Positions 1 to 64,000 of a stretch of DNA of 64,000 bases are shown one piece after another. The position numbers and the translations under genes are program-made. Under the pieces are notes generated by a model. That model did not search any database, was not told the DNA's origin, and saw nothing but the letters and a program-made list of their open reading frames with translations. Origin of the DNA: Zavarzinia marina (GTDB taxonomy: Bacteria > Pseudomonadota > Alphaproteobacteria > Zavarziniales > Zavarziniaceae); contig NZ_JAKGSB010000010.1 in NCBI RefSeq assembly GCF_021568905.1, positions 1-64,000 on the forward strand, in the 5' to 3' direction. The first letter of the stretch is position 1, and each line of letters begins with the position of its first letter.

Positions 1-119
1 TCGACAGCCCCTACGAACCGCCGGAAAACCCCGAGATCCGCATCGACACCACCACCCAGTCCGTCGAACAGGCCGCCGACGCCATCGTCAAGAACCTCGC
101 CGAAAAAGGTCTCATCTGA
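1..119 (+). CDS. cysC: APS kinase C-terminus (CysC or CysNC), partial
   Basis: Only the last 38 codons or so are present; the gene begins before the window. The readable tail starts DSPYEPPENPEI and ends in a helical stretch closing with EKGLI. The DSPYE-PENPE pattern is typical of the C-terminal end of adenylylsulfate kinases, which phosphorylate APS to PAPS in sulfate assimilation. Whether this is a stand-alone CysC or the C-terminal half of a fused CysN-CysC cannot be told from the tail; the fusion is common in alphaproteobacteria. A strong hairpin follows directly. The next gene is an anion permease that could supply sulfate. Confidence 0.75.
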   Translation, partial: DSPYEPPENPEIRIDTTTQSVEQAADAIVKNLAEKGLI

Positions 120-134
120 CGTCACGCCACGAAG

Positions 135-170
135 CGCCGGCCGCCGTTCTCAAAAAAACGGCGGCCGGCG
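135..170 (+). terminator. Strong hairpin after the APS kinase gene
   Basis: A perfect 14-bp stem (135-148 with 157-170) closes an 8-base A-rich loop, 15 bases after the stop codon. There is no T-tract on the plus strand, so this could be a terminator without a U-run or an RNA-stabilising hairpin. Confidence 0.6.
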
Positions 171-269
171 TCGTGATGCCGTCGAAGGTGGATTGACTTC
201 CGCGCGGGCTGATTAATTCTGATCAGACTTGTCGAGATTTAATGCTCGAGATCAACACGTGGGGGCGTG

Positions 270-2072
270 ATGGAATTCCTGGGTCTCGAAGCCTATGCGC
301 CGGTGATCGCGCTCATCGTCATCGGCATCATGCTGGTCGGCTTCGCGACCGAGACCTATCCCCCCGCGACCGTCGCCATCATGGGCATGGCCCTGGTCCT
401 CGTCTTCGGGCTGATCACGCCCGACGACATGCTGAAGGTCATGTCGAACAGCGCGCCCTGGACCATCATGCCGATGTTCATCCTGAGTGCCGCCCTGATC
501 CGGACCGGGGTTCTGGACGCCCTGATCTTCCAGCTCGAACGCCTGCCGCTGCACCGGGAGGGCGTGGTGATCGCGACCGTCAGCCTGGTCGCCTGCCTGG
601 CGTCGGCCTTCGTCAACAATACGCCGCTCGTCGTCCTGATGATCCCGATCGTCGTGGCGCTCGCCAACAAGTCCGGCGTCGCCATCTCGAAGCTGCTGAT
701 CCCCCTGTCCTTCTCGGCCATCCTGGGCGGCACGACGACCCTGGTCGGCACCTCCACCAACCTGCTGGTCGACGGCGTCGCCCAGGGCAATGGCCTCGCC
801 CCCTTCGGCATGTTCGAAATCACGGCGGTCGGCCTGCCGGTCGCCCTGGCCGGCATCTTCTACATGATCGTCTTCGGACGCCGCTTCCTGCCCGACCACG
901 GCCTGCTGACTGGGGCCGCGACCGGCCGCAACCGCTTCCTGGTCGAAGTCCTGATCCCGCCGGACAGCCGCATGATCGGCCAGAACCCGGCGTCGGTCCG
1001 GGTCTTCCAGGGGCCGGACCGGCGTGTCGTCGACGTCATCCGGGGCGACGAATCGCTGCGCCGGGACATGGATTCGGTGGTGCTCGGGGCCGGCGACATC
1101 GTGGTCCTGAAATCGGCGGTGGCCAATGTGCTGACCATCCGCGACCAGGTCGGGGTCGAGGTCGGGCGCGGCGCCCAGGCCGCGGCCGACGGCGAGGCCC
1201 TGGCCCCCGTCGCCAGCCGCAAGGCGATCGTCGCCGAGGCGGTCATCGGGCCCGGCTCGCGCCTGGTCGGCCGGCGCCTGCGCCAGATGCGCCTGCGCCG
1301 CCGCTACGGCGTCTATCCGATCGCGCTCCACCATGCCGGCGAGAACCAGTCGGACCGGCTGGAGGAGGTCGTGATGCAGGTCGGCGACAGCCTGCTGCTG
1401 GAAGGCGCGCCCGACGATCTCGCCCGGCTCGCCGCCGACGTCGGCCTGATCAATCTGAACGCCTCGAGCGAGAAGGCGCTGCGCCCCGGCAAGGCACCGG
1501 TCGCCATCCTCGCCCTCGCGCTCGTGGTGGCGGGCAGCGCCTTCGGCATCATGCCGATCGTGGCGCTGGCCTGGGTCGGCGTCGCCTTCGTCTTCGTGAC
1601 CCGCTGCATCGACAGCGACGAAGCGTTCGCCGCCGTCGACTGGCAGATCATCATGATGATCTTCGCCATGCTCGCCGTCGGCCGCGCCCTCGAAGCGAGC
1701 GGTGCCGTCGAACTGGTGGTCCAGGCCGTCCGGCCCTTCCTGAAGGACCTGCCCCTGCTGGTGCTGCTCTTCGCCGTCTATTTCCTCGGCTCGACCCTGA
1801 CAGAGATCGTCACCAACAATGCCGTCGGCGTGGTCGTGACCCCTGTCGCGATCGCCATGGCGAATTCGCTGGGGCTCGATCCGCGCCCCTTCGTGGTGGT
1901 GGTGATGTTCGCCGCCAGCGCCAGTTTCGCGACACCGATCGGCTATCAGACCAATACGCTGGTCTATTCCGCCGGTGGCTACCGCTTCATGGATTTCGTG
2001 CGGGTGGGCGCCCCCCTCAACCTGCTCTGTGGCCTCGTGACGGTCACCGCCGTCCATCTCCTCTGGTTCTGA
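270..2072 (+). CDS. SLC13/DASS-family anion permease with TrkA-C (RCK-C) domains
   Basis: An integral membrane anion symporter of 600 residues. Multiple hydrophobic segments flank two SNT-like signatures: one around NNTPLVVLMIP with GTSTNLL shortly after, and one around TNNAVGVVVTP with PIGYQTNTLV. These form the substrate and Na+ site in the DASS fold. Between the two halves lies a soluble region (about residues 220-405) with two RCK-C/TrkA-C-like repeats, as in YfbS-type permeases. Family substrates are sulfate, thiosulfate or dicarboxylates. The adjacent APS kinase gene favours sulfate, but that is inference. ATG at 270 is preferred over GTG at 267 because the G-rich putative ribosome site is better spaced from it. 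Confidence 0.85.
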   Translation: MEFLGLEAYAPVIALIVIGIMLVGFATETYPPATVAIMGMALVLVFGLITPDDMLKVMSNSAPWTIMPMFILSAALIRTGVLDALIFQLERLPLHREGVVIATVSLVACLASAFVNNTPLVVLMIPIVVALANKSGVAISKLLIPLSFSAILGGTTTLVGTSTNLLVDGVAQGNGLAPFGMFEITAVGLPVALAGIFYMIVFGRRFLPDHGLLTGAATGRNRFLVEVLIPPDSRMIGQNPASVRVFQGPDRRVVDVIRGDESLRRDMDSVVLGAGDIVVLKSAVANVLTIRDQVGVEVGRGAQAAADGEALAPVASRKAIVAEAVIGPGSRLVGRRLRQMRLRRRYGVYPIALHHAGENQSDRLEEVVMQVGDSLLLEGAPDDLARLAADVGLINLNASSEKALRPGKAPVAILALALVVAGSAFGIMPIVALAWVGVAFVFVTRCIDSDEAFAAVDWQIIMMIFAMLAVGRALEASGAVELVVQAVRPFLKDLPLLVLLFAVYFLGSTLTEIVTNNAVGVVVTPVAIAMANSLGLDPRPFVVVVMFAASASFATPIGYQTNTLVYSAGGYRFMDFVRVGAPLNLLCGLVTVTAVHLLWF

Positions 2073-2167
2073 GGGCCATTAATCCTTGCCAGGGCGAAGG
2101 TGGCGTCCGATAAACTCAACAGCGGGCCGTCGACCGCCCCGCCTTCGAAAGCGACAGCGAACACGCG

Positions 2168-2950
2168 ATGAATGAAGCCGTCGAAGCGATTGGAATCCAA
2201 TTTCGGGTCTTGAGTGCCGTCATCTTTCGCGAGGGCAAGGCCCGCATGGGCCGAAACTTCATGGGCCTGTTCGCCCAGATGGGCCAGTTGGGCGTCGCCA
2301 TCACCATCTTCTCCCTGATCCGCTATTTCACCGGCCAGGGCATTCATCGCGGCATGGACATCGTCCCCTTCGTCGCCACGGGCGTCATCATGTTCTGGAC
2401 GTTCCGCAACACCATGCAGCGCGTCGCCGTGACCTCGATGATGGCCTACAATGATACGTTCTTTCCGCAGGTGACGCCGCTGGACGTCGCCATCGCGCGC
2501 GGCGTCGTCAACATTACGCTCTTCGTCCTGCTGGGCTTCCTGGCTTTCGGCATCTTCATCCTGGTCGGCGTGTCGCATCCGATCTACCGGCCGGCCTATG
2601 TCGCGATGCTGATCCTGGTGTCCGGTTTCTACGGTCTCTTCGCGGGCATGATCCTGCATCCCGTCCTCCGCCGGTTTCGTCTGTTCCGGCCGGTGCTGAC
2701 CGTCGTTCTCCGCGTGCTGCTGCTCACCAGCGGCGTCTTCTTCGTGATCCCGGAGATCCCTTACCTCTTCCACGATTACGCCCTGTGGAATCCGCTGCTG
2801 CACCTGAGCGACATCATGCGGCAGGAGTATTTCGGCACCTACAGCGCTGAATATGCCGATTTCGGCTATGCCATGCGCTGGCTCGTCGGCCTCATTCTCT
2901 TCGGGCTGATCACCGAACGCGCGGCACGGCGCTCCAAGAGCTTCATCTGA
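2168..2950 (+). CDS. ABC-2 type polysaccharide export permease
   Basis: A 260-residue inner-membrane protein with about six hydrophobic segments. The amphipathic N-terminus (FREGKARMGRNFMG) and the later PEIPYLFHDYALWNPLLHL segment match permeases that export capsule or O-antigen type polysaccharides (KpsM/Wzm/BexB group). Such permeases normally pair with a dedicated ATPase. No ATPase or glycosyltransferase gene adjoins it here, so it stands alone between the SLC13 permease and the IclR regulator. Its partner is presumably encoded elsewhere. Confidence 0.75.
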   Translation: MNEAVEAIGIQFRVLSAVIFREGKARMGRNFMGLFAQMGQLGVAITIFSLIRYFTGQGIHRGMDIVPFVATGVIMFWTFRNTMQRVAVTSMMAYNDTFFPQVTPLDVAIARGVVNITLFVLLGFLAFGIFILVGVSHPIYRPAYVAMLILVSGFYGLFAGMILHPVLRRFRLFRPVLTVVLRVLLLTSGVFFVIPEIPYLFHDYALWNPLLHLSDIMRQEYFGTYSAEYADFGYAMRWLVGLILFGLITERAARRSKSFI

Positions 2951-2965
2951 TCCGGCGGCGGGCCG

Positions 2966-3721
2966 TCACCCGTAGAGCCTGCTTTCGATCGCCTGCGCCG
3001 TCGCCTCCAGGGCATCCAGCAGGGCGCGCCGGGCGTCTTCCGTGGCCGGCGACGCCTCCCCCGTCAGGGAGATGGCGGCCGTGACCCGGCCCTGGCCATC
3101 ATGCAGCGGCACGGCCAGGCAATGCAGGCCTTCCGCCATTTCCGCATCGTCCACGGCATGGCCCGCGCACGCGATTTCGGCGAGCGAAGCGCGCAATTCC
3201 GCCGGATCTGTCATCGTCGTCGCGGTCAGGCGTACGAAGGGCCCGCCGGCGAGATAGCGTTCCCGCGCCGCCGGCTCCAGTCCCGCCAGCAGGACCTTGC
3301 CGATCCCCGTGCAATAGGCTTCGAGCTGCATCAGTTCGCGCGTGAAGAGCTTCGTCCCGCCGCCCGCCTCCTTCACCAGATAGGTCACCATGTCGGCCTC
3401 GAGAATGCCGAGATGGGCCGTTCGCTTCTCCTGCCGGGCGAGGCGCCGCAACAGGGGCCGGCTGGCCTGGATCAGGACGAGACGTCGGTCGGGCGCCAGA
3501 TCCGCCAGCCCCATGCCGGCCAGATAATGGCCGCGCGCGCCGCGCGCGATCAGGTGCCGGCGTTCGAAGGCGGCGACCAGCCGGTGGGCGGTCGAAACCG
3601 GAATCTCCAGCCGCGCCGCCAGCCGGGCCAGCGGCGTGCGCCCGCGATCGCGCAGCACCTGCTCGAAGAGATCGAGCGCCCGGTCCAGAGCCTGGGTTCC
3701 ACTGTCGCCCTTGCCTTTCAT
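2966..3721 (-). CDS. IclR-family transcriptional regulator
   Basis: A 251-residue regulator with an N-terminal winged helix-turn-helix (about residues 10-70; recognition region IPVSTAHRLVAAFERRHLI) and a C-terminal IclR effector-binding domain (segments AYCTGIGKVLLAG and GLHCLAVPLHDGQGRVTAAISLTG). It is transcribed divergently from the acetaldehyde dehydrogenase/aldolase pair with 93 bp between starts. Control of those aromatic or steroid ring-cleavage genes is therefore likely, as for many IclR proteins. The start at MKGKG is the only sensible one; the open frame upstream is antisense to the neighbouring gene. Confidence 0.87.
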   Translation of the reverse strand: MKGKGDSGTQALDRALDLFEQVLRDRGRTPLARLAARLEIPVSTAHRLVAAFERRHLIARGARGHYLAGMGLADLAPDRRLVLIQASRPLLRRLARQEKRTAHLGILEADMVTYLVKEAGGGTKLFTRELMQLEAYCTGIGKVLLAGLEPAARERYLAGGPFVRLTATTMTDPAELRASLAEIACAGHAVDDAEMAEGLHCLAVPLHDGQGRVTAAISLTGEASPATEDARRALLDALEATAQAIESRLYG

Positions 3722-3724
3722 TCT

Positions 3725-3737
3725 CTCATAATGTGAG
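3725..3737. promoter_or_regulatory. Small inverted repeat at the IclR start
   Basis: CTCA-TAATG-TGAG lies immediately upstream of the IclR start codon in the divergent intergenic region, in a locally A+T-rich patch. It is a weak candidate autoregulatory operator with only 4-bp arms. Confidence 0.25.
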
Positions 3738-3814
3738 CAAATGAAGGCCGTGTAAATTGCCTGTCGCCCGTGCTTCGGCCAATCATCCGCCCATCCTGAA
3801 CGGGAGGACACGTG

Positions 3815-4756
3815 ATGAGCGAGAAAGTGAAAGCCGCCATCATCGGCTCGGGCAACATCGGCACCGACCTGATGATCAAGATCATGCGCAATTCGAAGGT
3901 GCTGGAGATGGCCGCCTTCGTCGGCATCGATCCCGAATCCGATGGCCTGAAGCGCGCCCAGCGCCTGGGCGTGGCGACCACCCACGAAGGCATCGACGGC
4001 TTGCAGAAGCTGCCCGTCTGGCCCGAGATCGGCATCGTCTTCGACGCCACCTCGGCCGGGGCCCACAAGCGCCACAACGAGATCTGCAAAGCGGCGGGCA
4101 AGGTCATGGTCGACCTGACGCCGGCGGCCATCGGCCCCTATGTGATCCCGGTGGTGAACGGCGACGACCATCTCGATGCGCAGAACGTGAACATGGTCAC
4201 CTGCGGCGGCCAGGCCACCATTCCCATCGTCGCCGCCGTCTCCTCGGTCGCGACCGTCCATTACGGCGAGATCGTCGCCTCCATCTCGTCGAAGTCGGCG
4301 GGCCCCGGCACCCGCGCCAATATCGACGAATTCACCGAGACCACCCGCAACGGCATCGAGCAGGTGGGCGGCGCCGCGCGCGGCCGCGCCATCATCATCC
4401 TGAACCCGGCCGAACCGCCGATGATCATGCGCGACACGGTCTTCACCCTGTCGTCCGGCGCGGACGAGAAGACCATCGAGAAGGCGGTGAAGGAACAGAT
4501 CGAGCGGGTGCAGAAATATGTCCCCGGCTATCGCCTGAAGCAGGAACTGCAGTTCGAGCATTTCGGCTCGAACAACCCGGTCCACATCCCCGGCCACGGC
4601 ACCTTCGAGGGCATCAAGACCTCCGTCTTCCTGGAAGTCGAGGGTGCCGCCCACTACCTGCCCGCCTATGCCGGCAATCTCGACATCATGACCTCGGCCG
4701 GCCTCGCCACCGCCGAGAAGATCGCCACCCGCAAGATGCTGAAGGAGGTCGCGTGA
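3815..4756 (+). CDS. mhpF: Acetaldehyde dehydrogenase (acylating)
   Basis: A 313-residue enzyme converting acetaldehyde, NAD+ and CoA to acetyl-CoA. The N-terminal Rossmann motif GSGNIGTDL (about residues 12-20) and the catalytic-cysteine segment [11 protein letters not shown] are clear, as are the conserved [16 protein letters not shown] and [21 protein letters not shown] blocks of the MhpF/DmpF/BphJ/HsaF family. In this family it forms a channelling complex with the aldolase encoded next, whose start overlaps this stop by one base. The ribosome site GGGAGG is 7 bases before ATG 3815; GTG at 3812 is an alternative. The mhpF, dmpF, bphJ and hsaF names cannot be separated from sequence alone. 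Confidence 0.93.
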
Positions 4757-5796
4757 TGACGTTCGACCCGACCGAAACCAAACTCTACATCCAGGACGTG
4801 ACCCTGCGTGACGGCATGCATGCCATCCGCCACCAATACGGGCTGGACCATGTGCGTGCCATCGCCAAGGCGCTGGACGACGCCGGCGTCGACGCCATCG
4901 AAGTCGCCCATGGCGACGGGTTGAACGGCGGCACCTTCAACTACGGCTTCGGCCGCCACACCGATTGGGAATGGATCGAGGCTGTCGCCGACGTCCTCGA
5001 CAAGGCCGTCCTGACCACCCTGCTGCTGCCCGGCATCGGCACCATCGAGGAATTGAAGCACGCCTATTCCCTCGGTGTCCGTTCGGTCCGCATCGCCACC
5101 CATTGCACCGAGGCGGATGTCTCGAAGCAGCATATCGAGGCGGCCCGCAACCTCGGCATGGACACCATCGGCTTCCTGATGATGAGCCATATGATCGAGC
5201 CGGACCATCTGGCCGAACAGGCGAAGCTGATGGAAAGCTATGGCGCCACCTGCGTCTATGTCACCGACTCCGGGGGCGCACTGGACATGGACGGTTACAA
5301 GGCGCGCTGCGAAGCCTATGACCGCGTGCTGAAGCCGGAAACCCAGCGCGGCGTCCACGCCCACCACAATCTGTCGCTGGGCGTCGCCAATTCCATGGTC
5401 GCCGTGCAGGCCGGCGCGATCCGCGTCGACGCTTCCCTGGCCGGCATGGGCGCCGGTGCCGGCAATGCGCCGCTGGAAGTCTTCATCGCCGCAGCCGACC
5501 GCAAGGGCTGGAAGCACGGCTGCGATCTCTACAAGCTGATGGATGCGGCGGAAGACCTGGTGCGTCCCCTTCAGGACCGTCCGGTGCGGGTCGACCGCGA
5601 GACCCTGACCCTGGGTTACGCGGGCGTCTATTCGTCCTTCCTGCGCCATGCCGAAAAGGCCTCGAACGAATATGGCGTCGATACCCGCGCCATCCTCTAC
5701 GAGGCGGGCCGGCGCCGCATGGTCGGCGGCCAGGAGGACATGATCGTCGACATCGCCCTCGACCTCGCGAAGGAGCAGAAGGCGGCCAACGCCTGA
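4756..5796 (+). CDS. mhpE: 4-hydroxy-2-oxovalerate aldolase
   Basis: A 346-residue class II aldolase of the DmpG/MhpE/BphI/HsaG family. It splits 4-hydroxy-2-oxoacids to pyruvate and an aldehyde, which passes to the dehydrogenase encoded upstream. The family start [15 protein letters not shown] holds the Arg-Asp metal-site residues. [10 protein letters not shown] and [13 protein letters not shown] supply further active-site and metal-binding histidines. The C-terminal DmpG communication domain follows (about 270-346). Start ATG 4756 overlaps the mhpF stop (TGATG) and has GGAGG upstream inside mhpF. The usual third gene, 2-hydroxypentadienoate hydratase, is not in this window. Confidence 0.93.
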
Positions 5797-5812
5797 TCGC
5801 CGAGCAAGGTTG

Positions 5813-5875
5813 CCTTTCCCCGTTCGCGGGGAAAGGAGCGGCGGAGAGGTATAGCGGGGGCCATGCCTCTCCGCC
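5813..5875. terminator. Tandem hairpins between convergent genes
   Basis: Two perfect stems lie in the 87-bp gap between the converging aldolase and GlxA-type regulator genes: a 9-bp stem at 5813-5821/5828-5836, and a 10-bp stem at 5840-5849/5866-5875. They are likely a bidirectional terminator or a small palindromic repeat. Confidence 0.5.
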
Positions 5876-5883
5876 GTTTCCGG

Positions 5884-6846
5884 TCAGCCCCGCTGGACGC
5901 GCGGGGACTGGCCGAAACGCCGCCGGTAGGCCCGCGCGAAATGGGCCGGCGCCGAAAAGCCGCAAGCCAGCGCCACTTCGGCCACCGGCATCGCGGTCTG
6001 GCGCAGCAGCGACCGGGCCCGGTCCAGCCGAACCCCCAGATAATGCGCCGCCACCCCGGTCCCGAGGGCCACGCTGAACAGCCGTTCCAGCTGACGCAGC
6101 GACAGGCCGGCCAATGCGGCCAATTCGGCGCGCGGCACCGGATCCTCGATCCGCGCTTCCATGGCGGCGACGACGCGGGCCACCCGCTCGTCCGCGAGAC
6201 CAAGGCGCAGGCGCGGATCCATGCGCTGGGCCCCGCCGCCCTGACGTATACCCGTCTGCAGGAACCAGTCGTTCACCCGGCCCGCCAGCGCGGCGCCATG
6301 ATCGCCCTCGATCACCGCATGCATCATGTCGAGGGCGGCAATGCCGCCCGCCGAGGTCAGACGCCCGCGATCGATCTCGAACAGGGCCCCGGTCGGGAAC
6401 AGGGCTGGAAACTCTTCCACGAAGGCGGCGGCATGTTCCCAATGGACGGTGCAGCGAAAGCCGTCCAGCAGTCCGGCGCGTGCCAGGACCACCGGCCCGC
6501 CGGAGACGCCGGCCATGGCCACCCCCCGCCGCGCGAGCCGGCGCAGCCGACCCAGCGTCGCCGCTTCCGCGAAGTCGATGCGGTCGCCACCGGCACAGAC
6601 CACCAGCATGTCGAGATTGCCCGCCGCCGACAGGTCGCCGTCCACCGGCACCAGCGCCCCGGTCGATGAGGCGACCGTGGCCCCCGCCGGCGAAAAATGG
6701 CGCCAGTCGTAGACGGCCCTGCCGGCCAGCCGGTTGGCGGCGCGCAGCGGCTCGATCGACGAGGCATAGGACATCAGCGCGAAACCCGGGATCAGCAGAA
6801 AGCCGATGCGGCGCGGTGACGGAATGTCGCTTCTTGATCCGCTCAT
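5884..6846 (-). CDS. GlxA/AraC-family regulator, probable sarcosine oxidase control
   Basis: A 320-residue protein. The N-terminal DJ-1/PfpI-like domain (about residues 10-180; RIGFLLIPGFALMSYASSIEPLRAAN, written here as the family pattern in two parts: RIGFLLIPGF and ASSIEPLRAAN) is followed by an AraC helix-turn-helix pair (about 225-318; LAGLSLRQLERLF and VAEVALACGFSAPAHFARAYRRRFG). Members regulate amine and amino-acid catabolism, for example GbdR and SouR for glycine betaine and sarcosine. The gene is divergent from soxBDAG with 67 bp between starts and a palindrome in the gap, so it is probably the sarcosine-responsive activator. The start at MSGSRSD is chosen because the longer frame has no homology-like content. 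Confidence 0.85.
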   Translation of the reverse strand: MSGSRSDIPSPRRIGFLLIPGFALMSYASSIEPLRAANRLAGRAVYDWRHFSPAGATVASSTGALVPVDGDLSAAGNLDMLVVCAGGDRIDFAEAATLGRLRRLARRGVAMAGVSGGPVVLARAGLLDGFRCTVHWEHAAAFVEEFPALFPTGALFEIDRGRLTSAGGIAALDMMHAVIEGDHGAALAGRVNDWFLQTGIRQGGGAQRMDPRLRLGLADERVARVVAAMEARIEDPVPRAELAALAGLSLRQLERLFSVALGTGVAAHYLGVRLDRARSLLRQTAMPVAEVALACGFSAPAHFARAYRRRFGQSPRVQRG

Positions 6847-6868
6847 GACGCGAACAGTCAATAACGAC

Positions 6869-6882
6869 GACCGGTTCCGGTC
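6869..6882. promoter_or_regulatory. Palindrome between regulator and soxB
   Basis: GACCGG-TT-CCGGTC is a perfect 6+6 palindrome. It lies 23 bp from the regulator start and 32 bp before soxB. It is a candidate operator for the divergent AraC-type regulator. Confidence 0.4.
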
Positions 6883-6913
6883 AATCCTGTCCCTCTCGCC
6901 GCCGGGACATGCC

Positions 6914-8164
6914 ATGCGCCGTTCGATCTTCAGCCTCGCCCTCAATGCGCTGACCGGGCACCGCCTGTGGCGGCCGACCTGGCGCGATGCCGTGCCGAAA
7001 CCCGAATACGACGTGATCATCATCGGCGGCGGCGGCCATGGCCTGGCGACGGCGCATTACCTCGCCAATGTCTTCGGCATTCAGCGTGTCGCGGTGCTGG
7101 AGAAATCCTGGATCGGCTCGGGCAATGCCGGGCGCAACACCACCATCATCCGTTCCAACTATCTGCTGCCGGGCAACAACGCCTTCTACGAGCTTTCCAT
7201 GAAACTGTGGGAAGGGCTGGAGCAGGAGCTGAACTACAACGCCATGGTCAGCCAGCGCGGCATCGTGAACCTCTATCACAGCGACGCCCAGCGCGACGCC
7301 TATGCAAGGCGCGGCAATTCCATGCGCCTGCATGGCGTCGACGCGGAACTGCTGGACCGGGACCAGGTCCGTGCCATGGTCCCCTTCCTCGATTTCGACA
7401 ATGCGCGCTTTCCGGTGAAGGGCGGCCTGTTGCAGCGGCGCGCGGGCACGGCGCGGCACGATGCCGTGGTCTGGGGCTATGCCGCCGCCGCCAGCCGGCG
7501 CGGCGTCGACATCGTGCAGAATTGCGAAGTGACCGGTTTCATCCGGAACGGCGATGCCGTCGTCGGGGTGGAGACGACGCGGGGCTCGATCCGCGCCCCG
7601 AAGATCGCCATGGCGGTCGCCGGGAATTCGTCGCGCGTGGCGGCCCTGGCCGGGCTGCGCCTGCCGATCGAGAGCCACGTCCTCCAGGCCTTCGTCTCGG
7701 AGGCGGTGAAACCGCTGATCCCGGGCGTCGTCACCTTCGGTGCCGGGCATTTCTACGTCAGCCAGTCGGACAAGGGCGGTCTCGTCTTCGGGGGCGATAT
7801 AGACGGTTACAATTCCTATGCCCAGCGCGGCAATCTGCCGGTGGTCGAGGATGTCGCGGAGGGCGGCATGGCGCTGATGCCCATGATCGGCCGCATCCGG
7901 CTCCTGCGGTCGTGGGGCGGGATCATGGACATGTCGATGGACGGCTCGCCCATCATCGACCGCAGCCCCCTGCCCGGCCTCTATCTGAACGCGGGCTGGT
8001 GCTATGGCGGCTTCAAGGCGATCCCGGGGTCGGGCTTCTGCTTCGCCCATCTGATCGCCAAGGGCGAGCCCCATCCGACCGCCGCCGCCCTGCGCCTCGA
8101 CCGTTTCGAGCGCGGTTACCTGCTCGACGAAAAGGGCCAGGGCGCCCAACCGAATCTGCATTGA
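6914..8164 (+). CDS. soxB: Sarcosine oxidase beta subunit
   Basis: A 416-residue FAD-dependent subunit of heterotetrameric sarcosine oxidase, which demethylates sarcosine to glycine with O2 and tetrahydrofolate. The dinucleotide-binding GGGGHG (residues 38-43) follows the characteristic SoxB N-terminus (FSLALNALTGHRLW). The segment GRNTTIIRSNYL, near the covalent FMN/FAD region, and the C-terminal WCYGGFKAIPGSG are family hallmarks. ATG 6914 is chosen because it gives the standard SoxB N-terminus. It is the first gene of a tight soxBDAG operon. Confidence 0.95.
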   Translation: MRRSIFSLALNALTGHRLWRPTWRDAVPKPEYDVIIIGGGGHGLATAHYLANVFGIQRVAVLEKSWIGSGNAGRNTTIIRSNYLLPGNNAFYELSMKLWEGLEQELNYNAMVSQRGIVNLYHSDAQRDAYARRGNSMRLHGVDAELLDRDQVRAMVPFLDFDNARFPVKGGLLQRRAGTARHDAVVWGYAAAASRRGVDIVQNCEVTGFIRNGDAVVGVETTRGSIRAPKIAMAVAGNSSRVAALAGLRLPIESHVLQAFVSEAVKPLIPGVVTFGAGHFYVSQSDKGGLVFGGDIDGYNSYAQRGNLPVVEDVAEGGMALMPMIGRIRLLRSWGGIMDMSMDGSPIIDRSPLPGLYLNAGWCYGGFKAIPGSGFCFAHLIAKGEPHPTAAALRLDRFERGYLLDEKGQGAQPNLH

Positions 8165-8174
8165 GGGGATTGCG

Positions 8175-8435
8175 ATGCGCCTTTCCTGCCCCTTCTGCGG
8201 CCCGCGCGACAGCGCCGAATTCACCATTCTTGGCGATGCCGGCGTAACCCGGCCCGACCCCGACGCGCCTGATGCGCCCGCCGCCTTCTTCGAGGCGGTC
8301 TATCTGCGCGACAATCCGGCCGGCCCGCACCGGGAATATTGGTATCACGGCGCCGGCTGCCGCCAATGGCTGGTCGTCGGCCGCGATACGGTGACCCACG
8401 AAATCTTCGACGTCACCCTGGCGAGGCGGCCATGA
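8175..8435 (+). CDS. soxD: Sarcosine oxidase delta subunit
   Basis: An 86-residue zinc-binding small subunit. CPFCGPRD at the N-terminus and HGAGCRQW near the C-terminus provide the Cys/His zinc ligands. The GPHREYWYHGAGCRQW-VGRDTVTHEI block is diagnostic of SoxD. The stop overlaps the soxA start by four bases (ATGA), indicating translational coupling. Confidence 0.95.
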   Translation: MRLSCPFCGPRDSAEFTILGDAGVTRPDPDAPDAPAAFFEAVYLRDNPAGPHREYWYHGAGCRQWLVVGRDTVTHEIFDVTLARRP

Positions 8436-11374
8436 GCGGCTATCGCCTGCCCGGGGGCGGCGCCATCGACCGCACCCGCCCTCTCGGCTTCAGCTTCGAC
8501 GGCAGGCCCTTTCAGGGCTATGCCGGCGATACATTGGCATCGGCCCTGCTGGCGGAAGGTGTCGGTCTGGTCGCGCGATCGTTCAAGTATCACCGCCCGC
8601 GCGGCGTGGTCACCGCCGGCTCGGAAGAGCCGAACGCCCTGGTCGAATTGCGCACGGGCGCAAGGCGGGAGCCGAACACCAAGGCGACCACGGTCGAAAT
8701 CTACGACGGCCTGAAGGCGGCGAGCCAGAACCGCTGGCCCAGTCTCGGGTTCGACGTGGGCGCGGTGAATTCACTGCTCTCGCCCGTCTTCGTCGCCGGC
8801 TTCTACTACAAGACCTTCATGTGGCCCGCCGCCTTCTGGGAGAAGGTCTATGAACCGGCGATCCGCAAGGCCGCGGGCCTCGGCCGGGGCGCGGGCCTGC
8901 CCGATCCCGACCTCTACGAGAAAGCCAACGCCTTTTGCGACGTACTGGTGATCGGCGGTGGGCCCGCCGGCCTCGCGGCGGCGCTGGCCGCCGGACGCAG
9001 CGGCGCCCGGACCATCCTGGCGGACGAGGATTTCCTGTTCGGCGGGCGCCTGAACGCGGAACGCCTGGAGATTGCCGAAAAGGCGGGCGCCGATTGGGCC
9101 GCCGAAGCCGTTGCCGAACTGGCGTCCCTGCCCCATGTCACCCTGATGCCGCGCACCACCGTCTTCGGCGTTTATGACGGCGAGACTTACGCGGCCCTGG
9201 AACGGGTGGCGGATCACCTCGCGGTGCCGCCGCCGCATCAGCCGCGCCAGCGCCTGTGGCGCATCCAGGCCAGGCAGTCGGTGCTGGCGGCGGGTGCCAT
9301 CGAACGCCCGCTGGTCTTCGGCGGCAACGACCGCCCCGGTGTGATGAGTGCCGCCGCGGTGCGCGCCTATCTGAACCGCTTCGCCGTCGCGCCGGGCCGG
9401 CGCGCCGCCGTCTTCACCACGGGCGACGACGGCTGGAAGACCGTCGCCGACCTGATCGAGGCCGGGGTCGAGATCGCCGCCGTGATCGACGCGCGTACCG
9501 GCATCGCCCACGATCACGAGGCCCTGGCGGCCGCCCATGACATCCGTCTCTTCGCCGGCGCCGTCGTCACCGGCACGCGGGGCGGCCGTGCCCTTCACGC
9601 CGTCCAGATCCGCGATGCCGGTGGCGGAACGCGCACCATCGCCTGCGACCTGCTGGCGGTGGCGGGCGGCTGGAATCCCAATGTCGCCCTCTCCACCCAT
9701 CTGGGCGGCAAGCCCGAATGGCGCGCGGATATCGCCGGTTTCGTGCCGGGCCCCGCCCTGCCCCCGGGCATGGCCGTGGCCGGTGCCTGCGCCGGGCGCA
9801 TGAATCTGGGCGACTGCCTGGCGGATGGTTTCCGCCTGGGCGCCGCCGCCACCGGCACCACCCCGCCCGAAGCACCCGAGACCGGGCCCGACGCCACCAC
9901 CGCGACGCCGCTGTGGCGGATCGCCGGCACGCGCGGCAAATGTTTCGTCGATTTCCAGCACGACGTGACCGACAGGGATGTCGCGCTGGCGGCGCGGGAA
10001 GGCTTTCGCTCGGTCGAGCATCTGAAGCGTTACACCACGCTCGGCATGGCGACGGATCAGGGCAAGACCGCCAATCTGAACGGCCATGCCCTGATGGCCG
10101 CGCTGACCGGGCGCGGCATCGCCGAGACCGGCACCACGCGCTTTCGCCCGCCCTATGTCCCCGTCGCCATCGGCGCCCTGGCCGGGCCCCATCGCGGCCC
10201 CGACTTCAAGCCGACGCGCCTGACCGCCGCCCATGGCTTCTCCGCCGAAATGGGCGCCGTCTTCACCGAGGCCGGCCAATGGCTGCGCCCGCAGTATTAT
10301 CCCCGGCCGGGGGAGAGCGACTGGCTGGAGAGCGTGACGCGCGAAGTGAAGGCGGTGCGCGGCGATGTCGGCATCTGCGACGTCTCGACCCTCGGCCGGA
10401 TCGAGATCCAGGGGCCGGACGCGAGGCATCTGCTCGACCTCGCCTATTGCAACATGTTCTCGACGCTTGCCGTCGGCAGGGCGCGCTATGGCGTGATGCT
10501 GCGCGAGGATGGTTTCGTCATGGACGACGGCACCACGGCCCGCCTGGGGCCCGAACATTTCGTGATGTCGACGACCACCGCCAATGCCGCCCGGGTGATG
10601 CAGCATCTCGACTTCCTGCGCCAGGTGCTGCGCCCCGAATGGGATGTGCAATGTGCCTCCGCCACCGAACATTGGGCCATGTTCGCGGTGGCCGGGCCGC
10701 GCTCGCGCGCCCTGCTCCAGGATCTGCTGGGGGATGCCTTCGATGTCGCTGGCCTGCCGCACATGGGCGCCGCCGAATTCCGCTGGGGCCGTGCCCGGGT
10801 GCGCCTGTTCCGCCTCTCCTTCTCCGGCGAGCGGGCCTATGAGATCGCGGTGCCGGCGCGCTTCGGCCAGGCGCTGATGCGGCGCATCTGCGACCTCGGC
10901 GCGACACCCTATGGCACGGAGGCCCTGGGGGTCATGCGAATCGAGAAGGGCCATGTCTCGGGGCCGGAGCTGAACGGCCAGACCACGGCCGCCGACCTCG
11001 GCCTCGGGCGCATGATGTCGAAGAAGAAGGATTTCATCGGCCGCGTGCTCGCCGGCCGGCCGGGCCTCTGCGATCCCGCCCGCCCGGCCCTGGTCGGCCT
11101 GAAGCCGGTGGACAGGGGCCGGCGGCTGCGCGGCGGCGGCCATTTCCTCCGCCCCGGCGCCGCCCCCGTGATCGCCAATGCCGAGGGCCATGTGACCTCC
11201 GCCGCCTATTCGCCCGGGCTCGGCCATTGGATCGCGCTCGGCCTGCTGGCCCACGGCCCGTCGCGCCATGGCGAGACCATGCTGGTCCATGACCCGCTGC
11301 GCGACGGCGATACGCTGGTCGAGATCTGCGACCCCGTCTTCCTCGATCCGGAGGGGAGCCGCCTCCATGCCTGA
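8432..11374 (+). CDS. soxA: Sarcosine oxidase alpha subunit
   Basis: A 980-residue large subunit. The N-terminal 2Fe-2S-ferredoxin-like domain (about 1-100; FDGRPFQGYAGDTLASALL) lacks a complete iron-sulfur cysteine set, as usual in SoxA. The NAD-binding domain carries VIGGGPAGLAAALAAG (about 170-185). The C-terminal half (about 610-980) is the T-protein-like aminomethyltransferase/tetrahydrofolate domain (GDVGICDVSTLGRIEIQGPDA shortened: GDVGICDVSTLG, then ALGVMRIEKGH). Length matches the family. ATG 8432 overlaps soxD. Confidence 0.95.
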   Translation: MSGYRLPGGGAIDRTRPLGFSFDGRPFQGYAGDTLASALLAEGVGLVARSFKYHRPRGVVTAGSEEPNALVELRTGARREPNTKATTVEIYDGLKAASQNRWPSLGFDVGAVNSLLSPVFVAGFYYKTFMWPAAFWEKVYEPAIRKAAGLGRGAGLPDPDLYEKANAFCDVLVIGGGPAGLAAALAAGRSGARTILADEDFLFGGRLNAERLEIAEKAGADWAAEAVAELASLPHVTLMPRTTVFGVYDGETYAALERVADHLAVPPPHQPRQRLWRIQARQSVLAAGAIERPLVFGGNDRPGVMSAAAVRAYLNRFAVAPGRRAAVFTTGDDGWKTVADLIEAGVEIAAVIDARTGIAHDHEALAAAHDIRLFAGAVVTGTRGGRALHAVQIRDAGGGTRTIACDLLAVAGGWNPNVALSTHLGGKPEWRADIAGFVPGPALPPGMAVAGACAGRMNLGDCLADGFRLGAAATGTTPPEAPETGPDATTATPLWRIAGTRGKCFVDFQHDVTDRDVALAAREGFRSVEHLKRYTTLGMATDQGKTANLNGHALMAALTGRGIAETGTTRFRPPYVPVAIGALAGPHRGPDFKPTRLTAAHGFSAEMGAVFTEAGQWLRPQYYPRPGESDWLESVTREVKAVRGDVGICDVSTLGRIEIQGPDARHLLDLAYCNMFSTLAVGRARYGVMLREDGFVMDDGTTARLGPEHFVMSTTTANAARVMQHLDFLRQVLRPEWDVQCASATEHWAMFAVAGPRSRALLQDLLGDAFDVAGLPHMGAAEFRWGRARVRLFRLSFSGERAYEIAVPARFGQALMRRICDLGATPYGTEALGVMRIEKGHVSGPELNGQTTAADLGLGRMMSKKKDFIGRVLAGRPGLCDPARPALVGLKPVDRGRRLRGGGHFLRPGAAPVIANAEGHVTSAAYSPGLGHWIALGLLAHGPSRHGETMLVHDPLRDGDTLVEICDPVFLDPEGSRLHA

Positions 11375-11969
11375 CCTCTCCCCGCTCGAGGCGCGCGACG
11401 CCTTCTCCGGCCTGTTCCGGCCCGTGGGCGATACCGCCACCGCGCGTCTGACGGTGACGCCGCTTGCCGGTCTCGGCATCGCCGGCTTCACCACTCGCCC
11501 CGGCCGGATGGCGGAAGCCGCCGGGCGTATCGCGGCGCGTTACGACGGCCTTGCCCTCGTGCCCGGCCCGCACGCCGCCTTCGCCGGGCCGCTCACCGTG
11601 GTCGGCACGGGGCCGGAGAGTTTCCTCGCCCTGATGACGGACGGTGCCGACGATTTCGCCGAAAGCCTTGCCGGCCTGCTGGGCGATACCGCCTCGGTCA
11701 CGGATCAGACGGACGGTTACGCCACCCTCCGCCTCTCCGGTCCCGGCGCGATCGAATGCCTGAACAAGGGCATCGCCATCGACCTGCACCCCACGGTATT
11801 CGGCCCCGGCGCCGCGGCGGTGACCAATGCCGGCCACATCAATGTGATCCTGTGGCAGGTCGATGAGACCCCGGGCTTCCAATTGGCGGTGTTCCGCAGC
11901 CTGGCCGCCAGTCTGGCCCGTTTCATCACCGAAAGCGCCGCGGCGGGCGGCATCGCCGTCGCGGGGTAA
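11367..11969 (+). CDS. soxG: Sarcosine oxidase gamma subunit
   Basis: A 200-residue SoxG-type subunit, weakly related to the aminomethyltransferase fold. Position (last gene of soxBDAG), size and the segments SLEGP-like AFAGPLTVVGTGPESFLAL and LRLSGPGAIECLNKGIAIDL support the call. It assembles with the alpha, beta and delta subunits and has no catalysis of its own. The start overlaps the soxA stop by eight bases, with GGAGGGG upstream. Confidence 0.9.
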   Translation: MPDLSPLEARDAFSGLFRPVGDTATARLTVTPLAGLGIAGFTTRPGRMAEAAGRIAARYDGLALVPGPHAAFAGPLTVVGTGPESFLALMTDGADDFAESLAGLLGDTASVTDQTDGYATLRLSGPGAIECLNKGIAIDLHPTVFGPGAAAVTNAGHINVILWQVDETPGFQLAVFRSLAASLARFITESAAAGGIAVAG

Positions 11970-11985
11970 TTCGCCTTTCCTCCTG

Positions 11986-12068
11986 CATCATCCCGGCGGA
12001 GTCCGGGACCTCATGACGGTGAAGGCGCCTCTTCCGTCGGAAGATCCCGGCCTTCGCCGGGACGACGA
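11986..12068. repeat. Inverted pair of REP-like palindromic elements
   Basis: Two copies of the alphaproteobacterial 'CATCCCGGCGAAGGCCGGGATC'-like element (shown here in two halves: CATCCCGGCG and GCCGGGATC) face each other. One is at 11986-12011 on the plus strand; the other is at 12042-12068 on the minus strand. Each is itself a stem-loop (CCCGGC...GCCGGG). They sit where soxG and the tetR-type gene converge, and the right copy is translated as the end of the TetR protein. Confidence 0.6.
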
Positions 12069-12697
12069 TTCTGGGCGGCCACGGCCAGATCCTTGCGGCA
12101 GAGATCGATGAAGGCGTCGACCACCTTCAGGGCGGTCGCGATCGTCTCTTCACGACTGACGCCCGGCGTTCGCAGCCACCATTCGGAACCGGCCTCGGCG
12201 GCGCCCAGCAGGGCATAGGCATAGGCGCCGACGATGCGCCGCGCGACCGCGTCGGGCATCGGCGGTACCCGCAGTTCGGCGAGGGTGATCAGGCTCAACT
12301 GGATCAGGGCGGAACGATAGCCGCGCGCCTTTTCGGCCACGGGGCCATCGCCGCGCACCGCCGTCAGCACCACCTGCCAATTCGCCGTCTCGGCATAGAG
12401 TTCGCCGATCAGGGCGCGCACCGTGGCACGGAGGCGGGCGGCCGGATCCGTTTCCCCCACCTGGGCCGCGAGGACGGTGAGCAGGCGGTTGCCGGTCCGT
12501 TCGAGAAGGGCGGTGATCAAGCCGTCCTTGGAGCCGAAATAGGAATAGACCATGGGCTTGGTCACGCCGCAGGCCGCCGCCACATCATCCATCGAGGTGG
12601 CGTGATAGCCCTGGGTGGCGAACAGGCCGGCCGCCGCCTTCAGCATCTGCGCCTCGCGTTCCGCGCGCGGCACGCGGCGCTGCGGCCGGCTTCTCAC
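12011..12697 (-). CDS. TetR-family transcriptional regulator
   Basis: A repressor of about 228 residues. The N-terminal TetR helix-turn-helix reads LFATQGYHATSMDDVAAACG followed by VTKPMVYSYFGSKDGL (about residues 25-65). The rest is the helical ligand domain. It is divergent from a lipid or xenobiotic-type operon and probably represses it. GTG 12697 is preferred because AAGGAGG sits 5 bases upstream; GTG 12715 is an alternative adding six residues. The last 15 or so residues (NRRPGEGRDLP...) are encoded by a dispersed palindromic repeat, so the natural domain likely ends just before it. Confidence 0.88.
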   Translation of the reverse strand: MRSRPQRRVPRAEREAQMLKAAAGLFATQGYHATSMDDVAAACGVTKPMVYSYFGSKDGLITALLERTGNRLLTVLAAQVGETDPAARLRATVRALIGELYAETANWQVVLTAVRGDGPVAEKARGYRSALIQLSLITLAELRVPPMPDAVARRIVGAYAYALLGAAEAGSEWWLRTPGVSREETIATALKVVDAFIDLCRKDLAVAAQNRRPGEGRDLPTEEAPSPS

Positions 12698-12734
12698 GCT
12701 CTCCTCCTTGATCACGGCGCCTCTCGAAAAGCCG

Positions 12735-12780
12735 TTGACATGACATTACTCACCAGTAACTTACCCCAGAGTAATAAGTA
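12735..12780 (+). promoter_or_regulatory. Promoter with TetR-type operators
   Basis: A TTGACA (12735-12740) and a TAACTT (12757-12762) with a 16-bp spacer form a plausible -35/-10 pair for the plus-strand operon. TTACT-CACC-AGTAA (12746-12759) is a perfect inverted repeat lying in the spacer and -10. A second, looser repeat (ACTTAC...GTAATAAGT, 12760-12779) follows. This is where the divergent TetR protein would bind to occlude RNA polymerase. Confidence 0.55.
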
Positions 12781-12801
12781 CCGCATCAGGAAACGCGCGT
12801 C

Positions 12802-13284
12802 ATGGCCATTGCCGTCGACATTCACCGTGCCCGCCGAGAGGTGATCCCGGCCGACTACGGCCGCATGCTCGCCCTGCTGGACGATCTGCCGGCGACCCTC
12901 GCGCATTTTCCCGCCCTCGACAATCTCGTCGCCGTGGCGCCGGATCATTTCCACTGGCACCTGGCGCCCATCGGCCCCGCCGCCTACCGCATGCCCGTCG
13001 ATTTCGCCACCCGCTTCACCATCGAGCGGACGTCCGGGCGCCTGCGCTTCGAGCCGGTGAAGGGTATCGGCAATGCCAGTATCGGCGGCCGAATCGCCCT
13101 TTCGCCCGAAGGCACCGACGCCACCTCGCTGGAGATGACCATCGCCGGCACCGTCAAGGTGGCCGTGCCCTGGCTGTTGAAGACCCTGGCGGCGCCGGTG
13201 GTCGCGCGCGAATTCAACGCCCTGGTCGACGGCTTCGTCGCCAACCTCAAGTCCGCCCATCTCGATCCGGAGCCCCTGGCATGA
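12802..13284 (+). CDS. SRPBCC/START-like protein
   Basis: A 160-residue soluble protein resembling the SRPBCC (Bet v1/CoxG-like) lipid or hydrophobic ligand-binding fold. It shows alternating beta-strands (FHWHLAPIG, FATRFTIER) and a long C-terminal helix (REFNALVDGFVANLKSAH). No catalytic motif is seen. It is the first gene of the TetR-controlled operon and overlaps the next gene by four bases. Binding of a hydrophobic substrate handled by the neighbouring hydrolase/dehydrogenase is plausible but inferred. Confidence 0.55.
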   Translation: MAIAVDIHRARREVIPADYGRMLALLDDLPATLAHFPALDNLVAVAPDHFHWHLAPIGPAAYRMPVDFATRFTIERTSGRLRFEPVKGIGNASIGGRIALSPEGTDATSLEMTIAGTVKVAVPWLLKTLAAPVVAREFNALVDGFVANLKSAHLDPEPLA

Positions 13285-14141
13285 CCGTTCCCGACGAGGC
13301 GACCCGCCTCGACGCCTTCCGCAAGGCGCAGCATCTCGCCTATGCCGCCGCAGAGGCCGCGGCGGCCGAGCTTCGCCCCGGCATGACCGAGCGCGAAGCG
13401 GCGAAACTGATGGATACCTACGCCCGCGACAATGGCGTGAACGAATGGTTCCACCAGCCCTTCGCCTGGTTCGGCGACCGCACCGCCTTTCGCGGCCCCA
13501 TCGCCTGGACGGCGCTGCGCGGCTTCAACCCGGCGTTCTTTCCCGGCGGCCGCCGCCTCGAGGAAGGCATGGCCTTCATCCTGGACTGCGCCCCCGTCGT
13601 CGAGGCGGCGGTGGCCGACATCGGCTATTCCGGCGCGCTCGGCGAAAACCCGGTGGCCGAACAGTTGATGGACGACCTGCAGGCCCATCGCGCCCTGATC
13701 GTCGATCGCCTGAATCAGGGCGCCACCATGGCCGAGGTTTCCCGCGCCGTCGACGCGCTGTGCCGGCGCCAGGGCGTCGAGCCGCGCCACAAGGCCTATC
13801 CCTACAATGTGCTGGCGCATCGCGTCGAAGTGCTGCCCGGCAAGCCCTCCGGCCTCGGCATCGCCCGTTTCGGCCTGCGCTCGGTCCGCGAGTTGCGCCG
13901 CCAGGTGGCCCAGGGCCGGGCCGAGGGCTGGTCGCCGCTGTGGTCCAGCGCCGAACGCTCCGACCATCCGCCGGTGCCGGGCCTCTGGGCGGTCGAACCG
14001 CATCTCGGCTTTCGCGACGTCGGCGCCAAATTCGAGGAACTGCTGGTCATCGACGCCGAGGGCCGCGCCCGCTGGCTCGACGACGATCTGCCCCACGTGC
14101 GGCGCTGGAACGCCCGCAAGACGGCACGAAAGGCCGCCTGA
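13281..14141 (+). CDS. M24-family peptidase-fold protein
   Basis: A 286-residue protein of the creatinase/aminopeptidase P fold. Candidate metal ligands are D in FILDCAPV and the following D in VADIGYSG, H in LAHRVEV, E in WAVEPHLGF and E in KFEELLVID. These lie in the usual D-D-H-E-E order, so the site may be intact. It lacks the long N-terminal domain of aminopeptidase P. Its substrate is unknown. Membership in the TetR operon with lipid-type enzymes suggests a hydrolase other than a housekeeping peptidase. Confidence 0.7.
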   Translation: MTVPDEATRLDAFRKAQHLAYAAAEAAAAELRPGMTEREAAKLMDTYARDNGVNEWFHQPFAWFGDRTAFRGPIAWTALRGFNPAFFPGGRRLEEGMAFILDCAPVVEAAVADIGYSGALGENPVAEQLMDDLQAHRALIVDRLNQGATMAEVSRAVDALCRRQGVEPRHKAYPYNVLAHRVEVLPGKPSGLGIARFGLRSVRELRRQVAQGRAEGWSPLWSSAERSDHPPVPGLWAVEPHLGFRDVGAKFEELLVIDAEGRARWLDDDLPHVRRWNARKTARKAA

Positions 14142-14143
14142 CC

Positions 14144-15898
14144 ATGATGCCCTTCCACGTCGCCAGCGGCGAAGTCACGCTGCACGGCCATGCCGGCGGG
14201 CCCGAAGGCGCCCCCACCGTCGTACTGATCCACGGCTATCCGGACGACAGCACGGTGTGGGACGGCGTCGTCGCCGATCTCGCCGCCGATCATCGGGTCA
14301 TCACCTATGACGTGCGCGGCGCCGGCGAGTCCACGGCGCCCGCCTCGACGCGGGGCTATCACCTCGACCGGCTGATGGCCGATCTCGCCTCGGTCCTCGA
14401 CCAGGAGGCGCCGGCGGGCAAGGTCCATCTGGTCGGCCACGACTGGGGTTCCATCCAGGGCTGGCAGGCCCTGGTCGATCCCCGCACCCGCCAGCGCATC
14501 GCCTCCTATACCTCGGTCTCCGGGCCGTCGCTCGACCTCGCCTTCGGTGCCATGAGCGATCGCCTGCGCGCGCAGAAGCTCGGCGCGCTGCCGCCCATGC
14601 TGAACCAGTTGATGCGCTCCTGGTACGTCATGGCGTTCCATGTTCCGGCCTTCGCGCCCCTGGTCTGGCGCGCCGGCGCCGCCCGCCTCTGGCCCCGCCT
14701 GCTGAAGCGCACCGACGGCATCGAGATCGAGGCCCGTCCCGGCCAGCTTCGCGACAGCCTGAACGGCATCAATCTCTACCGCGCAAATTTCCGCGAGCGC
14801 ATGATGCACCCGAAACGCCAGCGGATCGAGGTGCCGGTGCAGTTGCTGGTGCCGGCCGACGACCCCTTCGTCGGTCCCGCCGTCTTCGACGACCTCTGCG
14901 ATTACGTGCCCCATCTGATGCGCGAGGAGGTGGCCAGCGGCCATTGGCTGCCGCTCCGCGATCCCGCCCTGTTGGCCGGGCGGATCCGCCGCTTCGTCAC
15001 CCATGTCGAGACCGGCGTGGACGATGCCGCCCTGGCCCAGGGCCGGCGCCGCGCCGCCCGCCACCGCGGCGACGCCGGGCCCTTCGCCGGCCGCCTCGCC
15101 CTGATCACCGGGGCGGGCAGCGGCATCGGCCGCGCCACCGCGCTCGCCCTCGCCGAGAAGGGCGCCGACGTCGTCGTCACCGACATCGATCTGGAGGCGG
15201 CGGAACGCACCGCGACCCTGGCGCGCCTGATCGGCGTCGATGCCCATGTCCGCCAGGTCGACGTCGCCGATCTGACCGCGATGGAGGCGCTGGCCGCCTT
15301 CATCGACGAGAAGGTCGGCATCGTCGACATCGTCGTCAACAATGCCGGCATCGGCATGGCCGGCGATTTCCTCGACACCACGGAGGAAGACTGGCGCCGC
15401 GTGCTCAACGTGAACCTCTGGGGTGTCATCCATGGCGCGCGCCTGTTCGCGAAGCGCATGGTGGCGGCCCGCGTGCCGGGCCATGTGGTGAACGTCGCCT
15501 CGGCCGCGGCCTATACGCCGGCGCGCGGCATGTCCGCCTATGCCGCGACCAAGGCGGCGGTGATGATGATGAGCGCCTGCCTGCGCGCCGAACTGTCGGG
15601 CCAGGGCATCGGCGTCTCCACCATCTGCCCCGGCCTGATCGACACCGGCATCACCGACCGCACCCGTTTCGTCGGCGCCAGCGAGGACGAACAGGCCCGC
15701 AAGCGGGCCAGCGCGTCCCGCCTCTATGCACGGCGTGCCCTGACCGCCGAAGCGGTCGCCGCCGACATCGTTGCCGCGATCGAGGAAGACCGCGCCGTCG
15801 CCCGCACCGGGATGGAGGCCGTCGCCTTCGACCTGATCGGGCGTGTCTCGCCCGGTCTCATGCGCATGATCGCCCGCGCCGACCTGATGCCGAAGTGA
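14144..15898 (+). CDS. Alpha/beta hydrolase fused to short-chain dehydrogenase (EphD-like)
   Basis: A 584-residue two-domain enzyme. Residues 1-300 are an epoxide-hydrolase-like alpha/beta hydrolase: LIHGYPDDS oxyanion region, GHDWGSIQGW with the nucleophile Asp in place of Ser, and a C-terminal His in ASGHWLPL. Residues 315-560 are a classical SDR with TGAGSGIG cofactor motif, NNAGIG, and catalytic YAATK. The architecture matches mycobacterial EphD. It would open an epoxide or ester and oxidise the resulting alcohol. ATG 14144 or 14147 follows the previous stop by 2 bp. The substrate is unknown, possibly a fatty acyl or terpenoid/steroid derivative. Confidence 0.85.
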   Translation: MMPFHVASGEVTLHGHAGGPEGAPTVVLIHGYPDDSTVWDGVVADLAADHRVITYDVRGAGESTAPASTRGYHLDRLMADLASVLDQEAPAGKVHLVGHDWGSIQGWQALVDPRTRQRIASYTSVSGPSLDLAFGAMSDRLRAQKLGALPPMLNQLMRSWYVMAFHVPAFAPLVWRAGAARLWPRLLKRTDGIEIEARPGQLRDSLNGINLYRANFRERMMHPKRQRIEVPVQLLVPADDPFVGPAVFDDLCDYVPHLMREEVASGHWLPLRDPALLAGRIRRFVTHVETGVDDAALAQGRRRAARHRGDAGPFAGRLALITGAGSGIGRATALALAEKGADVVVTDIDLEAAERTATLARLIGVDAHVRQVDVADLTAMEALAAFIDEKVGIVDIVVNNAGIGMAGDFLDTTEEDWRRVLNVNLWGVIHGARLFAKRMVAARVPGHVVNVASAAAYTPARGMSAYAATKAAVMMMSACLRAELSGQGIGVSTICPGLIDTGITDRTRFVGASEDEQARKRASASRLYARRALTAEAVAADIVAAIEEDRAVARTGMEAVAFDLIGRVSPGLMRMIARADLMPK

Positions 15899-15908
15899 GG
15901 GAAGAGCC

Positions 15909-16802
15909 ATGACGACCCCGCACAAGATCAAGCCCCGCAAGGTCGCCTTCGACTGGTCGAAGACCGATCCGCAATGGATCGAGGGCGAGGCCTTCGTCTC
16001 CCATCTCGCCAATTCGACCCATATCCTGCTGCCCATCGTCGAAGCCTGGTTCTGCCAGGTGTTCAAGGATGCCCTGCCCCAGGTCACCGACGACAAGCTG
16101 CGCGACGACGTCATCGCCTTCATGCGCCAGGAAGCGATCCACGGCGGTGCCCACCGCCCGGTGGCCGACGTCTTCAAGGAGAAGGGCATGGACATCGGCG
16201 CCGGGATCGCGCGGACCCAGCGCCTGATCGATTTCGCCCTGGGCAATCCCGCGCGGGTGTTCGGCCTGCTGCCGACCAGGCGTCTCGGCCTCGACAAATG
16301 GTGGCTCGGCACCCGGGTCGGCGTGATCGCCGCCGGCGAACATTTCACCTGTATTCTCGGGCGTTTCATCCTGGAGAACCGGGAGCTCGACAAGCTGCCC
16401 CACGATCCGGCCATGATGGACCTGCTGCGCTGGCACGGCGCCGAAGAGGTGGAGCACCGCGCCGTCGCCTTCGATCTCTACAAGCACCTCACCGGGGCGC
16501 CGCTGACCAACCGCCTGCTGGTCATGGGTTTCATCGTGCCCATGCTGACCTGGTACTGGATCCGTTCCACCCAGTATCTGATGCGGCAGGATCCCTCGAT
16601 CGCCAAGACCCCCGGTTTCTTCCGCGAATGGCGCCGGGCGGCGAAGCGCAACCTGATCCCGACCGCCGCCGATCTGCTGGGCGGAAGCTGGCGTTTCCTG
16701 ATGCCGGGCTATGATCCCGAAAAGGAAGCCGACACGGCAATCGCCCTCGACTATCTGGCGAAATCGCCCGCGACCAAGCGGAAGGTCGGGGCCGCGGGCT
16801 GA
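15909..16802 (+). CDS. Predicted metal-dependent hydrolase (COG3687 type)
   Basis: A 297-residue helical protein with ferritin-like di-metal motifs: E in MRQEAIHGGAHR, E in AAGEHFTCILG and the E-E-H set in WHGAEEVEHRAVAFDLY. This pattern fits the PF10118 'metal-dependent hydrolase' family, whose reaction is not established. It is last in the TetR operon, 10 bp after the fusion enzyme, with GAGGGAAGAG as ribosome site. Relatives often sit beside lipid or sterol degradation genes. Confidence 0.7.
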   Translation: MTTPHKIKPRKVAFDWSKTDPQWIEGEAFVSHLANSTHILLPIVEAWFCQVFKDALPQVTDDKLRDDVIAFMRQEAIHGGAHRPVADVFKEKGMDIGAGIARTQRLIDFALGNPARVFGLLPTRRLGLDKWWLGTRVGVIAAGEHFTCILGRFILENRELDKLPHDPAMMDLLRWHGAEEVEHRAVAFDLYKHLTGAPLTNRLLVMGFIVPMLTWYWIRSTQYLMRQDPSIAKTPGFFREWRRAAKRNLIPTAADLLGGSWRFLMPGYDPEKEADTAIALDYLAKSPATKRKVGAAG

Positions 16803-16826
16803 GGCGCGCGGCCCACCTCCCGCCCC

Positions 16827-18989
16827 TCACCCCGCCTTGGCGACGAGGCGCCATTTGTGCAGCAGGGGCTCGGTATAGCCGCTCGGCTGTTCACGGCCCA
16901 TGAGCACCAGGTCGACGGCGGCCTGGAAGGCGACCGACGCCTCATAGGCCGGCACCATCGGCTTGTAGAGCGGATCGCCCGCGTTCTGGCCGTCGACCAC
17001 GGCGGCCATGCGGCGGAAGGTCTCCATCACCTGTTTCTCGGTGACGACGCCGTGATAGAGCCAGTTCGCCATGTGCTGGCTGGAGATGCGCAGCGTAGCG
17101 CGGTCTTCCATCAGGCCGACGTCGTTGATGTCCGGCACCTTGGAACAGCCCACGCCCTGGTCGATCCAGCGCACGACATAGCCGAGGATGCCCTGGGCAT
17201 TGTTGTCCAGTTCCGCCTGCACCTCTTCCGGCGACCAATTGGTGTCCTTGGCGACGGGGATGGTCAGCAGCGCATCGGTGTAATCGACCTTGGGCTCGGA
17301 TTCGAGCCCGGCCTGGACCGCGAAGACGTCGACTTCGTGGTAGTGCAGCGCATGCAGGGTGGCGGCGGTCGGCGACGGCACCCAGGCGGTATTGGCGCCC
17401 GCCTTGGGGTGCCCGATCTTCTGCTTCAGCATTTCGGCCATCAGGTCCGGCATGGCCCACATGCCCTTGCCGATCTGGGCCTTGCCGCGCAAGCCGCAGG
17501 CCAGCCCGGTCTGGACGTTGTTCTTCTCGTAGGCGGCGATCCAGTCCATGCCCTTCATGGCGCCCTTCCGCACCATGGGGCCTGCCTCCATCGAGGTGTG
17601 GATCTCGTCGCCCGTGCGGTCCAGGAAGCCGGTGTTGATGAAGGCGACGCGATGTTTCGCCGCCTCGATGCAGGCCATGAGGTTCAGGGTCGTGCGGCGT
17701 TCCTCGTCCATGATGCCGAGCTTGACCGTGTAACGCTCCAGCCCCGCGATGTCCTCGGCGCGCGCGAAAAGCTCGTCGGCGAAGGCGACTTCGTCCGGCC
17801 CGTGCATCTTCGGCTTCACGATATAGACGGAACCGGCGCGGGAATTGCGGCGCATGCCCGTGCCCAGCAGGTCGTGCTTCGCGATCATGACCGTGACCGC
17901 CGCATCCATGATGCCCTCGGGGATCTCGCTGCCGTCTTCCAGCAGGATCGCCGGATTGGTCATGAGATGGCCGACGTTGCGGACGAACATCAGGGACCGG
18001 CCCGGCAGGGCGAAACTGCCGCCTTGGGGATCGGTATAGGTGCGATCCGGGTTCATCGCGCGGGTGAAGCTGCGCCCGCCCTTGCTCACCTCTTCGGTCA
18101 GGGTGCCCTTCATCAGGCCCAGCCAGTGACCATAGGCGACCACCTTGTCCTCGGCATCGACGGCCGCGACCGAATCCTCGCAGTCCATGATGGTGGTCAG
18201 GGCCGCTTCCATCAGAAGATCCTTGATCCCGGCGGGATCGGTCTTGCCGATGGGATGATCGCGGTCGATCTGGATCTCGATATGAAGGCCGTTGTTGGCG
18301 ATCAGGATCGCCGAGGGATCGGCCATGTCGCCGACATAGCCGACGAATTGCGACGGATCGGCAAGGCCGATGGCGCCGTCGCCCATGATCGCGGTCAGCA
18401 CGCCGCCCTCGATCGAATAGCCGCGCGCATCGCCATGGCTGCCGCCGGCGAGCGGCGCCGCCAGGTCCAGCACGTCGCGGGCGAAGGCGATCACCTTCTC
18501 GCCCCGGGCGGGATTGTAGCCCGTGCCCTTCTCCGCCCCGCCGTCCGCCGGGATCGCGTCGGTGCCGTAGAGCGCGTCGTAGAGACTGCCCCAGCGGGCG
18601 TTGACCGCATTGAGGGCATAGCGCGCGTTCATCACCGGCACCACGAGCTGGGGCCCGGCCTGGGCGGCGATCTCGGTGTCGATCTTCGAGGTCTCGATGG
18701 TGAAGGGTTCCGGCTCCGCCACCAGATAGCCGATGCCGCCCAGATATTCCCTATAGGCCGAGGGATCGCTGACGCCGCGGTCGCGGTGCCACATGTCGAT
18801 CTTCACCTGCATGTCGTGGCGGATCGACAGCAGCGCATGGTTCTTCGGCGCGAGGTCGTGGGCCATGGCGTCGAAGCCGGCCCAGAAGGCGTCGGCGGTG
18901 ATGCCGGTGCCGGGCAGCGCCTCGTCCTCGATGAAGCGCGCCAGTTCCTCGGCGACCTGGAGACGGTTGCGGGCGACGCGGGCGGTCAT
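16827..18989 (-). CDS. glcB: Malate synthase G
   Basis: A 720-residue enzyme condensing glyoxylate with acetyl-CoA to malate. Length and blocks match the G isoform: the alpha/beta insert, [18 protein letters not shown], and [15 protein letters not shown] near the core, and the C-terminal [11 protein letters not shown] region. It follows glcG by 15 bp on the same strand, the arrangement seen at the end of glc operons. It serves growth on glycolate or glyoxylate-yielding compounds. No lactate/glycolate oxidase subunits (glcDEF) are nearby. Confidence 0.96.
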
Positions 18990-19004
18990 GGGCGGATCTC
19001 CGGA

Positions 19005-19412
19005 TCAGAGGCCGAGGGCGGCGATGCCGGCCTTGGCGATCTGCGCGTCCTCGACCGACTTGACGCCCGAAACGCCGACGGCGCCGGCGCATTCGCCGTC
19101 CACCATCACGGGCACGCCGCCCTCGAGCAGGCCGGCCAGCCCCGGGGCCGAGAGGAAGGAGACCCGGCCACCGTTGATCATGTCCTCGAAGGCCTTGCTT
19201 TCGCGCCGGCCGAGAGCGGCGGTGCGGGCCTTTTCTCGGGCGACGTCGGCGGAGAAGGTCGGCGCGCCGTCGAAGCGCGACAGACCCATCAGATGGCCGC
19301 CGTCGTCGACCACGGCGATCGTCACGGCCCAACCGTTGTTCGTGGCTTCGGCGCGCGCGGCGGCGAGGATGGTGTCGACGTCGACTTGGGTCAGGACCGC
19401 TTTGGTCTTCAT
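19005..19412 (-). CDS. glcG: GlcG/HbpS-family protein
   Basis: A 135-residue protein of the PF03928 family. Family segments include TIAVVDDGGHLMGLSRFDGAP, shown in parts as VVDDGGHL and SRFDGAP, plus REKARTA and PVMVDGECAGAVGVSG. Relatives bind heme or small ligands; the role of GlcG itself is unclear. Position immediately upstream of glcB supports the name. ATG 19412 gives the usual short N-terminus. Confidence 0.88.
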   Translation of the reverse strand: MKTKAVLTQVDVDTILAAARAEATNNGWAVTIAVVDDGGHLMGLSRFDGAPTFSADVAREKARTAALGRRESKAFEDMINGGRVSFLSAPGLAGLLEGGVPVMVDGECAGAVGVSGVKSVEDAQIAKAGIAALGL

Positions 19413-19501
19413 GCCGGGAACTCCTGGGCAACCGTGATGGCGAGCAAGCTCGAACCATAGTGGTGGCGCGGTGGGGCGTCCACCCGCCGCCGCCGGAAGC
19501 A

Positions 19502-20287
19502 CTATTCGGGCTTCGCAGAAAGTCGCCGCCAGGGAATCACATGGGCCTCGCCCCCCGTGCCGCCGCGCAGGGCCTCGATGTGATAGGCCTCGGACAGATG
19601 GCCGTCGGACAGGACCTCGGCCGGGGCGCCGGCGGCCAGCACCCGCCCGCCCGACAGCAGCACCAGACGGTCGCAGAAGCGCGCCGCCAGCGTCAGATCG
19701 TGCAGCACGACGACGACGCCGGCCCCGTCCCGCGCCACCCCCTGCAGCAGCTCCATGGTCTGGAGCTGGTGATAGGGATCGAGGGCGGCGACCGGCTCGT
19801 CCGCCAGCAGCATCCGCGCCTCGACCGCCAGGGCGCGGGCCAGCAGCACGCGGAGCCTTTCCCCGCCCGAAAGCGTATCGAAGCGCCGTGTCACCAGATG
19901 CAGGCATTCGGTCGCCGTGAGCGCCCGTTCGACCGCCGCCCGGTCTGCCGCCGTCTCGCCGCCGAGGGGCCGGCGATGCGGCAGCCGGCCGAGGCGGACG
20001 AGCTGATCGACCCGGATCGGCCAATGGGCATCGGCATCCTGCGCCAGATAGGCGAGGCGCCGGGCGAGCGCGGGCCGCCCCACCGCCTTCAGGGTCTGGC
20101 CGTCGTAATGGACCGCGCCGGCCGCCGGCACCGCCAGCCCGGCCAAATGGCGCAGCAGCGTGGTCTTGCCAGCCCCATTGGGCCCGATCAGGCCGACCAT
20201 CTCGCCGGTACCGAAGGCGAGATCGACACCGGCGAGGATGGTGGCATCGCCCGCGCGGCAGGTCAGGTTCTCGGCGGAAAGCCGCAT
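19502..20287 (-). CDS. btuD: Cobalamin ABC transporter ATPase (BtuD-like)
   Basis: A 261-residue ATP-binding subunit. Walker A is GPNGAGKTT, the ABC signature is LSGGERLRVLLARAL, Walker B is MLLADEPVAALDP and the switch histidine is in VVLHDLTLAA. It belongs to the FecE/HmuV/BtuD group. Placement as last gene after btuB, btuF and btuC under a B12 riboswitch makes cobalamin the likely cargo over heme or siderophore. The start ATG overlaps the btuC stop by one base. Confidence 0.88.
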   Translation of the reverse strand: MRLSAENLTCRAGDATILAGVDLAFGTGEMVGLIGPNGAGKTTLLRHLAGLAVPAAGAVHYDGQTLKAVGRPALARRLAYLAQDADAHWPIRVDQLVRLGRLPHRRPLGGETAADRAAVERALTATECLHLVTRRFDTLSGGERLRVLLARALAVEARMLLADEPVAALDPYHQLQTMELLQGVARDGAGVVVVLHDLTLAARFCDRLVLLSGGRVLAAGAPAEVLSDGHLSEAYHIEALRGGTGGEAHVIPWRRLSAKPE

Positions 20288-21288
20288 CACGCCCCCTCCC
20301 GGCGCAGGCGCCAGATCAGGGAGAACAGGAAGGGCGCGCCGACGACGGCCGTGACCACGCCGAGCTTCAATTCCGGCTGAATCGCGATCAGGCGGACGGC
20401 GATATCGGCCATGAGCAGCAGGACGGCCCCGCCCAGCCCGCTGGCGAACAGCAGGCGGCCGGGCCGATGGCCGACGAAGGGCCGCAGCACATGGGGCACG
20501 ACGAGGCCGACGAAGCCGATCGCCCCGGTCACTGCCACCGCCGCCCCGACCGACAGCGCCGTGCCGCCGACCAGTTTCAGGCGCAGCCGCTTCAGATCGA
20601 AGCCGAGCGACGCGGCGGTATCGTCGCCCAGCGACAGCCCGTCCAATGCCCGCGCCGAGGACAGCAGCAGGGCCCAGCCCACCGCCATCAGCGGCAGCGC
20701 CAGCAGGACATGGTCCATGCTGCGATCGGTCAGCGACCCCATGAGCCAGAAGGTGATCTCGACCACCGCGTAAGGGTTGGGCGAAAGATTGAGGGCGAGC
20801 GCGGTCAGGGCCCCGGTGAAGGCCGATATGGCGACGCCCGCCAGGATCAGGGTGGTCGTCCCCGCGCCCCGTCCGACCATGGCATAGAGCAGAATGGTGG
20901 CGAGCAGCGCCCCGGTGATGCCGCCCATCGGCAGCGCCAGGGTGAAGGCCCCGGCCAGGCCCGAATAGAACACCAGCACGGCCCCGAAGGCGGCGGCCCC
21001 GGAAACACCGATCACCCCCGGCTCCGCCAGGGGATTGCGCAGCAGGCCCTGCATGGCGGCGCCGGCAAGCCCCAGGGTGAAGCCGGTCATCACCCCCATG
21101 GCGGCACGCGGCAGGCGCAGTTCGGCCAGGATCAGGGCGGAGAGCGTGTCACGCCCCGCCAGCAGATCGGCGAACCCGGCCTGAAGATCGAAGGGCGCAT
21201 AGCCGATCGCCACCGAAGCGGCGGAAAGCCCGGCGACCAGCAGCACGAGGACGGCGATCAGGCCGCCATAGGAAACTTCACGGATCAC
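20287..21288 (-). CDS. btuC: Cobalamin ABC transporter permease (BtuC-like)
   Basis: A 333-residue FecCD-family permease with about ten transmembrane helices. Family blocks are LRLPRAAMGVMTGFTLGLAGAAMQ (first part LRLPRAAMGV), RNPLAEPGVIGVSGAA and GAIGFVGLVVPHVLRP. It pairs with the ATPase encoded downstream and the binding protein upstream, whose stop it overlaps by four bases. Confidence 0.9.
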   Translation of the reverse strand: MIREVSYGGLIAVLVLLVAGLSAASVAIGYAPFDLQAGFADLLAGRDTLSALILAELRLPRAAMGVMTGFTLGLAGAAMQGLLRNPLAEPGVIGVSGAAAFGAVLVFYSGLAGAFTLALPMGGITGALLATILLYAMVGRGAGTTTLILAGVAISAFTGALTALALNLSPNPYAVVEITFWLMGSLTDRSMDHVLLALPLMAVGWALLLSSARALDGLSLGDDTAASLGFDLKRLRLKLVGGTALSVGAAVAVTGAIGFVGLVVPHVLRPFVGHRPGRLLFASGLGGAVLLLMADIAVRLIAIQPELKLGVVTAVVGAPFLFSLIWRLRREGA

Positions 21289-22181
21289 GGCACGTCCGGG
21301 GACACGGGCACGGGCACGGGTGCGGCGGCCAGGACCGGCGGCGCCACCTTGCGCCCGGCGACGGCAAGGGTTTCGACGGCATCGGCGATCGACGGCCCGG
21401 CGCAGGTCCAGAGGCGCGACGGCAGGCTGGCCGCCGTCATCCGCCAGGGCAGATGGCGCAGCACCGGATGGCGCAGCACCTCATAGGCAAGGGCGGGGGC
21501 CGGCGCCTCTTCCTCGTCCAGGATGACGAGATCGGGGCGGGCCCGGACCAGGGCTTCCATCGGCAGTTCGCGATAGGTGGCGAGCGCCGGATCGGCCCCC
21601 AGGTTGACCAGCCCGGCCCGGCGCATCAGCGTATCGACCAGCGAACCGTCGCCGACGGTGAAACCATTCGGCCGCAGCACCAGGGCGCGCACGGGCCGGG
21701 GCGCCGGCTCGATCGCGGCGAGGCGGGCGTCAAGATCCGCGACCATCGCCGCCCCCCGCTCCGGGTGGCCGAGCAGGGCGGCGACGTCCAGGATCTGGCG
21801 CTTCACCGCCTCGATGGTCACCGGCGCCTCCAGTTCGACGACCGGCAGGCCGACGCGTTTCAGAAGGGCGACGGTCGGCCGCGTCGTATAGCGCCCGGCC
21901 AGGATCAGGTCCGGTTCGGCCGCGATGATCTCTTCCGCCAGGCCGTGGTTCACCGGCACGTCCGCCGCCAGTGCCGCGACGTTGGAACCGCCCGGATCCC
22001 GCGACAGAAAGGAGATGGAGACGACCTGGGCGCGATCGGCGAGCTGCAGCAGCAGTTCGTCGGCGCAGAGGTTGATGGAGACGATGCGGCGCGGCGCTTC
22101 CCCCGCGCTTTCGGCGCGCCCGGCCGCCGGCAGCGCGAGCGCCGCCGCGAGAACCAGGCCGAGGAAGGCGCCGCGCCCCAT
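21285..22181 (-). CDS. btuF: Periplasmic cobalamin-binding protein (BtuF-like)
   Basis: A 298-residue substrate-binding protein with a cleavable signal peptide (hydrophobic LGLVLAAALALPAAGRAES). The class III fold starts at RRIVSINLCADELLLQLAD, with AEEIIAAEPDLILAG and a single connecting helix. It captures cobalamin (or corrinoid) from BtuB and delivers it to BtuCD. It starts one base after the btuB stop. Confidence 0.85.
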   Translation of the reverse strand: MGRGAFLGLVLAAALALPAAGRAESAGEAPRRIVSINLCADELLLQLADRAQVVSISFLSRDPGGSNVAALAADVPVNHGLAEEIIAAEPDLILAGRYTTRPTVALLKRVGLPVVELEAPVTIEAVKRQILDVAALLGHPERGAAMVADLDARLAAIEPAPRPVRALVLRPNGFTVGDGSLVDTLMRRAGLVNLGADPALATYRELPMEALVRARPDLVILDEEEAPAPALAYEVLRHPVLRHLPWRMTAASLPSRLWTCAGPSIADAVETLAVAGRKVAPPVLAAAPVPVPVSPDVP

Positions 22182-22182
22182 G

Positions 22183-24126
22183 TCAGAACGTCGCCTTCAC
22201 GCCGGCAACGGCGAGCCGCCCGTCGCTGCCGAAGGAATAGACGTTCTCGTAATCCTCGTCGAACAGATTGTCGACGCGGCCGTAGAGCTGGAAATTCTCC
22301 GTCAGGTCGAAGGACGCGGCCGCGTTCACGACCGTATAGCCGTCCATGTCGACATTGCGGCTGGCGAAGCTGCTGTCGAACACCCGGTCGGTGAACTCGC
22401 CCTGGCAGACGACGCCGATATTGGCGAGCGCACGATCGTCGAGGAAGCGATAGGTGACGTCGACACTGCCCGCATGGGCGGGCCGGCGCACCAGTTCGAC
22501 ACCGGCCGCGTCTTCCGTATCCATATAGGTATAGGTGCCGCGCAGCGTGAGGCCCGTCACCGGTTCCACCGTCGCCTCGAATTCGATGCCCCGGATCTTG
22601 GAGGTACCGGCCAGATTGATCGGCCGCGAAACCCCTGGCGCCACCGACTCGCTGCTGATCAGATCCGTGATCGACTGGCGGAAATAGGTCACCCCCACCA
22701 TCACCCGGTCGTCCCACAGCGCCTGATCGACGCCGACGTCGAAGCCCCGTGCGGATTCGGGCTTCAGGTCCGGATTGCCGATGAAGGTATTGCTGTAGCC
22801 GTGCAGTTCGAGGAGCGTCGGGTTCTTCACGCCCGTGCCCTGGGAAACATGGAACTTGGTGCCCCAGGCATCGACGAAATAGGCCGCCGTCAGGCGATAG
22901 GTGTCGGCATCCTCGAAACGGTCGTTCTCGTCGTGGCGGACGGCGGCGGTCAGGGACAGGGCATCGAACAGGCTGACCTGATATTGCCCCGTGTAACCGT
23001 CCTGATCCATCGAGGTTTCGAGGTAGGAGCCGAAGGCGCTCCAGATCCGGGCGTCGTCTTCCCGTCGCTCGGCCGCGAGCGTGATGGTGTGGGTGGCATC
23101 GGCCAGGGACGGTGTCTCGAAGCTGTAGTCGGTCTGATAGTCGTAGCGGGTGGTGGTGCCCCGCGTGGTGAAGGTCGGCGTGCCGCCCGCGATGTCGCCG
23201 TAATAGTCGACGTCGCTGTCCGCGCGGCTGATGCCCAGGCGATGGGTCCAATGGCCGTCCAGCAGGGAAAAGCGGGTCTGGCCGCGCAGGAAGGATTGCC
23301 GGCCCTCGCCGCCCGCCGGATCGTCCAGGGTGATGCTGATGCCGGTGCCCGGTTCGATGCCGAAGCCTTCGTCGCCCTCGCGGCGGAATTCGGTGGCGCG
23401 GGCGACAAGGTCGAAGCCCAGCTCCGGCAGCGGATCGAAGGACGCCTTCAGATAGGCCGTGCCGCTGTTGTAGCCGTCCCGCTCGGTGGCACCCCGGGCC
23501 TCGGAGGCGGAGGAGAAGCCGGAGGTCACGCCCCCGGCGACGCCGGCGAGGATGCTGTATTGCTCGCCCCCTGCGTTGAACGAGAAACTGCCGGCGGCGG
23601 TGCCCCGGCTGCCGCCCTCGGCGCTGAGGGAGACGGAGGGTTTGCCGGTACCGCGCTTGGTTACGATGTTGACGACGCCGCCGACGGCATCGGAGCCATA
23701 GAGCGCCGACTGCGGCCCGCGCAGCACTTCGATGCGTTCGATGTCGGCGGTCAGGATATGGGCGAAATCGACGCTGCTGTCGGCGGCCGGGTCGTTGACC
23801 ACCACGCCGTCGATCATGACCAGGGTCTGGTTGGTCTCGGCGCCGCGAATGCTGACGCCGGTCAGGCCGCCCGTGGTGCCGGTGCGGGTGACGGAAACGC
23901 CGGGCACCAGTTTCAGCGCGTCGGAGACGCGGCGGATCTGTTTCGCTTCCAGCATCTCGCCGGTCAGCACGGTGACGGTGCTGCCCACTTCGGTCAACGG
24001 CGTGGCATCGCCCCGATTGGCGGTCACCGAAACCATGGGCAGCATCACCGACTCTTCGGCCTGTGCCGCGCCGGCGACGGCCACGGCGGACGCCGTGACG
24101 AGAAGAAATGCCTTCGACCGAACCAT
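22183..24126 (-). CDS. btuB: TonB-dependent cobalamin receptor (BtuB-like)
   Basis: A 647-residue outer-membrane receptor. A signal peptide (AFLLVTASAVAVAGAAQA) precedes a TonB-box-like segment and the plug domain (EVGSTVTVLTGEMLEAKQ; SIRGAETNQTLVMIDGV; ERIEVLRGPQSALYGSDAVGG split across about residues 120-140). The beta-barrel ends in a C-terminal aromatic (KATF). ATG 24126 has GGGAGG 8 bases upstream. Control by the cobalamin riboswitch just upstream supports vitamin B12 as substrate. Confidence 0.92.
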   Translation of the reverse strand: MVRSKAFLLVTASAVAVAGAAQAEESVMLPMVSVTANRGDATPLTEVGSTVTVLTGEMLEAKQIRRVSDALKLVPGVSVTRTGTTGGLTGVSIRGAETNQTLVMIDGVVVNDPAADSSVDFAHILTADIERIEVLRGPQSALYGSDAVGGVVNIVTKRGTGKPSVSLSAEGGSRGTAAGSFSFNAGGEQYSILAGVAGGVTSGFSSASEARGATERDGYNSGTAYLKASFDPLPELGFDLVARATEFRREGDEGFGIEPGTGISITLDDPAGGEGRQSFLRGQTRFSLLDGHWTHRLGISRADSDVDYYGDIAGGTPTFTTRGTTTRYDYQTDYSFETPSLADATHTITLAAERREDDARIWSAFGSYLETSMDQDGYTGQYQVSLFDALSLTAAVRHDENDRFEDADTYRLTAAYFVDAWGTKFHVSQGTGVKNPTLLELHGYSNTFIGNPDLKPESARGFDVGVDQALWDDRVMVGVTYFRQSITDLISSESVAPGVSRPINLAGTSKIRGIEFEATVEPVTGLTLRGTYTYMDTEDAAGVELVRRPAHAGSVDVTYRFLDDRALANIGVVCQGEFTDRVFDSSFASRNVDMDGYTVVNAAASFDLTENFQLYGRVDNLFDEDYENVYSFGSDGRLAVAGVKATF

Positions 24127-24299
24127 GCCCCAAACCTCCCGCGGCGCCGCGCGCCCCTGGCTGACCGAGGACATCGCCGCAGGCGGAACAAGCGCCTGGA
24201 TTCGTGGCTGGAAGGAAAGCCCGCCGCGACAACGTCCGTGACGCATCACCGCAGCGGTTGGCCCGCTACCGCAGGCTCGCCCGGCCTTCGGTAGAGTGA

Positions 24300-24475
24300 T
24301 GCCCCTGGCGGCAGGTCTCCTGGCTCGCGGGTTATGGCCCTGTACCGTCTTCCCGACCCCATCGGGGATCAGTGACGTCTGGTACGGGCTCGCCGCTCAC
24401 AGTTGCGGGGACAGCCACGGTCGGGCGCGAACGCCTTCCGTGTTCCCTTTGAATCCCATGGGGGAACCGCCAAAG
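24300..24475 (-). ncRNA. Cobalamin riboswitch
   Basis: On the minus strand, 24475 to 24300 carries the conserved B12 elements in order: GGTTCCCCC...GGATTCAAAGGGAA, then GTCCCCGCAACTGTGA, GTCGGGAAGACGG and the B12 box AGCCAGGAGACCTGCC (24325-24310). It lies in the leader of btuB, about 170 bp before the start codon. It should repress btuBFCD when adenosylcobalamin is abundant. Confidence 0.95.
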
Positions 24476-24524
24476 ATGGCGCAGTTGAAGCGCGGCCGGG
24501 GCTTCGTGTCAATGGCGTTGCGGC

Positions 24525-25166
24525 TCACCGGCGCAGAAGCCGGTCCGACAGGGGCGTTCGCGCCTGCCAGCCGTGGCGTTCCAGTTCCGCGTCCTCGTGT
24601 TCCTCCACCGGATAGCCGATGCAGAGATAGGCGATCAGATGCCAGTCGGGATCGCAGTCGAGATCGGCGTTCACCGTATCGGGGTCGAGAATCGACACCC
24701 AGCCCAGGCCGACGTCATGGGCCCTGGCCGCCAGCCACAGGGTATGCACCGCCGTCGTCGCCGAATGCTCGATCGTCTCGGGCATGGTGCGCCGGCCGAG
24801 ACCGTGACCCTGCGGCGGCGCCATGTCGGCGAAGACCGCCAGATGCACCGGCGCCTCTTCCAGTCCCGAGAGTTTCAGGCGGGCATAGAGCGCCGCCTTC
24901 TCGCCCGCGTAATCGGCCAGGGCATCGGCGTTGGCGCGGCGGAAATTGGCGCGGATGCGTTCCCGACGATCAGGATCGTCCACGGTGACGAAGCGCCACG
25001 GCTGGCTGTTGCCGACCGAAGGCGCGAGATCGGCGAGTTCGAGGAGACGCATCAGGAGACCGGGCGCCAGCGGCGCGCGGCGAAAGCGCCGCACGTCGCG
25101 GCGCCAGCGCAGCAGATCCTCGAAACGGGCGCGGAAAGTATCGTCGAAGACGGGCGGCCGGGTCAT
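24525..25166 (-). CDS. bluB: 5,6-dimethylbenzimidazole synthase
   Basis: A 213-residue flavin-destructase that converts FMNH2 to the lower ligand of vitamin B12 using O2. The BluB blocks WRRDVRRFRR, LADLAPSVGNSQPWRFV and GLGWVSILDPDTVNADLDCD are clear. It sits in the nitroreductase superfamily but the motif set is BluB-specific. The start overlaps the cobC stop by four bases, so the two are co-translated. The presence of bluB implies oxygen-dependent lower-ligand synthesis. Confidence 0.95.
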   Translation of the reverse strand: MTRPPVFDDTFRARFEDLLRWRRDVRRFRRAPLAPGLLMRLLELADLAPSVGNSQPWRFVTVDDPDRRERIRANFRRANADALADYAGEKAALYARLKLSGLEEAPVHLAVFADMAPPQGHGLGRRTMPETIEHSATTAVHTLWLAARAHDVGLGWVSILDPDTVNADLDCDPDWHLIAYLCIGYPVEEHEDAELERHGWQARTPLSDRLLRR

Positions 25167-26206
25167 GACAGAACCCCCGCCAGCCGCGCGAAACCATCGT
25201 CGTTCCCCGGCACGCCGAGGCGCAGCCAGTCGGGCCGGAACGGAAACGGCCGGGTCAGGATGCCGGCCTCGGCGAAACGCTGGAACCAGGCGCCGGCATC
25301 GTCACGGGCGAACAGGCGGAACAGGCGGCAGCCGCCGATCAGGGTGAAGCCCGCCGCCGTCATCAGCGCATCCAGCCGCGCCGCCCGTTCGCCGGCCCGC
25401 GCCATGGCGCCGAGGCGCCAGCGCCCGTCCGCCAGCGCCCGTATGCCGACGGCGATGGCGGGCCCGGAGACCGCCCAGTCGCCGAAGCTGGCCCGCAGCC
25501 CCGCGATCATGTCCGGCGACGACAGCGCGAAGCCGAGACGCAGCCCCGCAAGCCCATAGGTCTTGCCGAAGGAGCGCAGCACCACGAGCCCGCCCAGGGG
25601 CAGGAAGGGCGCGACGCTCACCCCCGGCTCCAGATCGGCGAAGGCTTCGTCCACCACGAGGAGGCCGCCCCGCGCCGCCATCCGTGCCGCCAGCGCGGCG
25701 AGATCGGCGGCCGGGATCACCCGCCCGTCGGGATTGTTGGGATTGACCAGAACGGCGTAATCCGCCGTCTCCAGCGCCGCCAGGGTCTCGACCGGGCGGA
25801 CGCGATGGCCGGCCCGGGCCCAGGCCGGACCATGGCCGCCATAGGTCGGGCCGAGGACGGCGACGCGGCCGGGGGTCACCAGATGAGGCAGGATCTCGAT
25901 CAGGATCTGGGTGCCGGGCGCGGCCATCACCAGGGCGGGATCGGCGACGCCATAGGCTTCGGCGGCGACGGCTTCGAGGCGGGCGCAATCGCCGGGTTCG
26001 GGCAGGCGGGTGAAGACTTCGGGCGGGAGGTCGCCGATCGGATAGGCATCCGGATTGATGCCGGTCGACAGATCCAGCCAGGGCGTGGGCGCCATCGGGA
26101 AACGCGCCCGTGCGGCGGCCAGACGCCCGCCGTGGACCGCCAATGGGTCCGACACCGAAATCCCTGACGCGGCGGGCTGTTTCATGCTAGCGGTGCCGGC
26201 ATCCAT
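25163..26206 (-). CDS. cobC: Threonine-phosphate decarboxylase / cobC aminotransferase-fold protein
   Basis: A 347-residue PLP enzyme of aminotransferase fold I. It makes (R)-1-amino-2-propanol phosphate for the cobalamin nucleotide loop. Motifs are LDLSTGINP at the N-terminus, VNPNNPDG, VDEAFADLEPG and the PLP lysine in RSFGKTYGLAGLRLGF. ATG 26206 is supported by GGAGGAGG 9 bases upstream, which lies inside the divergent cbiB gene; ATG 26185 is an alternative. It is first in an operon with bluB. Confidence 0.92.
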   Translation of the reverse strand: MDAGTASMKQPAASGISVSDPLAVHGGRLAAARARFPMAPTPWLDLSTGINPDAYPIGDLPPEVFTRLPEPGDCARLEAVAAEAYGVADPALVMAAPGTQILIEILPHLVTPGRVAVLGPTYGGHGPAWARAGHRVRPVETLAALETADYAVLVNPNNPDGRVIPAADLAALAARMAARGGLLVVDEAFADLEPGVSVAPFLPLGGLVVLRSFGKTYGLAGLRLGFALSSPDMIAGLRASFGDWAVSGPAIAVGIRALADGRWRLGAMARAGERAARLDALMTAAGFTLIGGCRLFRLFARDDAGAWFQRFAEAGILTRPFPFRPDWLRLGVPGNDDGFARLAGVLS

Positions 26207-27179
26207 GATGTTCGACCTCCTCCCCCTCCTGTTGCTGGCCGCCCTCGGGATCGAGGCCGCCGTCGGCTATCCCCCGGTGCTGCTGGCGCGGATCGGCCAT
26301 CCGGTGATGTGGATCGGCGGTCTGATCGCGCGATTCGAACAAGCCGCGAACCGCCCGACCATGCCGAACCGGCGCCGCAGGCTCAATGGCGTTGCCACCA
26401 TCATCCTCGTCGTCGCGACCGTGGCGCTGCCCGCGCTGGCGCTCCAGATCGCGGCGTTTCGTCTGCTGCCGGTCTGGATCGCCCTGCCCCTGCTGGCCCT
26501 GATGGCCTCGAGCCTGATCGCCCAGCGCAGCCTGCACGACCATGTCGCCGCCGTCGCCCAGTCCCTCGAAACCGACGGGCTTCCGGCCGGGCGCCAGGCG
26601 GTTTCCATGATCGTCGGCCGCGATACCAGCGTGCTCGACGAAGCGGGCGTCGCCCGTGCCGCGATCGAAAGCCTGGCGGAGAATTTCTCGGACGGGATCG
26701 TCGCCCCCGCCTTCTGGTGCGGCATCGCCGGCCTGCCGGGCATCGCCGCCTATAAGGCGATCAATACCGCCGACAGCATGATCGGGCATCGCAACGACCG
26801 CTACCGCCACTTCGGCTGGGCCGCCGCCCGGCTGGACGATCTGGTGAACCTGCCGGCATCCCGCCTCGCCGGCCTGTGGCTGGCGCTCGCCGCCGGCCCG
26901 GCCGGTTTCGCCGCCGCCTTCCGCGCCGTCTTCCGGGATGCCCGGCACCACCGCTCGCCCAATGCCGGCTGGCCCGAAGCCGCCATGGCCGGCGCCCTGG
27001 GGCTGCGCCTGAACGGCCCGAAACGCTATGGCGACGCCTGGAGCGACGACCATTGGATGGGCGACGGAAGAGCCGAATGCGGGGCCGCCGACATCCGCCG
27101 CGCCCTCGCCCTCTATCGCCGGGCCTGCCTGATCCAGGCGGGCGCCGTCGTTCCGATCGCTGCCTCGCTCCTCGCCTGA
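26205..27179 (+). CDS. cbiB: Adenosylcobinamide-phosphate synthase (CbiB/CobD)
   Basis: A 324-residue membrane enzyme joining the aminopropanol linker to adenosylcobyric acid. It has several hydrophobic helices. Family motifs are GYPPVLLARIGHPVMWIG near the N-terminus, SMIVGRDTSVLDE, AAIESLAENFSDGIVAPAFW (first part AAIESLAENFSDG) and INTADSMIGHRNDRYRHFGW with the characteristic Asp pairs. It is called cobD in the Pseudomonas nomenclature. ATG at 26205, 26208 or 26184 are all possible; none has a clear ribosome site. Confidence 0.92.
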   Translation: MMFDLLPLLLLAALGIEAAVGYPPVLLARIGHPVMWIGGLIARFEQAANRPTMPNRRRRLNGVATIILVVATVALPALALQIAAFRLLPVWIALPLLALMASSLIAQRSLHDHVAAVAQSLETDGLPAGRQAVSMIVGRDTSVLDEAGVARAAIESLAENFSDGIVAPAFWCGIAGLPGIAAYKAINTADSMIGHRNDRYRHFGWAAARLDDLVNLPASRLAGLWLALAAGPAGFAAAFRAVFRDARHHRSPNAGWPEAAMAGALGLRLNGPKRYGDAWSDDHWMGDGRAECGAADIRRALALYRRACLIQAGAVVPIAASLLA

Positions 27180-27266
27180 TCCCGGTCCTTGCGACAAGGC
27201 GCGCGGGCTGGTGTATCATGGCCGAAACGACAAGGGCCATTCAGCCCGACCCATGAGGGAAGACGC

Positions 27267-28229
27267 ATGTCCACCGCCTTTCGTCTGAACGACGCCTTCA
27301 GTCGTGACGAGATCCGCCGTTTCTCGGCCAAGTCGGACCTGGCCGGCTGGTGGGCGGTCGGCGGCACCTGGGCGCTGATCGCCGCGAGCTTCGCCGTGAT
27401 GGCGATCTGGCCCCATCCGCTGACCGTGCTGCTCGGCCTGATCGTGCTGGGCGGGCGGCAATTGGCACTGTCGATCCTGATGCATGAAGGCGCGCATTAC
27501 AGCCTGTTCAAGACCCGCGTGCTGAACGACATCGTCGCCGACTGGCTCTGCGCGCGGCTGGTCTGGAACGATGTGAAACGCTATCGCCGCCACCACATCC
27601 AGCACCATTCCCATACCAATTCCGATCTCGACCCCGATCTCTCCCTGGTCGCCCCCTTCCCGACCACGCGGAAGTCGCTGCGCCGGAAGATCGTCCGCGA
27701 CCTGATCGGGCGGACGGCGCTGAAACGCGTGCTCGGCCTCTTTCTCATGGATATCGGCGCCCTGACCTATACGGTCTCCGGCGGCGCCCGGCTGGTCCCG
27801 CGGAACGGCCGCAGCATCGCCTCCTACGCGGCGGAAGGCTTGCGCAACATGGGGCCGATGCTGGCGACCAATGCCGCCCTCGCCCTCGTCTTGTGGGCAT
27901 TCGGCGCGGGCTGGACCTATTGGGTCTGGATCGCCGCCTATATGACCACCTACAGCCTGTTCATCCGCATTCGGGCCCTGGCGGAACACGCCTGCACCGA
28001 GATGAGCGACCACCCCCTGCGCAACACGCGGACGACGCGGGCCGGCATCCTGGCCCGGCTGACGGTGGCGCCAATCCATGTGAACTATCACCTGGAACAC
28101 CACCTGATGCCCTCCGCCGCCTGGTATCACCTGCCCCGCATGCACAGGGTGCTGCGGGAACGGAACAGCATCGGCCCGGCGCCTTCCTATCCCGACGTCC
28201 TGCGCACCGTGACCGCCAAGGCGGGGTGA
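27267..28229 (+). CDS. Fatty acid desaturase family protein
   Basis: A 320-residue membrane-bound di-iron enzyme. Three histidine boxes are visible: HEGAH (about residue 74), HHIQHH (about 111) and HLEHH (about 273). They are set between hydrophobic helix pairs (WALIAASFAVMAIW; WTYWVWIAAYMTTY). Such enzymes introduce double bonds or hydroxyls into acyl chains. The exact regiochemistry cannot be read. ATG 27267 has GAGGGAAG upstream. It sits inside the B12 block without an obvious functional tie. Confidence 0.85.
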   Translation: MSTAFRLNDAFSRDEIRRFSAKSDLAGWWAVGGTWALIAASFAVMAIWPHPLTVLLGLIVLGGRQLALSILMHEGAHYSLFKTRVLNDIVADWLCARLVWNDVKRYRRHHIQHHSHTNSDLDPDLSLVAPFPTTRKSLRRKIVRDLIGRTALKRVLGLFLMDIGALTYTVSGGARLVPRNGRSIASYAAEGLRNMGPMLATNAALALVLWAFGAGWTYWVWIAAYMTTYSLFIRIRALAEHACTEMSDHPLRNTRTTRAGILARLTVAPIHVNYHLEHHLMPSAAWYHLPRMHRVLRERNSIGPAPSYPDVLRTVTAKAG

Positions 28230-28235
28230 CGCCCG

Positions 28236-29711
28236 TCATGCCTGACGTGCCAGCGCGATCAGCCGGTCTATGTCGACATGGGCTTCGAGATGGGCGGCGA
28301 AACCGTCCAGGACCGCCTCGATCATCGCATCGTGATCGAGGCCGCTTCCGCCCGCCCCGAGACGCCTGAGCCAGGCGCCGCGCTGGCCGTTGTCGGCGAA
28401 CAGGCCATGGACATAGGTGCCGAGCACCAGACCATCGGCGCTGACCGCGCCGTCGATACGGCCGTCACCCAGATCGACCAGCGGGCGGGCGCAGTCGGCA
28501 CCTTCGGTCCGCCCCATGTGCATCTCGTACCCCTGGAACGCCATGCCGTCGGCGACGGTCCGGCCGGCGACGGCCAAAAGCCGCTTGTCCCCGGTCAGCA
28601 CGGTTGTGACGTCCAAAAGGCCGAGACCGTCCACACCGCCGGCCGGGCCTTCGATGCCCGCCGGATCCTCGATCCGGCGGCCCAGCATCTGATAGCCGCC
28701 GCACAGCCCGAGCACGGCACCGCCCCGGCGCCGGTGGGCCTGAATGTCGATGTCCCAGCCCTGGCCGCACAGCGCCGCGAGATCGGCGATCGTCGCCTTG
28801 GAGCCAGGTAGGACGATCAGATCCGCCGGCGGCAGGGCCCGGCCCGGCCGGACCATCGCGAGGGACACGCCGGGTTCCGCCGCCAGGGGATCGAGATCGT
28901 CGAAATTGGCGATCGCCGGGAGTACCGGCACCACCACCCGAAGCCTGTCGCCCTCCCCTGCCGGCGCGGGGCGCGACAGGCGTTCCGCGAGATCATAGGC
29001 GTCTTCCGCCGGCAGCTTGCCCGCCGCCTCGAAATGCGGAACGAGGCCGAGGGCGGGCCAGCCGGTGTGACCGGCGATGATGCGCATGCCCTCGGCGAAG
29101 AGGCCGGCATCGCCCCGCATGCGATTGACGATGAAGCCCCGGATCATGGCGGCGTCTTCGGGCGGCAGCACGGTCCTGGTGCCGACCAGGGCGGCGATCA
29201 CCCCGCCACGCTCGATGTCGCCGATCAGGATCACCGGCACGTCGGCGGCACGGGCGAAGCCCATGTTGGCGATGTCGCGGGCGCGGAGATTGACTTCGGA
29301 GGCACTGCCCGCGCCTTCGACCAGGACGAAGTCCGCATCGCGCTTCAAACGCTCGAAACTGTCGAGCACCGCGGGCATCAGGTCGCCCTTCCGGGTCTGA
29401 TAGTCGCGCGCGCCGGCATGGCCCACGACCCGGCCCTGGACCACGATCTGCGCGCCGTTGCCGCCTTGCGGCTTCAGCAGCACGGGGTTCATGTGGACGC
29501 TGGGGGCGACGCCGCAGGCCCGCGCCTGCAGCGCCTGGGCGCGGCCGATCTCGCCGCCGTCGGCGGTGACGGCGGCATTATTCGACATGTTCTGCGGCTT
29601 GAACGGCAGCACGCCATGGCCGCGCCGGACCAGGACGCGGCACAGGCCGGCCACCAGCAGCGACTTGCCGACGTTGGAGCCGGTCCCCTGGAACATGAGC
29701 GTGCGGGCCAT
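28236..29711 (-). CDS. cobQ: Cobyric acid synthase
   Basis: A 491-residue glutamine-dependent amidotransferase that amidates four side chains of adenosylcobyrinic a,c-diamide. The N-terminal P-loop region reads [25 protein letters not shown] is diagnostic. The C-terminal GATase domain has the nucleophile Cys in [11 protein letters not shown] and the His in YVHGLF. The start at MARTLMFQG (29711) is chosen because the upstream extension is low-complexity and antisense to nothing useful. Confidence 0.95.
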
Positions 29712-29839
29712 CGGATTCGGTCCTGGACGAAGCGGCGGCCAGCATGGAGAGCCCATGCCGGAACCGCAAGCCGGGGCTCGCGTCCGGCGGGCTTTGCCCT
29801 ATTCTCGCGTCATAGGAAATGCCGATCGGAGCCCGTCCC

Positions 29840-30286
29840 ATGCCTCGCAAACTCCACCCCGCCGCCGGCGGCACCGCCCTCGGCCTGATCGCCTGCTTCT
29901 GGGTGGCGACGGTGATCGCCGAGATCGGGGGCGACGCCCAGGACATCTATCGGGTGAAGACCGGCATTCTCTATGCCCTTGTGCTGCTGATCCCGGCGAT
30001 CGTCTATGCCGGCCTGAGCGGGCGGCGTCTGGCCGGCCGCTCCCCCGATCCGCGCATCGCGGCCAAGAAGCGGCGCATGCCGGTGATCGCCCTCAACGGC
30101 GGGCTGGTGCTGGTGCCCTGCGCGATCTATCTGCAGATGCGGGCGGCGGTGGGCGATTTCACCGGCGCCTTCTGGTGGGTGCAGGGCCTGGAGCTTGCGG
30201 CCGGTGCCCTGAACATCACCCTTCTCGGCCTCAGCCTGAAGGACGGCAAGGCCATCGCCCGGCAGCGGCGCCGGGCGATGGCCTGA
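29840..30286 (+). CDS. Small membrane protein, unknown function
   Basis: A 148-residue protein with about four hydrophobic helices: ALGLIACFWVATVIAEI, ILYALVLLIPAIVYAGL, VIALNGGLVLVPCAIYL and ELAAGALNITLLGLSL. Basic loops separate them, including PDPRIAAKKRRMP. It is divergent from cobQ and convergent with the next gene. No known family is recognised. ATG 29840 is preferred to 29819 on ribosome-site spacing. Confidence 0.6.
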   Translation: MPRKLHPAAGGTALGLIACFWVATVIAEIGGDAQDIYRVKTGILYALVLLIPAIVYAGLSGRRLAGRSPDPRIAAKKRRMPVIALNGGLVLVPCAIYLQMRAAVGDFTGAFWWVQGLELAAGALNITLLGLSLKDGKAIARQRRRAMA

Positions 30287-30290
30287 TGCC

Positions 30291-30887
30291 TCACATGCCG
30301 GCGAGTTTCTTCAACTCGTCGATCTTCCAGGCCGAGAACAGCGCCTTCACCTGATCCGCCGGCACGCTGCTGGATTCGGCGTTCAGCAGCATGCGGCCAC
30401 CGATCGCCATCATGATCTGCACGCTGCCGCCGTCGTCCTTCACCATGGCGTCCATGCCGGAGACGCGCATCCGCTTGTAGCCGGCCTGGGCCGCCATCAT
30501 GGGATTGCCGAACAGCATGCCCATGGACTGCATCAGCGGGCTGTCGACCGACAGCGTCAGGCGGACGGAATTGCCGTCGGGCGCGGTGTAGTCGCGGGTG
30601 ACGTTCTGGCCCATGCCCATCATGGACTGGCTTTCCGGCTCGTCGGCGCTCCAGCCCTCGGGTGCGTCGGGCATGGTCTCGCCATAGGCGGCGCTCAGCT
30701 TGGCCTGGATCTCGGCGGTGGCGAAGGCGAGTTCCTGCAGCGCCCCGCCCAGGTCGCCCGCGCCATAGAGTTCGCCCGCCTTGGCGATGCCGTCGCCGAC
30801 GTCGTCGGCGCGCGCGGGGCCGAGGCCCGACAGCATCACCCCCGCCGCCAGCACGGCCGCACCGAGAATCTTTCCGCTCTTGTTCAT
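30291..30887 (-). CDS. Exported protein of unknown function
   Basis: A 198-residue protein with a clear signal peptide (ILGAAVLAAGVMLSGLGPARA, cleaved before DDVGDG) and a Met-rich centre (SQSMMGMGQNV). It is probably periplasmic. ATG 30887 has AGGAAG upstream. It resembles hypothetical exported proteins of alphaproteobacteria but carries no motif that gives a function. Confidence 0.65.
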   Translation of the reverse strand: MNKSGKILGAAVLAAGVMLSGLGPARADDVGDGIAKAGELYGAGDLGGALQELAFATAEIQAKLSAAYGETMPDAPEGWSADEPESQSMMGMGQNVTRDYTAPDGNSVRLTLSVDSPLMQSMGMLFGNPMMAAQAGYKRMRVSGMDAMVKDDGGSVQIMMAIGGRMLLNAESSSVPADQVKALFSAWKIDELKKLAGM

Positions 30888-31007
30888 GATCTTCCTGCCT
30901 TGCTTCTTCAGGCGCCGAAGTCCCCCCGGCGCGGACCGGACCTTGCCCCGGATCGCGACCCGGGCAAAGCTCAAAGGGCCGCCGGCGTGACGCCGGTCAC
31001 GGCAGCC

Positions 31008-31052
31008 CCCTCAATGCACGGGCCCTCAATGCAGGGACCCTCAGTGCAATGG
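31008..31052. repeat. Three tandem 15-bp units at a gene end
   Basis: Units at 31008, 31023 and 31038 share CCCTCA(A/G)TGCA. The third contains the last codons and stop of the caspase-like gene on the minus strand. Because the unit is five codons long, each copy repeats the same in-frame stop. Confidence 0.6.
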
Positions 31053-31847
31053 TCTGGCATGCAGGATCCCGTCGATCTCGGCGCCGACGCTCAGTTGCGG
31101 GCCGGAGCTGCGCATGCCCTCGACCTTTTCGCGCCGGTCGACGCAGACCGCCGCCGCCCGCGCCAGGGCGGGAAAATCCCGGGCCCGGTCGAATTCCTGG
31201 AGCACGCATTGGTCGAAATAGGGATATTTCGAGTCGACGCCGCAGCCGAAGGAGGGGCGGTCGGGCCGTGCCGCCGTCATCACCATCGTATCCGGCGCCG
31301 CCAGCCGCCTGACGAAGATGCCGGAATAGCAGGCCGAGATGACGACGATCTTGGGCCGCCCGGCGCAAGCCACATCGAGGAGGTCGGCGACATGGTCCGG
31401 TCTGACGCCATGGCGGCCGACGAGGACGACCTCGTCGTTGCCGTGGGACGTGACGTAGAGCAGACAGCCGGCGCTGCCCCGCGCGACCGTCTTCAGGGCC
31501 GCCGCCATGTCGTGGAAATCGGCCCCCGTGGCGTCCGCCGTCGCATCCGCCCGCGGCCGGGACGAGATCTGGCGCATGCGCGCCGCCGGAAAGCCGATGC
31601 CCGCCAGCTTTGACGCGATCGCGCGGCGCGCATTGTCGAAGGTCTCCGTCGGCTCCGAAGCCCCGGACCGCCAATCCCCCGCCACGATCACCGACGCCCA
31701 GTTCTGATACCCGGTGCCGAGCGGCGCGGGATCCTGCACCGCGACCGCCGGCGCGGACACGGCCGCAGCCTGGCGCTGTCCCGGCGGCGCGCCGGCACAG
31801 GCGGCCAACACGAACGCCGCGATCAAGAGCATGATGTGACGGATCAT
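31041..31847 (-). CDS. Caspase-like C13-type peptidase lipoprotein
   Basis: A 268-residue protein. The N-terminus is a lipoprotein signal (MLLIAAFVLAACAG; lipobox LAAC, Cys 16 or nearby), so it is probably anchored in the envelope. The body resembles the C13/caspase-like fold, with the catalytic His in YVTSHGNDEV (about residue 134) and the catalytic Cys in VISACYSGIF (about 173), each after a hydrophobic strand. Family members cleave peptides, but bacterial substrates are mostly unknown. ATG 31847 is preceded by GGGGGA. It is not linked to a toxin or gasdermin-like gene here. Confidence 0.7.
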   Translation of the reverse strand: MIRHIMLLIAAFVLAACAGAPPGQRQAAAVSAPAVAVQDPAPLGTGYQNWASVIVAGDWRSGASEPTETFDNARRAIASKLAGIGFPAARMRQISSRPRADATADATGADFHDMAAALKTVARGSAGCLLYVTSHGNDEVVLVGRHGVRPDHVADLLDVACAGRPKIVVISACYSGIFVRRLAAPDTMVMTAARPDRPSFGCGVDSKYPYFDQCVLQEFDRARDFPALARAAAVCVDRREKVEGMRSSGPQLSVGAEIDGILHARPLH

Positions 31848-31949
31848 GGTTTTCCCCCGGACCATGGAACCAGGGTCCAGCCTAACGCCATCACGGGAAC
31901 GATGAAAGCGGAGGGGGGGGAAAGCGGGGATGGCCCCGAGGGCCGAAAC

Positions 31950-32024
31950 TGGAGCGGGCGATGGGAATCGAACCCACGACATTCAGCTTGGGAAGCTGAC
32001 GTTCTACCTCTGAACTACGCCCGC
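31950..32024 (-). tRNA. tRNA-Gly (CCC)
   Basis: On the minus strand it starts GCGGGCG, has the D-loop AGAGGTAG, anticodon stem TCAGC/GCTGA with loop TTCCCAA (anticodon CCC), and T-loop GTTCGATTC. The 3' acceptor strand CGCCCGC is followed by T and an encoded CCA. All cloverleaf stems pair. Confidence 0.96.
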
Positions 32025-32100
32025 CCACGGCGGCCGTGCAGGCCGCGCGACATCCCGCCGATCAGCAGGAGGCCGTTCTTAGCAACGAAAACAGGGGCCG

Positions 32101-32586
32101 TCAACGCGGCCGGAATTCGGAATATGCCCCGCCATCCACGAGGGTGACCCGCCATCCGCCCAGAATTTCCTCGATGCGCGGATCCAGCGCCAATATGGCA
32201 TCGGCCATCATGAAGGCGTAGCCCGCCACGCTGGTCCCGATGACGTCATCCCGGCTGAAACCGGGTCTGACGTCATCATTCTTCGCAAATGGTCGCGTGT
32301 CGGCGTCGATCACGATGAAGCCGGGGCCGGTCTCGAACAAGCGGTAGTCCAGGGCGACCAAGAACTGGTCTTCATTTGTCGCGCCTTCGCCGAATTCGCC
32401 GAGAACCAGGTCGAAGTTGGCGCCGTACTCGGCAACATGCCCCACGGTCCAATGGACATTGTACATCGCGTAGGCGTCGCCATCGGCATAAACGAAGCCG
32501 GAGACGACGCGCGATGTGTGGCCGCAGCAGGGACAGACACCAGTGTCGCGCGCTTTATCCAGTTCGATCTCGATCTTTTCGGCCAT
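32101..32586 (-). CDS. Hypothetical protein with CPCCG motif
   Basis: A 161-residue soluble acidic protein. Near the N-terminus GVCPCCGHTSRVVSGFVYADG looks like half of a zinc ribbon (shown in part: CPCCGH). The rest has alternating strands and helices without known motifs. It may be an immunity-like or small structural protein, but nothing supports a specific role. The start at MAEKIEIEL is chosen from context. Confidence 0.6.
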   Translation of the reverse strand: MAEKIEIELDKARDTGVCPCCGHTSRVVSGFVYADGDAYAMYNVHWTVGHVAEYGANFDLVLGEFGEGATNEDQFLVALDYRLFETGPGFIVIDADTRPFAKNDDVRPGFSRDDVIGTSVAGYAFMMADAILALDPRIEEILGGWRVTLVDGGAYSEFRPR

Positions 32587-32705
32587 GACCGTCGGATCTC
32601 CTTCTCGGCCACCCATTCCCCGAAACGACCTTAGACGACACGATCGCACAACCGAAAGAATTTCCCGCCCCAGGACACGCCACCGTGCCGGGCGAAAGCA
32701 GGAAG

Positions 32706-32754
32706 GGCGGCTTCCCCGTCCGGCCTTGCATGCGCCGAACGGAAGAGCCGCCCT
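32706..32754 (-). terminator. Long imperfect hairpin downstream of trxA
   Basis: 32706-32720 pairs with 32740-32754 (GGGCGGCT...AGCCGCCC plus CCGT/ACGG, with a small internal mismatch). It lies in the gap after trxA on the minus strand. It is a probable terminator or mRNA 3'-end stabiliser. Confidence 0.4.
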
Positions 32755-32800
32755 CGTCGCTCCTGCCGCGCCGCCGATGGGACGGCGCGCTGTCAGGTGA

Positions 32801-33121
32801 TCACAGCGAGTTGTTGATCCACTCCACGATCTTGCCCTTGGGCAGGGCACCGACCTTGGTGGCGGCGACCTTGCCGTCGCGGAACAGCATCAGGGTAGGG
32901 ATGCCGCGCACGCCGTAGCGGGCCGGGGTATTGGGATTCTCGTCGATGTTGATCTTGGTGATCGTGACCTGCTGGCCCAGTTCCTCGGCGATTTCCTCGA
33001 GGCTGGGGCCGATCTGCTTGCAGGGGCCGCACCATTCGGCCCAGAAGTCCACGACGACGGGGCCGTTCGCCCCAAGCACGTCCTCGGCGAAGGAAGTATC
33101 GGTCACCTTTTTGGTGGGCAT
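32801..33121 (-). CDS. trxA: Thioredoxin
   Basis: A 106-residue thioredoxin with the redox-active WCGPC in VDFWAEWCGPCKQI, the cis-proline region RGIPTLMLF and normal length. It reduces cytoplasmic disulfides. It follows addA on the same strand, the usual alphaproteobacterial order. ATG 33121 gives the standard N-terminus; ATG 33139 is possible. Confidence 0.95.
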   Translation of the reverse strand: MPTKKVTDTSFAEDVLGANGPVVVDFWAEWCGPCKQIGPSLEEIAEELGQQVTITKINIDENPNTPARYGVRGIPTLMLFRDGKVAATKVGALPKGKIVEWINNSL

Positions 33122-33203
33122 GTTCAACGCACCTTTCATGGTCGGGGGCCGGTCCTCATCCAAAGCGGGGCCCGCCGACATCCAATCCGTTCGGCCCACA
33201 AAT

Positions 33204-36200
33204 CTAGGAAGAGCCTTCGGCAGCGTCAACCGTGGCCGTCGCGCCGGTCAGACCTGCAAGACTTGCATCCAGCCCCTCCCCCGGTACCGGCATCAGGCGC
33301 GGGGTCTCGGTCCAGAGCAGCGCCGCCTCGACCGGCAGACGGGGATAGAGCCGGGCCACCACCGCGCGATAGAGCGCGAGCTGGCGGACATAGCCGGGCG
33401 CCACCGCCCGCCAGTCCGCCGGCGAGGGGCGGTCGGTCTTGAAATCGACGATCAGCACGCGGTCGGGCAGCACCACCAGGCGGTCGATCTGGCCGACCAC
33501 CGTCTCCGCCCCGATCACCGCCGCGACCGGCACTTCCGGCCGGCTGCCCGGCCCGAAGACGGGCGCGAAGCCGGGATGGTCGAGCACCGCCAGAATCTCC
33601 CCCCTCAATGCCTCGCGCTGGCCGGCATCGAGATCCGGCGCCCGCGTCTCGAGGAAGCGGGCCGCCGCCGCGCCGCGCCTCGCGGGATCGAGGTCCGGCA
33701 GCAGTTCGAGCATCCGGTGGACCAGGCGCCCGCGCAGGAAACGTTCCGCCCCCGCCAGCACCAGGGGGCTGGCGACCCCGAGATCGGCATCGGCCGCGCG
33801 CGACGGGCTGAGCGGATCGGAGGGTCGGCGCTCCACCGGGGCCGGTCGCAGCGCCCAGTCCGGCAGGGGTCGGGCCGGGGGGGCCGCCGCCGCCAGATGG
33901 CGCCGTTCCGCCGCCGTCTCGCCCGGGGCCCGGACCAGGCGACGCGCGGTGAACCCGGGCAGGATCTCCTCGTCCGCCGCGTCCGCCGGGAAGGCGGCGG
34001 CGATCAGGTCGTACCACGAATCCGGGGCATGGCCCCCGTCGCCCCGACCGGCCCAGCCGCAGACCACCAGCCGGTCCTCCGCCCGGGTCAGCGCGACATA
34101 GAGCAGGCGGCGGTATTCGCGCAGGTCCGCGTCGCGCATGGCGTCGCGCACGCGGGCCACCTCCGGCACCGCCATGGCGCCCTTCAGGGCCCAGACCGGC
34201 AGGCCGCCCTCCGACCACAGCAGGCCGTCCGGCTGTTTCGGCAGGGCCGTCGTGTCCGGCAGAATGACCACCGGCGCCTCCAGCCCCTTGGAGGCGTGGA
34301 CGGTCAGGATACGCACCTCGTCGCGGCCCCGATCCAGGTCGCGCTTCAATTCCGTCTCGCCGCTTTCGACCGCATGGAGGAAGGCTTCGAGGGACGGCGC
34401 CTCGTCCGCCTCGTGGCGAAGGGCATGGGCGAGGAATTCCTCCACCGGTTCCACCGCCTCGCGCCCCAGACGGCCGATCAGGCGCCGGCGACCGCCGTCC
34501 TCGTCCAGCAGCCGCGTGAAGAAGGTGAAGGGCGTGACGTAGTCGGCCCGCGCCAGCACGGCCGCCAGCGCCGCATGGGCCGCCGCGAAATCCGGGCGCT
34601 CCGCCGCCCGCTCCGACAGGCTGCGCCACAGACGCCCCCCGGGCGGGCGGTGATGGGCGAGATCGAACAACGCCTCCTCGTCCAGGCCGACGAAGGGTCC
34701 CTTCAGCACCGTCGCCAGCGTCAGGTCGTCCTCCGGCAGCAGGGCGAAACGGCCCATGGCGATCAGGTCGCGGACGCCCAACTGGCCGGCGAGACGCATG
34801 CGGTCGCTGCCCGCGACCGGCACGCCGCGCGCCTTGCAGGCACGGGTCAGGGCGTCGACGAAAGGAGTGCGCCGCCGCACCAGGATCATGATGTCGCCGG
34901 GCCGCATGGCCCGGCCGCGCGCCGGCAGCATCTCGCCACCGTGCAGCCAGCCGGCAATGCGCGCCGCGATCCGTTCCGCCAGCGCGATCTGGCCGCTGCG
35001 GCCGCGCTTCGCCTCCGCCACCGGGGTCCAGCCGTCCGGCTCATCCACCACCTCGCCCGCCTCGATGGGCCAGAGTTCGATGTCGCCGCCCGCATGTTCG
35101 CGATGCGCCTTGTGCTCCAGGACCTCGCCCTCCACCACGCCCGGCTTCGCGGCGTCGCGGGCATAGACGGCGTCGACCAGGGCCAGCACCAGCGGCGCCG
35201 AGCGGAACGACCGGTCGAGCGGCACGGAACGAAACGGCTTTTCCGCCGCGCGGGCGGCCGCGTCGACACGGCGCCGTTCCTGGCCGAAGACTTCCGGCGC
35301 GGCACCCTGGAACGAATAGATCGACTGTTTCACGTCGCCGACGGCAAAGAGCGTGCGATGGCGCCCGTCGTCGGTGCCGGCGAAGAATTCCCCGGTCAGG
35401 GCGCGGATCAACTGCCATTGGGCGGGACTGGTGTCCTGCGCCTCGTCGATCAGCAGATGGTCGATACCGCCATCCAGCTTGTAGAGCACCCATGCGGCGG
35501 CGGCGCCCCGGGTCAGCAGGTCGCGCGCCTTGATCACCATGTCGTCGTAGTCGATGGCCCGGCGCAGCGCCTTCGCCCGGTGATAGCGATCGATGATGGC
35601 GGTGCCGACGATCATCAGGGCGCTGGAGGCCTGATGGACCTCGGCCCGCATGGCGGCCTCCTCGACCGCCACCAGTTCGACCGCCTCGCCACGCATCCAG
35701 TCCTGAATGTCGGGACGGGTCGCCCCCAGCTTTTTCGTGATCGGATCGACGCGGGGCACGCCGTCGCCGGTCAGGAAGACGGAGGCATAGGTATCGTAGT
35801 CGAAGGCTCGGCAGCAGGCGGCTAGGCGATCCGCCATCTTCACATCGGTCTTGGTGCCGCCCTGAAGCACGGCCATCGCCGCGCGCACCGGCGCCATGTC
35901 CGCCGTCCGCGCGGCGACGAAGGCGGCGACCGCTTCCGGCCGCCCGCCCGCCGCATCCGGCCGGCGACCCAGCAGGCGGGCGAGATCGGCCAGGTAACGC
36001 TCCAGGGTCGCCGAAGCCAGATCTTCCGGCAGCCGCATGCGGCCGCCCACGAAGGATTGCACCAGGCCGTCGAAATGAACGTCGGACGCCAGAGCGGAAA
36101 GCCGCCCGACGGCGGCCTGCACCGCCGCGTCCGGACTGGCCAGCACCTCCGCCGTCGCCTCCGCCAGAAGGGCGGCGGCGGCTTCGTCGTCCAGGGCCGT

Positions 36201-36614
36201 GAAACCCGGCGGCAGCCCCACTTCCACCGGAAAGCGGCCGAGCAGGGATTGGCAGAAGGCGTGCAGGGTCTGGATGCGCAGGCCGCCCGGCGCGTCCAGC
36301 ACCAGGGCGAACAGGCGGCGCGCCCGCGTGATCGTCTCCACTTCCGCCGGCTCGCCGGTCAGCCGCGCCAGGGTCGCCGCGAGACGCGCCGTCGGCTCCA
36401 CCGCCCAGGCCGCCAGTTCGTTCTGCAGGCGATTGGCCATTTCGGCGGCGGCCGCCTTGGTATAGGTCAGGCACAGGATGCGTTCCGGCGCCGCCCCGTC
36501 GAGCAGGAGGCGCAGCACCCGATTGGTCAGCACATGGGTCTTTCCCGTGCCGGCCGAGGCGGAGACCCAGACCGAGGCGGCGGGATCGGCGGCGGCCTCT
36601 TGTTGCGCGGTCAT
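33204..36614 (-). CDS. addA: Double-strand break repair helicase-nuclease AddA
   Basis: A 1136-residue UvrD-like helicase/nuclease. The Walker A is SASAGTGKTHVLTNRV; other helicase motifs are LCLTYTKAAAAEMANR, LLIDEAQDTSPAQW, FAVGDVKQSIYSFQGA and LTVHASKGLEAPVV. The C-terminal nuclease has the Asp-Lys motif in LIVDFKTDRP. With AddB it resects DNA ends for RecA loading. The start overlaps the addB stop by four bases (ATGA). Confidence 0.95.
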   Translation of the reverse strand: MTAQQEAAADPAASVWVSASAGTGKTHVLTNRVLRLLLDGAAPERILCLTYTKAAAAEMANRLQNELAAWAVEPTARLAATLARLTGEPAEVETITRARRLFALVLDAPGGLRIQTLHAFCQSLLGRFPVEVGLPPGFTALDDEAAAALLAEATAEVLASPDAAVQAAVGRLSALASDVHFDGLVQSFVGGRMRLPEDLASATLERYLADLARLLGRRPDAAGGRPEAVAAFVAARTADMAPVRAAMAVLQGGTKTDVKMADRLAACCRAFDYDTYASVFLTGDGVPRVDPITKKLGATRPDIQDWMRGEAVELVAVEEAAMRAEVHQASSALMIVGTAIIDRYHRAKALRRAIDYDDMVIKARDLLTRGAAAAWVLYKLDGGIDHLLIDEAQDTSPAQWQLIRALTGEFFAGTDDGRHRTLFAVGDVKQSIYSFQGAAPEVFGQERRRVDAAARAAEKPFRSVPLDRSFRSAPLVLALVDAVYARDAAKPGVVEGEVLEHKAHREHAGGDIELWPIEAGEVVDEPDGWTPVAEAKRGRSGQIALAERIAARIAGWLHGGEMLPARGRAMRPGDIMILVRRRTPFVDALTRACKARGVPVAGSDRMRLAGQLGVRDLIAMGRFALLPEDDLTLATVLKGPFVGLDEEALFDLAHHRPPGGRLWRSLSERAAERPDFAAAHAALAAVLARADYVTPFTFFTRLLDEDGGRRRLIGRLGREAVEPVEEFLAHALRHEADEAPSLEAFLHAVESGETELKRDLDRGRDEVRILTVHASKGLEAPVVILPDTTALPKQPDGLLWSEGGLPVWALKGAMAVPEVARVRDAMRDADLREYRRLLYVALTRAEDRLVVCGWAGRGDGGHAPDSWYDLIAAAFPADAADEEILPGFTARRLVRAPGETAAERRHLAAAAPPARPLPDWALRPAPVERRPSDPLSPSRAADADLGVASPLVLAGAERFLRGRLVHRMLELLPDLDPARRGAAAARFLETRAPDLDAGQREALRGEILAVLDHPGFAPVFGPGSRPEVPVAAVIGAETVVGQIDRLVVLPDRVLIVDFKTDRPSPADWRAVAPGYVRQLALYRAVVARLYPRLPVEAALLWTETPRLMPVPGEGLDASLAGLTGATATVDAAEGSS

Positions 36615-39592
36615 TCGCCGCCCTCCCCGCCGTCCCATTCGCCCACCCGGGCGAGGTGGTCGTAGTCGCCATAGCTGCGGCGGTTGGGGTTCGGCGTGGC
36701 CAGATAGGGCTGGGCGGCATCGGCATAGCGCCCGAACATCGTCTCCGCCCCCTCGAGGGCGCGGGCGACGAGCTTCGCGGTTTCCGCGCCCGCCGTGATC
36801 GTGCTCACCTCGCCCGGCGGGCGCCCGCCCTTCAGTTGCCAGACCTCGATGGTGCCGACCGGAAGGGCCGCCACCCCTTCGAACCCGCCCTTCGAGAGGA
36901 TCGCCGCCTCCAGCGGCAATTGCGGGCGATAGCCGCTGACCATCTGGGGCTTGGTCGGCTTTTCACCGGTCTTGTAGTCGATCACCGTGGCATTGCCGTC
37001 GACGTCGAGATCGATACGGTCGGCGCGGGCGGTCACCAAATGGTCGCGACCGCCGGCCGTCACCACCATGCGCCCGTCCCGCTCGACCGCCAGGGGTTCG
37101 GTCCCGGCGGCGCGGCGCTTCGTCTCTTCCTCGACGAACCAGCGCGCGATCGCCTGGAACCGGGGCCACCAGAAGCGGCGCACCGCCGGCCGGTCGTCAT
37201 AGGGCCGGAACGCCTCTCGTCCCAAGGCTTCCAGGCGCTCGACCGCATCGGCCGGCAGGGGGCCATGCAGATGCTCCGCGACGAAACGGTCCAGCACATG
37301 GTGGATGATATTGCCCCGATCGGCGGCGCCGGGGGCGGCGTCGATCGGCTCCAGCGGGCGCAGGCCCAGCACCCGCTTGGCGTAGAGGGCATAGGGATCG
37401 CGCGCCAGCAGTTCGACGTCCGAGACCGAGAAGGTGACGGGCCGGGCCGCGACCGGCGGCCGGGGCCGGGGCTCGGCGCAGGGCGTGCCCTCCCCCGGGT
37501 CGAGGGACAGCGCCCAGCCCGGCGCCGGCCCCGCCTGCCAGCGCCCGGCCTCCACCAGGGCATCGAGCCGGCGCAGCCAGCGCGAGACCACGGTCGGCGA
37601 CAGATCGACCTTGGCGGCCCGCGTGAGCACGACGCGCGGCGCGCAGGCGAGGGTCGCGAAATCATGGGCCGCCTGACCGAGGCGCCGTTCCAGGGGCGGC
37701 AGGCCGAGATCGTGACGCATCCGGCGCGAGGCCCAGGGATCGGCCGGCGGTTCCGCCGGCCAGCTGCCCTCGTTCAGGCCGCCCAGGATGACCAGATCGG
37801 CGCTTTCGAGGCGCGCCTCCTGCGGGCCGAGGATGCGCAGCCGCGGGTGGCTGCCATAGCTGGGCCGGACCGGCACCGCCATCGCCAATGTCTCGAACAG
37901 ACCCGCGTAATCGCCCGCCCGCAGCGGGCCCAGGGTGGCGGCGGCCGCCATCATATCCTCGATCAGGCCCGCCGCCGCCTCGCCGGCGTCGCCACGCCAG
38001 AGGATCTCGGCACCGGGCCCGGCGTCGCTGTCGGCGATCGCCTCCGCCGCCGCGACATGGTCCTGGACCAGGGCGGCGAGATCGCCTTCCCCGTCCGCCA
38101 GGCGCGCGGCGAGTGCCGCCGTCGCCCGCGTCAGGCGCGCGATCAGATCCGCGAGATCGCCATCGTCCCCCGCCAGCACCCGCAGGCTGTCCAGCCCCGG
38201 CGCCGGGCGCACGCCCCGCAGCACCTTTCGTTCCAGCCGGCGCAGGCGCGCCAGCATGGTGCCGCGCCGCAGGCCCAGCGCGGCGAAGGGATGCTTCAGG
38301 CAGGCGAGCAGGTCGAGGGGCGCGAAATCCGCCGCCACCATGGCCAGCACGAGGCGCAGGAAGGCGCCGGGGACCGAGGCGCCCAGGTGGCTGCCGGCGC
38401 TGTCGTCGACCTCGACCGACCAGCGCGACAGTTCCGCCGCCACGCGACGCGCCAGGTTGCGGTCGGGCGTGACCAGCATGGCGGTCGCCGCCGGCACCTC
38501 CAATTGCTCGCGCATCAGAAGGGCGATGGCGCGGGCTTCGGCCGGGCTGTCCGCCGCGTCGATCCGGGTGACGCCTTCGAGGGCGGTGTCGAGGTCGAGC
38601 GTGCGGCGGCTTTCGGACCAGCGTTCCGTGGTTTCGGCCGGCGCCATGGCTTCGGCCAGCAGCGCCGCGCGCGGGGCGGGTGCCGGCACCGGTCCGCCAC
38701 CGGGCCAGAGGCCGACGTCGTTTCGCGTGCAACGCATCCGTTCCAGCAATTCGTGCAGGGTCCATTGCGGATGGCCGGGATCGAGGCGGGACCAGTCGTC
38801 GTCGGCCATGGCGAGATCGATGCCGGGCAGGATCACCGCCCCCCGTGGCAGGCGGGCGACGACGCTCATCAGCCGCGCCGTCGCCGGGATCGAGCCGGTG
38901 GAGCCGGCGACGATGACCGGATGGCCGGGCGGGTTCAGGCGCCAGGCCTCGGCCTGCATGAGGAGGAGATGGTTGCGCCGCGCCGCCGGATCGAGGGCAC
39001 CATGGGCCTCGCGGATCCGGGGCCAATAGTCGCGCGCCGCGATCTTCAGGAAATCCAGGGTCGCCTGCCAGTGCCCGGCGAGCGCATCGGGCACGACGGT
39101 ATCGAGGGCGTTCCAATCCGCCCCCTCCGTCTCCATCTCGTCGATCAGGCGCGCCAGTTCGCCGGCATGGGCCAGCGCCGCGCCGACGTCGCCGCTCTCG
39201 CCGCGCGCCCGCCACCAGCCGAGCACCAGCCGGGCGAGAAGGAATTTCCGCGTCAGGGGTTCGATCGCGGGCGGCAGGTCGAGCAGCGCCTCATTGCCCG
39301 AAAGCGCCAGTTCCTCTTCATCCGCATCGCCGAGGGGACGCATCCGGGGCAGCAGCACGGCACGTCCCCCGGCCCGGCGCAGGAAGGCTTCGCGCAGGGA
39401 GCGCGCGGCCCGCCGGGTCGGCACCAGGATCAGGGTCGCGGCGAGTTCCAGGGGATCCTCGCCCGCCTTTTCGAGCAGACTGTCCGCCAGGGCATCGACG
39501 AAGGAGCGGCCGGGCGGCAGCGTGAAGAGATGCGCCGGCCCCGTTACCGGCGGCAGGCGGTCGATCCTTATGCGGTCATCCGAGGTCGGCAA
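36611..39592 (-). CDS. addB: Double-strand break repair protein AddB (alphaproteobacterial type)
   Basis: A subunit of about 993 residues. The degenerate helicase half begins LFTLPPGRSFVDALADSL; ILVPTRRAARSLREAF and a GSTGSIPATARLM region follow. LLARDPYALYAKRVLGLRPL and the PD-(D/E)XK-type VIDYKTGEKPTKPQM mark the C-terminal nuclease. The TTG at 39592 is chosen because GGAGG lies 6 bases upstream and the protein reads normally from there; the longer frame is antisense-like. The first codons overlap the end of murU. Confidence 0.92.
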   Translation of the reverse strand: MPTSDDRIRIDRLPPVTGPAHLFTLPPGRSFVDALADSLLEKAGEDPLELAATLILVPTRRAARSLREAFLRRAGGRAVLLPRMRPLGDADEEELALSGNEALLDLPPAIEPLTRKFLLARLVLGWWRARGESGDVGAALAHAGELARLIDEMETEGADWNALDTVVPDALAGHWQATLDFLKIAARDYWPRIREAHGALDPAARRNHLLLMQAEAWRLNPPGHPVIVAGSTGSIPATARLMSVVARLPRGAVILPGIDLAMADDDWSRLDPGHPQWTLHELLERMRCTRNDVGLWPGGGPVPAPAPRAALLAEAMAPAETTERWSESRRTLDLDTALEGVTRIDAADSPAEARAIALLMREQLEVPAATAMLVTPDRNLARRVAAELSRWSVEVDDSAGSHLGASVPGAFLRLVLAMVAADFAPLDLLACLKHPFAALGLRRGTMLARLRRLERKVLRGVRPAPGLDSLRVLAGDDGDLADLIARLTRATAALAARLADGEGDLAALVQDHVAAAEAIADSDAGPGAEILWRGDAGEAAAGLIEDMMAAAATLGPLRAGDYAGLFETLAMAVPVRPSYGSHPRLRILGPQEARLESADLVILGGLNEGSWPAEPPADPWASRRMRHDLGLPPLERRLGQAAHDFATLACAPRVVLTRAAKVDLSPTVVSRWLRRLDALVEAGRWQAGPAPGWALSLDPGEGTPCAEPRPRPPVAARPVTFSVSDVELLARDPYALYAKRVLGLRPLEPIDAAPGAADRGNIIHHVLDRFVAEHLHGPLPADAVERLEALGREAFRPYDDRPAVRRFWWPRFQAIARWFVEEETKRRAAGTEPLAVERDGRMVVTAGGRDHLVTARADRIDLDVDGNATVIDYKTGEKPTKPQMVSGYRPQLPLEAAILSKGGFEGVAALPVGTIEVWQLKGGRPPGEVSTITAGAETAKLVARALEGAETMFGRYADAAQPYLATPNPNRRSYGDYDHLARVGEWDGGEGGE

Positions 39593-40340
39593 GGGCCGCC
39601 TCCGCCTCGGCGATGGCGGGGACCGTGCCGACATGGAGGAATTGCCCGTCGAGGCGGGCACCGAACAGGCGCTCCTTCTCGATCGCGCGGTCCCACAGCA
39701 GGTTCAGGGAAAAGGCGCCGTCCGGCAGGTCGGTGAAGAGATCGGCCTTCATGACGGCGCAGCCGGCATAGACGAAAGGCGCCACGCGGAGTTCCTGGCG
39801 GCGCGACAGGCGGCCGTCCGCGTCCATGGTGAAATCGCCGGGACCGTCGTAACCGACGGCGGTCACCGTGGGCGCCACCATCAGCAGGCAATCCATGACC
39901 GCGGGATCGAAGGCATCGAGCATGTCGCGCAGCGGGTCGCCCATGCCGCGCCGCCACAGGGTGTCGGCATTGCAGACGAGAAACGCATCGCGTTGCAGCA
40001 GGGGTAGTGCCCGTGCCGTGCCGCCGCCGGTTTCGAGCAGGACGTCGCGCTCGTCCGAGACCAGGGTCTCGGGCGCCCGGCCCTCGGCGCGGCGTTCGGC
40101 CAGACGATCCTCGATCTGGTCGGCGAGATGGTGGACGTTGACGACGGCGCGCGCGATGCCCGCCGCCGCCAGCCGGTCGAGCAGGCGGTCGAGGAGGCTG
40201 CAGCCCGCGACCTCGGCCAGGGGTTTGGGCTTGCGGTCGGTCAGGGGGCGCATGCGCCGGCCTTCGCCGGCCGCCAGCACCATGGCGGTGTCGATCCTCA
40301 GGGTCTTACCGATCCGGGAAGCTGTATCGATCATGGTCAT
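39576..40340 (-). CDS. murU: Nucleotidyltransferase, MurU-like
   Basis: A 254-residue sugar-1-phosphate nucleotidyltransferase. The activation loop VLAAGEGRRMRPLTDRKPKPL is diagnostic (GxGxRxxPxTxxxPK; key part GEGRRMRPLTD), and ETGGGTARALPLL and VCNADTLW hold substrate and metal residues. Pairing with the AmgK-like kinase (ATGA overlap) indicates cell-wall salvage: MurNAc-1-phosphate to UDP-MurNAc. Confidence 0.85.
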   Translation of the reverse strand: MTMIDTASRIGKTLRIDTAMVLAAGEGRRMRPLTDRKPKPLAEVAGCSLLDRLLDRLAAAGIARAVVNVHHLADQIEDRLAERRAEGRAPETLVSDERDVLLETGGGTARALPLLQRDAFLVCNADTLWRRGMGDPLRDMLDAFDPAVMDCLLMVAPTVTAVGYDGPGDFTMDADGRLSRRQELRVAPFVYAGCAVMKADLFTDLPDGAFSLNLLWDRAIEKERLFGARLDGQFLHVGTVPAIAEAEAALADLG

Positions 40341-41383
40341 GCCGCAAGCCTCCGCACGCCGGCGCGCAGATCCTCGCCCGGCATGTAGTGGTCGTACCAG
40401 GCCCGCAGATTGGCCAGCGCCGGATGGCGCAGGTCGCGCTCCAGCAGGCGCCAGACCCGGGGCAGGAAATCGAGATAGCGCGCCTTGCCGTCGCGCTTCC
40501 ACAGCCGGACGAAGACGCCGGCGATGCGGCTGTTGCGCTGGGCCGCGGTGATGGCGCAGGCCATCTCGAAGCCCGCCCCGTCGAAGGCGGGATCGAGCCG
40601 CGCGGCGCCGGCGGCATAGCGCGCCTTCAATTCGTCGGCGAAGGCGGGATCGACGTCGCGCCGCGCATCCTCGACCAGCGCGATCAGGTCATAGGCGGCG
40701 GGCCCCAGGGTCGCGTCCTGGAAATCCAGCAGCCCGACCCGCGCCACCCCCTTCCGCCCCGGCAGCCACAGCAGATTGTCGGCGTGATAGTCGCGCAGCA
40801 TCAGGACCGGCTTCTCGCGCGGCAGGGCGCGCCAGAGATCGGCCCAGATCGAGGCATAGGCGGCGCAGGCGTCCGGCTCCAGATCGAGGCGCAGCACCTT
40901 GGCATGCCAATCGAGAAGGACGGCGGGCCCGGCGGCGAAGGCGGCGGCGTCATAGGGCCGGACCCTGTGTTCCGTTCCGTCGGCGAAACGCGTGCGCCCC
41001 GGCGCCGGCGCCATGCGCAGCGCCAGCAAGGCATCCACCGCCGCCTCGTAGAGATGGACCGTCATCGAGGGGTCGACCTCGAGCACGCGGTTGAAACTGT
41101 CGTCGCCCAGGTCCTCGATCAGCATCAGGCCGTCTTCGACGTCGGGCGCCAGGATCGCCGGCGCCGACAGGCCGATGCGCGTCAGATGCCGGGCGACGCC
41201 GATGAAGGGACGGATGTTCTCCTTCGGCGGCGGCGCATCCATCAGCACGGCGGTGCGCCCGTCCGGCTTCTCCACCCGTTCGTAGCGCCGGAAGGAGGCA
41301 TCGCCCGCCAGATCGCGGCGGGCGGCGTCGCCCCAGCCGGCGCGCGTCAGGAAGTGGTCGATGGCTTGATTGCGCAGGGTCAT
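40337..41383 (-). CDS. amgK: Anomeric sugar kinase, AmgK-like phosphotransferase
   Basis: A 348-residue aminoglycoside-phosphotransferase-fold kinase. The ATP region GDASFRRYERV is near residue 30; the Brenner motif LRDYHADNLLWL and the metal motif VGLLDFQDATLGPAAYDLIAL lie in the C-terminal half. In this cluster the enzyme phosphorylates MurNAc (or GlcNAc) at C1, feeding MurU. It starts 4 bp after tsaE. Confidence 0.87.
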   Translation of the reverse strand: MTLRNQAIDHFLTRAGWGDAARRDLAGDASFRRYERVEKPDGRTAVLMDAPPPKENIRPFIGVARHLTRIGLSAPAILAPDVEDGLMLIEDLGDDSFNRVLEVDPSMTVHLYEAAVDALLALRMAPAPGRTRFADGTEHRVRPYDAAAFAAGPAVLLDWHAKVLRLDLEPDACAAYASIWADLWRALPREKPVLMLRDYHADNLLWLPGRKGVARVGLLDFQDATLGPAAYDLIALVEDARRDVDPAFADELKARYAAGAARLDPAFDGAGFEMACAITAAQRNSRIAGVFVRLWKRDGKARYLDFLPRVWRLLERDLRHPALANLRAWYDHYMPGEDLRAGVRRLAA

Positions 41384-41387
41384 GGGA

Positions 41388-41897
41388 TCACGCGGGGTCG
41401 GGAAACAGTCCGGCAAGTCTGGAAAGCCAATCCCCCAGGGCCTGGAGACGGGCGGTGCGGCGGCCCTCGGGACCGAGGGTCAGGGTGACGTCCAGGCGAT
41501 CGGCCGGCAGGCGCGGGCCGGCCCGCTCGGGCCATTCGACGAGGACGATCCCGTCGTCGAGCGCGGCCTCGAAGCCGATCTCGTCCAGGTCGCTTGGCGA
41601 TTCGATCCGGTAGAGGTCGAAATGGGCGACGGGGCCGAGGTCGGTGTCATAGGGTTGCACGATGGCGAAGGTCGGGCTGGGCACGTCTTCCGAAACCCCG
41701 GCGGCGCGGAGGAAAGCACGGGCCAGTTCCGTCTTGCCGGCGCCCAGATCGCCATGGAGCGCGATACAGTCGCCAGGCCTCGCGGCCCCTGCCAGCGCAC
41801 GGCCGAGCGCCGCCGTCCGCGCCAGATCCGGCAGATCGAGGCAGAGGCTCTGGTCGTCCGATTCCGGTCGCGCGCCGGGCATGCTTTGGCTGGGCAT
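41388..41897 (-). CDS. tsaE: tRNA threonylcarbamoyladenosine biosynthesis ATPase TsaE
   Basis: A 169-residue ATPase needed for t6A37 tRNA modification with TsaB and TsaD. The Walker A is HGDLGAGKTELARAFL; SPTFAIVQPY and HFDLYRIESPSDLDEIGFE are diagnostic. A V-EWPERAG block follows. It heads the tsaE-amgK-murU-addB-addA-trxA run. ATG 41897 or 41882 are both possible. Confidence 0.93.
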   Translation of the reverse strand: MPSQSMPGARPESDDQSLCLDLPDLARTAALGRALAGAARPGDCIALHGDLGAGKTELARAFLRAAGVSEDVPSPTFAIVQPYDTDLGPVAHFDLYRIESPSDLDEIGFEAALDDGIVLVEWPERAGPRLPADRLDVTLTLGPEGRRTARLQALGDWLSRLAGLFPDPA

Positions 41898-42021
41898 GGC
41901 GACATTTAGCCCAACCCCGGCCCCGGCCGCAACGCGCACGGGCGACCTCCTGCGCATTGCGCGACTTGAATCGCGCCACGGCGGGCGCCATCTTGGCCGG
42001 CGCCAAAGGGAAGGAGCATCC

Positions 42022-43044
42022 ATGTCCGACATTCTGACCACCGACATCGCCGTGATCGGCGCCGGCCCGGTCGGCCTCTTCACCGTCTTCGAGGCGGGCA
42101 TGCTGGGCATGAAATCCGTGGTGATCGATGCGCTGGACGGGATCGGCGGCCAGTGCAGCGCGCTCTATCCCGAAAAACCGATCTACGACATTCCGGCCCA
42201 CCCCTCGATCGACGGCCAGACCCTGGTCGAGCAGCTCGAGGCCCAGGCCGCCCCCTTCGCACCCTATTACCTGCTCGAACAGCAGGTCACCCACCTGGAA
42301 CCCCAGTCGGGCGGGCGTTTCCTGCTCCGCACCTCGACCGGGGCCCGGGTCGATGCCGGGGCCGTGATCATCGCGGCGGGCTGCGGCGCCTTCGGCCCGA
42401 ACCGCCCGCCGCTGGACGGATTGCCCGCCTATGAGGCCACCAAGGGCGTCCAATACATGGTGCGCCGGCGCGAGGATTTCCGGGGCAAGCGGGTGGTGAT
42501 CGCCGGCGGCGGCGACAGCGCGGTCGACTGGGCCCTGTCCCTGCCGGAAGTCGCGGCCTCCGTCTCGCTGGTGCATCGCCGGCCGAAGTTCCGCGCCGCG
42601 CCCGAATCGCTCCGCCAGCTCGACGAGATGGCGAAGGCGGGCAAGGTCGATCTGGTGGTGCCCTATCAACTCGACGGGCTGGAGGGGGCGGACGGCACCC
42701 TGAGCGGCGTCGTGGTCTCCACCCTGGACGGGCAGAAGAAGGTGCTGCCGGCCGATGTGCTGCTGCCGTTCTACGGTCTTGCGATGACGCTCGGCCCGAT
42801 CGCCGACTGGGGCCTCGGGCTGGAGGACAGCCGGATCGGCATCGACCAGGCGACGGGCGCCACCAATGTCCCCGGCATCTTCGCGGCCGGCGACATCGCG
42901 GTCTATCCCCACAAGCTGAAACTGATCCTGTCCGGCTTCGCCGAGGCGGCCAGCGCCTGCCATTCGGCCCATGCCCATATCCACCCGGACAAGGTGGTCC
43001 ATTTCGAATATTCGACCACCAAGGGCGTGCCCGGCGCCGCCTGA
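42022..43044 (+). CDS. Ferredoxin-NADP reductase (thioredoxin-reductase-like)
   Basis: A 340-residue FAD/NAD(P) enzyme. It has the FAD motif IGAGPVGLFTVFEAG (about 12-26), DGIGGQCSALYPEKP and NADP motif IAGGGDSAVDWAL (about 160). It lacks the CxxC of thioredoxin reductase and has the C-terminal extension (HKLKLILSGFAEAASACHSA), as in type 2 ferredoxin reductases (YumC/FNR2). GGAAGGAG precedes ATG 42022. It is divergent from tsaE. Confidence 0.85.
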   Translation: MSDILTTDIAVIGAGPVGLFTVFEAGMLGMKSVVIDALDGIGGQCSALYPEKPIYDIPAHPSIDGQTLVEQLEAQAAPFAPYYLLEQQVTHLEPQSGGRFLLRTSTGARVDAGAVIIAAGCGAFGPNRPPLDGLPAYEATKGVQYMVRRREDFRGKRVVIAGGGDSAVDWALSLPEVAASVSLVHRRPKFRAAPESLRQLDEMAKAGKVDLVVPYQLDGLEGADGTLSGVVVSTLDGQKKVLPADVLLPFYGLAMTLGPIADWGLGLEDSRIGIDQATGATNVPGIFAAGDIAVYPHKLKLILSGFAEAASACHSAHAHIHPDKVVHFEYSTTKGVPGAA

Positions 43045-43054
43045 GACGCCGCTT

Positions 43055-43363
43055 TCAGTTGGCCAGGGACTGAGCCGGCCCGGCGCGGTCGCGGTGAGCG
43101 GCGACGACGGTGTCGCCCGGGACCGCCGCGAGGTCGTCGGCATCGGAGGACCAGGGCATCAACCCCAGGAGAACGGCCGCGAGCAGCAGGCCGGCAAGCC
43201 CCGTCGGCAGCCCGAAGGCGAGCATGCGGCGCATCAGGCGCAGCCGATGCCGGCGCCGCAGTTCCGCGATCAGCGCGGCGCGGCGGGCTGCCCGTTTCTC
43301 GTCCCGGTTCCGCGCCCGATAGGTCTCGAAGGCGGGGGGATCCATGTCCGTCGGCGTTTCCAT
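43055..43363 (-). CDS. Small membrane protein, unknown
   Basis: A 102-residue protein with a very basic N-terminal region (RARNRDEKRAARRAAL...RRRHRLRLMRRM in parts), one hydrophobic helix (GLPTGLAGLLLAAVLLGLM) and a short polar tail. No family is recognised. It is probably anchored with the basic side in the cytoplasm. Confidence 0.5.
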   Translation of the reverse strand: METPTDMDPPAFETYRARNRDEKRAARRAALIAELRRRHRLRLMRRMLAFGLPTGLAGLLLAAVLLGLMPWSSDADDLAAVPGDTVVAAHRDRAGPAQSLAN

Positions 43364-43417
43364 GACCGAAGCCTGCGCCCGTCGGGTTAACAACGCTTTA
43401 GCGCCGGGCAACGCGGG

Positions 43418-43765
43418 TCATTCGGCGATCAGGGCCCGGGCCTTGGCGTCGAGCGGCGCCCCCAGGGCATCGAGCGCGCGGAGCAGGCGGATCGCCTCGT
43501 CCCGGTCGGTGAAATTGGCGCTGAAGACGCGGATGCCCGCCTTTGGCTCCAGGCTCACCATCTGGCCGATGGCCCGCCCCGTCGTCACCCGCGCCAGATC
43601 GGCGACGGCGAGACGCGTGCGCCTGATCACGCGGATCACCACCGCATCGCCCTCGATCGACAGCAGGGGATTGATGGCGTTCCGCGTCAGCGCCAGGAAG
43701 GGCACGCGCTTCAGGCCGGTGAAACAGGCCATGGGATGGAATGTTTCGGGTTTCGAGTCGGTCAT
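43418..43765 (-). CDS. Unknown protein linked to PLP enzyme
   Basis: A 115-residue protein with strands [16 protein letters not shown] and a helical C-terminus ([16 protein letters not shown]). It overlaps the stop of the upstream PLP-enzyme gene by four bases, so the two are almost certainly co-translated. The function is unknown; a partner or regulatory role for that enzyme is inferred. Confidence 0.6.
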
Positions 43766-44856
43766 CGGAATTCGCCGGTATCGAGGAACTGTTCGAGGCG
43801 GGCGCGGTGGGGCGCGATGTCGATGCCCTGGGCCGCCAGCCAGTCCGGATCGTAATAGGTGCCGGCATAGCGATCGCCGCCGTCGCAGATCACCGTGACC
43901 AGCGCGCCTTCGCGGCCCTCGCGCATCATCCCGGCGGCGAGCCGGCAGAGCGCATGGAAATTCGTTCCCGTCGACGCCCCGACCCGGCGGAACAGCCGTT
44001 CCGACAGGACATGGGCGGCGGCGATGGAGGCGGCATCGGGCACGCGCATCATGTGATCGATCACGCCCGGGATGAAGGAGGGTTCGACGCGCGGCCGCCC
44101 CACCCCCTCGATCCGCGACGGGCGATCGCAGATGACGCCCATGTCGCCGGTCATGAAGGCATCGTAGAAGGCCGAGAATTCGACATCGGCGACGCACAGC
44201 CGGGTGTCGAGATTGCGATAGCGGATGTAGCGCCCGAGGGTGGCGGAGGTGCCGCCGGTGCCGGCGCTCATCACGATCCAGTCGGGGACCGGATGCGGCT
44301 CCTGGCGCATCTGCTCGAAGATCGAGACGGCGATATTGTTGTTGCCGCGCCAATCCGTCGCCCGTTCGGCATTGGTGAACTGGTCGAGGTAATGCCCCCC
44401 CGCCTCCTGCGCCAGACGCGCGGCGACGCCGTAGACCTCGTCCGGCCGCCCGACCAGGTGGCAGCGCCCGCCGAAGCGCTCGATCGCCTCGATCTTGGCG
44501 GGCGAGGTGCTGCGGGTCATGACCGCGACGAAGGGCAGGCCCAGCAATTGCGCGAAATAGGCTTCCGAGACGGCGGTGGAGCCCGACGAGGCCTCGACCA
44601 GGGTCGTGCCCTCGCGGATTTTCCCGTTGCAGATCCCATAGAGGAACAGCGAATGGGCCAGGCGGTGTTTCAGGCTGCCGGTCGGATGGGTCGATTCATC
44701 CTTCAGATAGACCGAAATTCCCGGCAATCCCTTGAACACCGGCTTCAGCAGATGGGTATCGGCCGAACGGTGGCGATCGCCCTGCAGGATCTCGATCGCC
44801 CGCCGCGTCCAGCCGCGATCGGCGCATTCGGGCAGGGCGAACTCGTCTGTGGTCAT
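43762..44856 (-). CDS. PLP-dependent cysteine synthase-fold enzyme (Cds1-like)
   Basis: A 364-residue fold-type II PLP enzyme. The PLP lysine is in [29 protein letters not shown] and the [14 protein letters not shown] phosphate-binding loop are intact. A longer C-terminal half with [15 protein letters not shown] resembles the L-cysteine desulfhydrase (Cds1-like) group, which differs from CysK. It may release sulfide from cysteine. GGGAG lies 10 bases before ATG 44856. Confidence 0.75.
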
Positions 44857-44993
44857 GCGGCACAATCTCCCCTCGCTCGCGTCGCGGCAGAGGATAGAGC
44901 GGAACCGAGGGCTTTGTGAACGGCGCCGACACGGAGGCCCGGCCCCTCAGGCCGAACCCGGGAGCGGGCGGCCGGTGCGGAAGGGCGTCTCCT

Positions 44994-45482
44994 TCATCGC
45001 GCCCCGCCCTTCCGGCGCCGGTTCGCCGCCGGCAGGATTTCCAGCAGATCACCGTAGTCCTTGAGGATGCCGTCGCGAGGGTCGACGAAGAAGCTCCGCC
45101 CGCGATGCCAGGGGTTCGACGCCTCGATGATCCTGCCGTCGGTCATCCATTCGCCATGACGCCCGACGGAGATGCGCGAGACGACGAAATCGTCGAGGTG
45201 AAGCCGGACATGGATCTTCACCGCGCTCCGCGTGTCGAGAACCGCGCAGATCTCGCTGAACACATCATCCCAGCGCCGGCCCCGCCGGCTGCGCAGAAAA
45301 CGCACCAGGGGCGCCAGATTCTCGTTGAGATACTTCTGGTCGCGCGCGGCGATACTGACATGCCGCAGATGCCCGATGTGCTTGAGGCCATCATCGCGGC
45401 CCGGCTTCAGTTTCGGCGCCTTGGCGTAGCGCGACCCCATGCGCGGCCGCTCCACGATCACCTTGAACATGTCATCACGCAT
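44994..45482 (-). CDS. Conserved-looking hypothetical protein
   Basis: A 162-residue basic protein with segments MFKVIVERPRMGSRY, AARDQKYLNENLAPLVRFL and GILKDYGDLLEILP. It has no known motif. GGGAGG sits 6 bases before ATG 45482, inside the upstream small gene, whose stop lies within this gene. It borders the left edge of the A+T-rich insert. Confidence 0.6.
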   Translation of the reverse strand: MRDDMFKVIVERPRMGSRYAKAPKLKPGRDDGLKHIGHLRHVSIAARDQKYLNENLAPLVRFLRSRRGRRWDDVFSEICAVLDTRSAVKIHVRLHLDDFVVSRISVGRHGEWMTDGRIIEASNPWHRGRSFFVDPRDGILKDYGDLLEILPAANRRRKGGAR

Positions 45483-45615
45483 CGCCGGCCTCCCCCTTGC
45501 GGAAGAAGGCCTGCGGCGCCTGCACGCCCGGACCATCAATGTAGAAGAATTCGCCGGCCCTGAGCCCAAGCGAAACGATCAGGCGAAATGCTTCGCCCGA
45601 GACGGGATTGCCCAT
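45475..45615 (-). CDS. Small protein upstream of the hypothetical gene
   Basis: A 46-residue frame (from MGNPVSGEAF) overlapping the next gene by 8 bp, which suggests translational coupling. GGGA precedes the chosen ATG. An upstream ATG at 45636 would add seven residues. It contains GEFFYIDGPGVQAP. The function is unknown. Confidence 0.45.
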   Translation of the reverse strand: MGNPVSGEAFRLIVSLGLRAGEFFYIDGPGVQAPQAFFRKGEAGDA

Positions 45616-45928
45616 GCCATTCGTCCCTGAATGCATTGGAAAGTGAGATGTGTCGCGTGTCTGTTCGACGCTGCGTGCATGACGTTCTCCTTTCCATTCG
45701 CAGGGACTGGCCAAAATCGGCGAGCGCGGAAACTACGGCAATTCGCGCGGGAATTCAAGGAGGTGGGCGACGGAGCTAAATGGCACAAAATTGCGGGACA
45801 CTATACAGCCAATTTTCAGGTATGAATTTGGGGTGCGCAACCCTGAAAACACACCTACTGGAAAGCGCCATCAGGAAGCGTGACAATATTTTCCGGTTGC
45901 CCCCATTCAGCGAACGAGACATTACGAA
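45616..45928. other. A+T-rich leader of the STAND gene; no supported gene
   Basis: Base composition drops visibly here compared with flanking DNA. Short frames exist on both strands but they overlap each other and show no ribosome sites or recognisable products. A near-palindrome GGGGTGCGCAACCC lies at about 45832-45845. It probably contains the promoter of the 1451-codon gene and the left junction of the insert. Confidence 0.4.
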
Positions 45929-48900
45929 ATGCCGATGGAGAGCAAATCCTGTGAAATCGAACGCAACTTCGAAGATATTCCCGCAGATAAAATTACGGAA
46001 TCTGAGCAAACCGCGTACCTCATGGATTTGGGATGGCACAAAGGTATTAATTGGACTACTTTATTAGAATCAAAACGTGTCCTCATTATCTCCGAAGCCG
46101 GGGCTGGCAAAACTTATGAATGTCGAAAAAAAAGAAATGAGCTTTGGTACGATGGGCAGCCTGCCTTTTTTATAGAATTATCGACCCTTGCAAATGGAAA
46201 TTTGCGTGATCTTTTTTCTTTTGAAGAGGAAAATCGCTTCGATGCTTGGCGTGCAGCGCGGTCTGATGTTGCTACTTTTTTTCTCGATTCGATAGACGAA
46301 CTGAAGCTGACCCTCGGCTCGTTCGAGCAGGCACTGAAACGTTTGGCCAAAGCAATCGACGGTCAGCTTGGCCGAGTGCGCGTCATCATTACGTCGCGCC
46401 CTATTCCAATTGACGAACAGCTCTTTCGCCAAATCCTGCCAATACCCGATTTGCCGGAACCTGATGCAACAGAGGATGAGTTCGCCGATATTGCTATGGG
46501 GAATGCGAAGGCACAATCCTCGGAGGCCGAGTTCAATCGGGACTGGCGCAATGTCGCGCTCCTGCCGCTGTCGACCGAGCAGATAGCGGTCATTGCCAGC
46601 AATGAAGGGAGCCCAGATTCTGATGCACTGCTCGGCGACATAAAAAAGCGCAATGCAGAGGATTTTGTGCGCAGACCACAAGATCTGATCGAACTATGCG
46701 CTGACTGGCGAGAGCATCGCCGCATCCGCTCCCACCACGATCAGGTTGCGAGCAACGTAGCGGTCAAACTGAGGCCCCGTGATGACCGCCGAGAACGAGC
46801 GCCTCTATCTGCGGACAAAGCGTTGGAGGGTGCGCGCAGATTGGCACTTGCAGCAACGCTTAGCCGCAAGCTCACTATTCGACACAGTGCCGAAGCAGAT
46901 CGCACAGGCGATCCAATCGAAGCGCCGCTTGATCCTTCGCGCATTCTCCACGACTGGTCGCAAGAGGAATGCACCACATTGCTCGAGCGACCACTCTTTG
47001 GCATGGCTTCATATGGCCGCGTTCGCTTCCATCATCGTTCCGTAGTCGAGTATTTGGCCGCTGAATACCTTCTTGCCCTGCGCGTGCGGGGAATGCCGGC
47101 CAAATCGATCAAACGTATCTTATTCACGACGGCGCAAGGTGATGCCGTGATCAAGCCATCGTTGCGGCCGGTTGCCGCGTGGATGGCGCTTCAGGACGAC
47201 GTAGTTCTAGAGGAAATTCTTGCTCGGGAGCCAGATGTACTCTTGAACCATGGCGACCCGGAATCACTTCCGCTCGCACAGCGCCAGCGGGCTCTGCGGG
47301 CCTATGTTGAACGGCATCGCGCAGGAGGTTGGCGAGGGCTGCTTGTTCCTCGAATCCAGCTTCACCGGTTTGCGTCGCCCGACCTGGGCCCGGAAGTAAA
47401 ACGCCTTTGGACGGCCGGTATCGAGAACCACGAAGTTCGCGAGATTCTGCTGGAATTGGCGGGGCTAGGGAAAATGGATGATTGCGCAGATATTTGCCAC
47501 GACGTGGCGATGAATGCGCTTGCCAGCCAAAGTGAGCGGATCGAGGGGCTAAAAGCCCTCATCCAAATCGAAGAGCCACGCCTTACAACGATTGCGTCTA
47601 GCGTAGCCGACAATGAGTGCCTATGGCCCGATCGCCTCGCACAGATTGCATTGCTTCGCCTCTTCCCATCCCATCTCTCTGTAGAACTTCTCTGCAGAAT
47701 TCTGAAGCGCGTCACCGCGCCCGAGAGCAGGGCCTCTGACCTATCATGGACTCTTCCCCGACTGGCCGAAAAGGTCGATCTCTCACCGGCGGAGCTAGAT
47801 GATTTCCGTCGCCGGATTACCGAGTTGGCTGAGGAAGGGCCTTGCTGGGAGAAAGACGAATGGCCTCATCTCGCCAGTAAACGTCAATTTCTATTGCCCG
47901 TATTGGCGGCAATCTGCCTCCGCATGATGACAAAAGGATTTATTTCGCCTGATGTTATGCACTCTGTTGTAATAGCGTTGTGTATGACAGAAGGCACATA
48001 TGACGGCACAGATCAGGCAAAAGCTCTCGCCACTGCATTCGCTGAAGCGCCGCTCGATGCTCGTCGCCTGGCTTTTGAGGCGCAAGACACAATCTTTCAG
48101 CGGTATAGCCCTGAGCCGAACGCCCGCCAGAGATATGCACGCCTGGCGTACAATGATCGGCCAGTCCAGCTCGGACCTTCCGATATGCCGTGGATCGTTG
48201 TTTCGCTTTCGGATCGCAATCGCCCTGCGGACTACCGCGCTATGCTGCTGCAAGCAGCGATCTCCGGCCGTGACGACAGCGTTTCGTGGCTGGATCACCT
48301 TGCATCGTTGAAGCCATGCGTCGCCGATCTGAAAGAATTAGTCGACCAACTCGACGAATATGCAAAACCGCCCCCTCCTGACCCCAATACCGAGCAATTA
48401 CGCGCCCGGATAAAAGCATTGCGAGAACAAGAACGGCGTCGCGAGGCGAAATCTCGTGCTAGTTGGCAGATGTTTCGCCGCAACATCATCGTCGATCCGG
48501 AAAAATTTTTAGGACCAGATCACGCAGAGAATACTGCACGAAATCTTTGGCGAGTAATGTATAATGGTGATAGTGGAAGCCGCGCGTCTGGCTGGAACAG
48601 GCGTCTCATTGAACGGCATTTCGGCAAGGACACTGCCGATCGTTTGCGCACCGCTTTTATGGCGTATTGGCGTGCTAACCGTCCGGAGTTACGGAGCGAA
48701 CGCGCAGAAGCGGACAAAAATAAATTCTTTGAGCATTGGCTTTTCGGTCTTGCCGGAATCGTCGCAGAATCTGAAGATTCCGAATGGGCGAAAGCACTTA
48801 GCAATGAAGATGCAAAATTAGCCCTGCGTTACGCCCCCCTCGATTTGAATGGTTTTCCGGCATGGCTCGACGATTTAGCGGCGGTCCATCCTGAAGCACT

Positions 48901-50284
48901 CGACGATGTATTGGGTGTGGAACTCACGGCTGAATTGGCCGAGCCTGCGTCCTCTCATTCAGTATTGCTTCAAAGCGTTCGACATGGAACGGATACAGTA
49001 GCGCGGCACTTCGTACCCCGCCTTCGCGATTGGTTGGATGCTCGCAATTGGTTACAGGACCATGAAACTGAAAGCGTCCACACGAGCCGACTGACTCAGG
49101 TTCTGCAAATTCTGCTGCGGCTTGGAGACACAGCCACTTTAGACCATGTGCGCGCCCTCGCACGCGCGGAGTTGTCGGAAGGGGTGAAAAACTCCTCAAT
49201 CGAGGAATGGCTTCCAGTTCTGATGCACCTCAGTCCGTCAGATGGAATCGAAGCACTTGAGAAGACTCTACTTCAATGCCCGCCGTCAAAATTCGGGACG
49301 GCAACAGAGTGGTTCAGCAGACTCTTCAGCTTCAGGCGCCGTACTGATGAAGGTCAGACTTCCGTTTCACGTCTACCACCTAACTTGCTGCTGCGGTTGG
49401 CACGTCTTGCATTTCGACATATCCGACCAACGGATGATATGAACAGGGGGCCGGGGCATTTTACGCCCAATGTGCGAGACCATGCTGAGGATGGTCGCAG
49501 TAACATCATTAACGCTCTATTTGCGACAAAGGGCCCCGAAGGTTGGGCTGCGAAGATCGAGTTCGCTCATGATCCACTTTTCGCCGATTACAGAGATCGG
49601 GCGATCTCGGTCGCCCGGGAGCGGGCCAGCGAGGACGCAGACGCCCTTGCCTATTCGGAAGGCGAAATATTAGCGCTTGATCAGCGTGCTGAACTGCCGC
49701 CGCTGACGCGCGACGACATGTTCACGCTCCTGTCGGATCGGCTTGAAGACTTGGCCGATTTGCTGCTGCGCGATGATTCCCCACGCGCCGCATGGGCGCT
49801 TATTGAGGATGAGACAATTATGCGCCAGCAAATTGCTCGCGAATTGCGACGCGATGCCAATGGCGCATATACGGTCGACCAAGAGGCGGTAACGGCCGAG
49901 CAAAAGGAAACAGACATCCGCTTGCGCTCTACCGGTTCCGAGCAGGAAGCGGTCATCGAGCTAAAAATTGGTGAAAAAAATTATTCTGCGGCCGATCTGA
50001 CGGCAACGCTAAGAAACCAGATCGTCACGAAATATCTGGCCCCGGAACACAGGCGGTGCGGCTGCCTACTCATCACCGTCACAGAACTTCGTACCTGGCG
50101 GCATCCGGTCACTAAGGCAATATTAGACCTGGACGGCCTCATGGCCATGTTGAACGAAGAAGCCTCCAAAATTGAGAAAGAGATGGGCAACGGCCTTCGC
50201 CTGATCGCACGCGGTCTGGACCTTCGACCGCGCTTGTCGACCGAATCGGCTCGGGCTGCGAATCGCAAGGATCGCGTTCGGTAA
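45929..50284 (+). CDS. STAND/NACHT-like NTPase with C-terminal PD-(D/E)XK-like domain
   Basis: A 1451-residue protein in a lone, A+T-richer insert. Residues 50-200 form a STAND-type P-loop NTPase: Walker A SEAGAGKT (55-62), Walker B FFLDSIDEL (117-125, the NACHT-like LDxxDE form) and sensor-1 VIITSRP (152-158). The FHHRSVVEYLAAEYL block around 370-390 resembles the winged-helix/helical end of NACHT modules. Residues about 400-1280 are almost entirely helical repeat-like, as in ligand sensors. Near the end D1329 in TDIRL and E1344-x-K1346 in VIELKIG form a D-(x14)-ExK signature of PD-(D/E)XK nucleases, followed by NYSAADLTATLRNQIV. Domain order is opposite to Avs proteins with N-terminal nucleases. 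Antiphage defence is inferred. The start is ATG 45929 or 45935. Confidence 0.75.
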   Translation: MPMESKSCEIERNFEDIPADKITESEQTAYLMDLGWHKGINWTTLLESKRVLIISEAGAGKTYECRKKRNELWYDGQPAFFIELSTLANGNLRDLFSFEEENRFDAWRAARSDVATFFLDSIDELKLTLGSFEQALKRLAKAIDGQLGRVRVIITSRPIPIDEQLFRQILPIPDLPEPDATEDEFADIAMGNAKAQSSEAEFNRDWRNVALLPLSTEQIAVIASNEGSPDSDALLGDIKKRNAEDFVRRPQDLIELCADWREHRRIRSHHDQVASNVAVKLRPRDDRRERAPLSADKALEGARRLALAATLSRKLTIRHSAEADRTGDPIEAPLDPSRILHDWSQEECTTLLERPLFGMASYGRVRFHHRSVVEYLAAEYLLALRVRGMPAKSIKRILFTTAQGDAVIKPSLRPVAAWMALQDDVVLEEILAREPDVLLNHGDPESLPLAQRQRALRAYVERHRAGGWRGLLVPRIQLHRFASPDLGPEVKRLWTAGIENHEVREILLELAGLGKMDDCADICHDVAMNALASQSERIEGLKALIQIEEPRLTTIASSVADNECLWPDRLAQIALLRLFPSHLSVELLCRILKRVTAPESRASDLSWTLPRLAEKVDLSPAELDDFRRRITELAEEGPCWEKDEWPHLASKRQFLLPVLAAICLRMMTKGFISPDVMHSVVIALCMTEGTYDGTDQAKALATAFAEAPLDARRLAFEAQDTIFQRYSPEPNARQRYARLAYNDRPVQLGPSDMPWIVVSLSDRNRPADYRAMLLQAAISGRDDSVSWLDHLASLKPCVADLKELVDQLDEYAKPPPPDPNTEQLRARIKALREQERRREAKSRASWQMFRRNIIVDPEKFLGPDHAENTARNLWRVMYNGDSGSRASGWNRRLIERHFGKDTADRLRTAFMAYWRANRPELRSERAEADKNKFFEHWLFGLAGIVAESEDSEWAKALSNEDAKLALRYAPLDLNGFPAWLDDLAAVHPEALDDVLGVELTAELAEPASSHSVLLQSVRHGTDTVARHFVPRLRDWLDARNWLQDHETESVHTSRLTQVLQILLRLGDTATLDHVRALARAELSEGVKNSSIEEWLPVLMHLSPSDGIEALEKTLLQCPPSKFGTATEWFSRLFSFRRRTDEGQTSVSRLPPNLLLRLARLAFRHIRPTDDMNRGPGHFTPNVRDHAEDGRSNIINALFATKGPEGWAAKIEFAHDPLFADYRDRAISVARERASEDADALAYSEGEILALDQRAELPPLTRDDMFTLLSDRLEDLADLLLRDDSPRAAWALIEDETIMRQQIARELRRDANGAYTVDQEAVTAEQKETDIRLRSTGSEQEAVIELKIGEKNYSAADLTATLRNQIVTKYLAPEHRRCGCLLITVTELRTWRHPVTKAILDLDGLMAMLNEEASKIEKEMGNGLRLIARGLDLRPRLSTESARAANRKDRVR

Positions 50285-50362
50285 CAAGGCGCAACGCGGC
50301 CTGAGACTGTTGGCTCGCGAATACACCAAACCCCGACTTCCTCCGGCAATTGTGAGGCACAT

Positions 50363-50390
50363 AAAAAAGGCGGCGCCTTGCGGCGCCGCC
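50363..50390 (-). terminator. Intrinsic terminator of ahcY
   Basis: On the minus strand a perfect 9-bp stem GGCGGCGCC/GGCGCCGCC with loop GCAA is followed directly by six Ts. It lies 26 bp past the ahcY stop. This is a textbook intrinsic terminator. Confidence 0.9.
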
Positions 50391-50415
50391 CTCGTCCGTG
50401 CCGACTGATCCTCGA

Positions 50416-51711
50416 TCAGTAGCGGTAGTGTTCCGGCTTGTAGGGGCCTTCGACCTTGGTGCCGATGTATTCGGCCTGGGCCGGGCTCATGGCGGTCAGC
50501 TTGACGCCGAGCTTGGCGAGATGCAGGCGCGCGACCTTCTCGTCGAGGTGCTTCGGCAGCATGTAGACCTTGCGCTCGTAGCTCGCGTGGTTCTTGAACA
50601 GTTCGATCTGGGCGATGACCTGGTTCGAGAAGGACGCCGACATGACGAAGCTGGGATGGCCGGTGGCGCAGCCGAGGTTCACGAGGCGGCCTTCGGCGAG
50701 CACGATCAGGCGCTTGCCGTCGGGGAAGACGACTTCGTCGACCTGGGGCTTCACGTTCTCCCAGGGGTAGTTGCGGAGCGCGTTGATCTGGATCTCGCTG
50801 TCGAAGTGGCCGATGTTGCAGACGATGGCGCGGTCCTTCATGGCGCGCATGTGCTCGATCGTGATCACGTCGATGTTGCCGGTGGTGGTCACGAAGACGT
50901 CGCCCTGGGGCGCGGCGTCTTCCATGGTCACGACCTGATAGCCTTCCATCGCCGCCTGCAGGGCGCAGATCGGATCGATCTCGGTGACGAGGACGCGGGC
51001 GCCCTGGCCGCGCAGCGAGGCGGCCGAGCCCTTGCCCACATCGCCGTAACCGGCGACGACCGCGACCTTGCCCGCCAGCATGACGTCGGTCGCGCGCTTG
51101 ATGCCGTCGACGAGCGACTCGCGGCAGCCATAGAGATTGTCGAACTTCGACTTGGTGACGCTGTCGTTCACATTGATCGCCGGCACCTTCAGGGTGCCCG
51201 CCTTCCACATGTCGTAGAGGCGGTGCACGCCGGTCGTGGTCTCTTCCGAGAGGCCGAAGACGCCGTCCATCAGTTCCGGGTATTCGTTGTGCATGAGGAC
51301 GGTCAGGTCGCCGCCGTCATCGAGGATCATGTTGGGCACCCAGCCGTCCGGCCCCTTCACGGTCTGGTGGATGCACCACCAGAATTCCTCCTCGGTCAGG
51401 CCCTTCCAGGCGAAGACCGGAATGCCGGCCGCCGCGATCGCCGCCGCCGCCTGATCCTGGGTCGAGAAGATGTTGCACGACGACCAGCGCACCTCGGCGC
51501 CGAGCGCGGTCAGGGTCTCGATCAGGACGGCGGTCTGGATCGTCATGTGCAGGCAGCCGGCGATGCGCGCCCCCGCCAGCGGCTTGGCCGCGCCATATTC
51601 CTCGCGCAGCGCCATCAGGCCGGGCATCTCGGTCTCGGCGATGGCGATCTCCTTGCGGCCCCAGTCGGCGAGCGAGAGATCCTTGACCTTGAAGTCGGTG
51701 AAAGCGGCCAT
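50416..51711 (-). CDS. ahcY: Adenosylhomocysteinase
   Basis: A 431-residue NAD-dependent enzyme splitting S-adenosylhomocysteine into adenosine and homocysteine, which relieves inhibition of methyltransferases. The catalytic and NAD regions are clear: [39 protein letters not shown], and the Rossmann loop [10 protein letters not shown]. It ends in the conserved EHYRY. It belongs to the methionine cycle with the SAM-II-controlled metZ at the far end of the window. Confidence 0.97.
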
Positions 51712-51846
51712 TGGCGGAATCCTTGGTAGTCGTGTCTCGACGACGGTCGTGGGGACGATGGTCGTGGGGCGGCGCGCGGCAAGGCGCCGGCACCCGCATG
51801 GCGTGCCCTCTTCTAACAGCCCGCCCCGCCCGGCGCAAGGGTCGAT

Positions 51847-51862
51847 ATAAAGATATCCTTAT
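51847..51862. promoter_or_regulatory. Palindrome upstream of ahcY
   Basis: ATAAAGAT-ATCCTTAT is a 16-bp palindrome with one mismatch, in a short A+T-rich patch 136 bp before ahcY and 86 bp before the divergent DUF599 gene. Its form suits an ArsR-like dimer; control by a SAH/methionine-responsive regulator is inferred. Confidence 0.45.
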
Positions 51863-51947
51863 GTGTTGATATTTTGCGGTGGCGCCTGTTCGCGGGCTCT
51901 GTTCGCAGCCTCTGGCGGCGGCCCCCGGTGCCGGCTAGATTCGGCCG

Positions 51948-52670
51948 ATGATCGACTATGTCGCCGCCCTGGCGCCCGCACCGCTCGACTGGATCGCCGC
52001 CGGCCTGTTCGTCGCGGCGTGGTTCGGCTACGAGCCCTTTCTCGGTCTCATCGGGCGGCGCTATCGCACCATCAACTTCCTGATGAAACTGGTGCGCCGG
52101 CACTGGATGGAGAACATGGCCCGGCGCGACATGCGTGTCGCCGATGCCGCCATGATGGGGCACGTCATGCATTCGGCCGCCTTCTTCGCCTCGACCACCG
52201 TGCTGATCTCGGCGGCGCTGGTCGGCGCCCTCGCCTCGATCGATTCGATGCAGGCGACGGTGGAGGCGCTGGATTTCGCCACCCGTTCGACCCGGGCCCT
52301 GTTCGAGGTGAAGGTGCTGCTGCCCCTCGGCGTCTTCACCTCGGGCTTCTTCCGCTTCTCGTGGGCGATCCGGCAGTTCAACTACGCGATCGCCCTGATC
52401 GGGGCGACGCCCAGCCCGCAGCAGGTCGACTCGGACGAGGCCGAAACCCTGGCCGCCCTGACGGCCGAAGTCCTGTCCCAGGCGGCGCAGGCCTTCAACA
52501 GCGGCGTACGGACCTATTATTTCGCCCTGGCGGCCCTGTTCTGGTTCGGCGGGCCACTGGCCTTCATGGTCGCGACGGTCTTCGTGATCGGCATCCTGCT
52601 GCGGCGCCAGATATTCTCCCGCACCGCGATCGCCATCCGAAACGAGGCAAGAAAGCTGACCCGTTATTGA
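51948..52670 (+). CDS. DUF599 membrane protein
   Basis: A 240-residue membrane protein with about four transmembrane helices (LDWIAAGLFVAAWFGYE; FFASTTVLISAALVGAL; a third near LPLGVFTSGFFRFSW; ALFWFGGPLAFMVATVF). YEPFLG and MKLVRRHWMENMARRDMRV (part WMENM) and FRFSWAIRQFNY are family signatures. The function is not known. It is divergent from ahcY. Confidence 0.8.
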   Translation: MIDYVAALAPAPLDWIAAGLFVAAWFGYEPFLGLIGRRYRTINFLMKLVRRHWMENMARRDMRVADAAMMGHVMHSAAFFASTTVLISAALVGALASIDSMQATVEALDFATRSTRALFEVKVLLPLGVFTSGFFRFSWAIRQFNYAIALIGATPSPQQVDSDEAETLAALTAEVLSQAAQAFNSGVRTYYFALAALFWFGGPLAFMVATVFVIGILLRRQIFSRTAIAIRNEARKLTRY

Positions 52671-52693
52671 GGCCCTGGGGCCCCGAACGCAAA

Positions 52694-52719
52694 AGCCGCG
52701 CGGCAGGCACCGCGCGGCT
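52694..52719 (-). terminator. Hairpin terminator between convergent genes
   Basis: A 10-bp stem AGCCGCGCGG/CCGCGCGGCT with a 6-base loop is followed by TTTT on the minus strand. It ends the small gene at 52751 and may also end the DUF599 gene. Confidence 0.7.
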
Positions 52720-52750
52720 CGAGGCGATCAGGGCGGCGGCGCGCCCGCGA

Positions 52751-52948
52751 TCAGGCGGCGACGCCGCAGTTCTGATGGGCCCAGATCGACCCGGCCAGGG
52801 TCTTCAGGGCAATCTCGTACTCACCCTTCAGGGCGAGTTCCTGCGCCTTGCGCTCCGCCCACTTCAGGTGACGCGCCTCGAAGCTCTCGGTCGCGGTCAC
52901 GACGTCGGTGGCCAGCACGCGGTCATTCTGTTTCAGTTCGATGATCAT
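52751..52948 (-). CDS. Small conserved-looking protein
   Basis: A 65-residue soluble protein (MIIELKQNDRVLATD...) with a strand followed by a long charged helix (EARHLKWAERKAQELALKG). ATG 52948 is the natural start, and a terminator follows. The function is unknown. Confidence 0.55.
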   Translation of the reverse strand: MIIELKQNDRVLATDVVTATESFEARHLKWAERKAQELALKGEYEIALKTLAGSIWAHQNCGVAA

Positions 52949-53142
52949 TTCCGACTCTCGACTTCCAAGGATACAGCCAGCAACGGGTACCGGCGGCCCG
53001 AACCGGAAACAGGGACAGAAAGACTGTCTCAATTCCGGCCTTGCCGTCATCAACCCATCTCGACGAAACGGGTTCCGTACCCAGTCTGGCACGGCTCATT
53101 ATCGCACTGCAATATTTCGCCCGCATGACCGTGACCAAGATG

Positions 53143-53186
53143 GGACAAAAAGCACGAGGGGCGCGCCGGAAGACCCGGCGCGCCCC
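53143..53186 (-). terminator. Terminator of ompW
   Basis: A 12-bp stem (53158-53169 with 53175-53186, GC-rich) is followed on the minus strand by a T-run (TTTTT at 53147-53151). It lies 54 bp past the ompW stop. Confidence 0.7.
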
Positions 53187-53239
53187 GCAGTCGGAAACGA
53201 TCGAGAGAGGGTCCGCCCGAAGGCGGGCCCGAGGCCAGG

Positions 53240-53884
53240 TCAGAAGCGATAGCCGAGACCGAAGCCGATCAGGGTCGGGTTGATGTCGACATCCGCCTTC
53301 ACGGCGCCGTTGATGGTCACGTCGGTCGACAGGAAGACCTGCTTCACGTCGACGTTCATCGACCAGTGATCGTTGATCGGAATGTCGACGCCGGCCTGCA
53401 GCGCCCAGCCGAAGGCATTGTCGTAATCGACGGTGGTGCCCGTCGGTTCGTCCTTGCCGTAGAAGATCGTGTAGTTCACGCCCGCGCCGACATAGGGGCG
53501 GATCTTACCCTCGGGGGCGAAGTGATACTGCAGCGTCAGGGTCGGGGGCAGCAGCCAGACCGAGCCGAGATCCACGTTCGGATTGTGCACGTTGGCGTCA
53601 TGCGGGGTGGTGCCCAGGATCAGTTCGGCCGCAATGTTCGGCGTGAAGAAATAGGTGATGTCGAGCTCCGGCACGACCGAATTGTCGATGCTCACGCTCG
53701 CGCCGGGCAGCGCCGGGGAGGTGCTGTTCAGATCTTCCTGCGGCACCACGACCAGGGCGCGGCCGCGGATCATCCAGGGGCTCATTTCCTCGGCCTGGGC
53801 GCTCGAGACATCGGCGATGCCGAAACCCAGACCGGCGACGATGATGGCGGCCGCAGACAGGCCGGCCTTGGTGGTCTTCAACAT
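53240..53884 (-). CDS. ompW: OmpW-family outer membrane protein
   Basis: A 214-residue protein with signal peptide (IIVAGLGFGIADVSSAQA) and an eight-stranded barrel pattern. ELDITYFFTPNIAAELILGTTPH (part FTPNIAAELILG), TLTLQYHFAPEGKIRPYVGAGVNYT (part PYVGAGVNY) and a C-terminal LGYRF are family features. OmpW channels carry small hydrophobic molecules. An FNR-like box lies about 80 bp upstream, matching the known anaerobic control of ompW in enterobacteria. Confidence 0.92.
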   Translation of the reverse strand: MLKTTKAGLSAAAIIVAGLGFGIADVSSAQAEEMSPWMIRGRALVVVPQEDLNSTSPALPGASVSIDNSVVPELDITYFFTPNIAAELILGTTPHDANVHNPNVDLGSVWLLPPTLTLQYHFAPEGKIRPYVGAGVNYTIFYGKDEPTGTTVDYDNAFGWALQAGVDIPINDHWSMNVDVKQVFLSTDVTINGAVKADVDINPTLIGFGLGYRF

Positions 53885-53957
53885 TGATCATCCCTCCAGA
53901 GTGACTGAAACGTCGTCACCTGCGAGGGGAATGTCGCGCCGAAGACATGCTTAATCG

Positions 53958-53971
53958 TTGATTAAGGTCAA
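53958..53971. promoter_or_regulatory. FNR/FixK-like box for ompW
   Basis: TTGAT-TAAG-GTCAA differs from the TTGAT-N4-ATCAA consensus at one position. Its centre is about 80 bp upstream of ompW, where a class II (-41.5) site would give a short leader. Confidence 0.6.
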
Positions 53972-54015
53972 TCCGTGACAACTGCGACGAAATGGACCAG
54001 CGCCGGCGCTCGAAC

Positions 54016-54029
54016 TTGACTTGGATCAA
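54016..54029. promoter_or_regulatory. FNR/FixK-like box for hemN
   Basis: TTGAC-TTGG-ATCAA differs from the FNR consensus at one position. Its centre is 42 bp before the hemN start codon, so a class II promoter here would yield a nearly leaderless mRNA. Confidence 0.6.
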
Positions 54030-54064
54030 GGCGCAAGAGCGCCGGCGCGCGGTTCCATGAGCCC

Positions 54065-55405
54065 ATGACCGAGACGCATCTCACCGCGCGCTACCCGCGC
54101 TATACGAGCTTCCCGACCGCGCCGCACTTCCACGGCGGGATCGACGGCGAGACCTATGCCGAATGGCTCTATCGCCTGCCGGCGGATCGGGATCTGTCGC
54201 TCTACGTCCATGTGCCCTATTGCGACTCGCTGTGCTGGTTCTGCGGTTGCCACACGAAGGTGATGAACCGCGCCGGACCGGTGACGCGTCTCGTCACCGC
54301 GCTGGCGACGGAGGCCGGCCTGGTTGCCGAGGCCATGGGCCGGCGGCCCCATCTCTCGCATCTGCATTTCGGCGGCGGCAGCCCGACCATTCTCTCCCCG
54401 CGCGACGTCCATCACCTGATGGCCAGCCTGCGCAAGAGTTTCGAGATCGACGAGACGACCGAGATCGCGGTCGAGATCGACCCGCGCGACATCGACGACG
54501 CCAAGCTCGACGCCTGGGCCGAGGCGGGCATGACCCGCGCCAGCATCGGCTGCCAGGATCTGGACGAGCGGGTGCAGCGGGCGATCAACCGCATCCAGCC
54601 CCTGTCGGTCATCACCCGCGCCATCGAGGGGCTGCGCGCGCGCGGCATCACCTCGATCAACATCGATCTCGTCCACGGCCTGCCGCTGCAGACCGTGGAG
54701 GGCGTGCAGAAGACGCTGGCGGCGATCCTCGCCCTGTCGCCCGACCGCATCGCCCTCTTCGGCTATGCCCATGTGCCGCAGCTGAAGGCCCATCAGCGCC
54801 TGATCCCGACCGAAATCCTGCCCGGCCCCGAAGAGCGCCACGCCCAGGCCGGCGCCGCCTTCGACATGATCACCGCCGCCGGCTACGAGGCGATCGGCCT
54901 CGATCATTTCGCCCGGCCGACGGATTCCCTGGCCCAGGCCGCCGCCACCGGGCGCCTGCACCGCAATTTCCAAGGTTACACCACGGACGATGCCGGCGTC
55001 CTGCTCGGCCTCGGTCCGTCGTCGATCGGCGAATTGCCCCAGGGCTATGTCCAGAACACGCCCGACATCACCGCCTGGCACAAGGCGATCGGTCAGGGCG
55101 TCTTCGCCACCGCCCGCGGCATCGCGCTGTCCTCTTCCGACCGGCTGCGCCGGGCGGTGATCGAGCGCCTGATGTGCGACTATCGGGTCGACGTCGACCA
55201 TGTCGCGGCGGGCCTGCGCCTGCACCCGGCACTGGTGAACGACGCCTGGTCCCGGTTGCTGCCCTATGCCGAGGAAGGCCTGATCGCCGTCGACGGCCAT
55301 CGCGTCGCCATCGAGCCGGAGGCCCGCGCCCTGGTCCAGATGATCGCCGCCGCCTTCGACGACCGCTTCACCCAGCCCGAACCCATGCCCGGCCGCGCCG
55401 CCTAG
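54065..55405 (+). CDS. hemN: Oxygen-independent coproporphyrinogen III dehydrogenase
   Basis: A 446-residue radical SAM enzyme making protoporphyrinogen IX without oxygen. The iron-sulfur motif is YCDSLCWFCGC (about residues 57-67), with family N-terminus RYPRYTSFPTAPHF. LHFGGGSPTIL and ASIGCQDLDERVQRAINR follow. The C-terminal HemN domain is intact. The start at 54065 leaves little room for a leader after the FNR box. It is divergent from ompW. Confidence 0.95.
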   Translation: MTETHLTARYPRYTSFPTAPHFHGGIDGETYAEWLYRLPADRDLSLYVHVPYCDSLCWFCGCHTKVMNRAGPVTRLVTALATEAGLVAEAMGRRPHLSHLHFGGGSPTILSPRDVHHLMASLRKSFEIDETTEIAVEIDPRDIDDAKLDAWAEAGMTRASIGCQDLDERVQRAINRIQPLSVITRAIEGLRARGITSINIDLVHGLPLQTVEGVQKTLAAILALSPDRIALFGYAHVPQLKAHQRLIPTEILPGPEERHAQAGAAFDMITAAGYEAIGLDHFARPTDSLAQAAATGRLHRNFQGYTTDDAGVLLGLGPSSIGELPQGYVQNTPDITAWHKAIGQGVFATARGIALSSSDRLRRAVIERLMCDYRVDVDHVAAGLRLHPALVNDAWSRLLPYAEEGLIAVDGHRVAIEPEARALVQMIAAAFDDRFTQPEPMPGRAA

Positions 55406-55455
55406 GCGACTCGCCCCTCCGGAAACACCAGGCACACCGGAAATACCGGTAAAAT

Positions 55456-55683
55456 TCAGCAGATGACCTGCGGCTCTTCCTCGCTGCAGACGATCAGATA
55501 TTGGTCGCCGCACAGGATCAGGTGAAAGCCCCGCCGCTTCACCTCCGCCTCCAGCATCGCCGTCGAGGAAAATCTATCGACATTCGCGATCTTGCGCCGG
55601 ATGACGCCGCCATCCCGCGCCGAATCGTGCTGAAACAATTTCTCGATCCACGCGTTCGCGGCGGGTTGTTCCTGATTTTCCAT
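55456..55683 (-). CDS. Small hypothetical protein
   Basis: A 75-residue protein with a hydrophobic strand near the C-terminus (GFHLILCGDQYLIVCSEE). AAGGAGT lies about 10 bases before ATG 55683. It has no known family. It reads convergently with hemN. Confidence 0.5.
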   Translation of the reverse strand: MENQEQPAANAWIEKLFQHDSARDGGVIRRKIANVDRFSSTAMLEAEVKRRGFHLILCGDQYLIVCSEEEPQVIC

Positions 55684-55705
55684 TCGCGGTCACTCCTTCT
55701 CCAGA

Positions 55706-55742
<37 letters not shown>

Positions 55743-55773
55743 GCCGAGAAGCCTGCTTCCGGCCCATCGCCCC

Positions 55774-56097
55774 CTAGCCGTGCGACGCCTCGATCGCCAC
55801 GCGAAGCCGGTCGGCACTGCGACGCGTGTCGGGCAGGTCCTGCACGAAGGCGAGAAAATAGAGTTGGCCGAGCGCGATCCTCGCGGCGGGCACGAGCGCC
55901 ACCGGCCATGACGCGGCGAGATCGGCGAGGCGGCCGTCCCCGGCCACCGCCAAGGCCGCGATCGCCTCGTGCAGACGATAGGCGCTCTCCGCGGGTGAGG
56001 CCGGCCCGACCGTCGAGGACGGATCGCGCGCCAGCCTGTCGATCTCGCGGAGAACGGCCGTGATGTCGTCGGCCACCTCGCGGGTGTCGCCACTCAT
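55774..56097 (-). CDS. Small helical hypothetical protein
   Basis: A 107-residue protein that is almost all helix (EVADDITAVLREIDRLARD, SAYRLHEAIAALAVAGDG, RIALGQLYFLAFVQDL). It has no known motif. ATG 56097 is preceded by AAGGCGG. It may share a transcript with the downstream 75-residue gene. Confidence 0.5.
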   Translation of the reverse strand: MSGDTREVADDITAVLREIDRLARDPSSTVGPASPAESAYRLHEAIAALAVAGDGRLADLAASWPVALVPAARIALGQLYFLAFVQDLPDTRRSADRLRVAIEASHG

Positions 56098-56519
56098 GCC
56101 GCCACCGCCTTTTCAAGATGACGGGCCGTGACATCGTCGGTAGTTTTGGCGCTGGGGTGGATGAATCGTCGCGGATTCAGGATCCACCCTCTCTGCCTAT
56201 GCGGTTCGGCCAGTGTCAGTGAGTTCGGGGCACCGGAACGCGTCACGATCGCGCCCTCGCCGCGCCGCGCCCATGCCGATCGGAGGGCCGGCAGCGGGTC
56301 GAGGTCGGGGGGACAACCATGCCGACGACACGGTTCGTACAATATGGCACGGGATTCGTCGGCCATCGCCCGACGCGGCCCGGTTGCCGATATTCGGGCG
56401 CTGAACACTTGCGCGCTTCACATCTCATTTCATCACACCCACCCCGCCCAGGGTGGACACCTTGCAGTCGCAACAACGAGCGTTCGGAGGTTCGAACGGG
56501 ATGAGCATACGATCGAAAG
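56098..56519. other. Intergenic stretch without a supported gene
   Basis: Several overlapping short frames on both strands are arginine/proline-rich shadows without ribosome sites. The composition becomes A+T-richer towards 56500. No RNA gene or repeat is recognised. Confidence 0.4.
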
Positions 56520-56610
56520 TTGTCACAGACAACGGCAAAAATCTTCATGCATCGACTTTTGCCGCCACGCTCCTTCTGAAGGTCATTTTTAACCATAAAT
56601 TCCAATGACC
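56520..56610 (+). promoter_or_regulatory. Nested inverted repeats ahead of XRE gene
   Basis: Three inverted repeats precede the start: TTGTC-ACA-GACAA (56520-56532), GGCAAAA...TTTTGCC (56534-56563) and GGTCATT...AATGACC (56581-56610), the last covering the start codon. They look like autoregulatory operators in an A+T-rich promoter. Confidence 0.5.
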
Positions 56611-57135
56611 TACATGCGGGCGACGGACAGCGACCCATCGATTGGAGAAGCGCCGCACTGGTCACCCGAGCTTGGATCGCGGATAAAAGCCGTTATAGAC
56701 CAACTCGGAGGATCGACAAAAGCCGCTTCCCTGGTCGGCGTGACCTATGAGCAGGTATCGAAATGGCGCGACGGCAAGGCCAGAGCGCCGTTCTCGGCGC
56801 TGGCCGCCCTGGCCAGGGCCGCCGGCCGATCGCTCGACTGGCTGGCCTATGGCGACGGCGCGACGCCGGCCAGACCAATACCGGCGGCATCGGTGCTCGA
56901 TGCCGAATTGATGGGCAGGGTCTATGAAGTCATCGTGCGGACGCACGAGGCCGAGGGGGCGCCCCTCGCGGCCATCGATGCCGGGCGCCTCGCGGCCGAA
57001 TACTACGAGCAGGTCGTCGCGTCGGTCGATGGCCCGGACGAATGGCAGCCCGCCCTCAAGATGCTCGCGGCACAACTGCGCAAGGCGATCCGTCGGGCGG
57101 CCGATACGGCGGGCGCCGGTTCCGCCAAGCCGTGA
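56605..57135 (+). CDS. XRE-family helix-turn-helix regulator
   Basis: A 176-residue protein. The helix-turn-helix (about 25-75) reads LGGSTKAASLVGVTYEQVSKWRDGKARAP, in parts KAASLVGVTYEQVSKWRDG. It resembles phage CI/Cro-type repressors, but no peptidase or LexA-like tail is visible; the C-terminus is helical and acidic. Operator-like repeats overlap its start. No phage genes are adjacent. Confidence 0.75.
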   Translation: MTYMRATDSDPSIGEAPHWSPELGSRIKAVIDQLGGSTKAASLVGVTYEQVSKWRDGKARAPFSALAALARAAGRSLDWLAYGDGATPARPIPAASVLDAELMGRVYEVIVRTHEAEGAPLAAIDAGRLAAEYYEQVVASVDGPDEWQPALKMLAAQLRKAIRRAADTAGAGSAKP

Positions 57136-57204
57136 GCCCCGGGCGGGCGGGAGGACGCCCCCGCGTCGATCCCGCGCCTTCCCGGTGCAGAAGCCGTGCA
57201 GGCT

Positions 57205-57993
57205 TCAGACGAAGATCGCGACGGATTGGCGGGCCGCCATCAGGGGCGTACCGTCCGCCGCCCAGAGGTACATGGCCTGGGCGGAATAGCCCGCCGCCAT
57301 GGTCTCGGCCCGGCTGACCATCAGGCACCAGCCGTCGCCGCCGGCCGGCGGATCGTTCAGAATCTCCATCGACCAGGTGACGGTGCTGATCGGCCCGAAG
57401 GCCGGAAAGCGCACCATGGCGGCGGGCGGCGGGGCATCGGCCATGGCGACCAGCGCCGTCAGATCGGCCGCCGCCGCCCGGTCCTCGTGGCGAAGCCAGA
57501 GCTTGTATTCCGGTCTCTCGCCCATGGAGAAGGGCACGCCGCCGCCGGCATCCAGCATCTCGAACTGATGGGCGAAATTGGGCCGGGGGCCGCCCCGGAA
57601 GAAATCGGTGCAGGTGGCGGGATCGGGTGCCGCCGGCATGGGCAGGCCGTCGAAGGCGACGGCCGAATCGCGCGCGGTCCCGAAGCTGAGCAGCGCGCGG
57701 GTGGCGAGCCCCGCCTCCCCCGACAGATCGACGCCGACGAAGGCCATGGACTTGCCCCGACGCAACACCGACGGTCGGATCTCGAGGGCACCGGCGCCCG
57801 GCCCGATGAAGGCGAATTGCGCGGCCCTGAGCGGCGGCAGGCCGTCGATCAGGCGCAGCGCCGCCTCGAGGCAGAGCGCGGCGGAGGCCCCGCCATAGAG
57901 TGTGCGGCCCTGCAGCCAGTCGTCGGTGGCGGTGACGCCAAGACCGCCCTCGATCGGGGCGAGAGCGGCGAGGAATTCGGTGAAGCTGGTCAT
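57205..57993 (-). CDS. Acyl-CoA thioesterase family protein
   Basis: A 262-residue double-hotdog thioesterase. The N-terminal half has DDWLQGRTLYGGASAAL and RAAQFAFIGP; the C-terminal half has the tandem domain typical of TesB/4HBT_3-like enzymes. It would hydrolyse acyl-CoA to free acid and CoA. ATG 57993 gives the natural N-terminus (MTSFTEFLAAL). It is convergent with the XRE gene. Confidence 0.8.
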   Translation of the reverse strand: MTSFTEFLAALAPIEGGLGVTATDDWLQGRTLYGGASAALCLEAALRLIDGLPPLRAAQFAFIGPGAGALEIRPSVLRRGKSMAFVGVDLSGEAGLATRALLSFGTARDSAVAFDGLPMPAAPDPATCTDFFRGGPRPNFAHQFEMLDAGGGVPFSMGERPEYKLWLRHEDRAAAADLTALVAMADAPPPAAMVRFPAFGPISTVTWSMEILNDPPAGGDGWCLMVSRAETMAAGYSAQAMYLWAADGTPLMAARQSVAIFV

Positions 57994-58094
57994 GCCCGGG
58001 TCATTCTCGTCGTTGACGCAACCCGGCCAGACTAGCCGAAAGCGACGGCGTTTCCGCAAGCGCCGTCGCTCACCCCGTCATGGGCGCCCCCTCG

Positions 58095-61000
58095 TCACGG
58101 GGTCGCCAGCGACGAGGCGACGGCCGCCGCGAAACCGCCAAAAGTCGCCATGGCGCTCTGTCCCAGGGCGGCGGCGGGCAGCCGGGTGCCCAGGGCGTCT
58201 TCGAGCGACAGGATCATTTCGAGCATCATGATCGAATCGATGGTCGCATTGCCGTCCAGCCGCGTTTCGGCGCCGGGCTCCGCCACATTCTCGCGCCGCG
58301 CCCAGGACAGCAGATGGTCCAGGACGAAGGCCGCGTCGATCCGGGCGACCGCGCCGCCGGCGTCGCCGTCGACGACCGGCAGCGGTGCACTGCCGCCCTG
58401 CATCATCTCGCCCAGGGCGGCGCGATTGACCTTGCCGGTCGCCATGCGCGGAAATTCCGGCAGGGCCAGCACCCGGCGGGGCCGCACCACCGCGCCCACG
58501 GTCTCGGCGATGGCGCGGCGAACCTCCTCCACGACGTCGAGATCGGTCTCGACGGCGAGATCGGGCACGCTCGAGTCGGCCGATGCACCAGGCAATGCCA
58601 GGGCGCGGCGCACGCCGGGCACCGTCTCGGCGGCGCGCTCGATCTCCGAGAGGCTGAAGCGCCGACCGCCGACCTTGATGATCGAGTCCCGGCGCCCCAG
58701 CACCACCAGGCTGCCGTCGTCGCCCCACATGCCGTGGTCGCCGGGACACAGCACACGGATGCCGACGGCGGCGAAGGGATCGGTCCGCGCCATGAGGTCG
58801 TCCAGCTTGCCGAGCATGACATTGCCGCTGGCGACTTCGATCCGGCCCGAGACCCCCCTGGCCTCGATCGGCCGATCCTCGTCGTCGAGCAGGCGCAGGA
58901 CCGTGCCGGGAGTCGGAAAGCCCCCCGGGCTTCCGGTGGTCGCGGTCACCACCACCTCGTCCATGGTCCGGGTGGCGATATAGGTCGCCTCGCTCGCGCC
59001 ATAGCTGATGCAGAGCCGGGCATCGGGGAAGCGCGCCCGGACGGCCCGCATCAGCGGCACCGAGATCCGCTCGCCCCAGAGGAAGGCGAAGCGCAGCGAC
59101 GACGCGGGCCCCTCCGGCCCGGCGGCGGCGGTCAGGGCATGCCAGAGCGAGGCCGGCGCCGAGCAGAAGGTGATCGACCATTTGTCGAGATAGTCGCGCA
59201 GCAGGGCGGGCCGGATCACGGTTTCCGGCGGTGGCAGGAACAGGCAGGCGCCGCCCCGCAGGGCGGTCAGAATGTCCGGCATGTTCACCGTGTCCCAGCG
59301 CGCCAGGAAGACGGCGCGGTCCGACGCCCCGACCCCGAACAGGGCATCGACGCCGGTGCGGCGATCGTCGTTCACCGCCCCGCTCAGGACGACGCCGACG
59401 GGTGTTCCCGTGCTGCCCGAGGTGAAGACGACGCATTGGGGCAGATCGGCATCATAGGGCGGCAGTTCGGTCGCCGGCGCGAAGCCCTGGGTGATGTCGG
59501 CGAGGGCCGGCGCGTCGCCCGCATCGTCGACGATCAGCAGGGCGATATCCTGGCCCAGCAGCGCCCCGTGGCGATCGACGAAACCGGCGGTCGCGATCAC
59601 CAGATCGGGGCGGAGGCGCTCCAGCCGCGCGGCGACCTTCGCCGGGGTTTCGCCGGGATCGACGATGGCCCAGAGGCTGCCCGCCAGCGAAGCGGCCAGG
59701 GTGCCCGCAAGCAGCGCGGCCTCCGCCGGCAGGGCGAAGAGAACCCGATGCTGGCCGGAAAAGGGCCGTTCCGGCGTCGAATGCCGGGCGCAGATGCCCT
59801 GGTAATGCATCAGCAGGGCGGTAAGGCGCAGGCTCGCGTCGCGCAGATCCCCGAGGCGGAGCGCGCCGCGCCGCGAGAACAGCGCCAACCCGTCCGGGTC
59901 CCGTCGCGCCGACAGCACGAGATCCGCGACGAGGCCGTGCCGTGCTTCCGGGAAACGGTCGAGATAGCCCGCCACGGGCACGAGATCGCGGCGGACGGGC
60001 AGCCCGCCCCAGCGGCGGACGTATTTCGGCCGGATCGGGGCCTGGCATTCCAGGTTCAGCCGGCGCACGGCATTGCCGAACCGCTGGGTGAGCCAGCGCG
60101 CCCTGGTGACGGCGGAGCCGGCGGGTGGCATCGGCACCTCGATCATGTCGAGCACGATGCGACCGTCCCCGGCGCGGTAGCACAGCAGGGCGGCGCAGCG
60201 CGCCCCGGTTTCGACCGCGATGCGGAAGCTGAACACCGGGACGTCCAGCGGCACCAGGATCCAGGGCGCCAGCACCCGGTCGCGCGCCCGGTTCGCGAAA
60301 TCGACGACGACGTTCAGCATGCCGCCCTCGCGCAGCACGGCGGCGGCCTGGCTCGCCTGTTCGGCGGCGCTGGTATCGTCGCGCGGCACCCGGGTCGGGG
60401 GCACGGGCAGATGCTGGTGCAGGAACTGGTCGAGGGTGCCGTCACCCTCGACCTCGTCGTCGTCGCCATCGTTGCCCGCGCCGTTCAGGGAGCCGATGAC
60501 CACGGTCCGGATCCCGAGACTGGCCGCCGCATAAGTCGGCAGGTCGGAAATCCGGCCATAGGCGCTGGTGCCGTGAATGCCGGCGAGGAACAGCGCCCGG
60601 CCGGTACGGCGGCAGTCCGTCAGCAGATGCTCCGCGCGCGGCGTCAGCGCGGCACGGGCCCTGTACATGATTTCGAGCGCGGCCGTGTCGGAATAGGCAT
60701 CGTCCGGCACCATGGGATTGAAGCGCGGGAACATCGCGCTCTCGGTGGCGAAGCCCGAAGCCGCCAGGGCCGCCTCCGTCTCCGCGTGCTGCTCGTTCGC
60801 CAGGAGCGCCGCCCGGAACAGACGGTCCAGGGCCGGGGGGCAGGCCGCATCCGGCAGCCGCCCGACATTGTCCAGAAGTTCGCCGCACATGGCGGCCCAG
60901 AACGGCACGTCCCGTTCGGCCGGGTCCATGGAGCGGGTCCAGGCCAACATCTGTTCGAGCGCGCGCCGTTCCGAACCGCCCCTGTACTGAAGGCGCAGGA

Positions 61001-61919
61001 CCCGCAGGCGAAAACGCGGCGGCAGGGACTTCAGGCAGGCCGACCAGCGCGCATCGTCGTCCCCGCGCGGCCCATAGCCATAGACGGTGAGGACGGAGAC
61101 GACGTCGATCGCCTGCGCCAGGGAGGTAATCCAGCCGCCCCCCTGTTCCGCGAGCAGCGCGATCGCGGGTTCGCGGCGATTGTGGTGCAGCAGCAGCCGG
61201 GCCCGGCGGAGCACGGCCCATTCGTCGTCCGCCCCCTCGAGTTCCGCCAGGGCATCGCCGCGCGCGCCGAAGCGGGCGTGGCTGGCCACCAGTTGGCGCG
61301 CCAGGGCACTATCGCCGGGAGCCGCCGCCCGGGCGCGTTCGAGCACGTCGACCGCTTCGCGATAGCGGGCGATCTTCTCCAGGGCGCGGGCATGTTCCAG
61401 CGCGACGGCGGGCGCCCGGCGGCGGGCGGCGGGCAGGCCTTCGGCGAAGGCGACGGCAAGGTCGGGAGACCCGATTCGGCTCAGCTTGCCGACATGGGCA
61501 GCCAGATCCGCATCACCGGCGCCGGCGCCCGGCTGATTCTCGGTGATCTTGCCGAGAATGCGCCGGCGTTCCCGTTCCTCGAACGCGTCGACCCGGTCCG
61601 CGAAAGTGTCGAGATCGCCTTCGCTGCCCGCCAGCATCTGGTGGAGCGTGGCCGGCACCGCCTCCGCCCACATCAGGTCGGCGAGCGCGAGCACGGACTC
61701 GTCGCGGCCCGCGGCCCTGATGCAGGCGATGGTACGGGCGGCCATGACGGCCAGCGTGACCTCCGGCGGGCGCAGGGCCCGAGGCCCGGGCCGCGCGGGC
61801 GGGCGGGCCGGTCGCGGTCCCTGCGCGGCATGATTTTCGATGAATCGGATCGCCCCATTCAAGACGAACGCGGCCCGCTCGTGAATCGACTGATCAACGG
61901 ATGAAACAAGAATGGTCAT
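58095..61919 (-). CDS. Acyltransferase-adenylation-carrier fusion protein
   Basis: A 1274-residue multidomain protein. Residues 1-430 are helical and TPR-like. About 430-660 resemble LpxL/HtrB-type acyltransferases (ALFLAGIHGTS; GGMLNVVVDFANRA; AVETGARCAALLCYR), but the usual acidic partner five residues after the His is not seen. About 690-1180 is an NRPS-like adenylation domain (FTSGSTGTPVGVVLSG at about 829, SYGASEATY, GRRDSIIKVGGRRFSLSEIE) ending in the catalytic-Lys region ATGKVNRA. The C-terminal carrier has the phosphopantetheine Ser in IDSIMMLEM (about 1228). Such a fusion could activate a carboxylate and acylate a lipid or sugar. The product is unknown. Confidence 0.75.
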   Translation of the reverse strand: MTILVSSVDQSIHERAAFVLNGAIRFIENHAAQGPRPARPPARPGPRALRPPEVTLAVMAARTIACIRAAGRDESVLALADLMWAEAVPATLHQMLAGSEGDLDTFADRVDAFEERERRRILGKITENQPGAGAGDADLAAHVGKLSRIGSPDLAVAFAEGLPAARRRAPAVALEHARALEKIARYREAVDVLERARAAAPGDSALARQLVASHARFGARGDALAELEGADDEWAVLRRARLLLHHNRREPAIALLAEQGGGWITSLAQAIDVVSVLTVYGYGPRGDDDARWSACLKSLPPRFRLRVLRLQYRGGSERRALEQMLAWTRSMDPAERDVPFWAAMCGELLDNVGRLPDAACPPALDRLFRAALLANEQHAETEAALAASGFATESAMFPRFNPMVPDDAYSDTAALEIMYRARAALTPRAEHLLTDCRRTGRALFLAGIHGTSAYGRISDLPTYAAASLGIRTVVIGSLNGAGNDGDDDEVEGDGTLDQFLHQHLPVPPTRVPRDDTSAAEQASQAAAVLREGGMLNVVVDFANRARDRVLAPWILVPLDVPVFSFRIAVETGARCAALLCYRAGDGRIVLDMIEVPMPPAGSAVTRARWLTQRFGNAVRRLNLECQAPIRPKYVRRWGGLPVRRDLVPVAGYLDRFPEARHGLVADLVLSARRDPDGLALFSRRGALRLGDLRDASLRLTALLMHYQGICARHSTPERPFSGQHRVLFALPAEAALLAGTLAASLAGSLWAIVDPGETPAKVAARLERLRPDLVIATAGFVDRHGALLGQDIALLIVDDAGDAPALADITQGFAPATELPPYDADLPQCVVFTSGSTGTPVGVVLSGAVNDDRRTGVDALFGVGASDRAVFLARWDTVNMPDILTALRGGACLFLPPPETVIRPALLRDYLDKWSITFCSAPASLWHALTAAAGPEGPASSLRFAFLWGERISVPLMRAVRARFPDARLCISYGASEATYIATRTMDEVVVTATTGSPGGFPTPGTVLRLLDDEDRPIEARGVSGRIEVASGNVMLGKLDDLMARTDPFAAVGIRVLCPGDHGMWGDDGSLVVLGRRDSIIKVGGRRFSLSEIERAAETVPGVRRALALPGASADSSVPDLAVETDLDVVEEVRRAIAETVGAVVRPRRVLALPEFPRMATGKVNRAALGEMMQGGSAPLPVVDGDAGGAVARIDAAFVLDHLLSWARRENVAEPGAETRLDGNATIDSIMMLEMILSLEDALGTRLPAAALGQSAMATFGGFAAAVASSLATP

Positions 61920-62039
61920 AAAATGGCCTGTCTTCGTTATCCCGTATCGCCCATGCTCTCGGCGCCCGCGGGTCAATTCGTTCGAGAATATCAAGTTGCG
62001 ACATGCTAAGCATTGGTGGCGCGAAATTCGGAGTCCTTC

Positions 62040-62858
62040 TTGAGTACGAACGCCTACGACGATATCGCGCCGTTCTATGCGGCGATGGTCCCTCCCACCA
62101 CGCGCGCCGGCCTCTATCCCGCCAATCCCGACATGGCATCGCGCATCGCGCGGCTTTCCGACGGCAGCCATATTCTCGACGCCGCCTGCGGCAGCGCCTA
62201 TGACGCGATCGCGATCAGCAGGGGATTGCCCGGGCTGTGCCAGCCGCCCCGCCGCTTCGTCGTCGCGTGCAACGACCGTTCCGCCGCCATGGTCCGCCAG
62301 GCCCGGGAGAACTGCCGCCGCGTGCTGGGGGCGGAACTTGAAATGCGGCAATGCGCCATGGCGGCCCTGGCCGATGTACCCGAATGGCGCGGGCGATTCG
62401 ACCTGGTGATCGCGCCCAACGCCCTGACGACCCTGTCCGACACCCAGGATCTCGGCGACTATCCCGACTATCTGCTCGACTGTCTCGCCGGCATGCGCGC
62501 GGTGCTCAAGCCCGGCGGCACCCTGCTGGTCGACATGCGCGACTGGGACAGGGCCCACCCCCAGGCCTGGACCCTGACCCGGCGCGTCTACGAGGACGAC
62601 GACCTGCATTTCGTGGTCGATTACCGATGGGCCTTCGGCCCGACGGTCGACAGCGTCCACGAAGCACATATGACCATCTGGCAGGATGCGAAACGCGACA
62701 TCGCCATGGGCGAGGAAGACTATCGCTTCGCCGGGATCGGCAGCCGCGATCTCGCCACCCTGTTCGAACGGGCGCGCTTTTCGGTCGTGGCCGCCGAGCC
62801 GCAGGTCCGGGGCCTGGACCGCGAACCCTTCCTGACCTTCGAACTGCGCCGGGATTAG
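62040..62858 (+). CDS. Class I SAM-dependent methyltransferase
   Basis: A 272-residue methyltransferase. Motif I is ILDAACGSAYDAI; post-I region VVACNDRSAAMV; LVIAPNALTTLSD and LKPGGTLLVDMRDWD are motifs IV-V. GGAG lies 6 bases before TTG 62040, making it a better start than TTG 62013. It is divergent from the acyltransferase-adenylation fusion with 120 bp between, so a shared small-molecule pathway is possible. Confidence 0.75.
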   Translation: MSTNAYDDIAPFYAAMVPPTTRAGLYPANPDMASRIARLSDGSHILDAACGSAYDAIAISRGLPGLCQPPRRFVVACNDRSAAMVRQARENCRRVLGAELEMRQCAMAALADVPEWRGRFDLVIAPNALTTLSDTQDLGDYPDYLLDCLAGMRAVLKPGGTLLVDMRDWDRAHPQAWTLTRRVYEDDDLHFVVDYRWAFGPTVDSVHEAHMTIWQDAKRDIAMGEEDYRFAGIGSRDLATLFERARFSVVAAEPQVRGLDREPFLTFELRRD

Positions 62859-62910
62859 ACACCGCCTGGCCATTGACGCGCGCGGCGGTTCGGGCGTAAT
62901 TTGCCCGCCG

Positions 62911-62962
62911 TCGTGGGATTTGAGCCGGCTGGCTTGCGGCCACGTTAAAAACCGCTAAAAAG
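62911..62962 (+). ncRNA. SAM-II riboswitch
   Basis: P1 is CGTGG (62912-62916) with CCACG (62940-62944). The pseudoknot pairs GCGG (62936-62939) with CCGC (62952-62955). GATTTGAGCCGG, TTAAAAA and GCTAAAAAG are conserved positions. It is in the leader of metZ, 53 bp before its start, as expected for alphaproteobacteria. Confidence 0.93.
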
Positions 62963-62971
62963 CCGGGCGTG

Positions 62972-62997
62972 AAAACCCGGCCGAGGCCGGGTTTTTT
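62972..62997 (+). terminator. Intrinsic terminator between SAM-II element and metZ
   Basis: AAAACCCGG...CCGGGTTTT forms a hairpin followed by Ts (62992-62997). Upstream GCCGGG (62962-62967) can instead pair with CCCGGC (62976-62981). That gives a mutually exclusive antiterminator. Confidence 0.75.
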
Positions 62998-63014
62998 CGT
63001 GTGAGGACTTGATC

Positions 63015-64000
63015 ATGGCACGGCGCACCCCCCGCGAGGTCGCGGACAAGTGGAAGCTGGCAACCCGCCTGGTTCGTGGCGGCACCAATCGTTCGGATTT
63101 CGGCGAGACCTGCGAGGCGATCTTCATGACCTCGGGTTTCCGCTACGACAATGCGGAAATCGCCGAGGCGCGCTTCAAGGGCGAGGCCGAGGGTTTCACC
63201 TATTCCCGCCTGGGCAATCCGACCACCGCCGGCTTCGAGGAGCGCATGGCGCTGCTCGAGGGCGCCGAAGTGGCGCGCGCCACCTCTTCCGGCATGGCGG
63301 CGGTCAACGCCGCGCTGATGTGCCAGTTGAAGTCCGGTGATCGCGTGGTCTCGGCCCGGGCCCTGTTCGGCTCGTGCCGCTACATCCTCGACGACATCCT
63401 GCCGCGCTTCGGCGTCGCGGTCGATTACGTCGAAGGCTCCGACATCGAGAGCTGGCGCCGGGCGCTGGCGACACCCGCCACCGTCGCCTTCCTGGAGACC
63501 CCGGCCAATCCGACCCTGGACGTGATCGACATCGCCGCCGTCTGCGACCTGGCCCACAAGGCCGGGGCCCGCGTCGTCATCGACAATGTCTTCGCGACCC
63601 CGGTCCTGCAGCGCCCGTTCGAATTCGGCTGCGACGTCGTCGTCTATTCGGCGACCAAGCATATCGACGGGCAGGGCCGCTGCCTGGGCGGCGCCGTTCT
63701 GTGCCGACGCGACTTCTTCGACGATTATCTGAACCAATATCTGCGCCACACCGGGCCGTCGCTGTCGCCCTTCAACGCCTGGCTGCTGCTGAAGGGTCTG
63801 GAGACCCTGGATCTCCGGATCGAGCGCCATTGCGACAACGCCCTGTCCGTCGCCCGTTTCCTCGAAGGGGCGGAGGCCAAGGGGCGGATCCGCAAGGTCT
63901 CCTACCCCGGTCTCGAATCCCATCCGCAGCACAATCTCGCGCTGGCCCAGATGTCGGGCAAGGGCGGCTCGATCATCACCATCGAGGTGGAGGGGGGCCG
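63015..64000 (+). CDS. metZ: O-succinylhomoserine sulfhydrylase, partial
   Basis: The first 328 residues or so are present; the gene continues past the window. It is a Cys/Met metabolism PLP enzyme making homocysteine from O-succinylhomoserine and sulfide. FTYSRLGNPTTAGFEERMALLEGAE (part YSRLGNPT), ATSSGMAAVNAAL and the PLP lysine in VVYSATKHIDGQGRCLGG are intact. The long N-terminal region ATRLVRGGTNRSDFGETCEAIF (part RGGTNRS) fits MetZ more than MetB or MetC. Control by the SAM-II riboswitch upstream supports a methionine-biosynthetic role. Confidence 0.93.
   Translation, partial: MARRTPREVADKWKLATRLVRGGTNRSDFGETCEAIFMTSGFRYDNAEIAEARFKGEAEGFTYSRLGNPTTAGFEERMALLEGAEVARATSSGMAAVNAALMCQLKSGDRVVSARALFGSCRYILDDILPRFGVAVDYVEGSDIESWRRALATPATVAFLETPANPTLDVIDIAAVCDLAHKAGARVVIDNVFATPVLQRPFEFGCDVVVYSATKHIDGQGRCLGGAVLCRRDFFDDYLNQYLRHTGPSLSPFNAWLLLKGLETLDLRIERHCDNALSVARFLEGAEAKGRIRKVSYPGLESHPQHNLALAQMSGKGGSIITIEVEGG

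What the first reader, a model, noticed from the sequence alone, without database searches (positions are those of the whole stretch)
45929..50284. Lone 1451-residue STAND/NACHT-like NTPase with C-terminal PD-(D/E)XK-like nuclease motif
Seen: Walker A SEAGAGKT at 55-62, LDxxDE Walker B at 117-125, TSRP sensor, about 900 residues of helix-rich sequence, then D1329...E1344-x-K1346. Known: antiviral STAND (Avs) and bacterial NACHT proteins couple an NTPase and a repeat sensor to an effector; in the Avs proteins with nuclease effectors, the nuclease is N-terminal. Here the NTPase is N-terminal and the nuclease-like module C-terminal. It also stands alone in an A+T-rich insert. Inferred: a single-gene antiphage system of unusual architecture.
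Basis: partly seen in the sequence, partly recalled or inferred. Interest (0 to 1): 0.82.

Follow-up and report, generated by a model that had tools for sequence, protein, structure and literature searches.

The report
NACHT defence protein with tail nuclease
This is a single horizontally acquired gene for a bacterial relative of animal immune receptors that carries its likely DNA-cutting weapon at the tail instead of the head; it belongs to an antiphage family that already has a name (HyoA), so it is real but not a new kind of system.

Summary
The 1451-residue ORF at 45929-50284 (+) is intact and every quoted motif is in place. AlphaFold2 plus structure comparison gives an N-terminal NACHT module like NLRC4/NOD2/NLRP3 (Avs4 the best Foldseek hit), a long helical region, and a C-terminal PD-(D/E)XK domain (pLDDT 92; neighbours BamHI, Can2, McrBC, NucC). 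D1329, E1344 and K1346 are kept in 75 of 75 aligned full-length family members. The gene is alone in a 4.6-kb, 54% GC insert in 68% GC DNA; none of the 6 other genomes of its family examined has it. Relatives are sporadic, occur on plasmids, and lie in regions richer in defence-like genes than a control; the window's own neighbours are not defence genes.

It is not an undescribed system. NCBIfam (June 2026) holds an equivalog model, 'NACHT domain-containing antiphage protein HyoA', which it matches end to end (1544.7 bits, cut-off 1200). I found no paper using that name in the held library.

The effector sits at the opposite end from the textbook STAND order. One further point may be new: three relatives (two lineages) keep the NACHT-helical chassis but lose just the nuclease. 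One ends in a transmembrane-like helix; two overlap an upstream Fic gene. This suggests an exchangeable C-terminal effector.

The parts
45760..50362 (.). Horizontally acquired insert holding only this gene; left flank homologous to a congener up to 45759, right flank from 50363
   Evidence: blastn/tblastn against three congeners (G003, G001, G004) and one genome of the sister genus (G006); GC 54.3%. Left edge rests on G003 alone.
45929..50284 (+). HyoA-family protein, 1451 aa: NACHT module + helical region + C-terminal PD-(D/E)XK nuclease
   Evidence: NF058534.1, 1544.7 bits over cut-off 1200, residues 10-1435
45929..47443 (+). NACHT module (about residues 1-505), no room for a separate effector domain before it
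   Evidence: AF2 model mean pLDDT 85.5 over residues 1-1150; VIA-align NLRC4 Z 14.4, NOD2 12.9, NLRP3 12.5, rows spanning residues 6-505; Foldseek Avs4 E 4.7e-8
46091..46114 (+). Walker A, residues 55-62 (K61)
   Evidence: K61 75 of 75
46277..46300 (+). Walker B, residues 117-124 (D120, D123, E124)
   Evidence: each 75 of 75
46397..46399 (+). R157 of the TSRP motif, sensor-1-like position (function inferred)
   Evidence: 75 of 75
47444..49678 (+). Almost wholly helical region, about residues 506-1250, putative sensor (alpha-solenoid by inference); residues 501-900 and 1001-1100 diverge fastest
   Evidence: DSSP of the models; identity to the five nearest relatives 0.34-0.59 per 100-residue block at 501-900 and 0.43-0.54 at 1001-1100, against 0.60-0.83 at 101-500
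49691..50248 (+). PD-(D/E)XK nuclease domain, about residues 1255-1440
   Evidence: AF2 residues 1150-1451 mean pLDDT 92.0, alpha-beta3-alpha-beta core; VIA-align BamHI Z 8.8, Can2 8.4, OkrAI 8.1, McrBC chain 7.1
49913..49966 (+). Catalytic D1329 (49913-49915), E1344 (49958-49960), K1346 (49964-49966); catalytic role inferred from the motif
   Evidence: 75 of 75; D just before strand 181-185 and E-x-K in strand 191-198 of the model
50366..50393 (-). Terminator-like hairpin just outside the right edge of the insert, downstream of ahcY (50416-51711, -) and on its strand
   Evidence: 12-pair stem with T tail; pattern scan whose total is at chance level (6 found, 5.8 expected)

Best explanation
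It is a member of the HyoA antiphage family: a cytoplasmic, single-protein NLR-like receptor. Inferred working: at rest the NACHT module holds ADP and the helical region keeps the protein closed. A phage-derived or phage-altered molecule binds the helical region. ATP exchange through Walker A/B then lets the NACHT modules oligomerise. Oligomerisation pairs or clusters the C-terminal PD-(D/E)XK domains, which cut DNA (phage, host or both) and stop the infection, probably at the cost of the cell. Shown here: family membership, NACHT fold, helical region, nuclease fold, invariant motif residues, horizontal acquisition, defence-like context of relatives. Inferred: trigger, oligomerisation, substrate, outcome.
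For: NCBIfam NF058534.1 'antiphage_HyoA' equivalog, 1544.7 bits vs 1200, full length. NACHT fold: Foldseek Avs4 4.7e-8, NLRC4 7.3e-5, SAMD9 2.5e-4; of the first 36 VIA-align rows 32 name an NLR in their title and the other 4 are oocyte cytoplasmic lattices (NLRP proteins, recalled), above Orc1/Cdc6 AAA+ at 9.5. Nuclease fold: VIA-align list is mostly restriction and CRISPR-ancillary PD-(D/E)XK enzymes (class of most rows recalled), with ASFV RNA polymerase (2 rows) and GATOR1 (1 row) as exceptions. Motif residues 75 of 75 and 10 of 10 further relatives with frames over 1400 aa (the phage-record copy L125 differs at Walker A G58). Sporadic: 8 of 385 class genomes over cut-off, own included; 0 of 5 congeners and 0 of 1 genome of the sister genus matched. 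Mobile: 66 of 72,556 plasmid records. Context of relatives: PADLOC families hit by neighbours 201 (nearest genes, 144 proteins) and 158 (outermost genes of the loci, 140 proteins) against 37 for 142 proteins from arbitrary genome stretches. Tree interleaves Alpha- and Gammaproteobacteria and other groups.
Against: No activity is shown. The paper behind the HyoA name was not found, so I cannot check what was tested or on which protein. PADLOC-DB 2023 has no match for the protein and Pfam only a chance one. Foldseek for the nuclease domain has no hit under E 1e-3; the best, a McrBC chain, is 2.0e-3. VIA-align Z of 6-9 is a range that its own notes call common. In the window itself the gene is not in a defence island: of 10 neighbouring proteins scanned against PADLOC, 9 had no match and 1 (the HemN-like one) a weak one, 4.8e-6. 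The PADLOC comparison counts families, not proteins, near and outer genes hardly differ, and the control is not species-matched.
Confidence: 0.72

Rival explanations
1. McrBC-like restriction enzyme: the NTPase works as a motor or switch on DNA and the C-terminal nuclease cuts phage DNA directly, without cell suicide and without a protein trigger.
For: Three of the four lowest Foldseek E-values for the nuclease domain are McrBC entries (2.0e-3, 1.2e-2, 2.4e-2; that these chains are McrC is recalled), also Z 7.1; nuclease and NTPase in one system.
Against: The NTPase matches NACHT modules of NLRs better than AAA+ proteins (best Z 14.4 vs 9.5), and about 750 helical residues fit a ligand sensor. 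No DNA-reading domain was recognised by the family scans.
Confidence: 0.13
2. Defence against plasmids or rival mobile elements rather than phage, carried by plasmids and islands to keep out competitors.
For: 66 plasmid records carry relatives, 33 of them typed conjugative; the P. aeruginosa, R. rhizogenes, K. pneumoniae and B. glumae copies have transposase genes within the stretch shown.
Against: The family name says antiphage; copies also lie on chromosomes (for example). Defence genes ride on plasmids in general (recalled).
Confidence: 0.12
3. Ordinary regulatory or housekeeping STAND ATPase with no defence role.
For: No experiment on this protein; its own neighbours in the window are not defence genes.
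Against: Not found in 6 of 6 other genomes of its GTDB family examined, foreign composition, patchy phylogeny, several broken copies among relatives, defence-rich neighbourhoods of relatives, conserved nuclease motif.
Confidence: 0.03

Closest known systems
HyoA (NCBIfam NF058534.1, 'NACHT domain-containing antiphage protein HyoA')
   Same: Full-length match, 1544.7 bits against a cut-off of 1200, profile 1-1430 of 1430.
   Different: Nothing seen that sets this protein apart; the publication behind the model was not found.
EruA (NCBIfam NF058535.1)
   Same: Related family: 151.9 bits over residues 199-1346; some relatives of EruA-like length (not tested against the EruA model) also match HyoA's C-terminal positions (G409 1185-1430, G454 975-1428).
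   Different: Far under EruA's cut-off of 1000, so not a member.
Bacterial NACHT (bNACHT) proteins, e.g. bNACHT25
   Same: NACHT NTPase plus putative sensor and effector in one protein.
   Different: Stated order is N-terminal effector, central NACHT, C-terminal sensor (PMC12169576, introduction read in full); here NACHT comes first and the nuclease last.
Avs (AVAST) proteins, Avs4
   Same: Best Foldseek hit for residues 1-1150 (E 4.7e-8); STAND NTPase plus helical repeats (nuclease effector of Avs4 recalled).
   Different: In Avs proteins the effector is N-terminal (Avs5 paper, passages; for Avs4 recalled); PADLOC finds no match.
STAND NTPase-GT4 fusions (PMC8195603)
   Same: Predicted effector often at the C-terminal side of a STAND NTPase (passages).
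   Different: Effector is a glycosyltransferase fold, not PD-(D/E)XK; prediction only.

Membership tests
HyoA (NF058534.1) | Whole-protein score over the curated cut-off, full-length coverage | tested here: met
   1544.7 vs 1200 bits, protein 10-1435, profile 1-1430 of 1430
HyoA (NF058534.1) | Protects against phage | not testable with these tools
   needs an infection assay; source paper not found
EruA (NF058535.1) | Score over curated cut-off 1000 | tested here: not met
   151.9 bits
NACHT-type STAND NTPase | Walker A, Walker B with acidic pair, conserved arginine | tested here: met
   K61, D120, D123, E124, R157 in 75 of 75 (Walker patterns were part of the search, so partly circular)
NACHT-type STAND NTPase | NACHT fold | tested here: met
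   NLRC4 Z 14.4, rmsd 6.4 over 367 residues; NOD2, NLRP1, NLRP3 Z 12.5-12.9; predicted model, not a solved structure
NACHT-type STAND NTPase | Pfam NACHT or nSTAND model over its cut-off | tested here: not met
   none for this protein; nSTAND3 in 2 of 8 members of A1, best 2.2e-4
bNACHT / Avs tripartite proteins | N-terminal effector, central NTPase, C-terminal sensor | tested here: not met
   only about 50 residues precede the Walker A strand; nuclease at about 1255-1440
Avs (PADLOC models) | Match to any PADLOC-DB 2.0.0 model | tested here: not met
   0 families at E up to 1
PD-(D/E)XK nuclease | D...E-x-K motif and alpha-beta3-alpha-beta fold | tested here: met
   75 of 75; model and structure neighbours
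PD-(D/E)XK nuclease | Metal-dependent DNA cleavage | not testable with these tools
   needs biochemistry

The most novel reading that the evidence does not exclude
HyoA-type proteins are an inverted class of NLR-like immune receptor: a constant N-terminal NACHT module and helical region with an exchangeable effector plugged in after residue ~1250. The usual plug is PD-(D/E)XK; in one viral-contig relative (L099) it is a short linker plus a transmembrane-like helix, and in two Rhizobium plasmids (L152, L153) the chassis ends there and its start overlaps the end of a Fic-family gene, which could act as effector in trans. If so, the order of effector, switch and sensor is not fixed in STAND immunity.
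Probability: 0.4. Interest if true: 0.6.

Novelty: new member of a known kind. Interest (0 to 1): 0.4.

Why it matters
NLR-type immune receptors in animals, plants and bacteria are generally described as effector first, NTPase in the middle, sensor last. A widespread family with the effector at the far end asks how a NACHT oligomer can activate a nuclease some 750 residues away, behind the likely sensor, and the nuclease-less relatives give a natural experiment for it. As a find in this genome it is one more member of a named family.

Tried and rejected
Pfam and PADLOC on the protein: nothing useful. phmmer and profile searches of PDB sequences: no hit, or hits that I take for chance; the superantigen-like rows (E 0.04-0.13) fall on one 61-position stretch and were dismissed. 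Foldseek on the nuclease domain alone was weak (no E under 1e-3), and VIA-align was needed. The first genome-contig scan with the single protein found no relative; the alignment-based scan found 333 stretches, of which the best 80 were kept. E. coli genomes: one blastn query from the Halomonas relative found nothing, which says nothing about distant E. coli homologues. Source of the names HyoA and EruA: searches and wider ones 16, 31, 80, 81, 97 did not find it; the DefensePredictor paper (outline and passages) has no word starting with 'Hyo' or 'Eru' in its main text; its supplements were not read. Exact 10-base direct or inverted repeats at the insert edges: none. Sigma-70-like promoter in 45700-50450: none. 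First thought that Burkholderia glumae plasmid copies matching only to residue ~1240 were effector swaps: one (L154) is full length with the nuclease, and in another (L155) the gene is interrupted by a transposase gene; the rest were not opened, so none is counted. More Fic-linked or nuclease-less copies: none among the 8 of 385 class genomes that matched the Rhizobium chassis; all 8 have frames of 1434-1477 aa. A scan of viral contigs with the L099 protein returned only its own contig.

Limits of the PADLOC context test: 37 of 53 loci with at least 9 kb on both sides (of 80 loci) were used, two nearest and two outermost genes a side; the outermost are mostly 7-10 kb away but some are nearer; proteins of 1000 aa or more dropped (144 and 140 left). 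Genes were called by a crude longest-ORF script; for minus-strand genes of A4 and A5 (not A6) the start codon was cut and the stop kept. The control A6 is 142 of 152 sampled proteins from 19 stretches of nine genomes of the class. The alignments A4-A6 were made of unrelated proteins only to have their members scanned.
Full report
Observation. The ORF is there as described: 45929-50284 on the + strand, 1451 aa, ATG start. The gene lies in a stretch of 54.3% GC inside a 67.9% GC window, GC3 0.54 against 0.71-0.93 in six neighbouring genes.

Insert. A congener (G003) keeps the same gene order: ahcY, the small gene at 44994-45488, the cysteine desulfhydrase-like gene. Homology with the window ends at 45759 and resumes at 50363. 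Two more congeners (G004, G001) lose homology at 50363 and 50365, and a genome of the sister genus at 50418, but these three do not have the left-hand genes there, so the left edge rests on G003 alone. A terminator-like hairpin of ahcY lies at 50366-50393. The insert therefore holds only this gene. G003 has about 6.2 kb of unrelated genes at the same junction, so the spot is variable. None of the 5 other congeners and 1 sister-genus genome has a match (two of the congeners are about 75% complete).

Fold of residues 1-1150. AlphaFold2 with 63 sequences gave mean pLDDT 85.5. Foldseek's best PDB hits are Avs4 (4.7e-8), NLRC4 (7.3e-5) and SAMD9 (2.5e-4); helical-repeat proteins such as mTORC1 and FANCI/FANCD2 follow at about 1e-3. 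VIA-align puts NLRC4 (Z 14.4), NOD2 (12.9), NLRP1 (12.8) and NLRP3 (12.5) first, with rows spanning residues 6-505, above Orc1/Cdc6 (9.5). So the NTPase is a NACHT module. From about 506 to 1250 the models are almost all helix. In the five nearest relatives residues 501-900 and 1001-1100 diverge fastest, as expected of a sensor; that it is the sensor is inference.

Fold of residues 1150-1451. Mean pLDDT 92.0 with the alpha-beta3-alpha-beta core; D1329 directly precedes one core strand, E1344-x-K1346 lies in the next, Q1364 and Y1369 in the following helix. Foldseek is weak (McrBC entry, 2.0e-3), but most of the 50 VIA-align rows are PD-(D/E)XK enzymes (class recalled for most; many rows are EcoRV): BamHI 8.8, Can2 8.4, OkrAI 8.1, PaqCI 7.4, McrBC 7.1, FokI 7.1, EcoRV 6.8, NucC 6.3, Lamassu LmuA 5.8; ASFV RNA polymerase and GATOR1 rows are the exceptions. 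These Z values are moderate; the invariant motif makes the call firm: E1319, D1329, E1344, K1346, Q1364 and Y1369 in 75 of 75 (one pair of rows identical), and in 10 of 10 further relatives with frames over 1400 aa (12 rows checked, two were already in the set). The set of 75 was filtered for matches spanning at least 1350 residues.

Family. NCBIfam calls it HyoA: 1544.7 bits, cut-off 1200, full length; EruA is a distant relation at 151.9 bits. The model type is equivalog and the name says antiphage. I searched the held library for the names and found no relevant paper, so what was tested, and on which protein, is unknown to me.

Distribution. With the HyoA model: 13 of 385 genomes of the class match at E 1e-3 and 8 of 385 pass the cut-off, own genome included; in the phylum 36 of 398 match and 7 of 398 pass, own included. 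Of the 14 control genomes 1 gave a match and none passed the cut-off. In a collection of 84,980 species genomes 333 stretches encode relatives; the 80 kept are mostly Proteobacteria, with Verrucomicrobia, Chlorobi, Myxococcota, Thermodesulfobacteriota and Planctomycetota. Plasmids: 66 of 72,556 records. Phage records: 2 of 50,697, both named Acinetobacter phage MD-2021a, annotated 'Predicted NTPase (NACHT family)'; the genes shown around the one opened are mostly of bacterial type. Viral contigs: 2. A FastTree tree of 70 rows needs 12 changes for Gammaproteobacteria and 10 for Alphaproteobacteria (shuffled means 21.4 and 18.6): labels cluster but classes interleave, which fits repeated transfer without proving it. 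In 5 of the 80 kept loci (L035, L078, L084, L085, L086) the homology is split over two open frames: broken copies or sequencing errors.

Context. Proteins of the two nearest genes on each side of 37 relatives (144 proteins) hit 201 PADLOC families at E 1e-10; the outermost genes of the same loci (140 proteins) hit 158; 142 proteins from 19 arbitrary 20-kb stretches of nine genomes of the class hit 37. Near hits include Septu PtuA/PtuB, IetA, AriA and Gabija GajA; Pfam adds BrxL and PglZ. Family counts overlap heavily and are not protein counts, near and outer genes differ little, and the control is not species-matched; the contrast is suggestive only. In the window itself 9 of 10 neighbouring proteins have no PADLOC match and 1 a weak one: here the gene is alone, not in an island. 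On five plasmids opened with whole genes the neighbours differ from one to the next.

Architecture. The bNACHT25 paper (introduction) and the Avs5 paper (passages) state that STAND proteins have an N-terminal effector and a C-terminal sensor. In this protein about 50 residues precede the Walker A strand and the nuclease is last. This is not without precedent: passages of PMC8195603 describe predicted GT4 effectors often C-terminal to STAND NTPases.

Effector exchange. Three relatives keep the chassis with intact Walker residues but lack the nuclease. L099 (viral contig, 1311 aa) matches the chassis profile (1.8e-181) and stops matching near residue 1253; it goes on with a short linker and ends in a transmembrane-like segment (best 19-residue hydropathy 2.84 against 1.73 in this protein). 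L152 and L153 (Rhizobium plasmids, 94.7% identical to each other, so one lineage) end near the same point, have no hydrophobic tail, and their start codon overlaps the stop codon of an upstream Fic-family gene (Pfam Fic, 1.4e-14 and 1.7e-14). Both lineages break at about the start of the predicted nuclease domain. Two lineages are few; loss of the nuclease by decay, with the Fic gene a mere neighbour, is not excluded.

Mechanism and verdict. Best reading: phage-triggered NACHT oligomer that activates C-terminal nuclease domains (0.72). Rivals: McrBC-like direct restriction (0.13), anti-plasmid defence (0.12), non-defence (0.03). As a finding: correct observation, right biology, but a member of a family already named as antiphage; interest 0.4.

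Noticed in passing
L119:2138-8318 (same-genus genome G003, junction next to ahcY): The site that holds HyoA in the window holds about 6.2 kb of other genes in a congener: an 818-aa protein without NCBIfam match, and proteins with weak, below-cut-off matches to a Crp/Fnr regulator, a thermonuclease and OlsE; RtcB-PrfH genes (over their cut-offs) lie on the far side of the next gene. Looks like a variable insertion site.
   Followed up: partly
L152:3730-8615 and L153:3715-8618: Fic-family gene overlapping a HyoA-like chassis gene that lacks the nuclease, on two Rhizobium plasmids typed conjugative; possible two-gene variant.
   Followed up: partly
L099:7998-11930: HyoA-like chassis on a viral contig with a C-terminal transmembrane-like helix in place of the nuclease.
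   Followed up: partly
L155:4878-10903: In one Burkholderia glumae plasmid the HyoA-like gene is interrupted by an ISNCY-family transposase gene, whereas a sister plasmid (L154) carries it whole.
   Followed up: no
window 24293-24486 (-) and 62903-62978 (+): Cobalamin riboswitch (110.4 bits) and alpha-proteobacterial SAM riboswitch (48.7 bits).
   Followed up: no
window 43765-44865 (-): PLP enzyme close to L-cysteine desulfhydrase Cds1 (557 bits, cut-off 600); a close copy (85%) only in G003 among the 6 family genomes examined.
   Followed up: no
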